A stretch of 64,000 nt of DNA from a virus, in the IMG/VR virus record IMGVR_UViG_3300017917_001573, positions 30,972 to 94,971 of that record; one strand, 5' to 3'. The translations under genes were made by a program, and so were the position numbers. This document shows positions 1-64,000 of this stretch, in pieces. The notes under the pieces are model-generated. The model did no database searches, was not told the DNA's origin, and saw only the letters and a list, made by a program, of their open reading frames with translations. Positions within the stretch are counted from its first letter, which is position 1. Every line of letters begins with the position of its first letter.

Positions 1-1
1 T

Positions 2-3000
2 AGACCTAATATTCAGGCAGCAGATGCTTTAACAGAAGTTGATGATAGATTGGTACTATACAATATTACAGAAACAGTAGAACCTAATTTACAACGTGTA
101 ACAAACAATGTAAAACTTACGTGGTCTGCTGCTGCATTGCCTACTCAAATTGTATCTAAATCTTACAAAGATGGCGTATTTGCTGCAAACCATAAAGGTT
201 ATATGGGTGGAGAAGTATATCCATTTTCTTTTCAGTATGTATATGATGATGGTTCAGAATCTAGTTTATATCATATTCCAGGCAGAAAATTACAACCGTC
301 TGATTTAAAAGAAGATCTTTCTGTATTAGACTTTCCACAATCTACATCTTGTGATGATACTACATATCCATATTGGAAGTTGTATGACACATCTACTGTA
401 AAAATTACTAAACAATGGCAAGACATTAAAGATGGAAAAATAAATAATCTTATACAAAGTGGTAAGGACAAATTTGTATCAGATGGTGTTGTAAAACTGA
501 CTACCTTTTTTAATGATGGGTACTTTGAATTTTCTGGAAATCCTACAAATGGAGAGTATGTGACCATTACATTTAGAGATAATGATACTAAATCAGATAC
601 AGATTTTGATTTTGTATTTGTAAATACATTACCTACTGGTACATTCTACAAAACTAATATTGACAACACTTCTTCATACTACATTTTATATGGTGTAATA
701 AATGTTTTAATTGGTGCAACAGATGCAGAAACATTTGAAAACTTTGGTAAAGCTGTTGATTTATATAATGAAATATTTAGTTATGATATGCCTGTACCTT
801 ATAGACAAGGTACATACAATACCTATACTATTTCAGGAGCAAGTGTATCTTTTTCTTTTGTAAAACGTTCTACTAATAATGGATATTTTGTAAGACTTGG
901 AACAGGATCTACATCTATTTTTAATGAAACAACAGCATCTTCTTGTCAAGGTTTGTCTAATCAACAAACATATTTGTCTAATCTTATAGATAATGCCACA
1001 ATTAATTTTAAAACAAATACAGTAGATCCAGCAAATATTTTAAATAGTATTGTATCTAATCAATCATTTTATACAGATTATCCTATATCCTATGATTTGT
1101 ATGATAGTGCAAATAATCTAGCTTACACTATCTATGAATTTACAGGAGAGTTTTATGTTACTACAACATATGAAGTAGAATATAACACATCTGTACCGTC
1201 CATTGCCTTACTATTAAAATATGTAGAATGTAATCCTATTACAGCATATGAAGGAGATTTTCAATACTGGGAATCCACTGAATACTATCCTTGTGATACA
1301 GAAGTATGGGGAGAATTAGCTGGTACACCTATTAGACATCATAAATTCCCAGAACGTTATACAGTTCCACATTTCCAAAATCTATTGGATATATCAGACA
1401 AGTATGGTTTAAATTATACATTCCTACATCCATTTGCTGTAAAAGTAGACCATTCTTCTGTACTACAATCTATTAAGGATTCTGTTGAACAAGGTATTAT
1501 ATCTAAGAAAGATGCATCTAGAATTGTAGGATATAAATTGTATAGAGGTAATCGTGTAAATGATGCTTCTGTAATTGCTAAAGGTCTTTTGTATGATGTA
1601 TGGGAACACAATAAAAAATTGTCTGCTGATACTTCACAAAAGTTCTTTTATCAAAACTATCCATTTAATGACTTACATGCTGACCCATTTATTCTAACAA
1701 ACAATGCTCACATGAGTTCCTTAAGTGATTCTCAATCCATAGATTATATTAAAAATTCTAGTAATTGGATTAGACCTCTGAATGATGGCGAATTCAATAA
1801 TAGGTTTACATTATTATCTCCAGATACAAGTTTTTGGAATATTCCTCTTTCTGGTAGATTACATGTAGATATGGAAGTATATGGTAAAGCTAAAGGACAC
1901 TATTATCCAGTATTTGATCATGCTAAATATAGACGTTTAAAAAATAGAGCGCATATTGGTTCTTGGGGTATTGCTGGTACATTAGCCACACTAGACAATT
2001 TAACAATTGGTACTACTGTAAATATTAAAGCTGGACAAATTCTACCAGAAACTGTCCAACTACAAGAAAGTATTCAAAAGCTTTTAGAATTAGGTACACC
2101 ACTCAGACAATACGTATATCAATACAATGGTGTTGGTGAATACAACAGGTGTATACTAAATCCTGTAAAAGGTCAATTGTGGAGAGACATTGATATTGCT
2201 ACATATTTAGACAGAGATATTGTAAATGTTGGAGATGTTAATCAATTCAACAATTTCAATAGAGAATCTTCTATGTATCTAAAATTAAACAACAATATTA
2301 GATCAACTACAATCAAAGATAATTCTAGATATAAACCATCTGAATTAAAAATTAATCCAGAAGATTTTACACAACGAGATATTTCATCTTATTATGTATC
2401 TATCAAAAGACAGCTACCTGATCAGTATGGACAAGTTCATTCTATTGATTATTGTTATACTGGACAAATGTGGTTTATTAATCAACAGTTATTTCAAAAC
2501 CTAAACTCTATCACACCCAATACTACAAAATCTGTAATATCTAATACTACAGAATATAACGATAGTGTATTTGGTGGAGATGTGTATATTACAAAATTTG
2601 CATCCATTCGCTCACATAGTTATTTTGTAGACAACAGAAAAGGTTTTGTAAATGATTCTGGACAAGGTGTATCTGTAAACTATTCTCAACTATCCAATGT
2701 TGGTTATCCTGCGTATTTCTTAGATACAGAATTTACAGGTTTTGTATCAGACAACAATGAGATTTCTGAATCACAAGCTGAGATATTTGAACAATATGCT
2801 ACAGAACAACAAAACGATTTAGATTCTACTACTAAAACAGGCGATAATGTACAAACATCAGGTTTGAGAAAGACATTCAAAAAAATGAAACTTGCTATTA
2901 AATCTATGCTTACGTCTTTAATTAATCCTGCTAGAGAAGTATTGGATTATTCTGAAACAGATCAATCTAACATTATTGGACAACAAGGTATTATGTATCT

Positions 3001-4579
3001 AGCGTCTATTGGTATTCCTACCTTTTATGTTGAGTCTGTTATCAATACGGAAATGAGACATTCTGGAGAAAATTATGATGAAGATTTTTATCCTCGTATT
3101 TCATCAGATGTACCAGATACATTCTTAGTACGTAAACCATTGGACAAAGACAACACGTATTTATACAACAGAGATTTCTCAAATCAAAATGTAGACAATG
3201 TTGCATTTCCAATGTCTATAAACTATTCTCCAAGAGATAATAAAAAGTATTATGCTAACAGAGCTGTATGGTCACAAAAAGGTTCTATTGAAGAAACATT
3301 ACATAATTATGCATTATTTAGAGTAAATGATTACAAGGATTTCAATACTAAAATTACATCTATTGCAGGTGTCTCTGGTGGTAAAACAGTTGTAACATTC
3401 CCTAATAAAACACACATCTACAATGCATATTCTACCATAGACTCTAATAACAATACCAAAGCTCTATACTTTGGTACAGGAGATTTGTTTGAAAATGGAC
3501 AATCTTTAGTAGATTCTGTAACAGGATATTCTGGTTCTCAAGTAAAACAGTTTCTTTCTTGTGAAGTGGGTTCTTTTTGGGTAGATAATATTAGAGGCGC
3601 AATCTTTTCTTTTACAGATACATTGTCTGAAATATCTTTGTCTAACAAAGAATGGTTTAGAAAATATTTACCTTTCCAAATCATTAAACATTTTCCTAAT
3701 TGTAAAATAGACAATACCTATCACTACAACAAAGTAGGTATGACTATTGGATATGACAATACATTCAATAGAGTTCTATTTACAAAACATGATTATATTC
3801 CTCTAATCAATGGTATTACATACAATGAAACATCTCACCGTTTTTATGTAAATAATAAAGAAGTATTTTTAGAAGACACCAATTATTTTAGGAATGTATC
3901 ATTCACTATTTCATACGATGCACATATGAAAGAATGGAGTTCATTCCATTCATACAAACCTTCTACATACTTACATAATCAAAACAAGTTTCTTAGTATA
4001 CTAAATAACAGAACATACATTCATAACATTCAAGATAAATCATATCAAATTGTATATGGTAAATTGGAACCCTTCATTGTTGAAACACCTATATTTAATG
4101 GTACAACAGATATGTTACAATATGTAGAAAGTTATACTACTGTATATGAAAAAACGCTAAAAGGTACTATACAAGTATTTGATAAGTTTTACAATAAAGC
4201 AATTGTACACAACAAATATCAAACAACAGGTTTATTAAATCTTGTATACAAAGATGAAACCAACGATGATTTAGCTATAACTCATCCTTTTAGACGTATA
4301 GACTCTACCGACATTTTGTATTCTAACAAAGACAATGTTTATACCTTTAATCATATTTGGAATATTTTGAAACAACAAAAAGAAGTATTTATTCCAAATA
4401 CAAAAGATCTAATTATACGAGATTTGAATTTAACTCAATCTGATTATAGTATAGATCAAGATCAAATGGATAGAATAAGAGGCAAAGAATGTTTTGTTAG
4501 ACTTATACAAGACTATACAGACAAATATCAGTTGATTACTGTATTTAATACAAATCATTCTCAACCTTCCGTTTATTAA
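2..4579 (+). CDS. Large tail nozzle/muzzle-like virion protein, 5' end outside window
   Basis: The reading frame is open from base 2 with no start codon. A TTG at 50 looks like an internal leucine codon, because the frame runs uninterrupted upstream of it, so the gene begins left of the window. About 1525 residues are visible, beta-rich in character, with many short N/T/S/Y-rich stretches and no transmembrane segment. I see no enzymatic motif. In crAss-like phages the gene just before the cargo and RNA polymerase genes is the big tail muzzle protein (gp44 of crAss001; related in role to P22 gp10 and T7 gp12 nozzles). The size, composition and position here fit that role. This is inference from synteny, not a motif match. 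The stop is TAA and the next gene starts 14 bases later. Confidence 0.55.
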   Translation, partial: RPNIQAADALTEVDDRLVLYNITETVEPNLQRVTNNVKLTWSAAALPTQIVSKSYKDGVFAANHKGYMGGEVYPFSFQYVYDDGSESSLYHIPGRKLQPSDLKEDLSVLDFPQSTSCDDTTYPYWKLYDTSTVKITKQWQDIKDGKINNLIQSGKDKFVSDGVVKLTTFFNDGYFEFSGNPTNGEYVTITFRDNDTKSDTDFDFVFVNTLPTGTFYKTNIDNTSSYYILYGVINVLIGATDAETFENFGKAVDLYNEIFSYDMPVPYRQGTYNTYTISGASVSFSFVKRSTNNGYFVRLGTGSTSIFNETTASSCQGLSNQQTYLSNLIDNATINFKTNTVDPANILNSIVSNQSFYTDYPISYDLYDSANNLAYTIYEFTGEFYVTTTYEVEYNTSVPSIALLLKYVECNPITAYEGDFQYWESTEYYPCDTEVWGELAGTPIRHHKFPERYTVPHFQNLLDISDKYGLNYTFLHPFAVKVDHSSVLQSIKDSVEQGIISKKDASRIVGYKLYRGNRVNDASVIAKGLLYDVWEHNKKLSADTSQKFFYQNYPFNDLHADPFILTNNAHMSSLSDSQSIDYIKNSSNWIRPLNDGEFNNRFTLLSPDTSFWNIPLSGRLHVDMEVYGKAKGHYYPVFDHAKYRRLKNRAHIGSWGIAGTLATLDNLTIGTTVNIKAGQILPETVQLQESIQKLLELGTPLRQYVYQYNGVGEYNRCILNPVKGQLWRDIDIATYLDRDIVNVGDVNQFNNFNRESSMYLKLNNNIRSTTIKDNSRYKPSELKINPEDFTQRDISSYYVSIKRQLPDQYGQVHSIDYCYTGQMWFINQQLFQNLNSITPNTTKSVISNTTEYNDSVFGGDVYITKFASIRSHSYFVDNRKGFVNDSGQGVSVNYSQLSNVGYPAYFLDTEFTGFVSDNNEISESQAEIFEQYATEQQNDLDSTTKTGDNVQTSGLRKTFKKMKLAIKSMLTSLINPAREVLDYSETDQSNIIGQQGIMYLASIGIPTFYVESVINTEMRHSGENYDEDFYPRISSDVPDTFLVRKPLDKDNTYLYNRDFSNQNVDNVAFPMSINYSPRDNKKYYANRAVWSQKGSIEETLHNYALFRVNDYKDFNTKITSIAGVSGGKTVVTFPNKTHIYNAYSTIDSNNNTKALYFGTGDLFENGQSLVDSVTGYSGSQVKQFLSCEVGSFWVDNIRGAIFSFTDTLSEISLSNKEWFRKYLPFQIIKHFPNCKIDNTYHYNKVGMTIGYDNTFNRVLFTKHDYIPLINGITYNETSHRFYVNNKEVFLEDTNYFRNVSFTISYDAHMKEWSSFHSYKPSTYLHNQNKFLSILNNRTYIHNIQDKSYQIVYGKLEPFIVETPIFNGTTDMLQYVESYTTVYEKTLKGTIQVFDKFYNKAIVHNKYQTTGLLNLVYKDETNDDLAITHPFRRIDSTDILYSNKDNVYTFNHIWNILKQQKEVFIPNTKDLIIRDLNLTQSDYSIDQDQMDRIRGKECFVRLIQDYTDKYQLITVFNTNHSQPSVY

Positions 4580-4593
4580 TAAATTAAACAACT

Positions 4594-7500
4594 ATGTTGA
4601 TACCTAATAAAAATAAATCTAAATCCAGTGTTCCTCAAGAACAACGTCCTATAAGTAATGATTCAGACAAAGACATTACTCAAATGATGGATTTATGGAA
4701 TGTTATATCAGAAGGACCTACTACGGGTCCTTCTTTTGATAATCTATCAAACACACTATCTAATACTACAAATACAATTAAATCTAAAGTAAATAAATTT
4801 GTCCAAACACCACAAGCAAAAAAACTTTCTGATTTAGGACATCTTTCTTTAGATATTGGAGCAGGTGTATTACCTATGTTGAATTCTTATATGGATTCTC
4901 AAAATGCAGTACAACAAGCAAATGATACTATTCAATCAAATGTATTTGGTCAAGTATCCCCTAAGAAACGTTTTAATATGGATTTTGTAGGAGAGAATGA
5001 TCCACTGTTTGCATTACATGCTAAAGATGGTGCATCTATTGGAACAAGTATGGATGGTAGTGTGCCAGTAAATGCAGAAGGTGGAGAACTATATTTGAAA
5101 CCTTCTACTGGAGAAGTATTACCAATTGAAGGTAAATCACATGCTGAAGGTGGTGTTAACTTTAAAGCTGAAGATGGATCTTTTGTATTGTCTGATACTT
5201 TAAAAATATCTAAAGAAGACCTTGAAAAGTATGTAGGAATTAAAGTTAAAACAAAAGAATTTACTATTGCGGAAGTAGTTAAACGATTTCCACATCATTT
5301 TGATGTATCCAAAGAACAAGAAATGCTAGACAATCAAGCATTAGATCCAATACAAAAAAATACTATTGGTTTTAATATGAAACAAAAGTTAGAAAAGCTT
5401 TCTAAACTTTTAGCATACCAACAAGAAAAGAATGGTAACAATGGTGAAGAAATGATGATGTATGGTGGTGAAGCAACATATGCAAAAGAAGGTGCTAGTA
5501 TACAGGATTATCTTGTTAAAAAAGGTATTGATGGGTCTTACGAAAATAGAAAAAAATTATTTTCTTCTATTATACCAAATTATTCTGGTACAGCAGAACA
5601 AAATACACTATTATTATCTAAATTTGAATCTGGAGAAATAAAAGTGGATTCTTCTAATAATATTATCGCAAAAAAAAATAACAATAATCTTTTTGGTACA
5701 GGTGATTATATGAAAGATGTAATTAAAAATAATTCAAAATATAATCCAAATCCTACAACAACAGAAACAACTCGCTATAATTCAATATCTAAGTTTAATA
5801 AAACAACTCAGGATATAATAATGGAAGTTGCAAAAAGAAATAATGGAAAAGTTCTTATTACAGATAAAGGATCAAAACAAACTATTGCAGGAACAATAAA
5901 AAATGGTAAAATTGATCTTATTGCGTTTCCTGTTTTAACAGGACAACAAGATAAACCTGGTCAATATCCTGATGGATACACATTTAATGAGGCTTCTAAA
6001 AATAAAAATGTTAGAATTACACCAACGGGGGCATTTTCTGTAAATAAACAAGATATATATGGTGAAACAGGTTTTAATTTAAATGGTCTTATGGATGCGT
6101 ATCATATAACTTATCCTGATGAGAAAAAAATAAGAGAACCCAAATATAGTGATAATAATCCAAACAATAATAATATGAGTTGGGGCTGTGTTAATTGTAG
6201 AAAAAAAGATATTGACTTTTTATCTGCAAATTTTAATACAAATGATTCAGCATATATTATTGATACACGACTTCCATATGAGGAAAATATAAATATAATA
6301 AATACAAATTTTCACGTAAAGAAAAAAGAAATGGGTGGTCAAAATAATATCATTGCTAAAAAAGGCTCTAAAAATAAATACCAAGAAGCACAATCTAATT
6401 TTACTGTACAAGATAAAGCAGAATTTAATAAACAATTAGAAGAAGCTGTTAAAAGAGGTGATAAAACATTTAATTTTAAAGGTTTGTCATATGCTGCAAA
6501 ACAAGATCCCAATTACAAGTCTGGTATGATGAAAAACAGTAACGGATTAACATTGGGTGATAATTATACAGATGATGATGCTAAAGCGTATTATGGAAAT
6601 CCTAATGCTACTCAATTTCCAGCTTCAAATTTAAGATCTAAAAACTCTTCTGTTCAGACTACTAAAAATGCAGGTTATGCAACAGTAGATATGTCAAATC
6701 CAGATTATCAAATGGATTTTAGAAATAGACATTCTGATGTATGGCAACAATTTAATATGGGTGATTGGAAAGCATCTGATTATATGGATCGTACTAAAGT
6801 AAAAGCTGTACAAGAAGCACTCAATAAAAAAGGATACAATATTAAAACCGATGGTTATTTTGGACAAGAAACATTTCAAGTACCTGGCACAATGGGTAAT
6901 CTTGAGCCTCTTAATGCACTTCTTGATATTGCAGAAAGTCCTTTTGTACCTAAAGAAACGATTACATCTAGTACACCTGATTCTAATCGTGCTAAACCAA
7001 AACCTAAACAAGATTTGTATAAAGCTAGACTTAAAGCATCTGATTATTTAAATCTTATTGATGACCCATCTAGCACAAATTACCATCCTGTATACAACAA
7101 TGATGAAGTTAACCCAAATTTGATTTCTTTAAGATCAGCAAAAAATGATATTGCATCTCAATTCAATACACTTGTTAATTCTAATACAGGAAATCCTTCT
7201 GTAGATAATTTAAGAAAAAATGCTGGTTTTGCAGAAGTAATGAAAGCTAATTCACAAATTGCAGAACAAGAAAACAATACTAACGCTGGAATACTAAATC
7301 AATTTGCTCAATACAACAATGGTATAAAACAACAAAACATGCAATTGCAACAAGCAGCAAATCATCAATTTGTTACAGAAAACAATCAGGATTTAGCTGC
7401 TAGACTTGATGCAAAACGTAAAAAGTTTTTAGACTTTGCTGAAAATGCTAGAAAAGTAGACCAATACAATGCACAATTAAATTTACTACAAAAAACATTT

Positions 7501-7716
7501 GGTGATCATTTTAAAATTGTAAATACTCCAGATGGACCTGGTATAGAACGTAACGGAAAAATTGTTAACTTTGATGGATTAAATAATATCACTCAACTAA
7601 TGCAATGGCAACAAGCATTACAAACAAATCCATATTCAAAAACAGAAGATGCAGACAATGGAAAAACAACTAAGAAAAAAATGGGTGGTAAGAATACTAA
7701 AAAACGATTACTGTAA
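4594..7716 (+). CDS. Virion-associated cell-wall protein with L,D-transpeptidase (YkuD) and peptidoglycan-binding domains
   Basis: A 1040-residue protein. Residues about 150-200 carry an AEGGE...SHAEGG...VLSD pattern that I associate with Bacteroidota phage structural proteins. Residues about 410-560 look like a YkuD L,D-transpeptidase: strand motif FPVLTG, then TPTGAFSV, then H504 and the catalytic motif S-W-G-C-V-N with Cys532. The family norm is [S/T]HGC, so the His before Gly-Cys is Trp here, and the gap from H504 is longer than usual because of an Asn-rich loop. Residues about 735-760 match a PG_binding_1 repeat (VQEALNKKGY, then DGYFG). The C-terminus is Gln/Asn-rich and helical, ending in a basic M-G-G-K tail. 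M-G-G motifs recur three times. The likely role is acting on host peptidoglycan during DNA entry. Domain calls are fairly firm; enzymatic activity and virion location are inferred. Confidence 0.72.
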   Translation: MLIPNKNKSKSSVPQEQRPISNDSDKDITQMMDLWNVISEGPTTGPSFDNLSNTLSNTTNTIKSKVNKFVQTPQAKKLSDLGHLSLDIGAGVLPMLNSYMDSQNAVQQANDTIQSNVFGQVSPKKRFNMDFVGENDPLFALHAKDGASIGTSMDGSVPVNAEGGELYLKPSTGEVLPIEGKSHAEGGVNFKAEDGSFVLSDTLKISKEDLEKYVGIKVKTKEFTIAEVVKRFPHHFDVSKEQEMLDNQALDPIQKNTIGFNMKQKLEKLSKLLAYQQEKNGNNGEEMMMYGGEATYAKEGASIQDYLVKKGIDGSYENRKKLFSSIIPNYSGTAEQNTLLLSKFESGEIKVDSSNNIIAKKNNNNLFGTGDYMKDVIKNNSKYNPNPTTTETTRYNSISKFNKTTQDIIMEVAKRNNGKVLITDKGSKQTIAGTIKNGKIDLIAFPVLTGQQDKPGQYPDGYTFNEASKNKNVRITPTGAFSVNKQDIYGETGFNLNGLMDAYHITYPDEKKIREPKYSDNNPNNNNMSWGCVNCRKKDIDFLSANFNTNDSAYIIDTRLPYEENINIINTNFHVKKKEMGGQNNIIAKKGSKNKYQEAQSNFTVQDKAEFNKQLEEAVKRGDKTFNFKGLSYAAKQDPNYKSGMMKNSNGLTLGDNYTDDDAKAYYGNPNATQFPASNLRSKNSSVQTTKNAGYATVDMSNPDYQMDFRNRHSDVWQQFNMGDWKASDYMDRTKVKAVQEALNKKGYNIKTDGYFGQETFQVPGTMGNLEPLNALLDIAESPFVPKETITSSTPDSNRAKPKPKQDLYKARLKASDYLNLIDDPSSTNYHPVYNNDEVNPNLISLRSAKNDIASQFNTLVNSNTGNPSVDNLRKNAGFAEVMKANSQIAEQENNTNAGILNQFAQYNNGIKQQNMQLQQAANHQFVTENNQDLAARLDAKRKKFLDFAENARKVDQYNAQLNLLQKTFGDHFKIVNTPDGPGIERNGKIVNFDGLNNITQLMQWQQALQTNPYSKTEDADNGKTTKKKMGGKNTKKRLL
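5656..6363 (+). repeat. Short repeats (N-N-I-I-A-K-K) bracketing the L,D-transpeptidase module
   Basis: The same seven residues are encoded at 5656-5676 and 6343-6363, in the same frame but with different codons at several positions. They bracket the YkuD-like module of the 1040-residue protein. The DNA between them is noticeably richer in A and T homopolymers than the flanks. This looks like the scar of a module gain or swap, but seven residues could also be a convergent Lys/Asn linker. Confidence 0.5.
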
Positions 7717-10319
7717 TGAATAGATTTTCTAAAATAGTAGATTCTCCAAAATGGGAAGCAGATGTTCCTATTGAAATGTTACAAAAGGCTCTTTTGTATA
7801 AAGAAGATTTGTTCAATAAAAATCAAAGTATTGTTGCACAAACATTACAAGCATCTAAAAAAATTGGTGACAGTATTATCAATGATGAAGCTCGTGCTAA
7901 GTTTAATGAACAGTACTCTAAGATTAAAGACAATATCAATTCTAAATATTCATCTGATGTAGATTTATCTGATATGAATGTACTAAGTACAATCACATCA
8001 GAATTTTCTCCATTGGTAGACAACCATGAATTAACCAGCACTATTTCAAAAGAACTTACTATTAGAGATAGTATGAACCTAATGAACAAGTTTAAATTAG
8101 ATAACGATGAACGATATAGTGCTGAACATGAAAGAACATTTCAATTAGAACTTCAGCAATATAAACAAAGTCCTATGGGTGCTAATTTGAATCCTTCATA
8201 CAGAACAGCCTATGATGCAGATGGTGAAATACAAAAATTAATTGCGGCATACAAACCAGACCATGTAAAAACAACTAGAGTTAAACCAGGTGGTTATTTG
8301 TATGAAGAAGAAGATGCTTCTGTAAATCAAGAAAAATTATATAATTATATACAAGCAAATCTTTCTAATCAAGGAAAAGAAGAATTGTTATATAGAGGTT
8401 ATGGTCAATATTTGGCTAACTATGCTATGAATCCAGATCCTTTAACTAAAAATTTATATAAAGCAGGTTTAGTAGAATCATATCAATTCCAAGTACAGTC
8501 TAAATTAAAAGCACTTGATGTAGACATGACTTCTACAAAAGCATCATTGTTGATTCATAAAGATAACCCTGAGTTAATTTCAACACTTACACAAAAACTA
8601 AGTGAACAAGAAAATGATAAAAAAGAACTTACTAATAAATTAAACTTTACATCTAATCCTAATAACGTATCAGATAAAATGCTTTTGGGTTTAGCATCTG
8701 ACACACATTTTTTGAATACCATTGGTGTAAAAGCTGCTACAAATGCACACATTGATAATTCCAAAGATATTAAAGTAGATGAAACATATTTTAAACAACG
8801 TACATTAAATTTAGAACAAGCTAAAGTAAATGAGTCTATTAGGCAACATAATTACGAACACCAAGATCGTATGTTAGAACTACAAGCTAAATATGGTAAT
8901 ACAACAAGTCCATTTGGTGGTTCACAAGATGGTGTTGTTATTGGAGATGGTCCAGTTAATCCTGATGAAGCTAGAACAGTGTATGGTCAAGTTGTTTCTA
9001 ATATAGAGAATACATTTCAACAAGGTTTGCAACAAATTCAAACAGAATTCTTTGATGATTATCTAAATTCTATTATTACAAATGGTACAGATGCTCAACG
9101 TAAAGCTGTTATTAGTATGCTTCCTAAAGATAGACAAAAAGCATTTGCTAGTAGATCAGCTAGATTAACAGCAGATGATGTATTTGCTTTAGAAAACAAT
9201 GCTACGTTAGTATCAGAATTTAATAATACCGTTACTAATTATATGAAGATGCCTCCAGAAAAACGTCCTAACTATGGTTGGATTAAAGATTGGAATAATA
9301 ATCCTCAACGTATTGCATGGCAAACAGCATATGACAAACACGCTAGACTACAAGAAAAACTGACAAAAGATTTTAACGATGATGTAACTATTGTAGATCC
9401 TAAAACAAACAAAAAACGTAAACTTACTAGTACGGAACAATTTAAATTAGCTAATTTAATGAAAGAAATTGAATCTGCTAATTATGGTGGTTTAACGGAT
9501 TATGCAACATTGAGTAATTTAAAAGGTGAGCAAGAGCAACAAGATAAACTTTTGAAAAAAGGTATTTTTGCAAATAAAGCTGAATTAGAATATTATCTCG
9601 ATATTGTACATAATACAATGGTTGGAGAAACAACGGGGATTGGTTCTCAAATTGTAAATGCATTAGGTGGACCATTAAAAATGAGTCCGTTGTCTCCAGG
9701 AGGATCGGGAGGAGCCGAAGGATGGTTAAATAGTGCATCCAAAAAATTAAAAAGTGCAGATTTAAATAACATTGGTCAACTACCTAGTATAACACTTAGA
9801 TACAACAAAAAAAATGCTGGTGATGTACAACGTAACACAAATCTTATTGCACACATAAACAAAGATCTTCAATCAAAAGGATTAACTTTGTTACCAGATG
9901 AAGCTGTAATTACAGCTTTTACTTACAATAGTGTGACATATAGTCTTGGTTCAACAAGTACTACGGAAGATGGTGAAAAAACATATTCTCCTGCAATGAA
10001 AACTGTTCCTATTGATGGGTTTAAAATACCTGGTGTTAGAGAAATACTTGCACAAGGTATGACAGAAATTGAAGCAAAAATTCCTAACTCTACTTCTGGT
10101 AGAATGATTTATGGTACAGGTAATCATAATGTTTCTGCTACTACAACAAAAGAAGGACGAGTAAAAGTGAATATTGATGGAAAAGAATTTGCAGATTATC
10201 AATTGGCTGCTATTATGAAACTACAACCTAAATCTTGGGCGGATGTGGTAAACTTTTTCAATGCTATGCCTCCTGTAGAACAAGAACGATTTATTAATCA
10301 ATTAAACACTCAACAATAA
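7716..10319 (+). CDS. Helical putative internal virion (cargo/ejection) protein
   Basis: An 867-residue, charged, mostly alpha-helical protein with no recognisable catalytic motif. The first ATG overlaps the TAA of the preceding gene by one base (TAATG), which supports this start and translational coupling. The N-terminal two thirds are Gln/Lys/Asp-rich and coiled-coil-like. The stretch around residues 640-670 is Gly/Ser/Pro-rich, and the C-terminal about 150 residues look more globular. It sits between a wall-acting protein and the helicase and polymerase giants, so it could correspond to the cargo proteins that crAss-like phages hold in the head-tail barrel. That assignment rests on position and composition only. 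Confidence 0.45.
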   Translation: MNRFSKIVDSPKWEADVPIEMLQKALLYKEDLFNKNQSIVAQTLQASKKIGDSIINDEARAKFNEQYSKIKDNINSKYSSDVDLSDMNVLSTITSEFSPLVDNHELTSTISKELTIRDSMNLMNKFKLDNDERYSAEHERTFQLELQQYKQSPMGANLNPSYRTAYDADGEIQKLIAAYKPDHVKTTRVKPGGYLYEEEDASVNQEKLYNYIQANLSNQGKEELLYRGYGQYLANYAMNPDPLTKNLYKAGLVESYQFQVQSKLKALDVDMTSTKASLLIHKDNPELISTLTQKLSEQENDKKELTNKLNFTSNPNNVSDKMLLGLASDTHFLNTIGVKAATNAHIDNSKDIKVDETYFKQRTLNLEQAKVNESIRQHNYEHQDRMLELQAKYGNTTSPFGGSQDGVVIGDGPVNPDEARTVYGQVVSNIENTFQQGLQQIQTEFFDDYLNSIITNGTDAQRKAVISMLPKDRQKAFASRSARLTADDVFALENNATLVSEFNNTVTNYMKMPPEKRPNYGWIKDWNNNPQRIAWQTAYDKHARLQEKLTKDFNDDVTIVDPKTNKKRKLTSTEQFKLANLMKEIESANYGGLTDYATLSNLKGEQEQQDKLLKKGIFANKAELEYYLDIVHNTMVGETTGIGSQIVNALGGPLKMSPLSPGGSGGAEGWLNSASKKLKSADLNNIGQLPSITLRYNKKNAGDVQRNTNLIAHINKDLQSKGLTLLPDEAVITAFTYNSVTYSLGSTSTTEDGEKTYSPAMKTVPIDGFKIPGVREILAQGMTEIEAKIPNSTSGRMIYGTGNHNVSATTTKEGRVKVNIDGKEFADYQLAAIMKLQPKSWADVVNFFNAMPPVEQERFINQLNTQQ

Positions 10320-10322
10320 AAT

Positions 10323-13300
10323 ATGCCTACTACAACAGATATATCAAATATTATTACAGGTCAAAAACCTGTTTCTGTACAACTTGCAGAAATGCATTCT
10401 GATTTGTTAAACAATATCAGAGAAAATGTTATACCTATAACACCACAAGCATCAAGTAATTATGGATTAACACCAACTGCTGCACCACAACAAAAATCAT
10501 TTGCAGAAGTTGCAGCAGAAGTATTCAGTAATCCTATTAGAAACAGTACATTCGTTGCACCATATGAATATGCTAAAAAATATGATGATAAACAATTGGG
10601 ATTTAATGCTGCACGTTCTTTTGAAGACCAAGAAGATATGTATGCTGATAAATTGTATTCTAGTTTTGGTGGTGCATTGTTAGGTATTGGTAAAGGTGTT
10701 GCAAGTAGAGGTTTATCTATTATTCCTAAATTTTTAAGTTCCGCAGGTGTAATAGGTGGTTTTACAGCAGACATTTTTAGTGGGAATTTATACAACGGAA
10801 AATTAAATTACACCACTGATAACTTCTTTTTACATCTAATGGATGGTATAGATGAAGGATTAAGAGAAGTAATGCCTATATATGCAGACAAAGACTATTT
10901 TGAAGGTGGTTTACTTTCTAAAATGGGTACTATGAAATTTTGGGCAGATGACTTCTTTGATGGTGTAGCATTTGCTGTTTCTTCTTATGGTAACGTTGGT
11001 TTGCTAAATGCGGCAGGTAAACTTGGTAGATTAGGTAAACTTGGAAAAGCGGCAATGGCAGTAGAGGAAGGTGTTGATGCTTTATCAGATGCTGAACGTT
11101 TTGTACAAGGTAGTGAAACTATTAGAGAAGCTGCTACCTTGTCTGCTAAAGAAATGATGCAAGGTTTTACAAAAAACTACAAAGGTTTAGACATTAATTT
11201 TCTAGCATCAGATGCTGCAAAAGCTACTTTAAAAAACTGGGCTAAATCTGGTGGTTATGCTACATTTAATACTGTAACTGAAGCTGGAGCTGAAGCTAGA
11301 GACTTTAAAAAGCAATACAAACAACAATTAATTAACGAAGGTTTTTCTGAATCAGAAGCAAATGATATTGCATCAGAAAAAGCACTTAATGTATTCAACG
11401 GTAATATCATTGCTTTACTAGGCTCTAACATTATTGAGGTTAGAACAATGTTTCCATCTTTGTTTGGTACTACTGAAAATGCATTAGCAACAGCTAAACG
11501 AGCAATTGTTAATGGTGAAAAAGTAGCTACACAAAGTTTGGCTAAAACAATGCTAAAAGGTATTGGGTTGAATATTGCAGCAGAAGGCATGTATGAAGAA
11601 AACATTCAAACGTCTATACAACAATTTGAGAAATCTTCTTCCCCTGACAATACTTCATTTATGGATATGGCTACCAATTCTATAGCCACTATGCTAAATA
11701 ACATTGGTTATTTTGGATCAGCTCTAACAGGTTCATACAAAGACATGTCTGCTGATCAAAAAGAAGCAGTTGACTCAATTGTATTAGGTGCATTGATTGG
11801 TGGTTCTATGGGATCAAAAGGTTCTTATAGTGAACATAAATTATTAGAAAATCAAATCAAAACATTTGGTTCTCAATATGAAGGTTTAAAAAATAAACAA
11901 GCTGAAATCTTTTCTGTACTAGGAGAAGACTTGAAGAATATATACAAAAAACAAGTTGTTCAAAATCCAGATGGAACTACTACCGAAACATATCATGATG
12001 AGAATGGTAAATTAGTATTTGATGAAGACAAAATTGCAAAACTAGCATTCCTTAATATTGAAAATCAGAAGTTGGTAAATGAATACTTGTATCGCATTAC
12101 AAACAATGATAAAAAAGGTGCTGATATATTGTTAGATCAACTACATGCTAGATATGCATTTCAAACATTAACAAATCCTATTTGGGATGGGGATGCAGAT
12201 TTAGCATTGAAACATATGGAGAATTCATTGGATTCATTTGAAGACAAATCAAATCCATTGCTTGCTACATGGCAATCTAATAAAGAACGTATTAAAGAGT
12301 ATACAGAAATCTTTAAATCCATACAACAAGAACAACTCAATAAAAAGATTGATAATGTTGCAGACTTTCAATTTGCTAAGTTTGCTTTAGCATCTATGTT
12401 TTATGAAAAAACTAAACAATCTACATTATCAAGACAAGCAAATGAGTATAGAGAAGAACGTGCTGCATTAGATAACAAGTTTAAAGAACCTAAAGAGATT
12501 ATTGATGAAAATGGTAAGATTGTAGATAATCCTAACTATATAACTCCTACACAAGAGGAATCTTCAAAAATGTCTTATTTAAAAAATCAATTGTCTACAA
12601 TTCAATCTCTTGTAGATAGTTCAGAAAAGACTATAAACATGTTCAGAAGTGATTCTGAAAGAAAAGTTTTTTACAAAAGAATTTTCGAGAGACAATCTGA
12701 AATCAATGACTTATTTGACCAAAGCGATAAAGTAGATGAAGAGTTAAAAGAACTTGAAAAAGAGGTTAAAACAAAACAACAAGAACTCTCTGATTTAGAA
12801 AACAAAGAAGAACTTACTCCAGAAGAAGAAACTAAATTAAAAGAACTACAAGACGAAGTACAAAAACTATCTGATGATTATCAAAACAAATATGAATCAC
12901 ATGCTGCATTTGTTGCAGATTTTGAATCAAAACATAGATTTGAAGGTGATATGTGGTTGGTTAAAAACTTTGATATAAAGAAAGGTGATTATCGTTCTTT
13001 TTCTGAACAACTAAAAGATATTGATAATACACCATTACAATACAAACCTTATCTTGAAGCATATCAAGATATGAAGTTGTCTGTAGAATTTCACAAGATT
13101 GTAAATGACTATTTGGAAAAAGCTAATATTTCTGTATCTGAATTAATTTCTACTGTTAATAATTTTATTCAAAATAAAAAAGACATTAGTGAAGAAGATT
13201 TAGCTTTACTTGATTCTTTGTATCAGATGATCAAACGTAAAAACGCTGATGACAAACAAAACAACGTATTAGTAGATTTAAAAAATGTAGTTCTTACTCC

Positions 13301-15989
13301 ATACTATCATCCTAAAATATCTAATGTAGTAGGTTTGTCAGCAGAACTATTGTACAGTGATTTAGATGAAAATGAGGAAACTATTGAAGAAGTTACAAAA
13401 GAACCTGTAAGTGTATTTAAAGAATCATATGAAAATTATTTACAAACTGTAGAAAGTTCAAAAAATAAAATTGCCGATATTCAATCTTTAATTGAATTTG
13501 AAAAACTATTAAAGAAAATGAAATTAGATGGTGGTCCTGTTTCTTTAAATAAAGGTTTTGTTACAAGTAAACGTAATTGGGCATTAAACAAGCAATCCAT
13601 AGGATACTACAAAACATCGACTAATCCATCTGATTTTGAATCACCATCTATCTTGTTGATTGATACACTTGGTCCGTTAGCTAGATTCTTTTTTGAAAGA
13701 GGTTATATACTAAATCAATTAGCATTAGCTCAATCTAAGTTTGAAGCATATGATGCATTGTCTGATAAATCTATGTATACAGAAAGTCCTACTGCTCTAC
13801 AAAATTTGTATACTACATTAAAAGCTTGGCAAAAACTAATTAAAGAAAAAGATAGAAAAAATACTGGTTTTTTTGATGGTTTATCTGATAACATTGATCA
13901 AGCATTAAACAATGTAGATACTATGTTGGATGCTGCAATGAAATCTGGAGACAATAGAATTGCAATGCAGAATAAAATGTTTATGTTGAATTTACAACAA
14001 CATTTTATATCTATGGGTTTTGATTTAACATCTGGTACACTTAAAGCGCATGCTACTAGTCCGTTAAATCAGTTTTTAAATCATCCTAGAATTAAACCAC
14101 TTTGGGAAGATAAAGATGTTGCATCTTTGACAGAATATGATTTTGAAACTATTGCTGTTGGATTAAGAACTGTAATGACACCTACTGAAATAAATACTAT
14201 AACTCAGCAATTAATTACATCTAATAAACAAACATACAGTGTATTTAAAAGTGTAATTGGAGAAAGATCAACTGTATATCCATCTGATTATATTGGTTAT
14301 TTTATGTTGGAACTATTTAAAGTAGAATCAGATAGTATTGATAAATTTAAACAACATCAAAATCTACTAATTCTATTAGAAGATTTAAAATCAGATAGTA
14401 CATCCAAATTTACCATAAGAGGTAAAGATTATACTAAAGATGAAATCATTAATCTTGTAGAAAATTTACTAACACACAATTTAAATGAAACCGCTATCTT
14501 AAACTTGAATACTGATTTTGTATACAAGAATTATTTGACAAAGCTTGATAAATATGAAAAAACTCAATCTATTGGTCTATCATCAGAACAAAGAATGAGT
14601 CACATGATTTTTTCTAAGTATTTGTCAATGAAAATCAATTACAAACCATTGATGTTAAATGCTGTTGCTGGTTCTGGTAAAACATCTACCTTTAAATGGT
14701 TGTTTGCTACAAATGAAATTACAGCAGAAAATACTCAATTCTTTGCTACAACAGATACTTCTGTATCTAGTCTACAAAATTCATTGTCTGCAAATAATGT
14801 AACTGTAAAAAATATATCGACAATAGATCCAAAGGCTGATTATTCTAATACTAAACATCTAGTAGTAGATGAAATTGGTTTAATTAGTGACAGTAATACA
14901 ACTACTCTTAGAAAAATTGCAGAAAAAAATCCTCACTTAAAAATTATATTTTTAGGTGACAACAACCAACTTCCAAAAAATGCAATTCAAGTATCTCATT
15001 TGTTTTCATTCCAATTACTTTACAATACACCTTTGACACTATCTTTTAGAGCAAAGGTTACATCTATATCTGATGCATTCTCTAAATTTAAAAACAAATC
15101 TACTGTACCAGATACAGTAACATTGTCTGCATCTGGACCTATTGGAAAATCTGTATATGGTGTACATTCTGTAAATGGAAATGATTCTGTGCAATCTGCA
15201 AAATTTGATGAACAAATTCAAATTGAAGTAGACAACAATGCTGATATATTGATTATTACCTCTACCGATAAAATTGATTCATACAAAAAGAAATTTCCTT
15301 CTGCTACTGTTGTTACACCAATTGATGCACAATCTCTTTCTAAAGACAAAGTATTTATTGATGTATCCTATGCAGACTATACATCTGCAAGAACTGGTGT
15401 ACCATATTATGCACAAAGTACCCAAGAAGTTAAGAATACATTGTTCAATACATTGATGTACGTGGCAATTAGTCGTGGTTCTGAGTATGTGATGATCAAA
15501 GATTATGACAATAGATTTTCTAATACAGAAGATACGAATTTACAACAATCTGTAGCAGACTCTATTCAAAAATCAGAAATTGAAATACAAAAAAACAAAG
15601 TTCTATTTCAAGATTGGATTAAAGATGAATTAGCTAAATTTGGTGCAAAACCAACTGTGTCTAATACTACACAAACCCAACCTCAACCACAGACACAACC
15701 TCAAACAGAACCTACTACTGAAACTGAATCAGAAACTGAATCTCAAACTGAAAATGAAACTCAAAATAATTCAAATTTATTTGAAGATACATTATCTGAT
15801 ACAGAAAAAGATTTAGTATCAAGATACCCAGAAGTATATGCTATATTAAAATGGGTATATGATACAAAAGGTAGTGAACAAATGCCTGACACTATGTACA
15901 AAGAAATGCTATCTTTGGTGTATCAAAGACTAACTGATGAAGAATCTACTTTGATTCAATCATACATTAAAAAGCAATCTGAATGTTAA
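10323..15989 (+). CDS. Giant polyvalent protein with C-terminal SF1 helicase domain
   Basis: An 1888-residue protein that starts 4 bases after the previous stop. Residues about 110-270 include Gly/Ala-rich hydrophobic stretches that could be amphipathic or membrane-active. Residues about 800-865 form a clear Glu/Lys coiled coil. Residues about 1440-1730 are an SF1-type helicase: Walker A G-S-G-K-T with Lys1453, Walker B V-V-D-E with D1516-E1517, a GDNNQLP motif III, an L-S-F-R-A motif IV-like site and motif VI AISRG with Arg1718. This is closest to the RecD/TraA/Pif1-like SF1B arrangement. A Thr/Gln/Pro/Glu tract (about residues 1780-1815) joins it to a short C-terminal domain. Multi-domain giants of this kind are the 'polyvalent proteins' described in phages and conjugative elements, thought to travel with the DNA. 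A helicase here could help DNA entry or early transcription; that is inference. Confidence 0.75.
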   Translation: MPTTTDISNIITGQKPVSVQLAEMHSDLLNNIRENVIPITPQASSNYGLTPTAAPQQKSFAEVAAEVFSNPIRNSTFVAPYEYAKKYDDKQLGFNAARSFEDQEDMYADKLYSSFGGALLGIGKGVASRGLSIIPKFLSSAGVIGGFTADIFSGNLYNGKLNYTTDNFFLHLMDGIDEGLREVMPIYADKDYFEGGLLSKMGTMKFWADDFFDGVAFAVSSYGNVGLLNAAGKLGRLGKLGKAAMAVEEGVDALSDAERFVQGSETIREAATLSAKEMMQGFTKNYKGLDINFLASDAAKATLKNWAKSGGYATFNTVTEAGAEARDFKKQYKQQLINEGFSESEANDIASEKALNVFNGNIIALLGSNIIEVRTMFPSLFGTTENALATAKRAIVNGEKVATQSLAKTMLKGIGLNIAAEGMYEENIQTSIQQFEKSSSPDNTSFMDMATNSIATMLNNIGYFGSALTGSYKDMSADQKEAVDSIVLGALIGGSMGSKGSYSEHKLLENQIKTFGSQYEGLKNKQAEIFSVLGEDLKNIYKKQVVQNPDGTTTETYHDENGKLVFDEDKIAKLAFLNIENQKLVNEYLYRITNNDKKGADILLDQLHARYAFQTLTNPIWDGDADLALKHMENSLDSFEDKSNPLLATWQSNKERIKEYTEIFKSIQQEQLNKKIDNVADFQFAKFALASMFYEKTKQSTLSRQANEYREERAALDNKFKEPKEIIDENGKIVDNPNYITPTQEESSKMSYLKNQLSTIQSLVDSSEKTINMFRSDSERKVFYKRIFERQSEINDLFDQSDKVDEELKELEKEVKTKQQELSDLENKEELTPEEETKLKELQDEVQKLSDDYQNKYESHAAFVADFESKHRFEGDMWLVKNFDIKKGDYRSFSEQLKDIDNTPLQYKPYLEAYQDMKLSVEFHKIVNDYLEKANISVSELISTVNNFIQNKKDISEEDLALLDSLYQMIKRKNADDKQNNVLVDLKNVVLTPYYHPKISNVVGLSAELLYSDLDENEETIEEVTKEPVSVFKESYENYLQTVESSKNKIADIQSLIEFEKLLKKMKLDGGPVSLNKGFVTSKRNWALNKQSIGYYKTSTNPSDFESPSILLIDTLGPLARFFFERGYILNQLALAQSKFEAYDALSDKSMYTESPTALQNLYTTLKAWQKLIKEKDRKNTGFFDGLSDNIDQALNNVDTMLDAAMKSGDNRIAMQNKMFMLNLQQHFISMGFDLTSGTLKAHATSPLNQFLNHPRIKPLWEDKDVASLTEYDFETIAVGLRTVMTPTEINTITQQLITSNKQTYSVFKSVIGERSTVYPSDYIGYFMLELFKVESDSIDKFKQHQNLLILLEDLKSDSTSKFTIRGKDYTKDEIINLVENLLTHNLNETAILNLNTDFVYKNYLTKLDKYEKTQSIGLSSEQRMSHMIFSKYLSMKINYKPLMLNAVAGSGKTSTFKWLFATNEITAENTQFFATTDTSVSSLQNSLSANNVTVKNISTIDPKADYSNTKHLVVDEIGLISDSNTTTLRKIAEKNPHLKIIFLGDNNQLPKNAIQVSHLFSFQLLYNTPLTLSFRAKVTSISDAFSKFKNKSTVPDTVTLSASGPIGKSVYGVHSVNGNDSVQSAKFDEQIQIEVDNNADILIITSTDKIDSYKKKFPSATVVTPIDAQSLSKDKVFIDVSYADYTSARTGVPYYAQSTQEVKNTLFNTLMYVAISRGSEYVMIKDYDNRFSNTEDTNLQQSVADSIQKSEIEIQKNKVLFQDWIKDELAKFGAKPTVSNTTQTQPQPQTQPQTEPTTETESETESQTENETQNNSNLFEDTLSDTEKDLVSRYPEVYAILKWVYDTKGSEQMPDTMYKEMLSLVYQRLTDEESTLIQSYIKKQSEC
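15664..15771 (+). repeat. Low-complexity Thr-Gln-Pro/Thr-Glu linker tract
   Basis: An in-frame run of ACT/CAA/CCT then GAA/ACT/TCA codons. It gives a T-Q-P-Q then T-E-S-E pattern and separates the helicase domain from the last about 70 residues of the 1888-residue protein. It is a flexible interdomain linker, and such tracts are prone to length change by slippage. Confidence 0.75.
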
Positions 15990-15990
15990 T

Positions 15991-18900
15991 ATGAATTGTT
16001 TTACTGAATTAGACAGACTAGTTGTTTCAATCCAAGTATCAAAAGACCTGAAAGTTAATTTTGGGTCTTTTGATGTTCATATGAAACACATTTATACTAC
16101 AAAACCATTACCTAAATCAGAAGGTTTAGAATACTACGAAAAGTATACAGAGTTATATAATTCTGTAGCATCTATGCTAGGTTTAGAATCTAGTTTAAAT
16201 GTAGATGATGTTGTAGATTGGTACAATAAAAAACATAATCCTGTTACAGGACAAGGTTTACAATTTCCTTCAAGAGAACACATTAGACGTTCTAAAGACC
16301 AAGATGAAGAAAATGTGGGTAAATTTAAAGAAGGTGATGAAGTATTTTTAATCAAAGATGCAAATGGGAAAGTTGCTTTAGTAGGTAATCCAACTGCGTC
16401 TTTGTATAATGTACTTGCTGTATTGTCAGATGATGAACTAACATTTCGATTCAAAGCATATACACCACTTACAGTATCTTCTAGTATACTAGAAAACAAG
16501 ATAAATATTGAAAATGTATTTAATGCTCCAAAAGCAAAAGTAACTTTAGCAGAACCTGTAAAAACAGTATATGGAAATAATATACAAAATATTGAACCAG
16601 ATCAAGTACAAGGTTCTTTAAATGCTATTGCTACAATGTTTGATGACTTAAATGACACTCAAGGAACTATTCCGTTACTAAGTATTGCAACACATTCTAA
16701 TACAGATGAAGACTTTTTATTGGGTAGACCTGTTGTAAAAATGCTCACATTAGATAATAATGGACATTATAAAATGGTTCCATTCCAAGTAGCATTGAAC
16801 AAAGCGGCATTGTCAACAGATTCTCCTGTATACAAGATGATGCAAACATTTTATGATAATGCTGTTATATTAAATAATGCTGGATTTCCAATGGGTTCTA
16901 TTGAATTTGAAACATTGATTAAAGATGTAGCAAAATCATTTGTAAATGGAGAAATTTTATCCCAAAAGAAAAATGTACTTGTTTCTAAGTATGGACAAAG
17001 TGTATTTGATTCAGCATTGCAACTTGTGCAATTAACACATGGTCAAGAAAAAACTAAATATAGAAGTACATCTCTTGTAGATTTTTATACTACAGTAGGA
17101 TTAAACGATAATCAAATACAAAAAAGAAAAGAACAACTTAAAAATCTGTTTGATGATTTTCAATTAACCGATGAACAAGTTGATCAAATTTTAAATTTGA
17201 ATGATTTACTTTCAGGTAAAGTATTTGAAATTGTATTTGGTATAAAGAATTCTGATTCACCTAGAACTCCAAAAACTAAAACTGTTGAAAAAGATGGTCA
17301 AACATATTTGTATACAGATTTGTTAGAACAATTCAGAAAAAATATTCAACCATTGTTATCAGTAGAAACATCTGCTGGTGGTAGATATGAATTAAATCGT
17401 GTTGGAGATAAACTTGAAGAAAAACAAAAGATCAAAGGTGTTAGAACACCGCGTACTATTTTTACAAATAGAAACACAATTACCAAATATGAAAACGGTA
17501 AAGTTGTAGAATCTTATTATAGTCCACCATTAATGAAAAATGGATATGGACCATTGCAAAAAGCTCTTAAACAACTTATTGCTGCAAACCAAGAATCTTT
17601 CTCTGGTACTTCAAAAACAGAAGGTACATATGTACATAACTTATTAAAACCTTTTTTTACAACAAGAGGTTCTAATGAAACAAAAGTATTTATTACAAAA
17701 GGTTTCTTTACATCAGATGACAATACTAAAAAACTTTATTTAAAAGGTATATTTAAAACATTACGTGCATTAAGCAAAGACTACAATACTAAAAAATACG
17801 ATGATTTAGAAGATATGTCTAACCTTGAAAGTTTAGTAGAAGAGTTGGATATTATCGGTTTAGCAGAAGAAGATTTAGAAATGTTGTCTAATAACTTTAG
17901 TACATTCTATAATACAGAAAGACGATTTGAATCATTAAAAGATTACATTGATGCAGAATTAGAACAAATTCAACAACGTATTGAAAATGATAAAATCAAT
18001 TTATCTGCATTGGGTAATTTCTTAGATCAATCACATATTAATCCATCTACAAAAAGATTTAAAAAAGATGGTGAAAAGAAAGGTTCTTTCATTCGTAGTA
18101 ATCCTAGATTAGCAGGTGAAATAAATGATACATTTGAAAAACAATATATTGATTTATTATCTTTAGCATATACATACCATACTAATCCTGAATTTAAATC
18201 TTTTATGGACAACAATCCTTTTTTAGAAACAGGTTTTAAATTAAAAGATGAAACACTTACTAATACTGATCTTTTAGATAAGATAAATAGCATGCACAAA
18301 GAAACTGTTATTTCAGAATTTGAAAAATTAGTATCTTCTAATATAGAAACATCTGGTGTAATTAGAATTGAAAATTCCAAAGTTGATATAGATTTTAATT
18401 CAAATAATACTGTAAAAGAAGAATCTGTGTTAGAAGAACCAGCTCCTTCTACACAAACAGCTCCTGTTTCTACAAATACTAAAGCTGATATAGAAAGGAG
18501 AAGACAAGAAAAGTATAATACTCAGTACAATAATTTAGTTTCTGGTAATGTATTAGATAATCAAGGAGACCCTGTTTTTGAAGAAGATAAAGGAATAGGA
18601 GCTAATGGTTTATTTACTTTAACAGAAAAAAAATATGGTCATGGTCACGTCAGAACTAGTGGGTTAAATTCTTTAAAGGTTCTTGAAGACTTATTAGAAG
18701 GTGCTGAGTTTTCAGGGTGGTTTGGAGAAATTGGAGAAGGACCACATTCAACATGGGAGACTGGAAACTTTATAATTGTCTCTAATAATATCTATCCGAT
18801 TAAAAACGGTAAATTAAACCTAAATGAGGTTGAGATAATATTAAATGCTGGATTAACTCCTTTTGCTCAAGAGCTTGCAAACAAGTATCCTAATGTAATT

Positions 18901-19191
18901 ATTAAAGATTTTAATGGTAAAAAATATGACGCAGAACTAGATTCTTTAGAAGATACTACTCAACCTACAGATGCTAAAGCTGATATAGAAGGATTTAAAG
19001 ATTTTGTTAAAAATACTGACAACGTCACAGAACAAGACAATTCTGATACTGATACAGAAATCAATAGTTCCGAATTTGATGTATCGTATACTGATATTAA
19101 TGTAACAGATGAGAAAGAACCTAACTCAGAAATTAAACCAGAAGAAAATAACAATGAACCATTAGATCCTTGTGATGGATTTGGTTTTTAA
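15991..19191 (+). CDS. Giant protein of unknown function upstream of the RNA polymerase
   Basis: A 1066-residue protein that starts one base after the preceding TAA. Residues 1-820 show no motif I recognise; they are mixed alpha/beta and Lys/Glu/Asn-rich. From residue 831 there is a linker beginning KADIERRRQE, a pattern I recall as a recurrent spacer in Bacteroidota phage giant proteins. A compact Gly/His-containing module follows (residues about 870-985, with H884 and H886). The related linker words KKYDAEL and a second KADIE then appear at residue 996, leading to an acidic tail. It lies directly between the helicase giant and the polymerase, so a role in the injected complex is plausible. 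Function is unknown. Confidence 0.6.
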   Translation: MNCFTELDRLVVSIQVSKDLKVNFGSFDVHMKHIYTTKPLPKSEGLEYYEKYTELYNSVASMLGLESSLNVDDVVDWYNKKHNPVTGQGLQFPSREHIRRSKDQDEENVGKFKEGDEVFLIKDANGKVALVGNPTASLYNVLAVLSDDELTFRFKAYTPLTVSSSILENKINIENVFNAPKAKVTLAEPVKTVYGNNIQNIEPDQVQGSLNAIATMFDDLNDTQGTIPLLSIATHSNTDEDFLLGRPVVKMLTLDNNGHYKMVPFQVALNKAALSTDSPVYKMMQTFYDNAVILNNAGFPMGSIEFETLIKDVAKSFVNGEILSQKKNVLVSKYGQSVFDSALQLVQLTHGQEKTKYRSTSLVDFYTTVGLNDNQIQKRKEQLKNLFDDFQLTDEQVDQILNLNDLLSGKVFEIVFGIKNSDSPRTPKTKTVEKDGQTYLYTDLLEQFRKNIQPLLSVETSAGGRYELNRVGDKLEEKQKIKGVRTPRTIFTNRNTITKYENGKVVESYYSPPLMKNGYGPLQKALKQLIAANQESFSGTSKTEGTYVHNLLKPFFTTRGSNETKVFITKGFFTSDDNTKKLYLKGIFKTLRALSKDYNTKKYDDLEDMSNLESLVEELDIIGLAEEDLEMLSNNFSTFYNTERRFESLKDYIDAELEQIQQRIENDKINLSALGNFLDQSHINPSTKRFKKDGEKKGSFIRSNPRLAGEINDTFEKQYIDLLSLAYTYHTNPEFKSFMDNNPFLETGFKLKDETLTNTDLLDKINSMHKETVISEFEKLVSSNIETSGVIRIENSKVDIDFNSNNTVKEESVLEEPAPSTQTAPVSTNTKADIERRRQEKYNTQYNNLVSGNVLDNQGDPVFEEDKGIGANGLFTLTEKKYGHGHVRTSGLNSLKVLEDLLEGAEFSGWFGEIGEGPHSTWETGNFIIVSNNIYPIKNGKLNLNEVEIILNAGLTPFAQELANKYPNVIIKDFNGKKYDAELDSLEDTTQPTDAKADIEGFKDFVKNTDNVTEQDNSDTDTEINSSEFDVSYTDINVTDEKEPNSEIKPEENNNEPLDPCDGFGF
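18479..18993 (+). repeat. Direct repeat (about 20 bases) flanking a C-terminal module
   Basis: The sequence CTAAAGCTGATATAGAA occurs at 18479-18495 and again at 18974-18990, followed in both by a purine-rich AAGGA/GGA. Both copies are in the same reading frame and encode K-A-D-I-E. They bracket about 480 bases that encode the Gly/His module of the 1066-residue protein. Identity at the DNA level makes recombination between copies possible. Confidence 0.7.
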
Positions 19192-19194
19192 TTG

Positions 19195-19202
19195 TAACTT
19201 TG
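19195..19202 (+). promoter_or_regulatory. Possible Bacteroidota -7 element before the RNA polymerase gene
   Basis: TAACTTTG fits TAnnTTTG and lies 21 bases before the ATG of the RNA polymerase gene. No TTTG is present at the usual 19-21-base spacing upstream, so this is weak. Confidence 0.25.
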
Positions 19203-19222
19203 AAAAATATTAATATAACGAT

Positions 19223-22200
19223 ATGAGTTGTAAAGTAAAATCAATCGAACAAAAATACAGAGATGTTGCACCAAACATTGCAAACGATCTCCAAGACAAT
19301 TATTCTCAAACACTAGACCTGGTTAAACAATCGGGTCTAGTTACATTTGTAGATGGTAAATTTGTAACAAATAAACCTAATGAACTACAAGCATATTTAA
19401 GTACATACAATAAAACAGTAGATATTAAAGATGGTGTAGTATACACCAATCCATTACAGTCTACTATGTTAGAAGGTGGAATGTTAGAATCAGAAGCATT
19501 GAAATATGCTAAATCTATTTTACCTAGTTTGAAAAACAATGAATTATTGTTTGTAACAAGTTTAGCATTAAATGCAAAATTTCATACAGATGCTACTGGA
19601 GCATACAAAAATGGTTTAGTATATATTGCTTCAAACAATGGTGTAGTAGGTAAGTCTGTAATTCGACATGAAGTATTCCATAAAATTTGGAATGAATATT
19701 TATCACCTGCTGAAAAAGATTCTTTATTTAATTACTATAACAAAGACTTTAAAGCAAAAAATCTTTTTGAATTTGAGGAAATGCTTGCAGAAAAATACCA
19801 AGATTATGTATCTACAAAGAAACATAAATCATCTGTTATTAAAACAATCTTCAATAAAATTCTAAGATTCTTTGGTTTAATTACTGCTAATACAGAATCT
19901 ATTTCTAAATTCTTTGATCAAGTTGATTCAGGTGTTTTTAGTATACAAAAAGATGTTGCTGATAATACACCACGCTTTATGAAAAAAGTAGTAGAGAAAA
20001 TGGGTTCTGTACAACGATATGAATTTGGTTTAGAACTAGTTAAAAGTTTTGCAACAGAAGCTTTTGGAAAAGGTTTTGCTACTTCTTTTGTAATAGATGG
20101 TAAGAATAAATTCTTAAATATTCCATCATCAGACATTACAAACTTTCGCCTATACTCCAAAGCTGTCTTAAATCATATTAAAACAAATCCTGCATTTATT
20201 CAAAATTCAAAACTTATTGGTTCTGTATTTGATAATCCTAAGTTTGCTGATTTTAGAGAGTTGGTATTAAAAGATGCAAAAGCGGGTGAAACAAATACGG
20301 TATCACAAAAAGATAGTTTATTAGATGCTGTACAAAAACACTTTGATGAATTGTTTGCAGATGCTTTTGGTATTAAACCAGAAAAACTAAATCTTACAAA
20401 AGAAGAACTAGAAGAACTAGAAAATAATTTGATTGAAAAAGATGAAGAAGAAACTGGTAATCTTTCTCAAGAAATTAAAGATAAAACAAACATTGATGGA
20501 TTTGAAAATAGTTCTCAACGTATCAAAGTATTCTTGAGTACAATAAATGTATTAGACAATGTATTAGACAAGGAATTAGATGATGAATCTAAAGTCAAAT
20601 ACATGAATGCTAAACGTGTATATGCAGCATTGGTAACAGCTATGCAGTATACAAACAAATTAGCTAAAAATGAATCATTTGGTACACAACTAGAAAAGAG
20701 TATACAAAATGGTAGACAAGGTTCTGATAAAAAAACTCTTGATGCAGTATTAAAAAAATTAGCTGCTATTGAAAAATCTATTGCAGATAGAAACAAAAGC
20801 AATTCTTCACCACTTTATTTTTTTAATGCAAATGAAGCACTTATTGTAAATAGTATCTATACAGATACAGAGTTGAGCAAAAAACAAAAACTTACTAATA
20901 AACTGTATCATTTTGATTTTGGTATGTATGACAATTTAGAAATTGTAGATGTATCTAATGATAAATTAAAAGATGGACAGTTTGTTGTAAAAGCATATCA
21001 CATTGCTACAAATAAAATATACTATGCATTATGTGATGGAAAAGTTAGCAAAGAACCTTCTGAATTCAATAAAGCGTTTGTAGAACGTGTTCACAAACTG
21101 TTAGTTGAAAAAAAGACACCTCTAGTACAGAAAGAAAAATCTCTTATTGAATCTATTGTATCTGATTTAACAGGTACTGTAAACAATGATTTGTATACAT
21201 CATTGACAAGTCATTTCTATTCTATTGTAGAACGTAACATTGCATTTATTAAATCTAAGTCTGAGTTTGAAAAGAAACAAATTCTTACAGATGAAGATGG
21301 TGAACCAATTGATATTGACATTGATGATATTGATGAAAATACACCTGTTGAAAAACAAAGACCTATACGAACTGGTAAAATTATAAAGTCTACTGGTTCT
21401 GCTGATATTCCAATTCAAGCTGCAAAGTTTGTTAATGATTTAAATGCTGCAATATTAGAACCACAAAACGGTTTAAAAAATGCAGAGATATTATTGAATG
21501 CATTAAAAACAGAATATAAAGAATCTGATAAACAAGCATTTTCTTTGTATAAAGCAGGTGTAATTGCAGCGTTTACAAATGCTAAATTAAAAAAATCTTA
21601 TGCTGACGCGTACTTCAAAGCTATTGAAAGAAAAGATGCCAACTCTTTTACAAAAGGTGATTTAATTGAATTTTTAACACTTGTTTCAAAATTTGATAAA
21701 AATAAAGGCACACTTGATCAATACATTAATAATGATGAATTAAGTAAAAAGATTTCTACTCCAGCAAATGAAATTGCAAGAAGTATTGTAAGTGGTTTTG
21801 ATATTCCAAATGCAGTAAGTAAAACGATTGGTGGTAAAAAACAATACAAATTTGTTCGTTCTAATACTATCATGCGTAATCTAAAACAATTAGAATCGTA
21901 TGGTAATAATCGTGTATACTCTAAGAATGATGTAAATGCTGAGAATGTATTACCTGCTTGGGCAAGTAACACAAATAATTCATACTCCGTAAACCCATAT
22001 GTTGATCCTACTACAAAATCAGATTTTAAAATTACAGAACATTTTTTAGTAGGTGGAGATGAATATAAGAATGCAAATGGATATGTTAATACTACTCCCT
22101 GGGCAAATTTAACTACTAAACAAAGACATATTCAAGTTCTTCAATACGCATGGGGACATGGTAAATTTAAAGAAGACGCACACCATATCTTTTTACCTCA

Positions 22201-25200
22201 ACAAGGTGATGCTACAACAGCATATGTAGCACAAGTTCCTCTTACGTTTAATACACGTCTTGCATTAGAAAGAACTCTAATGATGCAAGCTAAAAAACTT
22301 ACTAAAGAAGAACAGATTGAAAAACTAGGTTATTCACTAAAAAAATATAATTTCAATGACATTGTTGATTTTGAATTGATGGATGAAGCAGTAAAGAAAG
22401 TAACATCTAAAATCAAAAATCAAACATTTACATCAATGACTGAAAGATGTAGATTTCTTTTGGATCCAGCTAATAAAAATCTTTTAGATGAACTAGAAAA
22501 AGAATTTGAAAAACTTATTCTTAAAGAAGTAGATAAAGAAATTCAGTTTATTGCACAAAACAAATATCATTTTACAGATAACTTTTTTGGAAATGATGTA
22601 TTTGCTACACAAGTAAAAAATGCAAAAACTCCAGAAGAAGCAGCCAACATTTTAAGTAAAGATGTTGACTTTTTGCGTGTTATTAAAAAAATTCTATATT
22701 CGCATTCATACAATGGATATTTCATCAATCAATATTTGAATGGTGATTCAGAAACATATGGTGATGCTGCTGGTACATTAAAACGTAGAGATAGTAATGG
22801 TTCACCAAAAGAAAGTATGCGTATTTCAAATGGTACAGCCGTAAATACAACTGGGGCAAGAGTTAAATTTAGAGCAGCTGTTGTAAAAGATATAAATATT
22901 TTTGGGAACCTAGAAGATGTGGCAGAGAAAGAAGAAAAAGAGGGAAAAGAATTAGACCCAAATCTAAAGAAATGGACTTCTGAAATGTTGCTAAATGAAT
23001 TAGGTTTTACTAAAGAATCAGATCCAGATTTGTTTAATGAATGGGAAGGTGATTACAAACCATCTGATGGTCAAGGTATTCACATTAAACGTAGAAACAA
23101 TGAAATTAGAAGAAACTATGGTACTGAAACAAATTATGGTAGAATTCTAAAACCTTTGATCAATGATAGATACACCAGAAATGGATTTGAAACTCCCTTT
23201 ATTGGAAAGTATTCTAGTATCCTACTAGATGAAAGTGTTGCTAAAGTTTCTCCAATTGCTAAACAGATTATGGATTGGATGGAAAAACACAACATTGATG
23301 AACTATTATTTGATAGTGCTATCAAATGTGGTCAAATGGATTCTCAGTATCAGATAGATTTGAATGATATTCTAAACGACACTGTACCACAATCACATAT
23401 GGATAGTGCTATTGTTGAACTTAACAATGATGCATACGGATTGCAATTAGATCCTATTTCTACTGCTACAAAAGTTACATATCCATCGCAACTATTTTAT
23501 TTCCCACGTATTACACAAGATTTAAAAGAATTTAAAACTGGTGTTAATCCCATTGATATGTATCAGTATATGGCTGATCTAATTGATTTTAGAAAAAGTG
23601 TAGATGATAGAAAAACTAAGTTTGGAGATAAATACAATAGAACAGTATTGTTGAATAAAATCAAAGGTCAATTAGATGCTAAAAATCTAATGGGTAACGA
23701 CTTACTTCAAGATTTATTGAATGCATTTGTTAAACAGAAAAAAGGAAATATTGCATTTAACTTACCAGTATTCTCTGAATTCTTAGAAAATGCGATTCTT
23801 GGAGGTAGATATAAAAATGTAGTACAAACCAAATTCAAAGGTAAAAAGAACGTTCTAGTTTCTTCTGTACTAACAAACAACTATGGTTATAAATTTGATG
23901 AAAATACTGAATCTAAAATACCTAATCTAAAAACTTACAAAAATGATAAAGGTGAAATTGTATCACAAGCTGTTGTTCCAAAAGGAAAGTACATAACTAA
24001 GTCAGATGGAAAAAAGGTATGGAAAGGTTTGATTCCAGAAGAAGTACAAAACAAAATGATTGCTAATCAAAAAGCAGGTAAAGACATTTTAGATGGTGTT
24101 ACTGAACAATTTATTTTGTTCGGTTTCCGTATTCCTTCAACTGGTATCCACTCTGCATTACCATTAGAAATTGTAGGTTTTTATGATGATAAAGGTACAA
24201 ATGGTATTATTGTTCCACCAGATGTAGTACAGAAACATGGATCTGACTTTGACGTAGATAGCTTGTTTACTATTGCATTGGATGAATTTCAAGAAGATTT
24301 CAAGGTTGGAGATACTACATACAGAAAAAATACTGTAGTTGGTGAGAATGGTTCTTTAGAAGATATGTTGAAAGAGTATGCTGAGAAACCTACTTCAGAA
24401 TTAGAAGAGTATATTACAAAAGCATATCAGAACAAGATTGCATCAGAAATGAAAAAAATCTTTGTTCATAAACACAATGCTCACATGATGACTACTACCA
24501 TTAATATGCAACCATACAAAGATGTTATTGAAAGATTGTATGGTAAAAAACAAAAGATCACAGATCCATCTACTATTAATGGTATGTTGAAACAAGTTGA
24601 AGTAGCAATGGCTGGTGTAACAGGTACAGGTATTTCTGCATCTGCATTAAAATTCTTAGGTTACATTTATGAAGCTGGAGAAAATGGTATTCCTAAATTT
24701 AATCCTAAAGTATTGGAAACTATTTCTTTTGTATCTAATGGTCAAACAAAAGTTATTGATCAAGTAACTATTGACAGAGATGCTGTAAAAGAATTGGATG
24801 GTCTAGTAAACTTGAACATTGATAACATTAAAGAGTTAGGTCTAGATGCATTGAATTTGGATACTAATACTATTACATTGTTTATTGCAATGAGAATGGT
24901 AGGTTTAGATTTGAATCAATCTTCTAAAATCATGACTTCTAAATTAATGCGTTATCTCCGAGATAACAATTTAAAAGTCAATACCGATATGTTAGTTACA
25001 TTTGGAATAACGGAAGAAGCTTTTTCAGATAAAAATATTAAACTTGATTTAGATGCATTGTTTGATCCTAAAAACAAAAAACTGTTTAATACAGATTTTA
25101 ACTGGTCTGGATCTGAATATGATTATTCTGAATTTACAGATGCACAAAAGGAATTAACTAAACAATTACTTGTATTCTTGTATAGAATGAGTCAGGTTTC

Positions 25201-27256
25201 TAATATGGCACTTGAAGTAAATACATTAATTGATGCTGTAGCTAAACCTAGAACAACAGTTGAGCAAGCAGAAAATCTAATTGATATATACAACAAATTG
25301 AATGATGAAAAAGGAACACTTCCAGAAGATTATTCTTTTATTGCACAATTAGAACCACATTTACAAGAACTACTTAAAGAACAAGAATCTACAACTGTTT
25401 CTAATACATACATTTTTGATATTCCAAATTTCTTTAAAGTAAACCCACATATCAAAGCTGCTGCAAAATCTGTTATTGCAGAATATGATTTTATGTCTAG
25501 AAACTTTCCATTCTATTCTTCTAAAATTAAACAGTTTATTATTGATAATCCAATACTAAGAAAAGTTAGACTTTCTGAAATTCAAACAGATGATAGAATG
25601 TTAAAAAGACAAGAGCTTATAAAATTTGTAATGTCTGCATTTTCTAAATCAAAACAAGTTAAACCTGTATACATCAATAAGACATTGTTTTCTGGTACAG
25701 ATGCTTTTTACAACATGAGTGCTAAACGTTTAAAAGCCGCTAAAGAAATACTAAAAGACAATTACTTTTTAAAAGTAATCAATCCTACTTCAAAAGGTAT
25801 TTTTAAATTAGAATCTAAATTAGCTGAATTGTACAACCAAAATGCAATTAAAGAATCTTTTGATGAATTGAGATACCTTAAAGAAGAAATTCAAATTATT
25901 CCATATGAAACAAGTATTCAATTAGAAAAAGAATTAGCTGATTACAATGTTACTGCTGAACTTAAAAAAACACTTATTGAGTATGCTAAAGAAAAAGGTG
26001 TATTGGAAACTGTAGACAATATGAACGATATTCAAGAAGGGTATAGAATATTGAATTATACATTTACAAAAATGGATACGTATCAAGAAAATTCATATGC
26101 TGATATTATTTTTGAACAAGTTCTTTTAGATGATGGTTTAACTAACACTTCTCAATCGTTGACTAGATATATTTCAGATGATATTATGATGAAGTATGCA
26201 AAGAATTTTACATCCTTGTTGTCTATAATGAACTCTGCAAACGTAGATCATATGTTGGAAGATTTTACATTAGAATTTATGGTTAAACATAAAAACTTAT
26301 ATACAAATCTTAATTTGAGATCATTAGAAAAAACAAAAACACAATATGTATACGATGATAGTAAGCATCCTAAAGCACTACAAGTACATAGTGGTATGCA
26401 TTCAGAATTGGGTTTTTATGATGCTAGTTTTCCAATAAAAGATAAAAATGATGTTAGACTTAATACAGCTAAAAAACTTATTGAGTATGATGGTGCTATT
26501 ATGAAATTAATTGGACAAGAAGGTGGAACATTGTATTATAGAAAAATTGCTACTTTACCAAAAGGAGAAAATAGAAAGATGTCTTATTCAATGAATGATA
26601 AAATGATTTCATATCAACGTTTGATTAACATGGCAGATGAATTATATCTATCCGCCAATGTTGATCCAGAAATGTTTGAGATAGAAGAAAAACTTGCTAA
26701 TTTATCAGACTATGTTAAAGAAGCTTTTGATACTAAACAAATTGATGAAACAAACAACTATTACAAAGCACTAAAGCATTTTGTACAAAATGTGGTTGGA
26801 ACTAAATTCTCAAACAAAGATACTGTATTAAACGTATTGAAAAGTGACATTAAGTATACACCAATTGATATTATTGAGTTTGCTAAAGATAAACCTATTA
26901 TTCCTGTAAAAGAGAATAAAACTACTATTAAAATAATTAGTACAGAACGACCTGACGATAAAACTAGTGTACAGTTGTTTAACCAATTACGTATTCAATC
27001 AAAAGATTTTACATTGTTTAGAGATCCTAACATTCAAGGTGGTTATTTAGTGACACATCTAATTAGCGATATTGGAATTAAAAACCCAACTCTTTACGAA
27101 TATCATATTACAGAATTGGATGTAAAAGGTGTAACTTTGGAATTGACTCCTGTTAATAGCACAACAGATACATTTAACTTTTCAAATATAGATAAAGTAA
27201 CTGATATGCTAAACGGAGACAAAGAAACTACAATTAAACCATCTTGTAAACTATAA
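19223..27256 (+). CDS. Giant virion RNA polymerase (crAss-like, single-chain) with N-terminal zinc-peptidase signature
   Basis: A 2677-residue protein. Residues 1673-1681 read G-S-D-F-D-V-D-S-L, with D1675, D1677 and D1679 forming the metal-binding DxDxD signature of the double-psi barrel of multisubunit-type RNA polymerases. The preceding RIPSTGIHS and IIVPP segments fit the crAss-like (YonO-related) family. In Cellulophaga phage phi14:2 the homologous protein is packaged in the virion and transcribes early genes. Residues 149-153 are H-E-V-F-H with E185/E186 about 35 residues on, which is a gluzincin-like metallopeptidase signature. This peptidase could process the giant proteins, though no cleavage site is visible. 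The ATG at 19223 has a 31-base leader after the previous gene. The polymerase call is strong. The boundaries of the beta- and beta-prime-like halves cannot be placed by eye. Confidence 0.9.
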   Translation: MSCKVKSIEQKYRDVAPNIANDLQDNYSQTLDLVKQSGLVTFVDGKFVTNKPNELQAYLSTYNKTVDIKDGVVYTNPLQSTMLEGGMLESEALKYAKSILPSLKNNELLFVTSLALNAKFHTDATGAYKNGLVYIASNNGVVGKSVIRHEVFHKIWNEYLSPAEKDSLFNYYNKDFKAKNLFEFEEMLAEKYQDYVSTKKHKSSVIKTIFNKILRFFGLITANTESISKFFDQVDSGVFSIQKDVADNTPRFMKKVVEKMGSVQRYEFGLELVKSFATEAFGKGFATSFVIDGKNKFLNIPSSDITNFRLYSKAVLNHIKTNPAFIQNSKLIGSVFDNPKFADFRELVLKDAKAGETNTVSQKDSLLDAVQKHFDELFADAFGIKPEKLNLTKEELEELENNLIEKDEEETGNLSQEIKDKTNIDGFENSSQRIKVFLSTINVLDNVLDKELDDESKVKYMNAKRVYAALVTAMQYTNKLAKNESFGTQLEKSIQNGRQGSDKKTLDAVLKKLAAIEKSIADRNKSNSSPLYFFNANEALIVNSIYTDTELSKKQKLTNKLYHFDFGMYDNLEIVDVSNDKLKDGQFVVKAYHIATNKIYYALCDGKVSKEPSEFNKAFVERVHKLLVEKKTPLVQKEKSLIESIVSDLTGTVNNDLYTSLTSHFYSIVERNIAFIKSKSEFEKKQILTDEDGEPIDIDIDDIDENTPVEKQRPIRTGKIIKSTGSADIPIQAAKFVNDLNAAILEPQNGLKNAEILLNALKTEYKESDKQAFSLYKAGVIAAFTNAKLKKSYADAYFKAIERKDANSFTKGDLIEFLTLVSKFDKNKGTLDQYINNDELSKKISTPANEIARSIVSGFDIPNAVSKTIGGKKQYKFVRSNTIMRNLKQLESYGNNRVYSKNDVNAENVLPAWASNTNNSYSVNPYVDPTTKSDFKITEHFLVGGDEYKNANGYVNTTPWANLTTKQRHIQVLQYAWGHGKFKEDAHHIFLPQQGDATTAYVAQVPLTFNTRLALERTLMMQAKKLTKEEQIEKLGYSLKKYNFNDIVDFELMDEAVKKVTSKIKNQTFTSMTERCRFLLDPANKNLLDELEKEFEKLILKEVDKEIQFIAQNKYHFTDNFFGNDVFATQVKNAKTPEEAANILSKDVDFLRVIKKILYSHSYNGYFINQYLNGDSETYGDAAGTLKRRDSNGSPKESMRISNGTAVNTTGARVKFRAAVVKDINIFGNLEDVAEKEEKEGKELDPNLKKWTSEMLLNELGFTKESDPDLFNEWEGDYKPSDGQGIHIKRRNNEIRRNYGTETNYGRILKPLINDRYTRNGFETPFIGKYSSILLDESVAKVSPIAKQIMDWMEKHNIDELLFDSAIKCGQMDSQYQIDLNDILNDTVPQSHMDSAIVELNNDAYGLQLDPISTATKVTYPSQLFYFPRITQDLKEFKTGVNPIDMYQYMADLIDFRKSVDDRKTKFGDKYNRTVLLNKIKGQLDAKNLMGNDLLQDLLNAFVKQKKGNIAFNLPVFSEFLENAILGGRYKNVVQTKFKGKKNVLVSSVLTNNYGYKFDENTESKIPNLKTYKNDKGEIVSQAVVPKGKYITKSDGKKVWKGLIPEEVQNKMIANQKAGKDILDGVTEQFILFGFRIPSTGIHSALPLEIVGFYDDKGTNGIIVPPDVVQKHGSDFDVDSLFTIALDEFQEDFKVGDTTYRKNTVVGENGSLEDMLKEYAEKPTSELEEYITKAYQNKIASEMKKIFVHKHNAHMMTTTINMQPYKDVIERLYGKKQKITDPSTINGMLKQVEVAMAGVTGTGISASALKFLGYIYEAGENGIPKFNPKVLETISFVSNGQTKVIDQVTIDRDAVKELDGLVNLNIDNIKELGLDALNLDTNTITLFIAMRMVGLDLNQSSKIMTSKLMRYLRDNNLKVNTDMLVTFGITEEAFSDKNIKLDLDALFDPKNKKLFNTDFNWSGSEYDYSEFTDAQKELTKQLLVFLYRMSQVSNMALEVNTLIDAVAKPRTTVEQAENLIDIYNKLNDEKGTLPEDYSFIAQLEPHLQELLKEQESTTVSNTYIFDIPNFFKVNPHIKAAAKSVIAEYDFMSRNFPFYSSKIKQFIIDNPILRKVRLSEIQTDDRMLKRQELIKFVMSAFSKSKQVKPVYINKTLFSGTDAFYNMSAKRLKAAKEILKDNYFLKVINPTSKGIFKLESKLAELYNQNAIKESFDELRYLKEEIQIIPYETSIQLEKELADYNVTAELKKTLIEYAKEKGVLETVDNMNDIQEGYRILNYTFTKMDTYQENSYADIIFEQVLLDDGLTNTSQSLTRYISDDIMMKYAKNFTSLLSIMNSANVDHMLEDFTLEFMVKHKNLYTNLNLRSLEKTKTQYVYDDSKHPKALQVHSGMHSELGFYDASFPIKDKNDVRLNTAKKLIEYDGAIMKLIGQEGGTLYYRKIATLPKGENRKMSYSMNDKMISYQRLINMADELYLSANVDPEMFEIEEKLANLSDYVKEAFDTKQIDETNNYYKALKHFVQNVVGTKFSNKDTVLNVLKSDIKYTPIDIIEFAKDKPIIPVKENKTTIKIISTERPDDKTSVQLFNQLRIQSKDFTLFRDPNIQGGYLVTHLISDIGIKNPTLYEYHITELDVKGVTLELTPVNSTTDTFNFSNIDKVTDMLNGDKETTIKPSCKL

Positions 27257-27261
27257 CAATT

Positions 27262-30200
27262 ATGTGTGGTACAGACGAAGCTAAAGAAAACCTTATTCTA
27301 CAGGTTCAAAAAATAATTCCAAACTTTAAACATTTAAATCCTGCTTTTAAACAAGAGCAGGATTTAATCATTGTTGATCAACGTAATCAATCCGAGTTGT
27401 ATGCTGCTATTGAAGCATCTAACACAACACTATTTCAATTAACCAATATTGAAAATATAATTGGTGAACCACGATTTCATAAACCTGGTAAAGTAGAATT
27501 ACCTTTAAATCTTACACCAAAAAATATTAGAAATAGGTACATTCAACTTGAACAACAAAGAGATCCTCAACTTTCAGATGAATTACAAGAAGCATACGAT
27601 TTAGCAAAAAAGGAATTTGCTGAAAAAGAATCATTCGATTATATCGTAGATGGTGATGTAAAACCTATTTATGATAATATGGAAAGTAAAACTGTTCAAT
27701 CAAGTATAAAAGTATTTCGACACTTGTCCATTAAAGAAGGTTCTACACTTGAACCATTACCATTTACAGATAGATTGGCTTCTATATTTGGTGATAGAAA
27801 GAAAATGAGTGTTAAAGAAATTATTAATGAAATGATTCAAAACACCAAAGTAAATGATGCACATGGTTATCACAATATCATGTACAACTTCATTTCAAAT
27901 CACATTGGTGATTTTGATGTATACATCAAACCCTTAAAGAAAACTGTTCGAGGACAATATGTATACAGTATGTCTGGTGAAAGAATTGAACTAAATATAG
28001 ATGGTGTAAACGAACGTGTTTTTCTACATGAACTTATGCATGCTGCTACTGCAAGAATTCTTAGAGTATATGAATCAAATCCTGAACAGTTAACAGCTGA
28101 TCAAAAGAATGCTATTTCTGAACTACAAACTATTTTCTCTGAACTATTGGAACAAAAACCATCTTTGGGTAAACAATATGGTTTTACTAACTTAGATGAA
28201 TTTATTGCAGAATTCTTTTCAAATGATTCATTTAGAGAATCAGTTGGAAATATGAAGTTATCTAAATCTTATAAAATTAGATACAAACTTGCAGAACTAA
28301 TTGGTAGACTATTGGGTTTCTTAAATTTTGAACCATATACTAAAAAAGTAGGAGTTGTTGTTATTGATAGAGTATTGATGTTGGCACAAGGTAATTCTGC
28401 ATACAATACAGATGTAGAAGTAGAACTTCAATCTATTTCTCAAAATGAAGAATGGGATATACCATTGGATCAAAATGGAAAACAAGAAGATTTCTACGAA
28501 AACTCTAATACTAAAGAACGTAGAAAGCGTATTACTTCTGCAAACAATGGTTTGTTAAATCTAATGGCTAACAAGACCAATACAGAAGATTATTTAGTAT
28601 CCATCAACTATACAGAAGATGAAATAAAAAATAATGTTGAAAAAGTAACTACACGTTTTCCTAATAAAAAACTTACACCTACTGCATTTAGAGAAGAACT
28701 TAAAAAGTTTTCCAAAATAGATCAGTTGCAAGGTAGTATTAGAGAGTTATTGATTCAATTTGATATTACTAAACAACAAGAACTAAAAGATAAAGCAGAC
28801 AGACTAATTGAAGAATTACAACAATTAGATCCAGAAAAAGTGGTAGACATGTCTTTTTTAAATAGAGGTAGTGAATTTAACGTTCTGGATGAACTATACA
28901 AAAAAATAGGATATACTGGTCAACGTACAGATGTTCCTGCTGAAAAAAGAAACAATATGAATTTTGGTGTAAAAGTTACATCAAAAACATTAGGTTATAT
29001 GGGTACACTTGACTTTGTTATTGATAAACCAGATGGTTCAGTTTCATTTATAGAAATGAAAACAGGTAACTCTTTTCTTAAAGAAAAATCATTTGTATCT
29101 CTTTATTTACATGGTATTGCAGAAGGTGTTCCTATCAGTAATTTGAACAATGCTCAACTACAATTGATGTGGTATATGTTTTTGTACAAGCTACAAAATC
29201 CTAGTAAAACAATTTCAAGTGGTAAAATATTGTATGCTAATAGTGGAAAAACAATTGAATCTAGTGATGCTGTATTTGAATTAGAAAATGATGTATTTAT
29301 CAAATTGATTCATAATTTCTTATTAGATACTAAATTCTTAACCGACAATGGTTTTCCACAAGATTTGTATGAAAAATTGGAACAAGAATATATTGCAAAT
29401 GGTGGTAAATCATTTGATGAATTGTTCATGCCTCAAACATACTACAATGATAGTCCTGAAATTGATTTAAATACTTCAACATTATCAGCAGATGATATTA
29501 TTGAACAAAGTGAAAAAGATATTCTATATAATTCAAAAGGTCTACCATTATCGAAAGGTTCCGAAACTATATATAAAGAACAAAAAGAAACACTTGCTAA
29601 TAAAGCTCTTGTAGTATTGAGAAGATATTCTTCTGAGGCATTGGATTATTCTAGTGCTAATTCTCCATTTAGATTGTTGTATCAAATGAATGATTGGAAC
29701 CAATCTACACTTCAAGCCTTTTCTTTGTATACAGAAAAGAATAGACAATTATATAGTAAAGAATTAACTGAACGTTTGACTACTGTTGAGAATTTTAGAA
29801 AGAAAATCTTTGGTAGTAATATGAAAGGTTTTGTATGGAATTCTAAAAAAACATATGGTCATTTATTTACGGAACATGTTGTATTAGATAGTGAAGGTAA
29901 TGAATTGAGAAAAGAAAAACGTTTATTGCATGCAAATGAAACTGATCCTGAAAATAAAGCTAGATGGAATAGTTTATCACCACAAGAAAAAGAATTCTTA
30001 GATTACTATCATAGACGAATGAAATATTATTATCATCCTGAAACAGGTTTGTTTGCACAAAAGAATATCAATGATATTACAATGTCTAAACAAAACATTT
30101 CTGATATTGATGTAATAAATAAAACAGTTCGTTCAACAGACCCTTTTGTATACTACGAAGGTTGGTATCCTAAAGTAGTTTTAAAGGATACGAATGAAAT

Positions 30201-32112
30201 TTCTGAAAACCTAAACATGCAAGGTGCTAAAGAAAAAATCAAATCTATTGCAAAAGATATTCGTAACAAATTTCTATTAACAGAAAAGAAATCTGAAGTA
30301 GCTTCTCAACCATTGGCATTGTTGTATCTAGGTTCACCATATGCTCTAAATAATCTAAGTGATATTTATTCAGTGGATCCATTTTATGCACTTTCTGAAT
30401 TGGAAAATGCTAACTTGTATAAGAAACACATGGAAAAAGTGTTTCACGTAGGTAGAGCATTAACACTAGGTTTTTCTGAAAATACACATACAGATAGATA
30501 TGGATTGGCTACTAAAACATCAGAAGATATTTCAAGATGGTTAAAAGATTGGTTAGATGTAAATGTTTTAAAACTTCGATCTAAAACAGAATTGTCTAGT
30601 CCAATTAACTTTGCTAAAAATAAAAAAGAAGAAGATGGTTCTACTAAACAAAAACAATATGAAGTAAATGTATCAGGTCTTGTAAATACTACAACATCTC
30701 TTTCAGCAAATGCATTGATGACATTTCGTATATTTGGTGCAGTAGGTAACTTTACTACTTCTCAAATGCTAAACTTTAGAAAACGTATTAGCAACCAAGT
30801 TTTAAAATCATTGGGTACAGATGAATCATACTTAGATTATTCTTTTGGTAAAGGTCAAGGATATTTCAAGTCAAATTCTAAAACAGTAGCTTATCTCAAA
30901 GATTCTATAACAGGTAACTTAGAGAATAATACTATGCATCATTTAGCATTGCTTTGCAATATTCCAGTTGCATTTGATGTATCTGAGAAAATGGATAACC
31001 TTGTAAAAAGTAAAAAGTCATCTATTACAAGTATTTGGGACAAAGCAAAATATTCTATGTTGAATGCATCTGAAAATGCAAACACTGTACATATGTTTAG
31101 TGCATACTTACATAACATCAAAGTTAATGGTACACCTATCATAAACTATTATGATATGTTTGAACAAACAGAAGATGGTCAGTTAGCAGATACAGAACAC
31201 AATAGAACATTACTACAACAAAAGATTCAAGAATTTGGTAAAGAAAATGTAGATATTACATTGGTTCCAGGTACAGCAACAGGCAAAGTTGCAACATACT
31301 TTGGACCTATCAGGTTTAAACAAAAAATATCTTCTGGTGGTGCTACATCTTATATAGATGTTAGAGGTTTAACTACAGAAGAAATTGCAAAAGCTAAAGC
31401 TATTTATGACAGAGCGCATGGTGAATACCGTGATAAAATGGCTATGGAAGTAAATGGTCTTGCTACTATGTTTACTATGTTGCATAGATTCTTCCCTCGT
31501 ATTCTAAAAAACATTTTTGAACAACGTAAATCACTCGCTTCAATGGGTAGATATGAAACTGTATATGATGAACTTTTACAACAAGATGTAAAAGTATGGG
31601 TCAATGGTACAGTTGAAGGTTCTCTTAGAATGTTTGTAAGTTTATTGATGATGTTTGGTACAAATGGTGGAATTAATGGTGTTAAGAAATATTGGAATAC
31701 ACTAGACATTGAACAAAAGAAACATTTAATGGGAGCATTGGTTGGTGTTGCTCAATGGATTGCTGCATATGGAATTTATGTTTTAGCATTCTCTGATGAT
31801 GATGATGATAACTATATTAAAAAATGGTTTAAGCGTTATACAGTAGATAACCCACTTCAAGATATTAACCCTAACTCTTTGTTAGAATCAGCTAAATCAG
31901 TAACTGTTCCAGTACCAGTAGATATTCTACATAGATTTACATCTGGTTCTACAGAAATTATGTTTGCTACAGGAAACTATTTAATTGGTAATGATGAAGA
32001 AGCTTTTACTCAACGTGGTGATTTAAGAGGTTGGAACAACTTTAAGAAAACACTTCCTAATGCATCTTGGGCATTTGACTTAGTAGATAAATTAGAAACT
32101 ATTGGTGAATAA
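27262..32112 (+). CDS. Giant polyvalent protein: zinc peptidase, PD-(D/E)XK nuclease, C-terminal hydrophobic segment
   Basis: A 1616-residue protein 5 bases after the polymerase stop. H256-E257-L-M-H260 with a Glu-rich stretch at 313-320 (DEFIAEFF) makes a second HExxH zinc-peptidase signature in this block. Residues about 555-605 fit a PD-(D/E)XK nuclease of the RecB/Cas4 type: D584 in TLDFVID, then E598-M-K600, with an upstream conserved-looking Gly-Ser-Glu site. The last about 130 residues hold a hydrophobic stretch (AQWIAAYGIYVLAF) followed at once by five Asp codons. That could be membrane-inserting or amphipathic. The role is probably as an injected partner of the polymerase, or in degrading or processing host DNA. 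Domains are supported by motif; biology is inferred. Confidence 0.7.
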   Translation: MCGTDEAKENLILQVQKIIPNFKHLNPAFKQEQDLIIVDQRNQSELYAAIEASNTTLFQLTNIENIIGEPRFHKPGKVELPLNLTPKNIRNRYIQLEQQRDPQLSDELQEAYDLAKKEFAEKESFDYIVDGDVKPIYDNMESKTVQSSIKVFRHLSIKEGSTLEPLPFTDRLASIFGDRKKMSVKEIINEMIQNTKVNDAHGYHNIMYNFISNHIGDFDVYIKPLKKTVRGQYVYSMSGERIELNIDGVNERVFLHELMHAATARILRVYESNPEQLTADQKNAISELQTIFSELLEQKPSLGKQYGFTNLDEFIAEFFSNDSFRESVGNMKLSKSYKIRYKLAELIGRLLGFLNFEPYTKKVGVVVIDRVLMLAQGNSAYNTDVEVELQSISQNEEWDIPLDQNGKQEDFYENSNTKERRKRITSANNGLLNLMANKTNTEDYLVSINYTEDEIKNNVEKVTTRFPNKKLTPTAFREELKKFSKIDQLQGSIRELLIQFDITKQQELKDKADRLIEELQQLDPEKVVDMSFLNRGSEFNVLDELYKKIGYTGQRTDVPAEKRNNMNFGVKVTSKTLGYMGTLDFVIDKPDGSVSFIEMKTGNSFLKEKSFVSLYLHGIAEGVPISNLNNAQLQLMWYMFLYKLQNPSKTISSGKILYANSGKTIESSDAVFELENDVFIKLIHNFLLDTKFLTDNGFPQDLYEKLEQEYIANGGKSFDELFMPQTYYNDSPEIDLNTSTLSADDIIEQSEKDILYNSKGLPLSKGSETIYKEQKETLANKALVVLRRYSSEALDYSSANSPFRLLYQMNDWNQSTLQAFSLYTEKNRQLYSKELTERLTTVENFRKKIFGSNMKGFVWNSKKTYGHLFTEHVVLDSEGNELRKEKRLLHANETDPENKARWNSLSPQEKEFLDYYHRRMKYYYHPETGLFAQKNINDITMSKQNISDIDVINKTVRSTDPFVYYEGWYPKVVLKDTNEISENLNMQGAKEKIKSIAKDIRNKFLLTEKKSEVASQPLALLYLGSPYALNNLSDIYSVDPFYALSELENANLYKKHMEKVFHVGRALTLGFSENTHTDRYGLATKTSEDISRWLKDWLDVNVLKLRSKTELSSPINFAKNKKEEDGSTKQKQYEVNVSGLVNTTTSLSANALMTFRIFGAVGNFTTSQMLNFRKRISNQVLKSLGTDESYLDYSFGKGQGYFKSNSKTVAYLKDSITGNLENNTMHHLALLCNIPVAFDVSEKMDNLVKSKKSSITSIWDKAKYSMLNASENANTVHMFSAYLHNIKVNGTPIINYYDMFEQTEDGQLADTEHNRTLLQQKIQEFGKENVDITLVPGTATGKVATYFGPIRFKQKISSGGATSYIDVRGLTTEEIAKAKAIYDRAHGEYRDKMAMEVNGLATMFTMLHRFFPRILKNIFEQRKSLASMGRYETVYDELLQQDVKVWVNGTVEGSLRMFVSLLMMFGTNGGINGVKKYWNTLDIEQKKHLMGALVGVAQWIAAYGIYVLAFSDDDDDNYIKKWFKRYTVDNPLQDINPNSLLESAKSVTVPVPVDILHRFTSGSTEIMFATGNYLIGNDEEAFTQRGDLRGWNNFKKTLPNASWAFDLVDKLETIGE

Positions 32113-32127
32113 TTTAAAAGTCTGTTG

Positions 32128-32135
32128 TATATTTG
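32128..32135 (+). promoter_or_regulatory. Bacteroidota-type promoter -7 element for the small distal gene
   Basis: TATATTTG fits the TAnnTTTG -7 consensus of Bacteroidota primary-sigma promoters. It lies 36 bases before the ATG of the 112-residue gene. A partial -33 match (TTGG) sits slightly further upstream than the usual spacing. The same octamer plus TA occurs on the other strand near 35868. Confidence 0.4.
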
Positions 32136-32171
32136 TATCACTTAAACAAGTAAACATTTAAACTTAAAATA

Positions 32172-32510
32172 ATGGAAGAAAAAGATCAACCAGAAGTACA
32201 AATGGAAGAATCTACAATGGTAGAAGAAAATCCAACTGCTAATACACCAGAAACAGAAGAAGATCCAATTATTGGTTATAATATTGATGATGCAGCTAGT
32301 GTTACACTTTCTGGTAAACAATTTAAATTGTTTAATGCAGCACTTATGATGAGTCAAACATTGATGCAACAATATGTTCAACAACGTTTGATTAACGAAA
32401 TGCCAGCTCAACAAGAAATGGATGAAGTTGTAAAGAATCTGAAAAAGATTGGTAAACTAAAACCCATTCGACAATCAGATACAATTAAAAAATCTGAACC
32501 AGTTAATTAA
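32172..32510 (+). CDS. Small acidic protein of unknown function, last gene of the + block
   Basis: A 112-residue protein. The N-terminal 40 residues are Glu/Pro/Thr-rich and probably disordered. Residues 45-85 look like a single helix-rich segment rich in Met and Gln, and the C-terminus is basic. It has a 59-base gap from the polyvalent gene with its own TATATTTG element, an A-rich leader, and a strong terminator right after its TAA. It may therefore be expressed on its own schedule. No family is recognised. Confidence 0.65.
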   Translation: MEEKDQPEVQMEESTMVEENPTANTPETEEDPIIGYNIDDAASVTLSGKQFKLFNAALMMSQTLMQQYVQQRLINEMPAQQEMDEVVKNLKKIGKLKPIRQSDTIKKSEPVN

Positions 32511-32512
32511 TA

Positions 32513-32540
32513 AAAAAGGGAGTTATTAAACTCCCTTTTT
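32513..32540. terminator. Bidirectional intrinsic terminator at the convergence of the two gene blocks
   Basis: A perfect 12-bp inverted repeat (AAAAAGGGAGTT / AACTCCCTTTTT) with an ATTA loop. It has a T-run on each exit side, so it can stop transcripts from either direction. The TAA of the - strand MazG-like gene lies in the loop and the + strand stop is 3 bases before the stem. Confidence 0.92.
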
Positions 32541-32870
32541 CTTTTTATGAATACTTTGTAATTTGTCCTTCTTATATTGTTGTATCTCTACTTTATTTAA
32601 TCCGTTGTTAGTATATAAGATTTCTAGTCTTGCTTGAATATCTGCGATCTCTTTATGTATTTCTTGTATACTAGAAGAAGGATGATTATTCACATACTGA
32701 ATAATTGCTAAAGCTGTTTCTGAACATTCTTCGGCAAGTTTCAATAAATCAAATGTACAATCCACTTTTAGTATGTGATTTTCTTTGTCTATCTTAATTT
32801 CATCCCAACCTTGTAATTGTCTAAATTTATGATTAGGGTTCATTTCTTCACTTTCTTGAGTTATGTTCAT
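32526..32870 (-). CDS. MazG-like nucleotide pyrophosphohydrolase family protein
   Basis: A 114-residue helical protein. Residues about 44-85 carry an L-A-E-E-C-S-E helix and a second helix H-K-E-I-A-D-I, the EExxE ... ExxD arrangement of MazG/all-alpha NTP pyrophosphohydrolases that bind Mg. The N-terminus resembles the 'QLQGWDEIK' lead-in seen in phage MazG-like proteins. It is the last gene of the - block and ends inside the shared terminator. A start at 32843 (second ATG) would remove the 23-base overlap with the upstream gene, so the start is uncertain. Such enzymes trim non-canonical or excess dNTPs or (p)ppGpp; the substrate here is unknown. Confidence 0.6.
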   Translation of the reverse strand: MNITQESEEMNPNHKFRQLQGWDEIKIDKENHILKVDCTFDLLKLAEECSETALAIIQYVNNHPSSSIQEIHKEIADIQARLEILYTNNGLNKVEIQQYKKDKLQSIHKKKKGV

Positions 32871-33057
32871 CTTGAATATATTTCTGTTTCATTTTTTCTA
32901 AATACAAGATTGCATCCATATGTTCTTCTTGTGCATGGTTAATCCATTCTACCATACTCAAATCATCTCTATCTAATGTTACACTATATTTAGCAATACC
33001 TATTTCAGAACGTTGTTTAAACTTATTTATTACTGATTCTACAATTGAGTCTTTCAT
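32848..33057 (-). CDS. Small phage protein resembling a dATP/dGTP-diphosphohydrolase-like (MazG-fold) domain
   Basis: A 69-residue protein. An N-terminal R-S-E-I-G-I-A-K-Y-S turn is followed by L-S-M-V-E-W-I and E-E-H-M-D-A-I-L-Y-L. This R..G..KY...EW..HA.EE..DA..YL pattern is common in short phage proteins linked to MazG-type nucleotide hydrolases. It overlaps the next MazG-like gene and follows nrdA, which suggests a shared dNTP-pool role. The size is below that of full enzymes, so it may act as a subunit or regulator. Confidence 0.45.
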   Translation of the reverse strand: MKDSIVESVINKFKQRSEIGIAKYSVTLDRDDLSMVEWINHAQEEHMDAILYLEKMKQKYIQDEHNSRK

Positions 33058-33084
33058 TTCTTTTTTTGTTTATATATTAAATTA

Positions 33085-33108
33085 AATAGGGGTATTTCTA
33101 CCCCTATT
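33085..33108 (-). terminator. Hairpin terminator after nrdA
   Basis: A 10-bp perfect stem (AATAGGGGTA / TACCCCTATT) with a GAAA tetraloop on the - strand, four bases beyond the nrdA stop. The run that follows is AT-rich rather than pure T, so read-through to the two small downstream genes is possible. Confidence 0.65.
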
Positions 33109-33111
33109 GTT

Positions 33112-34827
33112 TTACTCACAATAAATACAATCACTAAACGTTGTACTTGACATACTACGAGATGCAATTGATTCTGTACGCACATAGTATAGAGATTTCA
33201 AACCTTCTTCCCATGCTGTAAGATGAACTTTGTTAACCCATTTAGGATCTACATCTGCTGGGAAAAATAGATTTGTACTAATACCTTGATCAATAAACTT
33301 TTGAATTAGAGCAATTTGTTTAACTAATTCCAATTGATTAATTTCATATGCTGTTAAGAATACTTCTTTTTCTTCATCAGTTAAGAAATGTAGATGTTGT
33401 ACAGAACCTTTATTATCAATACTTACACTATTGTATGTTTCCATGTTGTTGTATTCTGGATACTTTGTTTCCAACAAGTGTTTGAATTGTGGATTCATAC
33501 GAATAAATGTACCTTTTGCAGTTTTGTGTACATAAATATTGGCAATGATAGGTTCAATACCTTGTGACACACCACCTGCAATAATAGATGATGTAGTATT
33601 AGGAGCAATTGCAAAGTGTGTCAAATTTCTATTTGTATCACACCATTCTGGTGAACCTAATAATTTAGCATACGTTTCTGTATACAAATCTTTACCTGCT
33701 TCAAAAGCTTTTCCTAGTTTATGAATTAAACCTCTTGTAAAGAACGATACATATGGTTGATTATTTTGTTGTATATAAGATGCAAATCCTAATACACCCA
33801 AACCTAGACTTCTAGACTTTTCTGCAAATCTTACAGCATTTTGAAAACCTGGTTTATGTCTAGCCAATTCAACAAAATCCGTAATTACACAATCCAAAAA
33901 CAATAAACAATCTGGAATAAACGATTCCACATTTAACCATTTATCAAAGTGTACCATGTTCACACTACTCAAGCAACATACTACAGTATGTTTTGCATCT
34001 GATGGTAACATAATTTCTGAACACAAATTTGTACCATCAATTTTAAGTTTACGAGAAATCATGTCTTGAGGTCTTTGATTGTGAGCATTGTGGTAATACA
34101 TAATGTATGGTTCACCAGTTTTCATTCTAAGAGAAATAATCTCTGCCCACAAATCTCTTGATTTTTGATCACCATTTTTCAATGATTCCATAAAGAAATC
34201 ATCAATAGTTACACAATGATGTACATTTAAACATTGTCTATTTACATCACCTTTTGGTTGACGCATTCTAAGAAATTCTTCAATATCACCATGTCTAACT
34301 GGCAAATTGATTACTTGTGAACCACGTCTTGTTGAACCTTGTGATGCTGCAATAATAGCTGAGTCATTTACTTTAATAAAAGGAATTACACCTTCTGAAA
34401 AACCACCTACTGAAATAGGTGTACCTTTTGCTCTAACTTTATCATATACTGTACCTAAACCACCACCTGCTTTTGTAAGCATTGCTAATTCATGTACTTT
34501 ATCATAAATACTATCCAAAGTATCATCTGGACGCTGAATAAAACAGCTAATTCCTAAACCTCTTGTTGTTCCAATGTTTGATGCGACAGGTGTAGACATT
34601 GCTAACCAACCATTCCACAAATAATCTAACCATCTCAATCTAATATCTGAGATTTGTGATTCACTAAATTTTGTAGTATCCAACCTTGATGCTAATTGAT
34701 TAGTAACCCTCTTGTACATATCAAGAGGTGTTTCATTTTCAAGTAGATGTTGTTTACTTAATGTTTTTAAACCTTCTTCTGTCATCCATTCAGGGTAATC
34801 AATTCCCTGTTTCCAATTATTAATCAT
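33112..34827 (-). CDS. nrdA: Ribonucleoside-diphosphate reductase class I, large subunit
   Basis: A 571-residue protein. The active-site signature N-L-C-S-E (Asn-x-Cys-x-Glu) sits near residue 269, a partner Cys in G-I-S-C-F at about 95, the KAGGGLG substrate/effector loop at about 120, and a C-terminal redox pair in S-D-C-I-Y-C-E. It is shorter than the about 750-residue cellular enzyme because the N-terminal ATP-cone is missing, so dATP feedback inhibition is probably lost. Its ATG shares a base with the nrdB stop (TAATG), giving coupled translation. It makes dNDPs from NDPs together with NrdB, supplying an AT-rich genome during replication. Confidence 0.95.
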   Translation of the reverse strand: MINNWKQGIDYPEWMTEEGLKTLSKQHLLENETPLDMYKRVTNQLASRLDTTKFSESQISDIRLRWLDYLWNGWLAMSTPVASNIGTTRGLGISCFIQRPDDTLDSIYDKVHELAMLTKAGGGLGTVYDKVRAKGTPISVGGFSEGVIPFIKVNDSAIIAASQGSTRRGSQVINLPVRHGDIEEFLRMRQPKGDVNRQCLNVHHCVTIDDFFMESLKNGDQKSRDLWAEIISLRMKTGEPYIMYYHNAHNQRPQDMISRKLKIDGTNLCSEIMLPSDAKHTVVCCLSSVNMVHFDKWLNVESFIPDCLLFLDCVITDFVELARHKPGFQNAVRFAEKSRSLGLGVLGFASYIQQNNQPYVSFFTRGLIHKLGKAFEAGKDLYTETYAKLLGSPEWCDTNRNLTHFAIAPNTTSSIIAGGVSQGIEPIIANIYVHKTAKGTFIRMNPQFKHLLETKYPEYNNMETYNSVSIDNKGSVQHLHFLTDEEKEVFLTAYEINQLELVKQIALIQKFIDQGISTNLFFPADVDPKWVNKVHLTAWEEGLKSLYYVRTESIASRSMSSTTFSDCIYCE

Positions 34828-35774
34828 TAAAACAAATCGTTTGAACTATAGTTTACTTCTGTATACTCAGAGACTCTTACAGCAAAGAAATCTCCAAACT
34901 CTTTACCTGCTGCTAACATATCAAACCATGACATTTTTAGCAATTCTTCTTGGTCTACTTTAAAATATTCTGAATTATATCCAAGTTGTCCAAGTTTTGT
35001 GTTTAATCTATGTGCTACATAATTCTTTAGCATACTAGATGTGATTGTTCTAATTGTACCATCTTTAAATAGGTTATCAATAAACTCACATTCTAGTTTA
35101 TATACGGTGTCTGCTGCATCAAATATATCATCTAATACTCTTTCTCTTAATCCATCATTTTCTGTACATAATGTATTAAACAACCAACAACCACCCATAC
35201 TATGTAAATTCTCATCACGTACAGAGAAACTTACAATTTGACTAACACCTTTCATTAGGTTGAGTGTTTGAAAACTTAGTAGTACAGCAAATGAAGAAAA
35301 TAACATTGTGCCTTCTGCAAATGCAGAAAAGATTGCCAATGATTTAGCCTTAGATTCTAAGTCTGGTGCTTTAGTATCAATGAAATAGTCTATTTTATTT
35401 TTTGTAGTTTCATCATACAAAAAAGCTTTGAAATCATCCAACCCTAATTCTTCATTAATCATAGAATATGAATCCATATGAATGTTTTCAAAATAACTAA
35501 ATGTCCCAGACATCATTGCTATTTCTGGTTTAGGAAACCATTCTGCAACCCTTCTCCAGTAGTCACCTACCAATACTTCCATTTGTGTGAACCCTTTTAG
35601 GATTCCACCAATTACATTTTTTTCAGTTTGAGTTAGATCGTTTTTCCAATTTTGGAGATCCTCAGCTAGTTTAATTTCACTTTTTACCCAATGTACAGAC
35701 TGTTGTGTTTCGTAAAACTTGTATGCCTGTGGATACTCGAAGGGTCTGTAATATACCCGTTGTTCTTGTAACAT
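34827..35774 (-). CDS. nrdB: Ribonucleoside-diphosphate reductase class I, small (radical) subunit
   Basis: A 315-residue ferritin-like protein. The iron ligands are visible: E66, E96-x-x-H99 and the later E-G-T and D-E-N-L-H sites. The radical tyrosine is present as Y103, four residues after H99, as in E. coli Y122. This is therefore a normal tyrosyl-radical type (class Ia/Ib-like), not a Tyr-less variant. It lies upstream of and coupled to nrdA. It is preceded by a 77-base intergenic stretch that could carry a promoter. Confidence 0.95.
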   Translation of the reverse strand: MLQEQRVYYRPFEYPQAYKFYETQQSVHWVKSEIKLAEDLQNWKNDLTQTEKNVIGGILKGFTQMEVLVGDYWRRVAEWFPKPEIAMMSGTFSYFENIHMDSYSMINEELGLDDFKAFLYDETTKNKIDYFIDTKAPDLESKAKSLAIFSAFAEGTMLFSSFAVLLSFQTLNLMKGVSQIVSFSVRDENLHSMGGCWLFNTLCTENDGLRERVLDDIFDAADTVYKLECEFIDNLFKDGTIRTITSSMLKNYVAHRLNTKLGQLGYNSEYFKVDQEELLKMSWFDMLAAGKEFGDFFAVRVSEYTEVNYSSNDLF

Positions 35775-35851
35775 AAAATTTATTTTGTTTTAAAATTATT
35801 TCGTAATTAAGTTGTGCGTTGTAATTCCCATAATACAAAACCCCATCAGGT

Positions 35852-36265
35852 TTAGAAAAATGGGTTACAAATATAATTCTCAAAATTAGAAGTTAAGTTT
35901 TGTTCTAGAATAGCTCTTTCTTCATTAAGGTTTCTAATGAGAGCTTCATCCTGAGAGAACTTTTCTTTATATCTAGCATTTAATTTATTGATATTAATTG
36001 CAAGAACTTCTGCCTGATCAATGTTTAGTACACGATAAAATTTACCAAGATACCAATTAATATCTCCCAATTCTTCTTTAATATTTACTAGGTCAATAGG
36101 TTTTCCATATGCAACATATTTTTTAAATACATCCATAAGTTCACCTACTTCTGTTACCAATCCCATCAAAGGATGCAATTGATTAAGTAATTCTGTATCT
36201 AGATTTGCATCTGTTCTAGATGCTAGTAGTTGATAGTCTTTCCAATTTTCAATTTTATTGATCAT
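35852..36265 (-). CDS. MazG-family nucleotide pyrophosphohydrolase
   Basis: A 137-residue protein. Residues about 37-75 have the Mg-binding MazG helices E-V-G-E-L ... E-E-L-G-D, followed by a helix typical of the family (INKLNARYKEKF). The C-terminal extension is short and Asn-rich. It is the best-matching of the MazG-like genes in this block. It lies directly upstream of nrdBA, consistent with dNTP pool sanitising or ppGpp clearance. The actual substrate cannot be read from sequence. Confidence 0.8.
   Translation of the reverse strand: MINKIENWKDYQLLASRTDANLDTELLNQLHPLMGLVTEVGELMDVFKKYVAYGKPIDLVNIKEELGDINWYLGKFYRVLNIDQAEVLAININKLNARYKEKFSQDEALIRNLNEERAILEQNLTSNFENYICNPFF
35868..35875 (-). 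promoter_or_regulatory. Possible promoter -7 element ahead of nrdBA
   Basis: On the - strand this reads TATATTTG (then TA), identical to the element at 32128 on the other strand. It lies at the 3' edge of the upstream MazG gene, 94 bases before the nrdB ATG. No clear -33 TTTG at standard spacing, so moderate to low support. Confidence 0.35.
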
Positions 36266-36287
36266 TTTATTTTTGGTTTATTTTTTT

Positions 36288-36467
36288 TTAATTTACATAT
36301 CTACCTTTTAATTCCATATACTCCAAATACATACTTTCATATGTTTCCATACTTACATTTTCTGTATTCATTATATAGTACAAGTCCAACATTTTTTGAA
36401 TTTCTTGTTGTTCAAATTCTTGTTCTAAAAACAAATCTATGTCTGTTGGTTCTTGAAATAAACTCAT
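36288..36467 (-). CDS. Small hypothetical protein, 59 residues
   Basis: An ATG at 36467 immediately follows the TAA of the upstream gene on the - strand, and the frame stays open for 59 codons to a TAA. The product begins MSLFQEPTD and is very acidic and Gln/Glu/Met/Tyr-rich, probably one or two helices. It fills an otherwise empty 200-base gap, and the exact abutment to the previous stop supports it. Function unknown. Confidence 0.55.
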   Translation of the reverse strand: MSLFQEPTDIDLFLEQEFEQQEIQKMLDLYYIMNTENVSMETYESMYLEYMELKGRYVN

Positions 36468-36770
36468 TTAGGATAGTTTGAAAATATAACTTACTTTTTC
36501 ATTCTCGTAGTATACATCTTTTGCAGATGTTATACTAGAAACTTCTTTGTTACCTACTGGATAACCGATACTAATGTATGGTCCACCTTCTGGATCAACA
36601 GCACTAATAGTAACATTGTCATCATCAAATAATGAACCTTGTGTTATAACTCTTGAATAAATAGATTTCTTATCAAGAATTAAATATGCTGTATCTGATC
36701 CATATACTAATTTATTTTTGTATTCATACCTGTTAGGTAATTCCAATACTTTTGTTGGTTTATTTTTCAT
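36468..36770 (-). CDS. Hypothetical protein, about 100 residues
   Basis: The ORF extends to 36809, but the ATG at 36770 reduces the overlap with the upstream gene to 11 bases and gives a product starting MKNKPTKVLELP. The product is beta-rich with several Ser/Val/Tyr strands and a Gly-Gly-Pro turn. No family is recognised. Confidence 0.55.
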   Translation of the reverse strand: MKNKPTKVLELPNRYEYKNKLVYGSDTAYLILDKKSIYSRVITQGSLFDDDNVTISAVDPEGGPYISIGYPVGNKEVSSITSAKDVYYENEKVSYIFKLS

Positions 36771-36963
36771 AGTATTTGTTGTATTCATCTTCAATGTAAC
36801 ATTCTTCAACAGTAGTTAAACCCCATCTTTCTGTTACACGTTTACCAAATTCTAACATTTCTTTTTTATGTAACTCTTTTGCTTTTTCAATAATGTCAGA
36901 AGGAATACCTCTACAAGGAGCCTCCAACTGTCTTATCAACCATTCTATAGATTTATGTTTCAT
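36760..36963 (-). CDS. Small helical hypothetical protein
   Basis: A 67-residue protein of two amphipathic helices (IIEKAKELHKKEM and a C-terminal Glu/Tyr-rich helix). Such K/E-rich short ORFs are common in Bacteroidota phages. It overlaps its neighbours by a few bases on both sides, as in a tightly packed operon. Function unknown. Confidence 0.5.
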   Translation of the reverse strand: MKHKSIEWLIRQLEAPCRGIPSDIIEKAKELHKKEMLEFGKRVTERWGLTTVEECYIEDEYNKYYEK

Positions 36964-37391
36964 AGTGCTTTCAATCTATCTAATACATCTTGTGCAGTAT
37001 GTCCATCATATTCAAACAATGCTGTTTCTACTTCTGGAATTTTAAATAAATCCCAATCTTCTGCTTTGTAATGATTTGTAATTTGACCAGTTGGTAACAT
37101 TGCACATACTATAAACCATCCACCACCAAAACAAAGTTCTCCATCATGATGTTTCCATGATTTATGTACGTTGTATTTTTTTCTCACAGGCGGTTGTTCT
37201 TCTGGAAATTTGGATAAATCTATGAATTGCAATACATCAAGTTGTTTTCCCCACTCATTAAAAAGTGCAGCATTATACATTTTTCTGAATTCATATAGTT
37301 CATTGAAACTATGATAACCATCGTGTATTTTTTCTATTTCTCTAGATGGTAAATTTAAAATTGCATTTTGTAAGTCTTGAATATTATTCAT
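36960..37391 (-). CDS. Conserved phage protein of the W/YDGHT type, unknown function
   Basis: A 143-residue protein. It has the pattern D-G-Y-H-S-F-N-E-L-Y at the N-terminus, a Lys/His-Gly core with G-G-G-W-F-I-V, and the C-terminal E-Y-D-G-H-T-A-Q-D-V-L. I recognise this arrangement from widespread small phage proteins (HSF-ELYEHR ... WDGHTS-VL). No role is established to my knowledge. The start is supported by a 4-base overlap with the downstream gene and an 8-base overlap with the upstream one. Confidence 0.6.
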   Translation of the reverse strand: MNNIQDLQNAILNLPSREIEKIHDGYHSFNELYEFRKMYNAALFNEWGKQLDVLQFIDLSKFPEEQPPVRKKYNVHKSWKHHDGELCFGGGWFIVCAMLPTGQITNHYKAEDWDLFKIPEVETALFEYDGHTAQDVLDRLKAL

Positions 37392-37590
37392 GTATTAAAT
37401 ATTCTAATAATTTGTTGTTTACTGAATCACCTATTGTTTCATATTTTTTAGATATTCCTAAATCAATGTCTAATCTTGATATGTTGTATTTAGATATGGT
37501 TTGTTCAATCCAATACTCTTTTGTATTAAATTCAACAAACCCATCTAAACTACATAAATATTTTACTTGTATTTGATTTGTGGGATCCAT
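37384..37590 (-). CDS. Small hypothetical protein
   Basis: A 68-residue product starting MDPTNQIQVKYLC, mixed alpha/beta. It overlaps the 3' end of the uracil-DNA glycosylase gene by 28 bases and the next gene by 8. No family is recognised. It covers an otherwise gene-free stretch in the operon, which is the main argument for it. Confidence 0.45.
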   Translation of the reverse strand: MDPTNQIQVKYLCSLDGFVEFNTKEYWIEQTISKYNISRLDIDLGISKKYETIGDSVNNKLLEYLIHE

Positions 37591-38273
37591 TCAATAGGTG
37601 TTTGATTTGTTTGTATAAGATATTCATTTGTTTTAGAATATAATTTAGATCCATAAAATCCAGCTTTACCACCAGAGTATGCTTCGGCAGCAGGATGTGG
37701 TAATTCTAAAATTAAATGCTCTTCTGGATTAGGAATATCATTAATTATTTTTTGAGCATCTTTACCCAATAAAATAAACACAATATTCTTTTTCTTCAAA
37801 CACAAATTATGGATAACAGTTGATGTAAACTTTTCCCAATTTATATCAGAGTCTTTGTAGTATCCGGCTTGTGCTTGTCTAACCATCAATACTCTATTCA
37901 ATAAGAATACACCTTGTTCTGCCCAATCTGTTAAATTAGATATTGATCTAGGTTCTCCTAAATCATTTTCTAATTCTTTGAACAGTACTCTAAGTGATGC
38001 TGGAATAGTTTTCAAACATGAAAATGCTAAACCATGAGCATGACCTTTTGTAGGATATGGGTCTTGCCCCAGTAACACTACTTTAATATCACTTACAGGA
38101 ACAGATTTGAATGCATTAAATAAATCTTGTGGTTCTGGTAATACATCTGATTGTGCTTTATACTCAAAAGATACTTTGTTCATTAACTCAGGAAATTCAT
38201 TTTCCCAATACTCAGGCATTACATCATACCAACCACTACTAAAATTTTCTTTAACTAACTGTGGATAATTCAT
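37563..38273 (-). CDS. ung: Uracil-DNA glycosylase
   Basis: A 236-residue protein of full family-1 UDG length. The water-activating motif G-Q-D-P-Y-P has catalytic Asp71. The uracil-binding strand (LAFSC, about 82-86) and the C-terminal DNA-intercalation loop (LPHPAAEAYSG) are in place; the loop reads H-P-A-A where H-P-S-P is usual. It removes uracil from DNA. The phage also has ThyX and dCMP deaminase, so it appears to keep uracil out of its genome. UDG is a recurrent crAss-like replication-block gene. Confidence 0.93.
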   Translation of the reverse strand: MNYPQLVKENFSSGWYDVMPEYWENEFPELMNKVSFEYKAQSDVLPEPQDLFNAFKSVPVSDIKVVLLGQDPYPTKGHAHGLAFSCLKTIPASLRVLFKELENDLGEPRSISNLTDWAEQGVFLLNRVLMVRQAQAGYYKDSDINWEKFTSTVIHNLCLKKKNIVFILLGKDAQKIINDIPNPEEHLILELPHPAAEAYSGGKAGFYGSKLYSKTNEYLIQTNQTPIEWIPQIKYK

Positions 38274-38847
38274 TGCTCATCATTTCGTCCAACGTTTTAA
38301 AATTGTAAGGTTTAGGTTTTTCCATTAATTCTGTAGATGTGATTTTCATATCAAAGTGTTCTTCTAAGAATTGCAAATACCTATTACCATTTGGTATACG
38401 TGTACCCAATGTAACAAGACCTTTTTTATTAAGTTCTTGTTCATCAAAAGAATGTATCATTGCCCATATAATAGGGTGACTAGTATGTGTATTACCTCTA
38501 CAAATATGTAGTCCATTATTGTACATCTTGGTAATAAGTTTATTTGATATTGCTGTATACTTACCTTGATAGAAATTATGAAAATCTTCTATATAACAAG
38601 AAGGTATATTGAATAGATATAGTATTCCATGTTCCAATGTATAATCTGCTTTAAAGTCTTTCAATTCGAGTAAATATTCTTTCTCGGTATTGTACAATAA
38701 AGCAATTGTTTCTTCATCTACAAAAGATGCACTAATTAAATTAGAAGATAAATAACTATGATTGCATTCAATCATACCTGCAATAAAAAAGAGACACATT
38801 GGTTCAGAATGGGTCTCTTTGTAAAAAAATTGATTGTATTGATTCAT
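38251..38847 (-). CDS. Hypothetical protein, 198 residues
   Basis: Begins MNQYNQFFYKETHSE and overlaps the ung start by 23 bases. Mixed alpha/beta, with a Cys/His-containing middle (H-I-C-R-G-N-T-H-T-S-H, about residues 115-125). This might bind metal but does not match a motif I can name. A short AT hairpin lies just upstream of its start. No family is recognised. Confidence 0.5.
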   Translation of the reverse strand: MNQYNQFFYKETHSEPMCLFFIAGMIECNHSYLSSNLISASFVDEETIALLYNTEKEYLLELKDFKADYTLEHGILYLFNIPSCYIEDFHNFYQGKYTAISNKLITKMYNNGLHICRGNTHTSHPIIWAMIHSFDEQELNKKGLVTLGTRIPNGNRYLQFLEEHFDMKITSTELMEKPKPYNFKTLDEMMSNELSTVS

Positions 38848-38857
38848 TTTTAATAAG

Positions 38858-38879
38858 TTTAGTTTATCTCTAAACTAAA
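38858..38879 (-). terminator. Weak AT hairpin downstream of the nuclease gene
   Basis: A perfect 9-bp stem (TTTAGTTTA / TAAACTAAA) with a GAGA loop on the - strand. It lies between the nuclease stop and the next ATG. There is no good T-run after it, so it may be an attenuator, an RNA-processing site or chance. Confidence 0.35.
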
Positions 38880-38892
38880 TCTTTTAATTGAA

Positions 38893-39927
38893 TCATTCAT
38901 ACAAATTTAATGGAATAGAATTGTTTTGTAGTATGTAATCATATTGTTCTTTAGTATATGTATACATTTCAGTAGAAGTATGCCAATGATAATTATTGAT
39001 CATTTCTTCCCATCCTCTGTATACAAATCTATTTTCAATATTTAATTTACCACCTAGTTTAGCTCCTAATAAATCATTAAAATCTAAATGATAAGCTAAA
39101 GATTTAGATGGTTCTTTTACAGATGCTACTACAAAATAGAAGTTTTCATCTAATGTAAAATCTTTTAGTATAGAATGTGTTTCCATAAATTTAGAAAATA
39201 CATGCCTATAAAAAGAACCTTGTACATCATATCTAAACTTCAATACAGATTTTGGAAAAGCAGTTAAATAATCACCTGTTGATTTAATATCAATTAAACG
39301 TACTCTTTTAAGTGCAAAATTTACCTGACAAATATCAATTAGAATTTTTAAATAATCTCCATGTTCATCACTGTATACTTTAATAGGAACGTTATTGTAT
39401 GTAACCCAATCATCAGTGTCCGTTACAAATTGTTTAGTCCAATCATTTTCTAGTATTGACTTAGCCATTATTTCCCCAATCATTGCATCTTCCATACTAA
39501 TGATAGGTTTTTCACCTTTGTTTATAATTTGTAATAGATCATAATAATCTTGTCCATACTTACGAATAGCTTTTGCTCTAGCATCTACACCATACTTAGC
39601 TTGGTATTCATGTTCTACACCAATATCAGAAATACTTTGATCATTTGTAAAATCAACACCTCTTACAGTACATACTTCAATAATCTTTTTAATTGGATCT
39701 TTGGGTATTTTGGTTTTGTTAATAAAGAAGTTTTTCATTGTTTCTTCTCTACCATAATAAATACAATCTTCCATAAACTTACCTAGTACTAAAGGTACCG
39801 ATGGATCAGAATCATCCTTTTCTACATTTAAAGAAAAAGGAACATTTTTAAGGAGAGATTGATTTAATGCCATTTCACTTCGATAATTCTCTAAAGATAA
39901 GTTCCAATTTAAGTCTGTTTTGTTCAT
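38893..39927 (-). CDS. PD-(D/E)XK nuclease (RecE/Cas4-like exonuclease)
   Basis: A 344-residue protein. The core is L-K-I-L-I-D-I (acidic metal ligand), then R-L-I-D-I-K-S-T (the D-x-K triad) near residue 215, then R-Y-D-V-Q-G-S-F-Y, the QxxxY helix of RecB/RecE/Cas4-type nucleases. The N-terminal half is helical with an S-V-P-L-V-L-G-K-F-M-E-D pattern like the E of motif I. It probably resects DNA ends for recombination, working with the nearby Sak4-like annealing ATPase. PD-(D/E)XK nucleases are part of the crAss-like replication set. Confidence 0.75.
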   Translation of the reverse strand: MNKTDLNWNLSLENYRSEMALNQSLLKNVPFSLNVEKDDSDPSVPLVLGKFMEDCIYYGREETMKNFFINKTKIPKDPIKKIIEVCTVRGVDFTNDQSISDIGVEHEYQAKYGVDARAKAIRKYGQDYYDLLQIINKGEKPIISMEDAMIGEIMAKSILENDWTKQFVTDTDDWVTYNNVPIKVYSDEHGDYLKILIDICQVNFALKRVRLIDIKSTGDYLTAFPKSVLKFRYDVQGSFYRHVFSKFMETHSILKDFTLDENFYFVVASVKEPSKSLAYHLDFNDLLGAKLGGKLNIENRFVYRGWEEMINNYHWHTSTEMYTYTKEQYDYILQNNSIPLNLYE

Positions 39928-40327
39928 CTAATTCTTCTTTTAATTTGTCAAAAGCTTTTGCTTTGACGGATTTAATATGTAATTGTTCAATCAACTTTAA
40001 AAAATCATCGTAAAGCAAAATACTATATTTACCTTTTGTTGCATAACCATGAATCATTTGTTCAGTGTTTTTGTATACAACAACTCTGATGCTACCATCG
40101 TTTAAAATTTCATTCAATATTTTTTTATAATCAACAGGTTTAGATGTTACTTTACATTGTACTCTAAACAAATCATTTGTAAGATCTGATTTATTTACAT
40201 GATTCTCAATTTCATCTTGAATTAATTCAATACCCAATCTTGAAAAATCATATTTAACTTCATCTTCAAATAATTTACCTACCATATTTCCCGTTGTTTC
40301 ACTATTTAATTTTTGTTCATTATCCAT
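39875..40327 (-). CDS. Possible small nuclease (PD-(D/E)XK-like) or unknown
   Basis: A 150-residue protein overlapping the start of the nuclease gene by 53 bases. The N-terminus G-K-L-F-E-D-E-V-K-Y-D-F followed by L-F-R-V-Q-C-K-V-T could be the E ... (D/E)xK arrangement of a resolvase-like nuclease, but the first acidic residue of the pair is not certain. The C-terminus is a charged helix. I would not assign activity. Confidence 0.4.
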   Translation of the reverse strand: MDNEQKLNSETTGNMVGKLFEDEVKYDFSRLGIELIQDEIENHVNKSDLTNDLFRVQCKVTSKPVDYKKILNEILNDGSIRVVVYKNTEQMIHGYATKGKYSILLYDDFLKLIEQLHIKSVKAKAFDKLKEELDEQNRLKLELIFRELSK

Positions 40328-40334
40328 ACTTTAT

Positions 40335-40748
40335 TTATAATACCGTAATATATACACCTGTATTTTCTTTGTCTACATGTTCACCAAGAAATACAGGTAT
40401 ACACACTTTTGTGTTGTCATCTTCTAACCAACCATACTCAACCATTAAATCAAATGGTAATTGAACAATGTTATGAAAGTCCCATCTACGTCTAGAATCT
40501 CTAACTAAATAAAAACCTATTTTATAAGGTTTTCTTTTCCCTTTTTGCATACTAAGAAATTTGTTTTTTAATTCTTCGTTTGTAAAATATTTTTTAGTTA
40601 GCAATTTATATTTCTGAACTAATGGTGAAGAGATTAATATTTCTCCAGTCCATTGTTTTCCATTCTTTGAGGAAGCTGTATTAGTTGGTATGAAAACACA
40701 ACTTTCTAAACTCACTGTCTTGTTAATATTAATTTTAATTGTATTCAT
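40335..40748 (-). CDS. RusA-like Holliday-junction/structure-specific endonuclease
   Basis: A 137-residue protein. The segment R-R-R-W-D-F-H-N-I-V-Q-L-P-F-D followed by Y-G-W-L-E-D-D-N fits the RusA catalytic layout (D-x-D-N ... K ... D, then a DD pair). The first motif is D-F-H-N rather than D-x-D-N and the Lys is replaced by Gln, so catalytic competence needs testing. It lies next to nuclease and glycosylase genes, fitting a DNA-repair/recombination cluster. Its ATG lies almost on top of a promoter-like element (40753-40784). Confidence 0.55.
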   Translation of the reverse strand: MNTIKININKTVSLESCVFIPTNTASSKNGKQWTGEILISSPLVQKYKLLTKKYFTNEELKNKFLSMQKGKRKPYKIGFYLVRDSRRRWDFHNIVQLPFDLMVEYGWLEDDNTKVCIPVFLGEHVDKENTGVYITVL

Positions 40749-40752
40749 ACAT

Positions 40753-40784
40753 CAAAATTACAACAAGACTTTCTTACCTACAAG
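40753..40784 (-). promoter_or_regulatory. Bacteroidota-type promoter, probably giving a leaderless transcript
   Basis: On the - strand CTTG is followed after 20 bases by TAATTTTG, close to the TTTG-N19-21-TAnnTTTG consensus. The last base of the -7 element is only 5 bases before the ATG of the RusA-like gene. If used, the mRNA would begin at or next to the start codon. Confidence 0.45.
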
Positions 40785-41365
40785 TTATATAAATTTTTAA
40801 CTTGTAACCATACGATTGCTTGTAACTCAGAAGGTAATAAATTCACCTTTTTAGCTACATTTTTATATACAGAAGAAAATTGATTGTATTCTTTGATACT
40901 TAACCTACCATCTGTTTTGCGTTCTAAATCTAGAATTGCAGCTCTGATGGCATGTGTATCAATGGTTACATAGTTTTCATTGTTTGGATATTTTATGTTC
41001 CAATAAAAGTTTTGTGTTTTTGGACCATTTAATATTTCAACAATTCTTTTACCATCTTCTGTACTAAGAATCCTTTTTATTTTATCCAACATAGGTTCTG
41101 TTGCTCCAACTGATCCATGCAATAAATACTGTTTAACTCTACGTTTATTTAATTCCCATTCACATCTTGGAGATAACGCTGATGTTATACCAATAATTTG
41201 ATTGTGTGTAAGCATAAACTCACAAGCTAATTCAAATGTATAATCATGTGCAGTTGGATACCACATTTTACCTTGTTCTATAATATCTCTCGATGCTTGT
41301 GCATATAAAGAAAGAATATTGTTTTGTAATACAATTTCGTCATAATGTTGTTTTTCGTATATCAT
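40778..41365 (-). CDS. DNA-glycosylase-like helical protein (DUF7178-type)
   Basis: A 195-residue protein. The pattern W-Y-P-T-A-H-D, then G-I-T-S-A-L-S-P-R-C-E-W-x-x-N, K-I-x-x-I-L, L-N-G-P-K-T-Q-N-F-Y-W-N-I and V-T-I-D-T-H-A matches a family of phage and bacterial proteins with a HhH/glycosylase-like helical fold (I believe DUF7178). The conserved D-T-H-A could be an active-site strand. It ends with TAG, which shows that TAG is used as a stop. It sits among repair genes, so a base-excision or DNA-structure role is plausible but unproven. Confidence 0.55.
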   Translation of the reverse strand: MIYEKQHYDEIVLQNNILSLYAQASRDIIEQGKMWYPTAHDYTFELACEFMLTHNQIIGITSALSPRCEWELNKRRVKQYLLHGSVGATEPMLDKIKRILSTEDGKRIVEILNGPKTQNFYWNIKYPNNENYVTIDTHAIRAAILDLERKTDGRLSIKEYNQFSSVYKNVAKKVNLLPSELQAIVWLQVKNLYNL

Positions 41366-41368
41366 TTG

Positions 41369-41614
41369 TTAATGCATTTTTTTAACTGTTTCTATGAGAT
41401 TTAGTAACATTTTTTCTTTTGATGAACAAGGTATATTATCGTATGACACTTTTACAATTCTATTATTATATTTAGTTACATAATATTTGCAACCATTTAC
41501 TGAATCAAAATATTGTATCCTATTGCCAGTATACTTGTAAAACACACCATACCATAAACGATTTGCATAAGCAATTGCAATTAAATCTCCTTTTTTAAAA
41601 TCGGTAATTTCCAT
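41369..41614 (-). CDS. Small beta-rich hypothetical protein
   Basis: An 81-residue product starting MEITDFKKGDLI, a lead-in typical of small SH3-like barrels. The alternating Tyr/Val/Ile strands support a small beta barrel, and the C-terminus is a short helix. It sits 3 bases before the glycosylase-like gene and just after a terminator, so it may start a new transcript. Function unknown. Confidence 0.5.
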   Translation of the reverse strand: MEITDFKKGDLIAIAYANRLWYGVFYKYTGNRIQYFDSVNGCKYYVTKYNNRIVKVSYDNIPCSSKEKMLLNLIETVKKMH

Positions 41615-41630
41615 TTATTCATTTAAATTA

Positions 41631-41658
41631 AAAAGAGGGATAATATTATCCCTCTTTT
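41631..41658. terminator. Palindromic intrinsic terminator after rIIB
   Basis: A perfect 28-base palindrome (AAAAGAGGGATAAT / ATTATCCCTCTTTT) between the rIIB stop and the next gene. It ends in a T-run on the - strand and is likely to separate the rIIAB transcript from the downstream repair genes. Confidence 0.85.
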
Positions 41659-41679
41659 GTTAAACACGCATTTAAATTA

Positions 41680-42888
41680 TTAACAAGACACAACTACTCT
41701 TTTTTCCAAAGATACTTTTGCGCTATTCAACATCTCTTTTACAGATTTAATTTGATTAACTGTATATTCTTCTGGTACAAAACCATCTCTTTCAGTAGAA
41801 TATAGTTTTTCAGAAATCATCTGTTCCATTTCTTCTACTACATTGTTGAAATGTTCATCATCCAATACTTCCAAAGATTTTTCTTTGTATCCTTCATATT
41901 CTTCTTGAGACAATTCTTTCACGATATAAATAGAAGTCGATCTAATTTTTTGTGCGCCATCTTCTGGTACAGAAAGAACATCATATGGATTAACTAGACA
42001 CAATAGATTAGTATCACCATAAGAGAATGATTTTTTATTATAAGACCATGCTGCTGAGTGAATACCTTTGGAACAAGTATTTCTAGAATTAGTATCACAA
42101 TATTCTTTTGGAATACGTGTTGTTTTACCTACTTGATAATACATATTATCTGTATATTGTGTACCATCCAAATACCAAACGTGTTTAGAATGATGTGCAG
42201 CTTTATACCATACTTCTGATGTAGATACTTTCACTTCTTCTTTAGTATTATATTTTGTATACAACTCTGCAAGATTACCTACTGCCCCTAAACTTCTAGA
42301 ACTTACTTTAAATGTATTACCGTCTGTATGTACATAAAAGTTTTGCGGATTTTTATGCCATTGTTTTCTAACCATTCTATACAAATCTTCGTATGGATTA
42401 GCTACATCAACTAATTCAGTTGTGGTTTTCTGTTCTTTGTAACCTTGACGTAATGTTACAATCAATCCATTTTTAGAAAGTACAAAACCTGTATTTTCTA
42501 AAAAAGCACACAATTCATTTCTTACACGAATATTTGGATTCAATACTAGAAGTTTCCAAAAGTTTTCTACTGATTGTTTGTATTCATCGGAACCATTGGT
42601 CCAAGCATTTACAATAGCTTTTGGTACAGGTACATCAATACCTTTCATATACAACAAATTGTCGATGATTTCAAAACAACTATCTTCTGTAGATACACTA
42701 TTGACTAATTTTTTATCAGAACCTTTTGGAAGATTTACTTGATTAATTAGAGCAATTGCATCATCAATTTTATTTTCTAAAATAAGACTTTTTACAGCTT
42801 CAATATTTTGATTGGTAACATATGTTACACCATCTACAATAAGCGTTAAACTGTTTGGTCTAGCAATAAATTTAAAAGTTTGTTCCAT
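41680..42888 (-). CDS. rIIB: rIIB-like protein
   Basis: A 402-residue protein. The layout follows T4-family rIIB: an N-terminal small domain, then P-V-P-K-A-I-V-N, L-L-V-L-N-P-N-I-R-V-R-N-E-L-C-A-F-L-E near residue 110-130, and a C-terminal C-S-K-G-I-H-S-A-A segment that corresponds to the 'CSxGLHV' site of the family. It follows the rIIA homologue at a 21-base distance, the same pairing as in T4. RIIA/RIIB are membrane-associated proteins involved in lysis inhibition and exclusion of superinfecting or defence systems in T4; the role here is inferred. It carries the TTGTTTTAC-type leader. Confidence 0.75.
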   Translation of the reverse strand: MEQTFKFIARPNSLTLIVDGVTYVTNQNIEAVKSLILENKIDDAIALINQVNLPKGSDKKLVNSVSTEDSCFEIIDNLLYMKGIDVPVPKAIVNAWTNGSDEYKQSVENFWKLLVLNPNIRVRNELCAFLENTGFVLSKNGLIVTLRQGYKEQKTTTELVDVANPYEDLYRMVRKQWHKNPQNFYVHTDGNTFKVSSRSLGAVGNLAELYTKYNTKEEVKVSTSEVWYKAAHHSKHVWYLDGTQYTDNMYYQVGKTTRIPKEYCDTNSRNTCSKGIHSAAWSYNKKSFSYGDTNLLCLVNPYDVLSVPEDGAQKIRSTSIYIVKELSQEEYEGYKEKSLEVLDDEHFNNVVEEMEQMISEKLYSTERDGFVPEEYTVNQIKSVKEMLNSAKVSLEKRVVVSC

Positions 42889-42904
42889 TTTATTTATTTA
42901 ATTT

Positions 42905-42913
42905 TTGTTTTAC
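42905..42913 (-). promoter_or_regulatory. Conserved leader element (GTAAAACAA on the - strand) before rIIB
   Basis: GTAAAACAA begins exactly 25 bases before the rIIB ATG and is followed by pure A/T. The same nonamer at the same distance precedes the SSB-like gene and, at 26 bases, the 166-residue gene. Confidence 0.45.
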
Positions 42914-45324
42914 TGATTTTGTTGATAATAGTCGTAAATCTTATCAATATAAGATGTTACATATTCTTTTGGTTTTACTTGAAATATGTTTTTTAAGCGT
43001 ATACTAAAACTACCTGATAGGAAATCATAATCTGTATATACAGAAATACCTAATTCTTTTATTTTATTGAATAACTCTAGTTTGAGAGTATTTTCATCAA
43101 TGTAATAATTATCGCTTGCTTTTTCATCAATCTTTTTATCATACTCTAACGCTAATTCATTTAATACATCCAAATGTTTTGCTAAAATATGTTCTTTTTG
43201 ATGTTTATGTTTTACAATTTTGCAATTAGGGAATACGTTTTTAATACGTTTTATTTCAGTAGTTTTATCTACCGATTTTTCAAATGGTAAATCAATATTA
43301 AACTTTCCAGAATATATGTTACATAGTCTTTCAATATCATCTTCTTGTACACCTTCATATACATATTCATCAACGTGATATGATTTAAAGTATCTAGGAA
43401 TGATTGAAATAAATTTATCCAATGTAATACAATTCTGATAATTTTCCAAGATATATTTCTTCAACTTAGTTGAACATAAAATCACTTCAAACAAATCATA
43501 TTTTCCGTAGTATTTTTTAAAAAGAATATATTGATTGTACGGATCAAATATTTTAGAAATATTGGTTATACCATTTCTGTATACAAAAGATTTTTTAGAA
43601 TATAAACTTTGAGAATCATCTCTATCTAAAATAATGAATTTCTTTATAGAGTTTTGATCTGTAATTTTATCGTATATATCAGAAAATTTACTGTATTTTA
43701 AATTCTTGTAAAAGCGAGTTCCAATTGACATACCTGTAACTTTGTAATCACCCCAAGTTTTTTTTACACTTTCTGATTTTGCTTTACGTTCTTTATCACT
43801 ACTTCTCTCTGGTTTAGTAGGTTCTATATCATCCAAATAAATAGAATTACTTTCAATTTGTTTATACCACCATTCTAAATATTCAAAGAAGTGTTTAATA
43901 AACAATTTTCTGTTAGTGCATGTTTTAGCATACGACACATCTTGATTATCTATTTTTTTAAGTATAAACTTGATAAGTTTCTTTTTCTTAGTATTAGACA
44001 ATACAAAATTGGATTTATCTATGATATATTGAAATTTAACATCATTGTTTTCTAGTGTTTTGATTTTATTTCTTTTATAATCATCAAATAAAACCACTTT
44101 ATCTGTAAAGTTAATACTATTGATTATATCCTCAAGTGAAAGATATGCAGATGTAACTCTTTGTTGATGAGCTAAATAGTTTTTACAATTACTAAAAAAC
44201 TTTTCTGCGTATATACGAGATGAAATAAATGCATCAAATAATCTTTCGCTTGCTCCAAAATCGGTAATATATGGTTTTAAAACATTGTTATCAATAATAG
44301 AAGAACAGTTAAATGTTACTTGTGATCCATCAAAATGACTAAGTTTGTACTGATAGTTGATACCAACTTTTACAAAATCAGAAATATGTGTAATAGCTTT
44401 ATTGTTTTCAATTAGTTGATCTGTAAGTTCTTGTTTGAATCGTTCTAACTTTTCTTCAAAAGCATTAACGCTTTTTTCATCCCAAATAATTTGCTCTCTG
44501 TTTGGTACAACACTTAATTCGCCAATTTCAAATCTCAAACAAATATTAGGAGACATATTATACAAATTATGTTTTCTAATTAAATCATCTGAAATAGGGT
44601 ATCTTACTGGACCTAACAACAATCCCATTTTATGAAATCTTGTATAGTTCTGATCAATATAAGAAAACGTCTTTTGTTTAAAAATAGTAAAGTTATTTTC
44701 TAAAAAGTCATAATACAGATTTTCAAAGAAACAGGTTTGTGCAAATGTTTTAGTTTTAAAGTTGTCTTTGTCTGAATGTTTAATTGGAATTCTGATTTCA
44801 ATACCTGTTTTAGAATCTTCTTTAAACTCTTCTGTATGCAACATATCTCTTTTCAATTCACTGGTCATAGGATCTACATACAAGATATATTTTGTAATAG
44901 TACCTTCGTAGTATGAATCTATGAAGAATTCTTCTGTATAAGAAAATGCAGATTTCATACCAATACCAAAACCACCAATCAAATCATTACTATTTCTTTT
45001 TGAACTAGACAATAAGTTTGTATACAACTCAATGTCTGATTGACACAAACCTTTACCATAATCTCTTACACAATAATATAATCCTGATTCTGATTCATCA
45101 AAATAAACCATAATAGGTTCAGTAGAATTATTTTCTTTATTTGCATCTGCTGCATTCGAAATATATTCTCTACAAATAGATCCAATAGGATCAGAATACA
45201 AATTCTTGGTCATCATTCTAACCATCATTTGCATACTCTGAGCATCGTTAACAATACCAATTGTTGATCCACCTAAACCTTGTGCTACCGCACCTTGTTG
45301 TTTTTGTTCATGTTGTATAATCAT
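42910..45324 (-). CDS. rIIA: rIIA-like protein with GHKL ATPase domain
   Basis: An 804-residue protein. The N-terminal about 260 residues are a GHKL (gyrase/Hsp90/histidine-kinase/MutL) ATP-binding fold: R-E-Y-I-S-N-A-A-D-A (N-box, residues 53-61), D-Y-G-K-G (88-92) and G-G-F-G-I-G (117-122). The rest is a long Lys/Tyr/Asn-rich region with no motif. Its pairing with the rIIB-like gene downstream supports the name. T4 RIIA is likewise a GHKL protein. The start overlaps the upstream gene's stop by 4 bases. Confidence 0.8.
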   Translation of the reverse strand: MIIQHEQKQQGAVAQGLGGSTIGIVNDAQSMQMMVRMMTKNLYSDPIGSICREYISNAADANKENNSTEPIMVYFDESESGLYYCVRDYGKGLCQSDIELYTNLLSSSKRNSNDLIGGFGIGMKSAFSYTEEFFIDSYYEGTITKYILYVDPMTSELKRDMLHTEEFKEDSKTGIEIRIPIKHSDKDNFKTKTFAQTCFFENLYYDFLENNFTIFKQKTFSYIDQNYTRFHKMGLLLGPVRYPISDDLIRKHNLYNMSPNICLRFEIGELSVVPNREQIIWDEKSVNAFEEKLERFKQELTDQLIENNKAITHISDFVKVGINYQYKLSHFDGSQVTFNCSSIIDNNVLKPYITDFGASERLFDAFISSRIYAEKFFSNCKNYLAHQQRVTSAYLSLEDIINSINFTDKVVLFDDYKRNKIKTLENNDVKFQYIIDKSNFVLSNTKKKKLIKFILKKIDNQDVSYAKTCTNRKLFIKHFFEYLEWWYKQIESNSIYLDDIEPTKPERSSDKERKAKSESVKKTWGDYKVTGMSIGTRFYKNLKYSKFSDIYDKITDQNSIKKFIILDRDDSQSLYSKKSFVYRNGITNISKIFDPYNQYILFKKYYGKYDLFEVILCSTKLKKYILENYQNCITLDKFISIIPRYFKSYHVDEYVYEGVQEDDIERLCNIYSGKFNIDLPFEKSVDKTTEIKRIKNVFPNCKIVKHKHQKEHILAKHLDVLNELALEYDKKIDEKASDNYYIDENTLKLELFNKIKELGISVYTDYDFLSGSFSIRLKNIFQVKPKEYVTSYIDKIYDYYQQNQ

Positions 45325-45623
45325 ATATTTTTATCTCTTTCTAATTTTAATTTTTCTTTCAATTGTTTACTTAAAATTCCAAATTCTTTGTATTGATCCA
45401 AATCCCATCTTTGTATATCTATAATATCATCAAGTATACATATCACTTGTTGTAATTGCTCTTTTTCATATGTCGTAAGCATTTTGGAATATATAAGTGA
45501 ATTTATACAAGTTCGTATGTAACCAATTTGTCTACTTCTTCTATAGTTTCTTTGTCTACAAAGAGACTGTTTATCAGAAGGGACTGGATTCGTCTTCCAA
45601 ATAACATTCGGCATTATGTTCAT
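45321..45623 (-). CDS. Hypothetical basic protein between primase and rIIA
   Basis: A 100-residue, Arg/Lys-rich helical protein. It overlaps the primase 3' end by 50 bases and the rIIA start by 4. A later start is possible because the first 15-20 residues lie in the overlap. There are two Cys in the N-terminal half but no zinc pattern. No family is recognised. Confidence 0.45.
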   Translation of the reverse strand: MNIMPNVIWKTNPVPSDKQSLCRQRNYRRSRQIGYIRTCINSLIYSKMLTTYEKEQLQQVICILDDIIDIQRWDLDQYKEFGILSKQLKEKLKLERDKNI

Positions 45624-46638
45624 TTCCTATAATTTTTTCTAGTTTAGATTCTATTAAATCAGAGAGTTCTTGTAATCCATATTTTTCACTATAATCAGAT
45701 GGGTCTTTAGGTTCTGTTTTAGGATTGTTTATATAATACCATCCTGTAAGTTGAGTTAACTTAATAGATGCTTTTACACCAGCTTCATCATTATCTGTAT
45801 ATACTACAATGTATTTAAACCTTGATGATAGTTCATCTTTTAATTCTAGTATAGAAGTGTATGAATTTTCTGATGTAGGTGATATACAATCATACCCTAA
45901 TTCTTCAAGAACCATAATATCCTTTTTTGATTTAGTGATTATAAGGACATTTCCATAAGCTGGAATATTGTTGTAATTCTCTATTACACCATATGGATAA
46001 TTGTTTCTGAATTTATCATCACTTTTTGTATATGGTCTGTACAATTTATGGTATTCTTTACCTTTGTATTTTTCTGTATATACAAAACAAGGATTTAATT
46101 TATTGTACTGATATTCAATAGTAATCTGTTTACCTTTTTGTTTAAATATTTTCTGAGCTTGTTTGACATGCTTTTCCATAGTATTTAATCCAATATTGTA
46201 TTTAGAATAAAATGTTGGATCCAATGGTCTATACTCAATAATGTATGAAACATCATGTTTTACTTTCTGTCTTTTGGAGATCTTGTCAAAGTCATGTTTT
46301 ATATTAGTAGTATCTATGTTATTGAGTTCATCTAAATCTAAAGAGGTAGGTCTTTTAATTAGACCCAATTCAAATTTAGAGTTAATCATTTCATATACTT
46401 CCTGATAGGATATGTCATATAGTATACTAAAAAATTTAAATACATCTCCTGAATTACCATCTCCGAAATCTTTGTACATAATTTCTGCATCATCATTCTC
46501 AAAGAAAGCAAATGAAGGTTTGTTATCATCTCTAAATGGAGAATGAATTGCATAATCTAATGTAAAGTCTTCAAACAATTCTTCAAAAATATCGTAACTG
46601 TGAATTCTACTTAAAATAGAATCTTTTCCTAAATACAT
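45574..46638 (-). CDS. DnaG-like primase with Toprim domain
   Basis: A 354-residue protein. Residues 1-75 have the DnaG-type start (S-P-F-R-D-D-x-x-P-S-F, K-D-F-G-D-G-x-S-G-D-V) but lack the CHC2 zinc cysteines. Residues about 215-330 form the Toprim core: I-T-K-S-K-K-D, V-Y-T-D-N-D-E-A-G, and P-K-D-P-S-D. It makes primers for the PolB and SF4 helicase encoded upstream. It is shorter than bacterial DnaG and has no helicase-interaction domain that I can see. DnaG-like primase is a crAss-like hallmark gene. Confidence 0.82.
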   Translation of the reverse strand: MYLGKDSILSRIHSYDIFEELFEDFTLDYAIHSPFRDDNKPSFAFFENDDAEIMYKDFGDGNSGDVFKFFSILYDISYQEVYEMINSKFELGLIKRPTSLDLDELNNIDTTNIKHDFDKISKRQKVKHDVSYIIEYRPLDPTFYSKYNIGLNTMEKHVKQAQKIFKQKGKQITIEYQYNKLNPCFVYTEKYKGKEYHKLYRPYTKSDDKFRNNYPYGVIENYNNIPAYGNVLIITKSKKDIMVLEELGYDCISPTSENSYTSILELKDELSSRFKYIVVYTDNDEAGVKASIKLTQLTGWYYINNPKTEPKDPSDYSEKYGLQELSDLIESKLEKIIGNEHNAECYLEDESSPF

Positions 46639-46652
46639 ATGTACAAATAAAA

Positions 46653-46676
46653 AAGAGGGTGAGAAATCACCCTCTT
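46653..46676 (-). terminator. Intrinsic terminator between the SSB-like gene and primase
   Basis: A 10-bp perfect stem (AAGAGGGTGA / TCACCCTCTT) with a 4-base loop and a T-rich tail on the - strand, 23 bases beyond the SSB-like stop. It would limit read-through from an abundant SSB transcript to primase. Confidence 0.82.
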
Positions 46677-46698
46677 AATCTAACGAATTAATTAACTA

Positions 46699-47622
46699 TT
46701 AACCAAAGAAACTAGCTGTTACTTCTGGTGCTGGAGTATGTGTATTTGCAGCTTGGGTAGCTTGTTTCATCATATACGCATCATCAAATTTCTTGATTAG
46801 TGTAGAATCTTGGAAACAATTTCTATCACCCCAGTTGTATGTAATACTATCAGCATCCTTAACAACAGCTTCTCTTTCAATTTGTCTATATTGAGAAACA
46901 GTTGCATCAATGTTTAGGAATTTCTTCATAAACAAAGAATAGTATTGTTTACCTTCATCTGTTGTACGTACACCAGTTAGAACTTTTACACCACCTGCTT
47001 TACCAGCAGCAGTACTGAAAATCTTTTGGAATTGTTCAATACCTTCTGTACTAAGTGTAACCAATTTATCAAAATATGGTTTAAAGTCTACTGAATTACC
47101 TTTACCATCAGCTTTCCATGCTACATCAAGATTTAGGTAATTAAGTACAAAACTATATACATCATATTCTCCTTCTCGTGCAATTCTAGCACCATTTTCA
47201 GAGAAATAACGTGTACCAGTTTTTTTACCTACTGCTTCAACTTGTGTTTGTACATCAACATTGTACATAGATTGACCATGATTGTTGATGATTTTATATT
47301 TACCACTACCTGAAACATCTTCACGAGTAGAAAGGTTAAATGTCATTGGTACAATAAATTGTGGTACATCATTTCCTTCTGTATCTTGACACGGTTGTGA
47401 TTGCAAATAAATTACCAATTTGTTGTACATTTTATCTCCTACTTTTTGATTTACATAGTTAGGTGCAGACACACCATCGTAATTCAAAAGTGTTTTGAGT
47501 TGTTCATGATTAGGATTGATAGCTACTACACGGTAAGGAATAACACCTGTATATTTTACTGATTCATAAACTTTCTTTTTATTCTCATCTGATACATTAA
47601 AGAGATCAATATTATTTGACAT
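46699..47622 (-). CDS. Putative single-stranded-DNA-binding protein
   Basis: A 307-residue protein, mixed beta with aromatic residues, ending in A-S-F-F-G. No catalytic motif. It sits between the Sak4-like ATPase and the primase, has a strong leader and is isolated by a terminator. All this fits an abundant DNA-binding protein, and crAss-like genomes carry an SSB in this neighbourhood. The OB fold cannot be confirmed by eye, and the C-terminus lacks the usual acidic run, so this is a contextual call. Confidence 0.5.
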   Translation of the reverse strand: MSNNIDLFNVSDENKKKVYESVKYTGVIPYRVVAINPNHEQLKTLLNYDGVSAPNYVNQKVGDKMYNKLVIYLQSQPCQDTEGNDVPQFIVPMTFNLSTREDVSGSGKYKIINNHGQSMYNVDVQTQVEAVGKKTGTRYFSENGARIAREGEYDVYSFVLNYLNLDVAWKADGKGNSVDFKPYFDKLVTLSTEGIEQFQKIFSTAAGKAGGVKVLTGVRTTDEGKQYYSLFMKKFLNIDATVSQYRQIEREAVVKDADSITYNWGDRNCFQDSTLIKKFDDAYMMKQATQAANTHTPAPEVTASFFG

Positions 47623-47638
47623 AATTTTATTTTTTAAA

Positions 47639-47647
47639 TTGTTTTAC
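47639..47647 (-). promoter_or_regulatory. Conserved leader element before the SSB-like gene
   Basis: GTAAAACAA on the - strand, beginning exactly 25 bases before the ATG. A second near copy (GTAAAAACAA) lies a few bases further upstream. Same layout as before rIIB. Confidence 0.45.
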
Positions 47648-47682
47648 GATATTTTGTTTTTACTGTTTATTTCTGATTTCAA

Positions 47683-48351
47683 TTAAGAATAATATTCTTC
47701 CATTGCTTTGAATACAAGAGACAAATCATTTGGGATAGTGTTTGTTTCAAACATACCTTTTGGAGATTTGGCTGGAAACTTATCTAAACGATTTGTAATG
47801 AATTCATAAATGTTTTCACCTTTATCATTTTGTGTAACTCTTGTATACAAACAAGTAGTAAACAAACCTTCAAGGTTAATTGTATTGTCAACCATTTGAC
47901 CAATAGTTTTCATTTTATATTCTGAAATTGCACCATTGTCCATTACTGGTTCTGAATGTGATAGATATACAATATTCAAATCTGGTCTAAATGAAGTTGC
48001 TGCATTGAAGATTTTAAACATATTGCCTGCAATTTCAGAAAATTTATTGTAACCATTTTCTTTTGCACGGTTCATATACTCAATACTCATTACATACTGA
48101 GTATCATCAATGATTACATTTTTGATATGTAATGCTTTGTCATTGATTTCTTTTAGCATTGCTTCGATAGTAGGTGCAGATTTAGTTTCAAGATAATTCT
48201 TTTTTGTTGAATTATAAATTGATTTTGAACCTTTCCACGGTAGAGGTTTACCTACTACGTTAATGATAAATGTTTCGTCTGGATTCAATGATTCACATGA
48301 GGTAGATTTACCTGATCCAGATGGTCCAATAATACCAATAAGATTTGCCAT
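47683..48351 (-). CDS. Sak4-like RecA-fold ATPase (single-strand annealing type)
   Basis: A 222-residue single-domain P-loop ATPase. Walker A is G-P-S-G-S-G-K-S-T with Lys15; Walker B is N-V-I-I-D-D near residue 80. A conserved-looking L-S-H-S-E-P sensor strand lies near residue 130. This matches AAA_24/Sak4 phage ATPases, which assist annealing or strand exchange with SSB. It is flanked by the SF4 helicase and the SSB-like gene, consistent with a recombination-replication unit. A GTAAAC element lies about 24 bases before the ATG. Confidence 0.75.
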   Translation of the reverse strand: MANLIGIIGPSGSGKSTSCESLNPDETFIINVVGKPLPWKGSKSIYNSTKKNYLETKSAPTIEAMLKEINDKALHIKNVIIDDTQYVMSIEYMNRAKENGYNKFSEIAGNMFKIFNAATSFRPDLNIVYLSHSEPVMDNGAISEYKMKTIGQMVDNTINLEGLFTTCLYTRVTQNDKGENIYEFITNRLDKFPAKSPKGMFETNTIPNDLSLVFKAMEEYYS

Positions 48352-48392
48352 TTTTTTTTATTTATTTAAGTTTACTTTTATTTTTCTTCTTA

Positions 48393-49628
48393 CTAAGATA
48401 CAACATTTTTCTTGTTTTTCAAATTGTTATATGCATCCAATACTGTTACATCTGTTCTTATAAATGCATCTAATTCAATCTTTTGTGCTTCATTGTCTAA
48501 GATTTTTTCTCCATTATCTAATGCTTTAGGTAATTCTTTAAATCTAAGATTTGCACCATCGAATAGATAACACTTAGTTACTGCAACAGAACCATATCTA
48601 TTTTTAACAATTTCAATTTCTCTAAAGTTGTTACCTAACAATTTAAGATTATATCCTTTGTATGAGTCAACGTGATGTCTATGTGGATCAAACAATGTTA
48701 ACGCACTCAAACAATCTCGTTGTGTAGTTTTACAATCTGCAAGATTACTCAAACTAGGTTTTACTTTGTTAATGTTTGCACTATTATCTGATGTACTATA
48801 CTGCATTCTTTCTTCTGCTTGAGCTTGTTGTTGTACTGCAATTACAGAAAAATTAAACAACTTAGAATAGGTTAAACGACACTTATCAAATGAGAAATTT
48901 TCCATTGTGAGACGTTTATCATATCCAAATTGCTTTTCTGGAGTAAGTAATGAAATATGATCAAATACTAACATTGTATGTAGTGTAGGATCATGTTGTT
49001 CATATCTTTCTCTTTTCTTAATAATTTCTGTAACAGGATTTCCTGTTGCATCTAAAACGGGATTTCCATTCTTATCAGACTTAACTATCTCAATATCAGA
49101 AGTTATAATTGTACCATGTTCAAGTGCATACTTCTCAATTTCCTTGTGTACTCCATAAGGATTTGTGATTTGATCATACATTTCAACATTTTCCAACATA
49201 GCATCTACAATACGTTCATTAGATTCTAATACAGCAATCATTTCATCTGTAATAGGTTTATCATCTACTACATTCAACAGTGTAAACATATCTAAGCGTA
49301 ATTGATGCTTCATATATGTTACATACAATTGAAATGAATCATAAAACTGTTGTTTAGTTTCTTCAAATCCAAACCACAATATTTTGTAATTATAGGATGG
49401 ATTTATTTTCTTGTATATGAAAGCATTGATGATTGTCATAAACTTAGTAATCTGAGTTTTACCTACACCAGAAAATGTAGTAATCAACAAATATTCACCT
49501 CTTACAATTGCAGGATAATATTTAGACAAATCTGGCATAATATGTTTTAATGGTAAACCATTTACAATACCAGAATCTCTATCTTTCTTACGTTGTTTGT
49601 ATACATCTTTGTATGCACTACTGTTCAT
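48393..49628 (-). CDS. DnaB-like replicative helicase (SF4)
   Basis: A 411-residue protein. Walker A is F-S-G-V-G-K-T with Lys57; L-W-F-G-F-E-E is the second strand, and L-V-F-D-H-I-S is the Walker B region. The motif V-I-A-V-Q-Q-Q-A-Q matches H3, and a C-terminal H4-like segment with K-N-R-Y-G is present. This is a RecA-fold hexameric helicase without the N-terminal DnaB domain, as is common in phages. It likely unwinds the fork for the PolB encoded upstream. The 4-base overlap with the preceding gene supports the start. Confidence 0.85.
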   Translation of the reverse strand: MNSSAYKDVYKQRKKDRDSGIVNGLPLKHIMPDLSKYYPAIVRGEYLLITTFSGVGKTQITKFMTIINAFIYKKINPSYNYKILWFGFEETKQQFYDSFQLYVTYMKHQLRLDMFTLLNVVDDKPITDEMIAVLESNERIVDAMLENVEMYDQITNPYGVHKEIEKYALEHGTIITSDIEIVKSDKNGNPVLDATGNPVTEIIKKRERYEQHDPTLHTMLVFDHISLLTPEKQFGYDKRLTMENFSFDKCRLTYSKLFNFSVIAVQQQAQAEERMQYSTSDNSANINKVKPSLSNLADCKTTQRDCLSALTLFDPHRHHVDSYKGYNLKLLGNNFREIEIVKNRYGSVAVTKCYLFDGANLRFKELPKALDNGEKILDNEAQKIELDAFIRTDVTVLDAYNNLKNKKNVVS

Positions 49629-50131
49629 AGATCTAAACTTCTCCTATCTTCATACGGTACTTCTTTTTCTTGATACTGCAATTCTTCTTCATAACAAAAC
49701 AACCATACATTTTCATCTAAGTATTTTGTTAGAGTTACTGGAAATGCGGTATGTTTGTAGTATTTGTAAGTTGCCTTACAGAATACTTCAAAATCAATTG
49801 GATTTCCACTAGAATCAGTTTCTTGAGATAAGATATTAGATAGACGTTTTTCATTTTCTTTAGTAGCCTTGAATACAGCATAAGAACCTGAATTATTTTT
49901 TGCAGTAGATGCTACACCATTTTCTTTAAGGTATTTAATTAGACCTTTCAATAAATTGATTTCTCCAGAACCAAATTGATTTTTGATTTGTTGAATTCTG
50001 TCTAATTTCAAATCTCTCAAATACTTATTAGATAGTGCAATATGATTGGTTGTAACCAACACATAATTGTTAGATACTAAAAAATCATGAACTTGTTCCA
50101 GTGTTAATGATGTTGGTGTAATGTCCGACAT
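49625..50131 (-). CDS. Hypothetical protein between SF2 and SF4 helicases
   Basis: A 168-residue protein starting MSDITPTSLTLEQ, mixed alpha/beta. It overlaps the SF2 helicase by 47 bases and the SF4 helicase by 4, and no family is recognised. Its position between two helicase genes suggests a replication accessory (for example a loader), but nothing in the sequence shows that. Confidence 0.5.
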   Translation of the reverse strand: MSDITPTSLTLEQVHDFLVSNNYVLVTTNHIALSNKYLRDLKLDRIQQIKNQFGSGEINLLKGLIKYLKENGVASTAKNNSGSYAVFKATKENEKRLSNILSQETDSSGNPIDFEVFCKATYKYYKHTAFPVTLTKYLDENVWLFCYEEELQYQEKEVPYEDRRSLDL

Positions 50132-51350
50132 AATAAATATATTTTGGGTTAATATCTTCTAAAGCTGTGTTTACATACTCATCGTCTTTTGTACCAACAC
50201 ATCTAAATACATATAGTACAGGTAGTGTACTTCTAAGAACTCTACCCAATATTTGATTTAGTGATACAGAAGAATTGTCTACTTGTACAAAAACACCTAC
50301 TTGAATGTCTTCCAGATTAACACCTGATTTAAACATTCCTTTAGCAAAAATATGATTTAGTTTTTTTGAATTGTAATCTGTTATAACTTTTTTAGGAACA
50401 ACATTTGTTTTTGAATGAATTACAATTCCATCTGAAACATTATTACCTATCTCATCAGCTTGTTCAATAGAATTACAAAACCAAATGGTTCTATAATTTT
50501 TATTTTGTTCTAACAGATCTAATGCAACAGGTAATTTAATTTTACCTAAGAATGTTTTTCTTTGACCAGCTTTTCTTTGCCATTGAATTTGTGCATACTG
50601 AGCTTTAATTGCAAAAGATTGCTTCTTAGCAAAATCTACTTCATTACTCAATATTTCATAATATTCCTTTTCTGTACAAGAAATGTTTAGAGTATAGAAC
50701 TTTTGAGATTTCAATAGTTTTAGTTTTTCAAACATTTCTTTGTATGTACAATCTATTGTTGGACCTTTTACAGCTTGTTTACCACCTTTTATTTTAGTAT
50801 ATACATACTGTTTGTCTTTTGACAAAGGTATGTCTACTACAAAGATTTTAGGTTCTGGTAAAATGTTATTATCAATAGCATCAGATGTGCTGAACTTAAT
50901 CCAGTTTACATCTTGTTTAAGTAGTCTATGTCTCTTATACAATTCTTTTTTTACATAATCTGGAATTGTTCCAGACAAGTAAATTATCTTTTTTGTTTTA
51001 GCTAATATCTGTTCTAATTGAATAGATGTACTTGGTCCAAAACAGTTAATATGAATTTCGTCCATAATAACCCAATCATAAGATTCAGAAATATGTTTGT
51101 TTGCAGATGCATAACAATCCATTGCATAGTCTAATTGAATATTATGTTTTTTCATTTCTAATTCCCATGAAACTTTGTGAGATGTTTCAGCTACTAAGAT
51201 TAAACCTTTAGAATCTTTGTATACACTATTTACAATAGCATTCAAAGAACAAAGCGTTTTACCTGTACCTGTACCATACTCCAAAACCGTTACATCATTT
51301 TTATTTACAGATTCGGAAGCCCACTGTTTTAAATCTTCTCTTGTTGTCAT
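50085..51350 (-). CDS. SF2 DNA/RNA helicase
   Basis: A 421-residue protein. Motif I is Y-G-T-G-T-G-K-T (Lys31); motif II is D-E-I-H (97-100); motif III is Y-L-S-G-T; motif V is K-S-G-V-N-L-E-D; motif VI is Q-I-L-G-R-V-L-R. It resembles phage UvsW/RAD3-like SF2 helicases. It lies one base downstream of the dCMP deaminase gene. The probable role is origin opening, branch migration or transcription-coupled remodelling. Confidence 0.85.
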   Translation of the reverse strand: MTTREDLKQWASESVNKNDVTVLEYGTGTGKTLCSLNAIVNSVYKDSKGLILVAETSHKVSWELEMKKHNIQLDYAMDCYASANKHISESYDWVIMDEIHINCFGPSTSIQLEQILAKTKKIIYLSGTIPDYVKKELYKRHRLLKQDVNWIKFSTSDAIDNNILPEPKIFVVDIPLSKDKQYVYTKIKGGKQAVKGPTIDCTYKEMFEKLKLLKSQKFYTLNISCTEKEYYEILSNEVDFAKKQSFAIKAQYAQIQWQRKAGQRKTFLGKIKLPVALDLLEQNKNYRTIWFCNSIEQADEIGNNVSDGIVIHSKTNVVPKKVITDYNSKKLNHIFAKGMFKSGVNLEDIQVGVFVQVDNSSVSLNQILGRVLRSTLPVLYVFRCVGTKDDEYVNTALEDINPKYIYYVGHYTNIINTGTSS

Positions 51351-51351
51351 T

Positions 51352-51768
51352 TCATAATTTCATTATTGAAATATGCTTACTTAAAAAATTAATCACATCA
51401 TCACTTTGTGGATTGTCATACTTTTCAATATAGAACACTTGTTGTATACCACATTGTAAAATCATCTTTGCACAATCCATACAAGGAGATAATGTACAAA
51501 ACATAATAGCACCATCAGAAGATTGTGTAGATCTACACAATTTAGTTAGTGCATTTGTTTCAGCATGAAGTACACTAGATTTAGTTTTACTATCACACTC
51601 ACATACATTAGCTTCTCCTGATACAGTACCATTGTACCCAAATGCTAATATGTTTTGTCCACTACTATCTACTATAACACAACCTACTTTTGCTCGTATA
51701 CAATACGATTCTTGAGCAATACGCAATGTTAAATCTTTGTATAACAGTCGTTTTTTTAATGTCAACAT
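51352..51768 (-). CDS. dCMP deaminase
   Basis: A 138-residue zinc deaminase. The zinc and catalytic motif H68-A-E70 and C96-M-D-C99 are clear, and R-A-K-V-G-C-V-I-V is the usual early strand. It converts dCMP to dUMP, feeding ThyX. It overlaps the DNA polymerase gene by 7 bases. The family is shared by phages and cells; the neighbourhood argues for dCMP rather than cytidine. Confidence 0.9.
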   Translation of the reverse strand: MLTLKKRLLYKDLTLRIAQESYCIRAKVGCVIVDSSGQNILAFGYNGTVSGEANVCECDSKTKSSVLHAETNALTKLCRSTQSSDGAIMFCTLSPCMDCAKMILQCGIQQVFYIEKYDNPQSDDVINFLSKHISIMKL

Positions 51769-53891
51769 ATTTCAAACGGTTTAATTGCTTGTACAATACT
51801 TTTAGCATCTTCTATATAATACTCATAGTTGATGTTGTATTCTGTCATAGGTTTTTCAAAATAATCATTGAACAATACTACAGATTGATCAGCACAATGT
51901 GAGTTTTGTTCCATCACTACTTCTCCAATCTTAGGTAATGTATCTAGTTTCTTTTTCAATTTAGTATCATCAGATACAGATTTAGTTTTTTTGTCTAACC
52001 ATTCTTGGTCTACTGTAATAAATCTTCTCTTAACAAGATGTGTTCCTTTATATGTATTGTCTGAGATATGCTCATAGTTAGATACAAAGAAACGTACTGA
52101 TGCTTGTTGAACTTGTTCACTAATTACATTTACTTGTGATTTAGGTGTCTTGTATTGTTTCCCTGTTTTTGGAGAATGTGTCAATATGGTTTTTTCCACC
52201 TCTTGTATATAATTGGTGTATGAATCATCAATTTTAATTGCTGTACAAAAATCATATATGTCTAAATGATTCTTAACAGTATCTTCAATAGGTGTACCAT
52301 ACAACAAATAGTTTTGTACTGCAATAGCTGAAATAGGTTTATTAAAACCTTTTAGAATACCATTTTGTGGAACAAATGCTTCACCTTTAACTTTTACTCT
52401 TTTTTCAATAGGTTTGTCACCAGCTTTAATCAACAAGTAATTGTTTACATCTTTGTAATATACTTGTTCAATTTCCATTAACTCATAACTAATCCCTGTG
52501 TATACAGAAAACTGTTTTACTATTTCCATGTAGATATTTTTTCTGTCAATTGGTACAATTGCAGAAATACCATCTGTATTTGAGTAAAAAACAGTAAATC
52601 CATTTAATTCAAGTGTTTCAATTAACATCAATAAATACAATTGACCGTTGATTGTAACTTTGAGTTGAGCAAGCTTATCTTTTAAGAAGTATGTAAGAGA
52701 ATCCAATAAACCATAAATAGTGTTTGCTGAAATTTTTAATCCAGCAGCTTTAATAGTAGCTTCTCGTATTTGTTGTTGTGTGTATGTATCATCTTTTGAT
52801 TCTACAATAGATTTTGCTAAAAGTCTATCTTCCACAATTAACTTTACCACTTTGAGAAATTCTTCTTTGTCCAAGTGTTCTGGACAAATACCCAATGTGA
52901 TCAATAACAAAGGATAAAATGAACCAAAGTCAAAATCCCATAATTCATGTGTTTCAGTTTTTTTGAATGATGTATTCTTCAAAGCACCATGAATACCACC
53001 TGCTGCAATTGTGTGTACACAAATATCAGATTGAAAGTTTCTACCAAATCCTTTTGTAACTTCATCATAAAATTCAGTACGTAGTAAATCTTGTAAAAAC
53101 AAGTTATACTTTTCTGTCTTGAATTTAATTTTGTCTGATACTACATCAACCATTTTAATATGTGGTCGCATAGTAAGACGTTTATTAGGTTTGTTTGGAT
53201 AATAACTGTCAAAGATTACTTTTGCAATAGTAGAATCTGCTGCACTAATCAAATTAACATTGTATACAGATTCTAAGTCTTGTCTTAGTTTAATTCTTTC
53301 TTGTACTGCAACAAATATTTTTTTGGGTATTTCAACGTCATTTTTGTTGTACTCAATTACTTTATCAATGTTCTCTTCTAATACATTTTCATAGTGTTTA
53401 TAGGGTAAATCTTGTAATTTAGGATGTTTTAGATTTACACCTACTAACTTTAATCCTTTAACACTATAACCTTCTCTAATTACTTCCAATAAATCAATAG
53501 ATTTAAACGGTACAGAATATTTGTATTTGAATAAACTCGCTTTTCTTTCATATGTTATTTGAGAAAAATCTTTGTTTTTTCTTTTTCCAAATTCAATTAT
53601 AAATTGAGCAAATTCATACAAAATTTTAGATATTTCTAATCCGTTGTATTCTACAAAATATTGTTCATTTTGTAGAATGAAATTTAGAATAACATCATCA
53701 AATGCAGCATTGTTATACCCTACAAAATATGTCTGTTGTTTTATAGTTTTTCCCAAATATTGTAGTATACTACGAATATCATTTTTTCTTGAAGATATTT
53801 CAAATATAGTCCAAGATTGATTTTGTAGTATACTACATGTGAAGCAATTAGGAAACGTTTCTATGTCGTAAAACAACACATCTAACGTCAT
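51762..53891 (-). CDS. Family B DNA polymerase
   Basis: A 709-residue protein. The N-terminal 3'-5' exonuclease has D-I-E-T-F at residues 10-14 and later Asp residues in the DVEIP region. The polymerase motif A is F-D-F-G-S-F-Y-P, motif B is K-I-S-A-N-T-I-Y-G, and motif C is S-N-T-D-G, as seen in several phage PolBs where N replaces the first Asp of DTD. It is short for PolB but complete in the catalytic core, and is the replicative polymerase. It overlaps the macro gene stop by 4 bases. Confidence 0.9.
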   Translation of the reverse strand: MTLDVLFYDIETFPNCFTCSILQNQSWTIFEISSRKNDIRSILQYLGKTIKQQTYFVGYNNAAFDDVILNFILQNEQYFVEYNGLEISKILYEFAQFIIEFGKRKNKDFSQITYERKASLFKYKYSVPFKSIDLLEVIREGYSVKGLKLVGVNLKHPKLQDLPYKHYENVLEENIDKVIEYNKNDVEIPKKIFVAVQERIKLRQDLESVYNVNLISAADSTIAKVIFDSYYPNKPNKRLTMRPHIKMVDVVSDKIKFKTEKYNLFLQDLLRTEFYDEVTKGFGRNFQSDICVHTIAAGGIHGALKNTSFKKTETHELWDFDFGSFYPLLLITLGICPEHLDKEEFLKVVKLIVEDRLLAKSIVESKDDTYTQQQIREATIKAAGLKISANTIYGLLDSLTYFLKDKLAQLKVTINGQLYLLMLIETLELNGFTVFYSNTDGISAIVPIDRKNIYMEIVKQFSVYTGISYELMEIEQVYYKDVNNYLLIKAGDKPIEKRVKVKGEAFVPQNGILKGFNKPISAIAVQNYLLYGTPIEDTVKNHLDIYDFCTAIKIDDSYTNYIQEVEKTILTHSPKTGKQYKTPKSQVNVISEQVQQASVRFFVSNYEHISDNTYKGTHLVKRRFITVDQEWLDKKTKSVSDDTKLKKKLDTLPKIGEVVMEQNSHCADQSVVLFNDYFEKPMTEYNINYEYYIEDAKSIVQAIKPFEIC

Positions 53892-54430
53892 AGTTTAAGA
53901 TCTGAATTATAGTTAGTGTTGATTACATCATAATAATCTGAAAAGTCACCAGGACGTATTACAAATGTCACATCTACATCATAAATATTCAATAGTGATT
54001 CTGCTAAAAACAAAATCATAACTGGATTAATTCCACCGATTCCACAACCAATCATAGGTAAACCAATTTTTAGATTTGTATTTCTCAGTTTATTTTTTTC
54101 TGACACGTACCAAAAAAGTTTTTTTAAAGCTAAAAAAACAAAATCTATATCTGCATTTTTTCCAGTATTGTATTGTGTGTACATATTTGCAACATAAATA
54201 CGTTTATTATTTGCATTTATTCTAGGTAATACTTCAATTGTACCAGCTTTATTTAAATCACCTCTGTATGATAATTGTTCAAGTTTACTATCTAATGTAT
54301 TGTATTTTTCTTTCATCAATTTAGCAATACCTGCATCTTGCATACAAAAACAATTACAACCATGTCCAATTACATCAAAATCACCTTGATCTACTAATTC
54401 AAATAGATCACCATTTATAATTTTCATCAT
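53888..54430 (-). CDS. Macro-domain (ADP-ribose-binding) protein
   Basis: A 180-residue protein, almost one macro domain. I-N-G-D-L-F is followed by H-G-C-N-C near residue 23, the A-G-I-A-K-L loop at 33-38, and L-P-M-I-G-C-G-I-G-G near residue 144, which match the ADP-ribose-binding loops. Macro domains remove or bind ADP-ribose; in phages such proteins can counter DarT-type ADP-ribosylation defences. It sits between a small gene and the polymerase, so a link to DNA protection is possible. Catalysis is not proven. Confidence 0.82.
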   Translation of the reverse strand: MMKIINGDLFELVDQGDFDVIGHGCNCFCMQDAGIAKLMKEKYNTLDSKLEQLSYRGDLNKAGTIEVLPRINANNKRIYVANMYTQYNTGKNADIDFVFLALKKLFWYVSEKNKLRNTNLKIGLPMIGCGIGGINPVMILFLAESLLNIYDVDVTFVIRPGDFSDYYDVINTNYNSDLKL

Positions 54431-54436
54431 TTTAAT

Positions 54437-54628
54437 TTATTCTTCTGCTTCTATTACTGTTAATCCTAACTCTCTTGCTGCATAATTTATATGCTTACTT
54501 GTAGTAACACTCCAATAACCAAGTTTTACTAAATAAGGAGTGTCAATTTTTGCTACTCTTGTTTTATAAGAGTATACCCACTCTGTATCATAGGATAGGT
54601 TTGTTTTATATTTTTGAAATTTTTTCAT
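54437..54628 (-). CDS. Small hypothetical protein after thyX
   Basis: A 63-residue product starting MKKFQKYKTN, basic with several Tyr. It overlaps the thyX stop by 4 bases and is 6 bases before the macro gene, which suggests co-translation. No family is recognised. Confidence 0.45.
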   Translation of the reverse strand: MKKFQKYKTNLSYDTEWVYSYKTRVAKIDTPYLVKLGYWSVTTSKHINYAARELGLTVIEAEE

Positions 54629-55263
54629 AAACCAAAAGCTTTAATGGTATGTTGGAAAGGATTACCTTCAATATTTTTAACTAAGTCTAACATTTGTTGT
54701 GCAAGTTCTCTAGTTTCAGCTTGAGTATCTGGTTTTAGACGAAGATCAAATAAATGTAAAAAAGCTAATAAACTACCAGTCCAAATAAATGTTGTATTAA
54801 GGTTAAGTGGTAATATAGTTCTTGCTTGTTCTTTAGATACTCCTAATTCAAGAAGTTTTTTATAAGCTGTTGTGCATACATCGTGTACTTGATTTTGTAT
54901 AAAATTAGCGTCTTCTTGATTTTCAATTAACCCTTCACTACCTTGCTTACTATTAGTAGATTGTTTTCTCCACTCTTTAATAGTAGTATAACTATCACTA
55001 AAATCCACATATCTACCACTAATACTGTTAGCACTTAATCCAACTTGATGTTTAAAAAGCTGTCTTTCAACATAAATCGGACAAGTGATTCTAAATTGTA
55101 ATTGAGGATGTCTAAATGGAGCAATATGTTTGTGTTTTACCAAATATTTAATTAATCTTTCATCGTTGTCATCAAATACAATTTTACTTTTACCATAAGA
55201 TACTCTTGCAGCATTAACAACCATTAAATCATCACCAAAGTGTGATAATAATTCTACGTTCAT
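54625..55263 (-). CDS. thyX: Flavin-dependent thymidylate synthase
   Basis: A 212-residue protein. Residues 71-85 hold the ThyX signature in the phage-style spacing (K-H-Q-V-G-L-S-x-N-x-x-S-x-R-Y), where R-H-R-x-x-S is usual in cells. S77, N79, S82, R84 and Y85 are retained, and Q73 replaces an Arg. It makes dTMP from dUMP using FAD/NADPH, so it needs no ThyA. It overlaps the HNH gene stop by 4 bases. Confidence 0.92.
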   Translation of the reverse strand: MNVELLSHFGDDLMVVNAARVSYGKSKIVFDDNDERLIKYLVKHKHIAPFRHPQLQFRITCPIYVERQLFKHQVGLSANSISGRYVDFSDSYTTIKEWRKQSTNSKQGSEGLIENQEDANFIQNQVHDVCTTAYKKLLELGVSKEQARTILPLNLNTTFIWTGSLLAFLHLFDLRLKPDTQAETRELAQQMLDLVKNIEGNPFQHTIKAFGL

Positions 55264-55757
55264 AAATAATATTTTTTTAAAGTATGATTAAACTTTATAA
55301 TTCCTTTTTGATATAATTCAAATGCTATTTTTTCAAGTGAATCATGTATTAATCGATGTTCCGATAAATTCTTACATAAAATCAAATTTGAAATATCATT
55401 ATTTTGTTTATCTCCATCAATATGATGAATTTGTTCTCCTGCACCACCTTTTACTGTTTTTAATTTTCTACCTATGTATTCTTCGTATATTAATATGTGT
55501 TTTCTTTTATACACTTGTCTACCTGATTTTAAAAACAAACCAGGTATTTTAACCATTATATACCCATCGGAACTAACATATTCTCCACCTTTCCATCTTT
55601 TACTATTGTTTTCTGAAAATTGAGGACGTTTAATATTTTTTTGAACACTTTTAGAATAGCAATCTTTACAGTAATCCGTCTTTTTTCTTTTTGTTGATTG
55701 TTTTGAAATAGTGTAATGTTTTTTACAACATTTACATACTACTTGTACTTTATCCAT
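55260..55757 (-). CDS. Free-standing HNH homing endonuclease
   Basis: A 165-residue protein. The N-terminal C-K-C-C plus C-K-D-C forms a zinc-ribbon-like site. R-W-K-G-G precedes a typical phage HNH lead-in, and the catalytic part is Q-I-H-H-I-D-G-D-K-x-N-N with N-L-I-L-C and H-R-L. This is the HNH_3 class common as homing endonucleases in phages. It sits immediately before thyX with its own promoter-like element and probably arrived as a mobile insertion. No intron is visible in thyX. Confidence 0.85.
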   Translation of the reverse strand: MDKVQVVCKCCKKHYTISKQSTKRKKTDYCKDCYSKSVQKNIKRPQFSENNSKRWKGGEYVSSDGYIMVKIPGLFLKSGRQVYKRKHILIYEEYIGRKLKTVKGGAGEQIHHIDGDKQNNDISNLILCKNLSEHRLIHDSLEKIAFELYQKGIIKFNHTLKKYYL

Positions 55758-55782
55758 ATACTTTATTGTTTTAATGTATATG

Positions 55783-55790
55783 CAAAGATA
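55783..55790 (-). promoter_or_regulatory. Promoter -7 element before the HNH gene
   Basis: TATCTTTG on the - strand fits TAnnTTTG and lies 26 bases before the HNH start in a 63-base intergenic gap. No standard -33 box at correct spacing. Confidence 0.35.
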
Positions 55791-55820
55791 CTTTAAAACT
55801 CAAATAATTCTACTGTATTT

Positions 55821-56141
55821 TTATTCATTGTCTTCTATTTTTACCAATTTTAAACCTATTCGTTCAAGTCTATCTTCTAATTTTAGAAAATTTGTATGTA
55901 GTTCATCTATTTTTTGACCTCCATAAGGTGTTACCCAAATTACATTTTTTGGACAAGTATGATCAATGTATTTAATACAAATTTCATTTTTTGAATTTAA
56001 AGCAAAACGTGAAAAGAAAAACGGTCTATTATTATGCATACAATATGTATTCAAATAATCTTTATATTTTTCATTCAATTTATCAACTTCTTTTTGTAGT
56101 TGATCTTTAGTTTTTTTATAACTATTAAATAACCACCACAT
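55821..56141 (-). CDS. Hypothetical coiled-coil protein
   Basis: A 106-residue product. Residues 8-35 and 80-103 are charged heptad-like helices, and the middle is a beta-rich segment with Pro/Gly. No known motif. It is downstream of the ligase gene by 25 bases. Function unknown. Confidence 0.5.
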   Translation of the reverse strand: MWWLFNSYKKTKDQLQKEVDKLNEKYKDYLNTYCMHNNRPFFFSRFALNSKNEICIKYIDHTCPKNVIWVTPYGGQKIDELHTNFLKLEDRLERIGLKLVKIEDNE

Positions 56142-56166
56142 AATTTAATTTTTTTTTAAAAAATGT

Positions 56167-57264
56167 TTATTCATAATCTTCTCTTTTAAAAGCAATTACA
56201 TAAGGAAATCTTAATCTACCAGCTGGTGTATAACCAAAAAATTTAATAGTACAAGATTTACCAATATAATCTTCTTTATTGTTCCAAATATCAGTAAGTG
56301 TTTTAAAATCAGCTTTTACATTACTTTCACAAGTCAATTTTTCATTAATTTTAACAACAACTTTACCAACAGTACCCGATCTATTACCAGTACCTTCAAT
56401 TACGTCTATAATTGTAAACTCAGAATCCATCCAGTTTTTATATTTCATTAACTGATATGTTCGTGTTTGTTCATAATTTTTAGATGATTCTCTAATAATA
56501 GTACCTTCATAACCTTGTTCTAAAAATCTATCGTGCATTCTTTTGATGTCTTCAACATCCGTAACTAAAAATGTAGGTACTAATACACAATTTTTAACAT
56601 CATGTGATTGAAAATATTCATACAAATAATTAAATCTTTCTTCAAAAGACCCTTCAATATCAGGACAATCATAAACATGATATTGAATAGTATTTTCAAT
56701 TTCATATTTTTCTTCAGAACTAAATGTTTTTTTCTTAACTAAAGATACAATTTTATTAAAATCGTCTTTTAAATCATGATTATAAAGCTCACCATCAAAC
56801 ATTACTTCAGGTTCATGAATATGATCTGTTACATAAAAAGGTTTACCATTTCTAGAATATGATGTTTGATTTTTACGAATACATCTAATACCATCTAGTT
56901 TAGGTTGTACATAGTATTTTTTATTAGACCAGTCTAATCGTTTTTCATCAAACTCTTGAGCTAACATTGGTGAAAAAGAAACATCAATATTTTCAGGGTC
57001 TAAACTATAACCTTCATCTAATTTTTTTTGAAAAATAGAGTTTACTGTTTTTAGTAGTTGTTCTTCTAATGTAGTTTCATTTGCTTTACCTATATTTTTA
57101 GGTTTCACAAAAGTAGGTTTTGTAGTTACAAGTTTGGTTTGACCATACTCATACCAATAAGAACCCTTATCTACATCATAAAAACAAACCCACTTTATCA
57201 ATTGATCTTTAGTTGATCTTTTGTATAAAGTGGGTAATGTTTTAATACTTATACTCATTCCCAA
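56167..57264 (-). CDS. ATP-dependent DNA ligase
   Basis: A 365-residue protein. The nucleotidyltransferase motif I is P-K-L-D-G-I-R with Lys122 as the AMP acceptor, followed by S-R-N-G-K-P (Ia), F-D-G-E-L-Y (III), E-G-T-I-I-R (IV) and L-M-K-Y-K (V). The C-terminal OB-domain includes G-x-G-N-R-S-G-T-V-G. The N-terminal about 100 residues look like the WGR-like or accessory domain of phage ligases. It seals Okazaki fragments. The start overlaps the upstream gene by 10 bases. Confidence 0.93.
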   Translation of the reverse strand: MGMSISIKTLPTLYKRSTKDQLIKWVCFYDVDKGSYWYEYGQTKLVTTKPTFVKPKNIGKANETTLEEQLLKTVNSIFQKKLDEGYSLDPENIDVSFSPMLAQEFDEKRLDWSNKKYYVQPKLDGIRCIRKNQTSYSRNGKPFYVTDHIHEPEVMFDGELYNHDLKDDFNKIVSLVKKKTFSSEEKYEIENTIQYHVYDCPDIEGSFEERFNYLYEYFQSHDVKNCVLVPTFLVTDVEDIKRMHDRFLEQGYEGTIIRESSKNYEQTRTYQLMKYKNWMDSEFTIIDVIEGTGNRSGTVGKVVVKINEKLTCESNVKADFKTLTDIWNNKEDYIGKSCTIKFFGYTPAGRLRFPYVIAFKREDYE

Positions 57265-57581
57265 GAAATAAATATTTTATAACCAGCTGGAAGAATATTT
57301 TCTACAGGAGCTCTTTCACAATGAGCATTCACATGATAACCAAGTTCTGAAAGTTTATCTGTAGGAACATTAATATTCTCAGCTAAATCTTCAGTCAAAC
57401 CATTTGAACTAGAAATATAATATGTAGTTTCTGTTCTATTTTTGTTGATAGGTCTAGAAATAATATCTAGAAGATGCTCATTGATTTTAACAAGAATTTC
57501 ATCAGCATTCAATTTAGCTTTCTCAATTGATTCATTTAAAAGAGTTTCTTGTTTTTGTCTAAGTTCTAGTGCACTAATCAT
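57255..57581 (-). CDS. Hypothetical protein upstream of ligase
   Basis: A 108-residue product. The N-terminal 45 residues form a charged helix; the C-terminal part is beta-rich, with a Cys at C85. It may be translationally coupled to the ligase. No family is recognised. Confidence 0.5.
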   Translation of the reverse strand: MISALELRQKQETLLNESIEKAKLNADEILVKINEHLLDIISRPINKNRTETTYYISSSNGLTEDLAENINVPTDKLSELGYHVNAHCERAPVENILPAGYKIFISWE

Positions 57582-57597
57582 AATTTAAATTTAATTT

Positions 57598-58044
57598 TTA
57601 ACTAAATAAAGATTCTAACCAATCATTTAACACACTAGATGATTCATTAATTAAATGTGTGCATTGTTGTATAGGAGTATCTATATGATATTTCACATAT
57701 CCTCCAAAACTATTTTTGTTAGCACCCACTCTTAAATCCAAACCGTATTTAGTAGATGTATTTTTTAATGTTTTGTTTCCCGTATATCGAATCCAGAAAT
57801 GTCCACCACCAGATTTAGTTTTGTAATTAAACGTATTGTTTATTTCAAAAAGAACTGAATGTGGGATATTTAAGAATCCATTTTTACCGTTTTTATTGTC
57901 TACATCTAATATAACAATATTTTCAGATGGACATACTGCTAAAGCATATCCTTCTGGTATATCACCTTTAAAAAATGTATTGTCTGGTAACAATGACCAT
58001 TTAATCAAAGGTTTATTGTCTGGTTTAAGTAGAAATGATTTCAT
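57598..58044 (-). CDS. Minimal prim-pol (bifunctional primase/polymerase N-domain)
   Basis: A 148-residue protein that contains little beyond an archaeo-eukaryotic primase core. The metal site is I-L-D-V-D (D47, D49), followed by K-S-G-G-G-H-F-W (H82) and the third acidic residue in G-L-D-L-R (D103), with a conserved G-G-Y after it. This matches the AEP prim-pol N-terminal family. A second, unrelated primase (DnaG-like) is present in the same block. Possible roles: specialised priming, gap repair or an early function. No helicase is fused to it. Confidence 0.72.
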   Translation of the reverse strand: MKSFLLKPDNKPLIKWSLLPDNTFFKGDIPEGYALAVCPSENIVILDVDNKNGKNGFLNIPHSVLFEINNTFNYKTKSGGGHFWIRYTGNKTLKNTSTKYGLDLRVGANKNSFGGYVKYHIDTPIQQCTHLINESSSVLNDWLESLFS

Positions 58045-58391
58045 TAGAAAATATATGTTCTTTTTGCTCCATCACATCTCCACCAATTACCATACTGATG
58101 GTCATATGTATAATCTAATACTTTATGCACTTCTTCTTCAAGTCCAGGTGTCCAAATAGATCTGTCATATACTTGTACAAAAGCATTCCAAAAAATACTT
58201 TTTACTTCATCATATGTTAAGTATTCCATGAATTCTACTTCATAAGAAAACATATTCAAATAATCTAAATATCCGCATGCAATAACAGCATCTGAATTTC
58301 TTCTACCTTCCGTAAATTCAAGATTATTTGCTTTAAAAAATGTAGCTAATTTTTCTGTAATTTCTTTTACAGCTTCTTCTTTTGTTCTCAT
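58044..58391 (-). CDS. Hypothetical protein, 115 residues
   Basis: Overlaps the prim-pol start by one base and follows a 63-residue gene by one base. Helical N-terminus, aromatic-rich C-terminus (W-W-R-C). Unknown function; it may accompany the prim-pol. Confidence 0.5.
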   Translation of the reverse strand: MRTKEEAVKEITEKLATFFKANNLEFTEGRRNSDAVIACGYLDYLNMFSYEVEFMEYLTYDEVKSIFWNAFVQVYDRSIWTPGLEEEVHKVLDYTYDHQYGNWWRCDGAKRTYIF

Positions 58392-58392
58392 A

Positions 58393-58584
58393 TTATAGAT
58401 CGTTATAAGGGTTAGACTCTTTCCATTCTTCCAAGAATTCTTCTAGTTCAGATTTACCTAAACCTAGTTCTTCAAAAGAATCTTTTCTATAAATTCTTGC
58501 CCAAGTCTCTTTATTATTTGGTAAATCTAAAGAAGATTTACTTGGATTTTGTAGTGCATTTAATAAATCATCAATTGTTGCCAT
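58393..58584 (-). CDS. Small hypothetical acidic protein
   Basis: A 63-residue product starting MATIDDLLNALQ, mostly helical with acidic residues, ending L-E-E-W-K. It abuts neighbours at 1- and 2-base gaps. Unknown. Confidence 0.5.
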   Translation of the reverse strand: MATIDDLLNALQNPSKSSLDLPNNKETWARIYRKDSFEELGLGKSELEEFLEEWKESNPYNDL

Positions 58585-58586
58585 AC

Positions 58587-59336
58587 TTAAAGTTCTTTAA
58601 TTTTTGTTTGAAGTAATTTGATTTGTTCATCTGAAATTTCATGTGTTTCTAACCATACTTCACAAATCTGTTTTACAATTTGTGTATTTGTTTTTGCTAT
58701 TTCTAACTTATCATTAAAGGTTTCAGAAGAAAATACACTTTGATAGTCTTGTATACTGTCGATTAATTCCATGTATTTTAATACAACAGGATCGGTATTA
58801 TATCCTCTTTTGTGGTATTTGAGACAACGTTCTAATTGTCTCAATACTCTAGAAATACTCCATACTTCTGTATTGTAGTATGCAGGATTCCATTTGTTCC
58901 AATTTGCTTCTTTTCCTGGATTTCCAGTTAAGTCTAATTCTTGTTTTGTTTTTAGATCATAACCTTTACAAATAATATTTAAATCAAAAGACGACAATAC
59001 ACCAAAAATATTAGTGCAATCTTTTTTAAAAACAATATTAATTGGAACACATGTATTGTAAAAGAATTTAATGGTTTGTACACCTGACACATGTTTGTTA
59101 TTGAATGACTGTTTATGCATAAATTGTTCAGCTTTCCATACTTCAAGTGGATCTAAAATACAAAACATATCATTGTAGTACATAGCATAAAACAATTTAC
59201 CAAACGCTTTTTCTGAATACAGAAAAACATCTACATCTTGTCCTTCAAAATAATCTAATAAACAAGATCCTGTAATACATCCATCAACATCTTGTTGTTT
59301 TAACCATGCAATTGCATCGTTTATTTGTTCTTTCAT
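58587..59336 (-). CDS. Nucleotidyltransferase-like protein
   Basis: A 249-residue protein. Residues 20-38 show the NTase superfamily signature I-T-G-S-C-L-L-D-Y-F-E-G-Q-D-V-D-V-F: a G-S loop and D34-x-D36 on the next strand. A further acidic site cannot be placed surely, so it may be an incomplete or divergent enzyme. The helical C-terminal half is typical of tRNA-nucleotidyltransferase- or AbiEii/MenA-like families. It follows a terminator, so it starts a new transcript. It might transfer nucleotides to RNA or protein; unknown in detail. Confidence 0.55.
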   Translation of the reverse strand: MKEQINDAIAWLKQQDVDGCITGSCLLDYFEGQDVDVFLYSEKAFGKLFYAMYYNDMFCILDPLEVWKAEQFMHKQSFNNKHVSGVQTIKFFYNTCVPINIVFKKDCTNIFGVLSSFDLNIICKGYDLKTKQELDLTGNPGKEANWNKWNPAYYNTEVWSISRVLRQLERCLKYHKRGYNTDPVVLKYMELIDSIQDYQSVFSSETFNDKLEIAKTNTQIVKQICEVWLETHEISDEQIKLLQTKIKEL

Positions 59337-59371
59337 ATTTGTTTAGTTTGAGTCTAGTATATAAAAATAAA

Positions 59372-59395
59372 AAGAGGGATATTTCTATCCCTCTT
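59372..59395 (-). terminator. Intrinsic terminator closing the MoxR-VWA unit
   Basis: A 10-bp perfect stem (AAGAGGGATA / TATCCCTCTT) with a GAAA tetraloop and a T-rich tail on the - strand. It lies 22 bases beyond the 166-residue gene. Similar hairpins recur at 33085, 41631 and 46653. Confidence 0.85.
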
Positions 59396-59417
59396 ATACA
59401 AAAAGCTTTCTTTAGTA

Positions 59418-59918
59418 TTAAAGAAGATCAATTACTTCCAATAATGCCGTTTTTACTTCGTCCAATGTATAAATACGATTTAGTTTAGTAATTCCTTCAT
59501 CGAAATACAATCCAAATTCTTCAAATTCTTGAAGTAGACCATAACCATTGTTATTCAAAAATGTATTTACTTTGTTAATCTTGTTAGACTCTTTTTGGAA
59601 ATTAGCAAAAGCTAGTGTTTCTTTCTTTTGTTTTTCAGCCAATTCTTGTTTTGGTGCAGTTGGAAGAGCAACAAATGAAATAGATTTTGAAGAATTCAAT
59701 TCTGCATCAACCAATCGTTTAATTTCTTCAATAGTAGTAACTTCATCAGAAACCAATTTCTTACCTTTAGCAATTTTAGCAAATGTTACAATGTACTCTG
59801 CGTGTTGTTGAACTTCTACAAATTTAGCATGTGTTACAGGTTTGTTACTTTCACCTACTGTCATGTAACCACCATTAATCAATTTAAGGTCTGCTGATTT
59901 TACAAATGTTTTGTTCAT
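59418..59918 (-). CDS. Hypothetical protein of the MoxR-VWA unit
   Basis: A 166-residue protein starting MNKTFVKSADLKL. Residues about 90-115 form a Lys/Glu/Gln-rich helix, and the C-terminal 50 residues include a Phe/Tyr-rich acidic helix. No known family. It sits 30 bases after the VWA gene, has a strong leader element and is followed by a terminator, so it is probably made in quantity. It may be the substrate or third partner of the MoxR-VWA pair. It may equally be an unrelated abundant protein. Confidence 0.55.
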   Translation of the reverse strand: MNKTFVKSADLKLINGGYMTVGESNKPVTHAKFVEVQQHAEYIVTFAKIAKGKKLVSDEVTTIEEIKRLVDAELNSSKSISFVALPTAPKQELAEKQKKETLAFANFQKESNKINKVNTFLNNNGYGLLQEFEEFGLYFDEGITKLNRIYTLDEVKTALLEVIDLL

Positions 59919-59935
59919 AATTTTAAAATTTAATT

Positions 59936-59944
59936 TTGTTTTAC
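59936..59944 (-). promoter_or_regulatory. Conserved leader element before the 166-residue gene
   Basis: GTAAAACAA on the - strand, beginning 26 bases before the ATG, followed by A/T only. Matches those before rIIB and the SSB-like gene. Confidence 0.45.
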
Positions 59945-59948
59945 TTTA

Positions 59949-60947
59949 TTAATTTAAATATTTAACCCAATCTTTGATATGAATTACTTCTGTTGGTTCA
60001 AACCAATCTGCATATCCCGCAAGGTTTTTATTGGATGTAGTATGCAAAGAAATAACTTTGTTCACTTTCCATTTGCACAATTCTTGACCTTGTTGTTTAC
60101 TAATAGTAGTAGCACGTCCCCAACCATAAGAAGGACTATGATCATCACCAAATACAATTGCTGTTTCATAATGACGTTCATCTGATGAAACAAGGTTTTT
60201 GAAGTATACTTGATCATTGTCCATACCATTAGAATATACAGTTTGCATATCTAAATCATACAATTCTTCATATGTGTAAAGTGTTGAAATAGAACCTGTA
60301 ATCAATACATCTGCATAGAATGATTCACACAATTGTTTACTCAATGTCAAACAAGTAGTAGATACAGCTCTAGGAATAGACCCAGAAATGTCAATAATGA
60401 TCAGATTTTTTTTTGGAGAGGTTAATTCCAATGTGCCATACATACCATCCAATTTCTTGTTGTACATATATGGATTGAATACATTGAAATTGTGAATATT
60501 TGTCTCAATTGCAGATTCCAAATCACTCAACCATAATGGAAAAACATTTAGGTTTTTTAGTACATTGATGTCTACAATACAACAATTGTCTCTTACAAAA
60601 TCTTTAAACAAAGATGTGTCTTCACCTAGTTTTGGAATTGTTAAATCTGGATCATCATATACAACACCTTCTTTTGTAAAATCCATATGTGTAGTTTTAT
60701 CAAAAGAAAAAGTTTTACAATCAATAAAACCATTGTCCTCTAAAATCTTTTTAAAATTAAAAGGATAACCTGTTCTAATTGCTTGTTGATACAATACTTC
60801 ATATTCTAACATACGAACAATGTATTTTTCCATACTAGCATCTGCTACAATAAAAGGTAAACCAATAGGAATATCTTTTATTTCTGATCTACTAGTTACA
60901 AACCACAGATCAGGTATTTTCAGTTTTTTACTTTCTAATAATTTCAT
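59949..60947 (-). CDS. VWA-domain protein, MoxR partner
   Basis: A 332-residue protein. The MIDAS metal site is D186-I-S188-G-S190, with a downstream I-V-F-G-D-D that fits the third metal site. The 180 residues before it are an unrelated helical domain. The gene lies 3 bases after a MoxR-type AAA+ ATPase, a pairing known from MoxR/VWA systems (RavA-ViaA, CobS-CobT, NorQ-NorD) that remodel target proteins or insert metals. No metallo-enzyme target gene is nearby, so the client is unknown. Confidence 0.75.
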   Translation of the reverse strand: MKLLESKKLKIPDLWFVTSRSEIKDIPIGLPFIVADASMEKYIVRMLEYEVLYQQAIRTGYPFNFKKILEDNGFIDCKTFSFDKTTHMDFTKEGVVYDDPDLTIPKLGEDTSLFKDFVRDNCCIVDINVLKNLNVFPLWLSDLESAIETNIHNFNVFNPYMYNKKLDGMYGTLELTSPKKNLIIIDISGSIPRAVSTTCLTLSKQLCESFYADVLITGSISTLYTYEELYDLDMQTVYSNGMDNDQVYFKNLVSSDERHYETAIVFGDDHSPSYGWGRATTISKQQGQELCKWKVNKVISLHTTSNKNLAGYADWFEPTEVIHIKDWVKYLN

Positions 60948-60950
60948 AAT

Positions 60951-62027
60951 TTATTTATTTAAAAAATATTTTTTAAATTGTTCAGTTGTGATTTCTGTGT
61001 AACCTCTTTTTTGTAATGTTTTTATTGACATTTTATCACTATAATGCTTAAAATTACTGTGATAGTCCTCACAACAAATAATATCATTTAGTTCAAAATC
61101 AGCATCTGTTCTAACAAGCTCTTTATTATCTTGAAGCAATGAAATATTTGATTCTGTAACCTTTAATGCCCATTTATCAGGTAATACAAATGTGTCAACG
61201 TCAACTTCCTCAACTGATTCTTCTGGTACAACAATACTTTTACTAAATCGAATTAATTCTAACCAACTAATTGTTTCATTTGGTTCTAATACTCGATCGC
61301 CACCCAACTCAATTGGTTTATCCAAAGAGTTTTTGATAAATGTAGATAGAATAGGATTTAAGATATTATAGTAAGGTGTTGGAACATTATGAATCATCAT
61401 ATCAACATTTTTATCAATACTTCTTGCACTGTTAAAGTTATTGAGACCTTTGAAGTTTTCTGATTCTACAAGTTGTGAAAGTTTCATAGCAATGTTTTTA
61501 GGCATTCTATATTTATCCATGATATAAGGAATCCAAGCATTTTTGTCAAATTCAAATTCATACCATATAAATCTTTCTTTGATTTGTGGTGTCAATGGAA
61601 CCATACCTTGTGGATTAGCTGCTGCCACAATCATAATGTTAGGTAATTCTTTACCTGAAATCATAGTACGTTGTTCTAATACTGTCAAACAAGCATTTAG
61701 TACAGTAGGATTACCATTCAACAATTCATCAAAGAAAAGGATGTCTCCATCTTGTAGATTGTTAAGTCTATCGAAATCATAATAAACCATCTTTTGTTCA
61801 GTATGAGATGGGACACAAATACCACTAATTTCAAAAGGTGACATTTGAGATGTAATTAGTTCTACAACTTTTACACCTTTCTTTTTAGCTAATTGGTTTA
61901 CAAAGGTTGATTTACCAATTCCAGGGTTTCCAATAAATAATGGTACAATTGATTTTCGCAAACTCGGATTGTTGTAAATTCCTTCTAAAATAGGAAGCAT
62001 ATCTCCCATCTTAATTTTTTCAAACAT
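60951..62027 (-). CDS. MoxR-type AAA+ ATPase
   Basis: A 358-residue protein. Walker A is G-N-P-G-I-G-K-S (Lys39), Walker B is I-L-F-F-D-E (D100, E101), sensor 1 is A-A-A-N-P (N138) and the arginine-finger region is I-K-E-R-F (R152). The spacing and the V-L-N-A-C-L-T-V-L-E segment match MoxR-like ATPases. The C-terminal part is a helical lid and a variable domain of about 120 residues. It probably acts as a hexameric chaperone with the VWA protein encoded next. Its leader is A-rich with a TAAAAACAAA element. Confidence 0.85.
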   Translation of the reverse strand: MFEKIKMGDMLPILEGIYNNPSLRKSIVPLFIGNPGIGKSTFVNQLAKKKGVKVVELITSQMSPFEISGICVPSHTEQKMVYYDFDRLNNLQDGDILFFDELLNGNPTVLNACLTVLEQRTMISGKELPNIMIVAAANPQGMVPLTPQIKERFIWYEFEFDKNAWIPYIMDKYRMPKNIAMKLSQLVESENFKGLNNFNSARSIDKNVDMMIHNVPTPYYNILNPILSTFIKNSLDKPIELGGDRVLEPNETISWLELIRFSKSIVVPEESVEEVDVDTFVLPDKWALKVTESNISLLQDNKELVRTDADFELNDIICCEDYHSNFKHYSDKMSIKTLQKRGYTEITTEQFKKYFLNK

Positions 62028-62041
62028 ATTTCTTTTTGTTT

Positions 62042-62254
62042 TTATTCTTTGTTTAAAGTTGTTTCAATATGATGTTTAACCTCTGTCCAATATTTGACAA
62101 AATCTTCATCATTGTTTGTTTGTAGAATTTCTTCTACTGTTATTAAAGCACATTGTTTTTCAAATTCACAAGTTCTAATATCAACAATATCATCTACTGG
62201 ATCTAAGTCAAGAAATTTACTAATAAGTTGAGCTGCTTTATTTAATGGTGGCAT
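62042..62254 (-). CDS. Small hypothetical protein
   Basis: A 70-residue acidic, helical product with two Cys, starting MPPLNKAAQL. It lies 14 bases before the MoxR gene and overlaps the next upstream gene by 13 bases. Unknown; it may belong to the MoxR-VWA transcript. Confidence 0.45.
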   Translation of the reverse strand: MPPLNKAAQLISKFLDLDPVDDIVDIRTCEFEKQCALITVEEILQTNNDEDFVKYWTEVKHHIETTLNKE

Positions 62255-62490
62255 ATTTCTGTTATTTTATTTTGTACTTCTTGTACTTGTTCAATAGTTA
62301 GACCCTTACAATAAAATCTACCCATACCAAACTTAGCTTTAATTTGTGAATAACTAAAGTTTGGTTGTTTAATAAATTCTTGAAATTTTGAGTCTAACCA
62401 TTGAACAAATTCTTCATCACTAATAGCTAATCCATAGTGACCTTTCTCAAGATATTGAGAGTATTTTTCATTGAACTGATTGGTTGTCAT
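62242..62490 (-). CDS. Small hypothetical protein
   Basis: An 82-residue product starting MTTNQFNEKYSQYLE, with an aromatic-rich N-terminal half and a Cys-His at the C-terminus. It overlaps both neighbours. No family is recognised. Confidence 0.45.
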   Translation of the reverse strand: MTTNQFNEKYSQYLEKGHYGLAISDEEFVQWLDSKFQEFIKQPNFSYSQIKAKFGMGRFYCKGLTIEQVQEVQNKITEICHH

Positions 62491-62708
62491 GTTAATGACT
62501 TATTATGTAGTCGAACAATATGTTCTACAATGTCTTTTAATACCTTTCCACCTTGAATTGGATAAAAGGATTCTTCTGTATCACCATCCATAAATAAAAT
62601 AGGTGGGTCACATTCAACTCCTCTACACCAACATTGTTCACCTTGAACACATGTAACTACTTTCCATTTAACGGTAAGTGATTTTAATTTTGCTTCTTGA
62701 TATGTCAT
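62487..62708 (-). CDS. Small hypothetical protein
   Basis: A 73-residue beta-rich product starting MTYQEAKLKSL. C20, C26 and C32 are present, without a clear zinc pattern. It overlaps the downstream gene by 4 bases. Unknown. Confidence 0.45.
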   Translation of the reverse strand: MTYQEAKLKSLTVKWKVVTCVQGEQCWCRGVECDPPILFMDGDTEESFYPIQGGKVLKDIVEHIVRLHNKSLT

Positions 62709-62711
62709 AAA

Positions 62712-63371
62712 TTAATCAATTAAATTTTCAAGAACATATTTTAAAGCTGCGTCAGTTGCTTCTTGTGGTGAGTTAAAAAAATTGACTGATGTAGAAACAA
62801 AGGTTTTTCCCGTAGAAGGAGAACGAATACTATAAAACCATAAATCAGCTGTAGCATCTACACTAATCCATATATCATAATTAACACGAATCCATTCAAT
62901 AGCTACATATAAGGATGGTGCTGATACAATATCTTGATAAATACCAAAATCAAAGTCACCATCATTATAGTTTGGAAGAGTTGATTTAAGATTTTCAACT
63001 TCATCATAACTTAATTTTTCATACGAATATGAATTCATGTACATATTATATGCTTTTTCATCATTCATATAATCTTCACCACTATAACGTCTAACACTAA
63101 GTTTTCGAATGTCTTGATTGTAATTAAAGTATATTTCAGATTCGTTAGAAATGAAATCGGTGTCTTGAAATAATCGTACTGTCTTTTCATTTTCGTAAAC
63201 CTCATTTAATGAATTGCAGAAAGTTCCTCTATAAAAAGAAAATAACTCAAAATAATAGTCTTCACCATTGTCGTGCACATAACAATGAGGTGTTGGTAAA
63301 TTAAACCCTTTTTCTTTCAAAAGTTTACTTGCATCAACAGAACAATATTGTTCTTCAATCTCGTTGTTCAT
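62712..63371 (-). CDS. Conserved phage protein of the 'SxxxAKLLKEKGF' type
   Basis: The ORF extends to 63449, but the ATG at 63371 (product MNNEIEEQYCSV) removes most of the overlap with the upstream gene and drops an improbable hydrophobic lead. From there it is 219 residues. The pattern Y-C-S-V-D-A-S-K-L-L-K-E-K-G-F followed by an aromatic C-terminus with A-T-D-A-A-L-K-Y-V-L resembles a small family common in Bacteroidota phages and prophages. Function unknown to me. Confidence 0.6.
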   Translation of the reverse strand: MNNEIEEQYCSVDASKLLKEKGFNLPTPHCYVHDNGEDYYFELFSFYRGTFCNSLNEVYENEKTVRLFQDTDFISNESEIYFNYNQDIRKLSVRRYSGEDYMNDEKAYNMYMNSYSYEKLSYDEVENLKSTLPNYNDGDFDFGIYQDIVSAPSLYVAIEWIRVNYDIWISVDATADLWFYSIRSPSTGKTFVSTSVNFFNSPQEATDAALKYVLENLID

Positions 63372-63798
63372 TGTTTTCTTCATTTTCTTGAAATTTAAAA
63401 TTAGGCTCTGATATACCAGCAATACTACATATATCAGCAGGATATTCATCTACTGTATAATGTCTTTGAGATTGTTCACCAGAAGATACTCTATCTAAAT
63501 ATCTTTGATGTCTAATTTGTTGGTAAATATGAGTTGCTATTCTACAATCATCTCCTACAAACTCTTTGTTAAATATTCCTGGATATGCATTAGGTGCAAA
63601 TCCAAATAAAGATTTTAGCTCTTTAGATTTTTCATCAAATTCTCGTTGTAGATTTCTGTCCCATATTTGTTTTACTAAACTATTACATAAAGTAAGAGTA
63701 TCAAATTGTAACATACCTACTCTACCATAAAGTTCTAATGCACTTTCAATCAAACAAAGTTCTTCAAAACCAAGTTCAATAATATGTTTTTTACTCAT
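63355..63798 (-). CDS. Conserved phage hypothetical protein ('LYGRVGMxQF' type)
   Basis: A 147-residue helical protein. The N-terminal A-L-E-L-Y-G-R-V-G-M-L-Q-F stretch is a hallmark of a widely distributed small phage protein. The C-terminal 20 residues are Glu/Asn-rich. It overlaps the upstream partial gene by 8 bases. Function unknown. Confidence 0.55.
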   Translation of the reverse strand: MSKKHIIELGFEELCLIESALELYGRVGMLQFDTLTLCNSLVKQIWDRNLQREFDEKSKELKSLFGFAPNAYPGIFNKEFVGDDCRIATHIYQQIRHQRYLDRVSSGEQSQRHYTVDEYPADICSIAGISEPNFKFQENEENNEQRD

Positions 63799-64000
63799 AA
63801 CCTATTTCTTTTAAAAATTGAGGAAGTTGTGATGTGATGGATTCTTTATCTACACAATCGAATAATTCTCCACTACTACCATAATCATTAGTTATTGTAA
63901 CATTCTCAACAATTCTATTAGTATATTCTTCTAATAGTTGTTTAGCATATTCTTTTATTACAAAGAGTTCATCCCAAGTAGGTTTTCTACCAAACTGGTC
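63791..64000 (-). CDS. Partial protein, 5' end outside window
   Basis: On the - strand the frame is open from the window edge to a TAA at 63791. About 69 C-terminal residues are visible (including T-W-D-E-L-F-V-I-K-E-Y), helical and acidic. It overlaps the next gene's ATG, as in a translationally coupled pair. No family is recognised. Confidence 0.55.
   Translation of the reverse strand, partial: DQFGRKPTWDELFVIKEYAKQLLEEYTNRIVENVTITNDYGSSGELFDCVDKESITSQLPQFLKEIGYE

Follow-up and report, generated by a model that had tools for sequence, protein, structure and literature searches.

On what does a MoxR–VWA pair act when it is carried by a crAss-like phage? The window, a stretch of 64,000 nucleotides (positions 30972-94971 of a virus record of 94,971 bp), holds three consecutive genes on its − strand (62027–59372) for a MoxR-type ATPase, a VWA-domain protein and a 166-residue protein (p166), followed by a hairpin. 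A preliminary description had read them as a closed three-gene unit and had found no client gene in the window, naming p166 or a virion or host complex as the target. The three genes were confirmed. The unit does end at a conserved terminator, but it had been cut too short, as the module continues with a nucleotidyltransferase-like gene (NTase), p63, p115 and a PrimPol-like gene (Table 1). The claim that a client gene is absent fails, since plausible clients (NTase and PrimPol) adjoin the unit.

Table 1 Features of the MoxR–VWA module (window coordinates)
Feature	Position	Strand	Basis
MoxR-type AAA+ ATPase, 358 aa	60951..62027	−	Pfam, PHROG, conserved motifs
VWA-domain protein, 332 aa	59949..60947	−	26-sequence alignment; AlphaFold2 and Foldseek
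p166, 166 aa	59418..59918	−	Alignment of 26; synteny
Intrinsic-terminator-like hairpin, end of MoxR-VWA-p166 unit	59372..59395	−	10-bp stem, then T-rich tail
Nucleotidyltransferase-like protein (NTase), 249 aa, GS...DxD motif	58587..59336	−	Motifs, NTP_transf_2, hhalign
p63, small conserved protein, crAss-like clade only	58393..58584	−	Synteny
p115, small conserved protein	58044..58391	−	Synteny; weak far homologue (hhalign 45%)
PrimPol/AEP-like primase domain, 148 aa	57598..58044	−	Pfam, PHROG, conserved motifs, synteny

The DNA polymerase B, MCP, portal and giant virion protein match those of crAss-like phages at low identity, which supports placing the window phage among the crAss-like phages (Crassvirales). 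The module shares the − strand with genes for DNA polymerase, helicases, ligase, primase, ThyX and RNR, and the opposite (+) strand carries large virion-type genes, among them a relative of a crAss virion protein. The crAss-like replication block proposed earlier is therefore borne out both by the four marker proteins and by the replication genes on the shared strand. MoxR/VWA matches were absent from crAss001, phi14:2, cr271_1 and the second half of cr107_1. The pair was also missing from Leptolyngbya phage Lbo-JY46, which MCP and portal place among the closest relatives. As neither the well-known crAss-like genomes tested nor Lbo-JY46 has the pair, the module belongs to an environmental crAss-like sub-lineage.

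Other genes were observed in the same region. The replication block contains rIIA-like and rIIB-like genes (window 41680-45324), and in N4, too, rIIA/rIIB-like genes lie close to the MoxR-VWA pair. An HNH_3 endonuclease ORF (window 55260-55757) overlaps the start of thyX and is probably a homing-type insertion.

The MoxR-type protein matched AAA_5 (1.6e-12) and bpMoxR (4.6e-11) in Pfam and PHROG 1297 'ATPase' (5e-27), and the solved structures nearest to it by sequence search were Midasin (3e-14) and RavA (9e-5). When distinct relatives were aligned, Walker A K[ST], Walker B DE, the sensor-1 N and the RF arginine were present in 54/54, and sensor 2 was kept in nearly all of them; the Walker and sensor residues reported earlier as intact are conserved in these relatives. 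With Walker A, Walker B, sensor 1, arginine finger and sensor 2 in place, the window protein is assigned by its motifs to the MoxR AAA+ family. MoxR matches with E<1e-5 were found in 220 phage records. The window protein also has a C-terminal extension of ~70 aa (window 60951-61200) that is absent from most short relatives; the tail is variable, because other relatives bear different extensions.

The VWA gene is separated from MoxR by an intergenic gap of 3 bp. Its product consists of a novel N-terminal region and a C-terminal VWA domain with an intact MIDAS (D186-x-S188-x-S190, T217 and D268). The DxSxS and the downstream MIDAS T and GD were invariant across 26 aligned relatives, so the full D-x-S-x-S noted in the preliminary description holds beyond the window. 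On gene order and motif (an adjacent VWA gene with MIDAS DxSxS-T-D), the two genes are classed as a candidate MoxR-VWA chaperone system. The best Foldseek matches of the AlphaFold2 model were VWA/I-domain structures (probability <=0.99, E ~4e-3). Pfam and PHROG searches gave no match for the window VWA and none that was consistent across its relatives, of which only 1/61 contained HExxH.

Alignment of 26 relatives established p166 as a real conserved family. Its AF2 model is moderately confident (pLDDT 78.5) and mostly helical overall, with an N-terminal four-strand sheet followed by helices. Foldseek searches of this model against PDB and viral models found no structural match. No significant Pfam match was obtained for p166, and Pfam and PHROG searches across its members gave nothing consistent. 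PDB sequence searches with p166, VWA or NTase yielded nothing usable. When 50,697 phage records were searched by tblastn, zero matches were obtained with p166, the window VWA or the window NTase. The hairpin that follows p166 had been called a terminator, and this is well upheld: among the relatives, 21/31 loci have a terminator-type hairpin (stem >=7 bp, then a T-rich tail) 3' of p166, where shuffled sequence predicts 0.09, and 0/26 have one after VWA. The 'strong leader' ascribed to p166 is not borne out, as sigma-70-type and Bacteroidota-type promoter motifs were not above chance and none was present at the p166 leader.

Beyond the terminator, the NTase has a G-S then D-x-D motif (G23, S24, D34 and D36, invariant in 11 sequences from two clades), by which it is putatively classed as Pol-beta-type. 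NTP_transf_2 was matched by 3/21 of its relatives (best 3.8e-4). Many Pol-beta-type NTases carry a third Asp. In the region, on a later strand, where this third catalytic acidic residue is expected, the 11 sequences have an invariant Asn (N100), and because it replaces the Asp the protein may be inactive or a binding fold; D118 is also invariant in the 11 and could serve as the third acidic residue. The PrimPol gene product matched Pfam Prim-Pol at 4.2e-4 (just under the cut-off) and PHROG DNA polymerase/primase at 2.2e-5. Its DxD, GxH (sxH) and D-L-R positions are conserved in 36 sequences, and these motifs (DxD, GxH (sxH) and a third acidic motif) assign it to the AEP type.

IMG/VR was scanned separately with VWA, p166 and NTase as seeds, and the three scans returned mostly identical contig sets. 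p166 was flanked by VWA and NTase in 29/29 crAss-like contigs with room (VWA-seeded), and VWA was present in 59/59 contigs with room (NTase-seeded), counts that include several near-identical or incomplete contigs. The tie of p166 to MoxR-VWA proposed earlier is thus strict in crAss-like relatives. Nearly all crAss-like contigs had the order MoxR-VWA-p166-NTase-p63-p115-PrimPol, and PrimPol was upstream of MoxR in two (L100 and L101). Common ancestry could explain the shared order within this clade. A cellular origin was considered and rejected: one genome scan gave only two small MAG contigs, which are probably phage. These short contigs (L055, Kordia; L056, Sulfurovum) carry module genes and are probably co-binned phage DNA; correct binning of L056 would point to a relative beyond the Bacteroidota.

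A second, distant uncultured clade (L107-L128 and L134-L155) was found, with contigs of ~51-57 kb where long. Its VWA is ~25-33% identical to the crAss-like VWA and had zero tblastn matches in the 50,697 phage records. Here MoxR, VWA and NTase recur in a block with SSB-like and YqaJ genes of replication/recombination type, and all VWA-seeded contigs with room carry both NTase and a remote p166. The latter aligned with p166 over 120 columns (hhalign 97%, E 1e-10, an E-value that refers to a single comparison), and non-homologous families of the same loci, used as a control, all remained below 8%. Candidates for PrimPol (75%) and p115 (45%) were also seen, and neither homology is secure. With PP denoting PrimPol, at least three gene orders occur in this clade: MoxR-VWA-PP-NTase-p115-SSB-p166-YqaJ, MoxR-VWA-NTase-p115-p166-PP-SSB-YqaJ and, in L153, NTase-p166-VWA-MoxR-PP-p115-SSB-YqaJ.

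Actinophages carry a smaller set. In Araxxi, Burro, Hannabella and MissAmericana, MoxR and VWA lie beside genes for an ssDNA-binding protein, an exonuclease and DNA polymerase I, and an NTase homologue lies a few genes upstream of the pair (hhalign 97-98%). One NTase relative (L068) had MissAmericana as its sole tblastn match among the 50,697 records (6e-4). The MoxR of the Burrovirus Microbacterium phages and of Arthrobacter phage MissAmericana was the best match to the window MoxR among the reference phage proteins tested (3.5e-22). Their VWA lacks HExxH, as does that of the window, but the N-terminal region is not clearly homologous (hhalign 34-90%, covering the VWA domain only). In Burro/MissAmericana, MoxR is gp16/gp20, VWA is gp15/gp19 and the NTase homologue is gp20/gp23. 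Neither p166 nor PrimPol was found in the actinophages examined. The proteins gp17/gp21 (157-160 aa, directly upstream of MoxR) were tried as the p166 counterpart and rejected (hhalign 0.1%). Where MoxR and VWA are kept, the linkage of p166 therefore stands in part: it belongs to the same module in the far clade, usually several genes away, but was undetected in the actinophages, which keep the NTase.

These gene orders demonstrate that the predicted MoxR, VWA, p166, NTase-like and PrimPol-like proteins are kept as one linked set. Judged by gene content, the partner that MoxR-VWA keeps in the largest number of lineages is the NTase, p166 is second and PrimPol is probable. Since the gene set is kept while its order changes, a shared function is indicated rather than mere common descent of the segment, although p166 and NTase may merely be neighbours needed at the same time. 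We give about even chances to the reading that MoxR and VWA form an AAA+ remodelling machine that is part of a module for replication/DNA-end processing.

How such a machine could work is suggested by NorQ-NorD, in which the VWA protein binds the AAA+ ring through its C-terminus and a finger, and the client through its MIDAS (PMC9976466, PMC13036017). By analogy, the MoxR hexamer would dock the VWA protein, the MIDAS metal would capture an acidic residue on the client, and ATP turnover would twist or loosen that client. The window VWA has a conserved C-terminus (W327 and L331 in the 26-sequence alignment), a parallel to NorD-type ring binding that is suggestive only. NorQ-NorD, RavA-ViaA and CbbQ-CbbO also combine a MoxR AAA+ with a MIDAS VWA partner, and the mechanical principle is expected to be alike; unlike them, the window pair has no metalloenzyme, respiratory or rubisco client nearby. 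The likeliest clients would be the module's own enzymes, NTase first, or an NTase/PrimPol complex for priming or end processing, with p166 as its adaptor or regulator.

Alternatively, p166 could be a dedicated client or third core subunit of MoxR-VWA, with NTase and primase as separate functions downstream of the terminator. In crAss-like phages p166 strictly follows VWA, the conserved terminator directly behind it implies that MoxR, VWA and p166 form one transcription unit, and in L153 p166 adjoins VWA even though the order is rearranged. However, in most of the far clade p166 is several genes from VWA, next to p115, SSB or YqaJ genes, and in actinophages MoxR, VWA and NTase persist with no p166 detected. 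We consider this explanation unlikely.

In its fullest form, the remodelling-machine reading is that the MoxR–VWA motor drives an NTase/PrimPol complex for priming or DNA-end processing in which p166 is the adaptor; this undescribed machine would be common to crAss-like phages of Bacteroidota and the large uncultured ~53-kb clade, and reduced in actinophages. This proposal is tentative, and we rate it somewhat below an even chance. If true, it would be the first known MoxR–VWA system acting on nucleic-acid enzymes. Many phages carry MoxR–VWA pairs, yet ATV, an archaeal virus, is the only one with known clients in the literature searched; the genes that have remained associated despite repeated reordering make up a short list of candidate clients. 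The core (MoxR, VWA and NTase) is also present in phages of Microbacterium and Arthrobacter that are in culture, which makes the question directly testable in laboratory hosts. The earlier label 'undescribed' does not apply to phage MoxR–VWA pairs as such, which are known from N4, jumbo phages and ATV, but no description of the present gene set was found in the open literature searched (subscription papers were outside its scope).

The N4-like phages (Schitovirus) bear on a further explanation, in which the target is a host complex to be remodelled or a defence complex to be inactivated, and the neighbours of the pair are incidental early or middle genes. Their gp24/gp25 are core genes with middle-phase transcription and are kept without the neighbours seen here (PMC4193335). 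In addition, bacteria have MoxR-vWA-containing conflict systems (PMC7159879), and the window MoxR matches Pfam bpMoxR. Against such a host take-over or counter-defence role, the association of the module with phage replication genes survives rearrangements, and the rapid turnover usual for counter-defence genes is not seen in VWA, which retains 41-60% identity to the window copy throughout the crAss-like clade. We regard this role as improbable. The bpMoxR MoxR-vWA-beta-propeller conflict system was itself rejected as a model, as the third gene product, p166, is mostly helical with no propeller and no significant Pfam match.

Other virus-encoded pairs like that of the window are those of jumbo phage group 2.2 (PMC7824862) and archaeal virus ATV (p618/p892; PMC4124505). 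Both are tied to virion or tail assembly, whereas the window pair has a replication context, and in the jumbo phages the vWA forms part of a peptidase fusion, whereas the window VWA lacks such an HExxH domain. Bacillus phage 0305phi8-36 has a MoxR and a linked second subunit (orf66/orf63) in a non-structural arm, as in the window; the accessible part of its account does not mention an NTase/p166 module, and the likeness is one of description, not of sequence comparison (PMC2147016). A virion-assembly chaperone, for which the jumbo and ATV pairs are precedents and which very large proteins in short-tailed crAss-like virions could need, is improbable here, since replication/recombination genes surround MoxR-VWA in all three phage groups examined, the window pair and the large virion-type genes lie on opposite strands and the window VWA is without the HExxH domain of jumbo/N4 type; gene position thus does not favour the virion complex named earlier as a target.

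N4 gp24 and gp25 resemble the window pair in being a MoxR-type ATPase followed by a DxSxS VWA protein, and gp24 is detectably homologous to the window MoxR (E 1.5e-10). They differ in gp25, which has an N-terminal HExxH metallopeptidase-like region that the window VWA lacks, and in their neighbours, which are dCTP deaminase and others with no p166 match. As HExxH is so rare among the VWA relatives and gp25 was missed by the window-family VWA HMM, a pair of gp24/gp25 type was rejected as the identity of the module. In several public records, gp25-like proteins of schitoviruses (L047:5489-6694, L049:5206-6519 and L050:4974-6197) are labelled 'HNH endonuclease', as is PHROG 1314. These proteins bear the VWA MIDAS D-x-S-G-S and, where inspected, an HExxH-type region, and the label looks like a propagated error.
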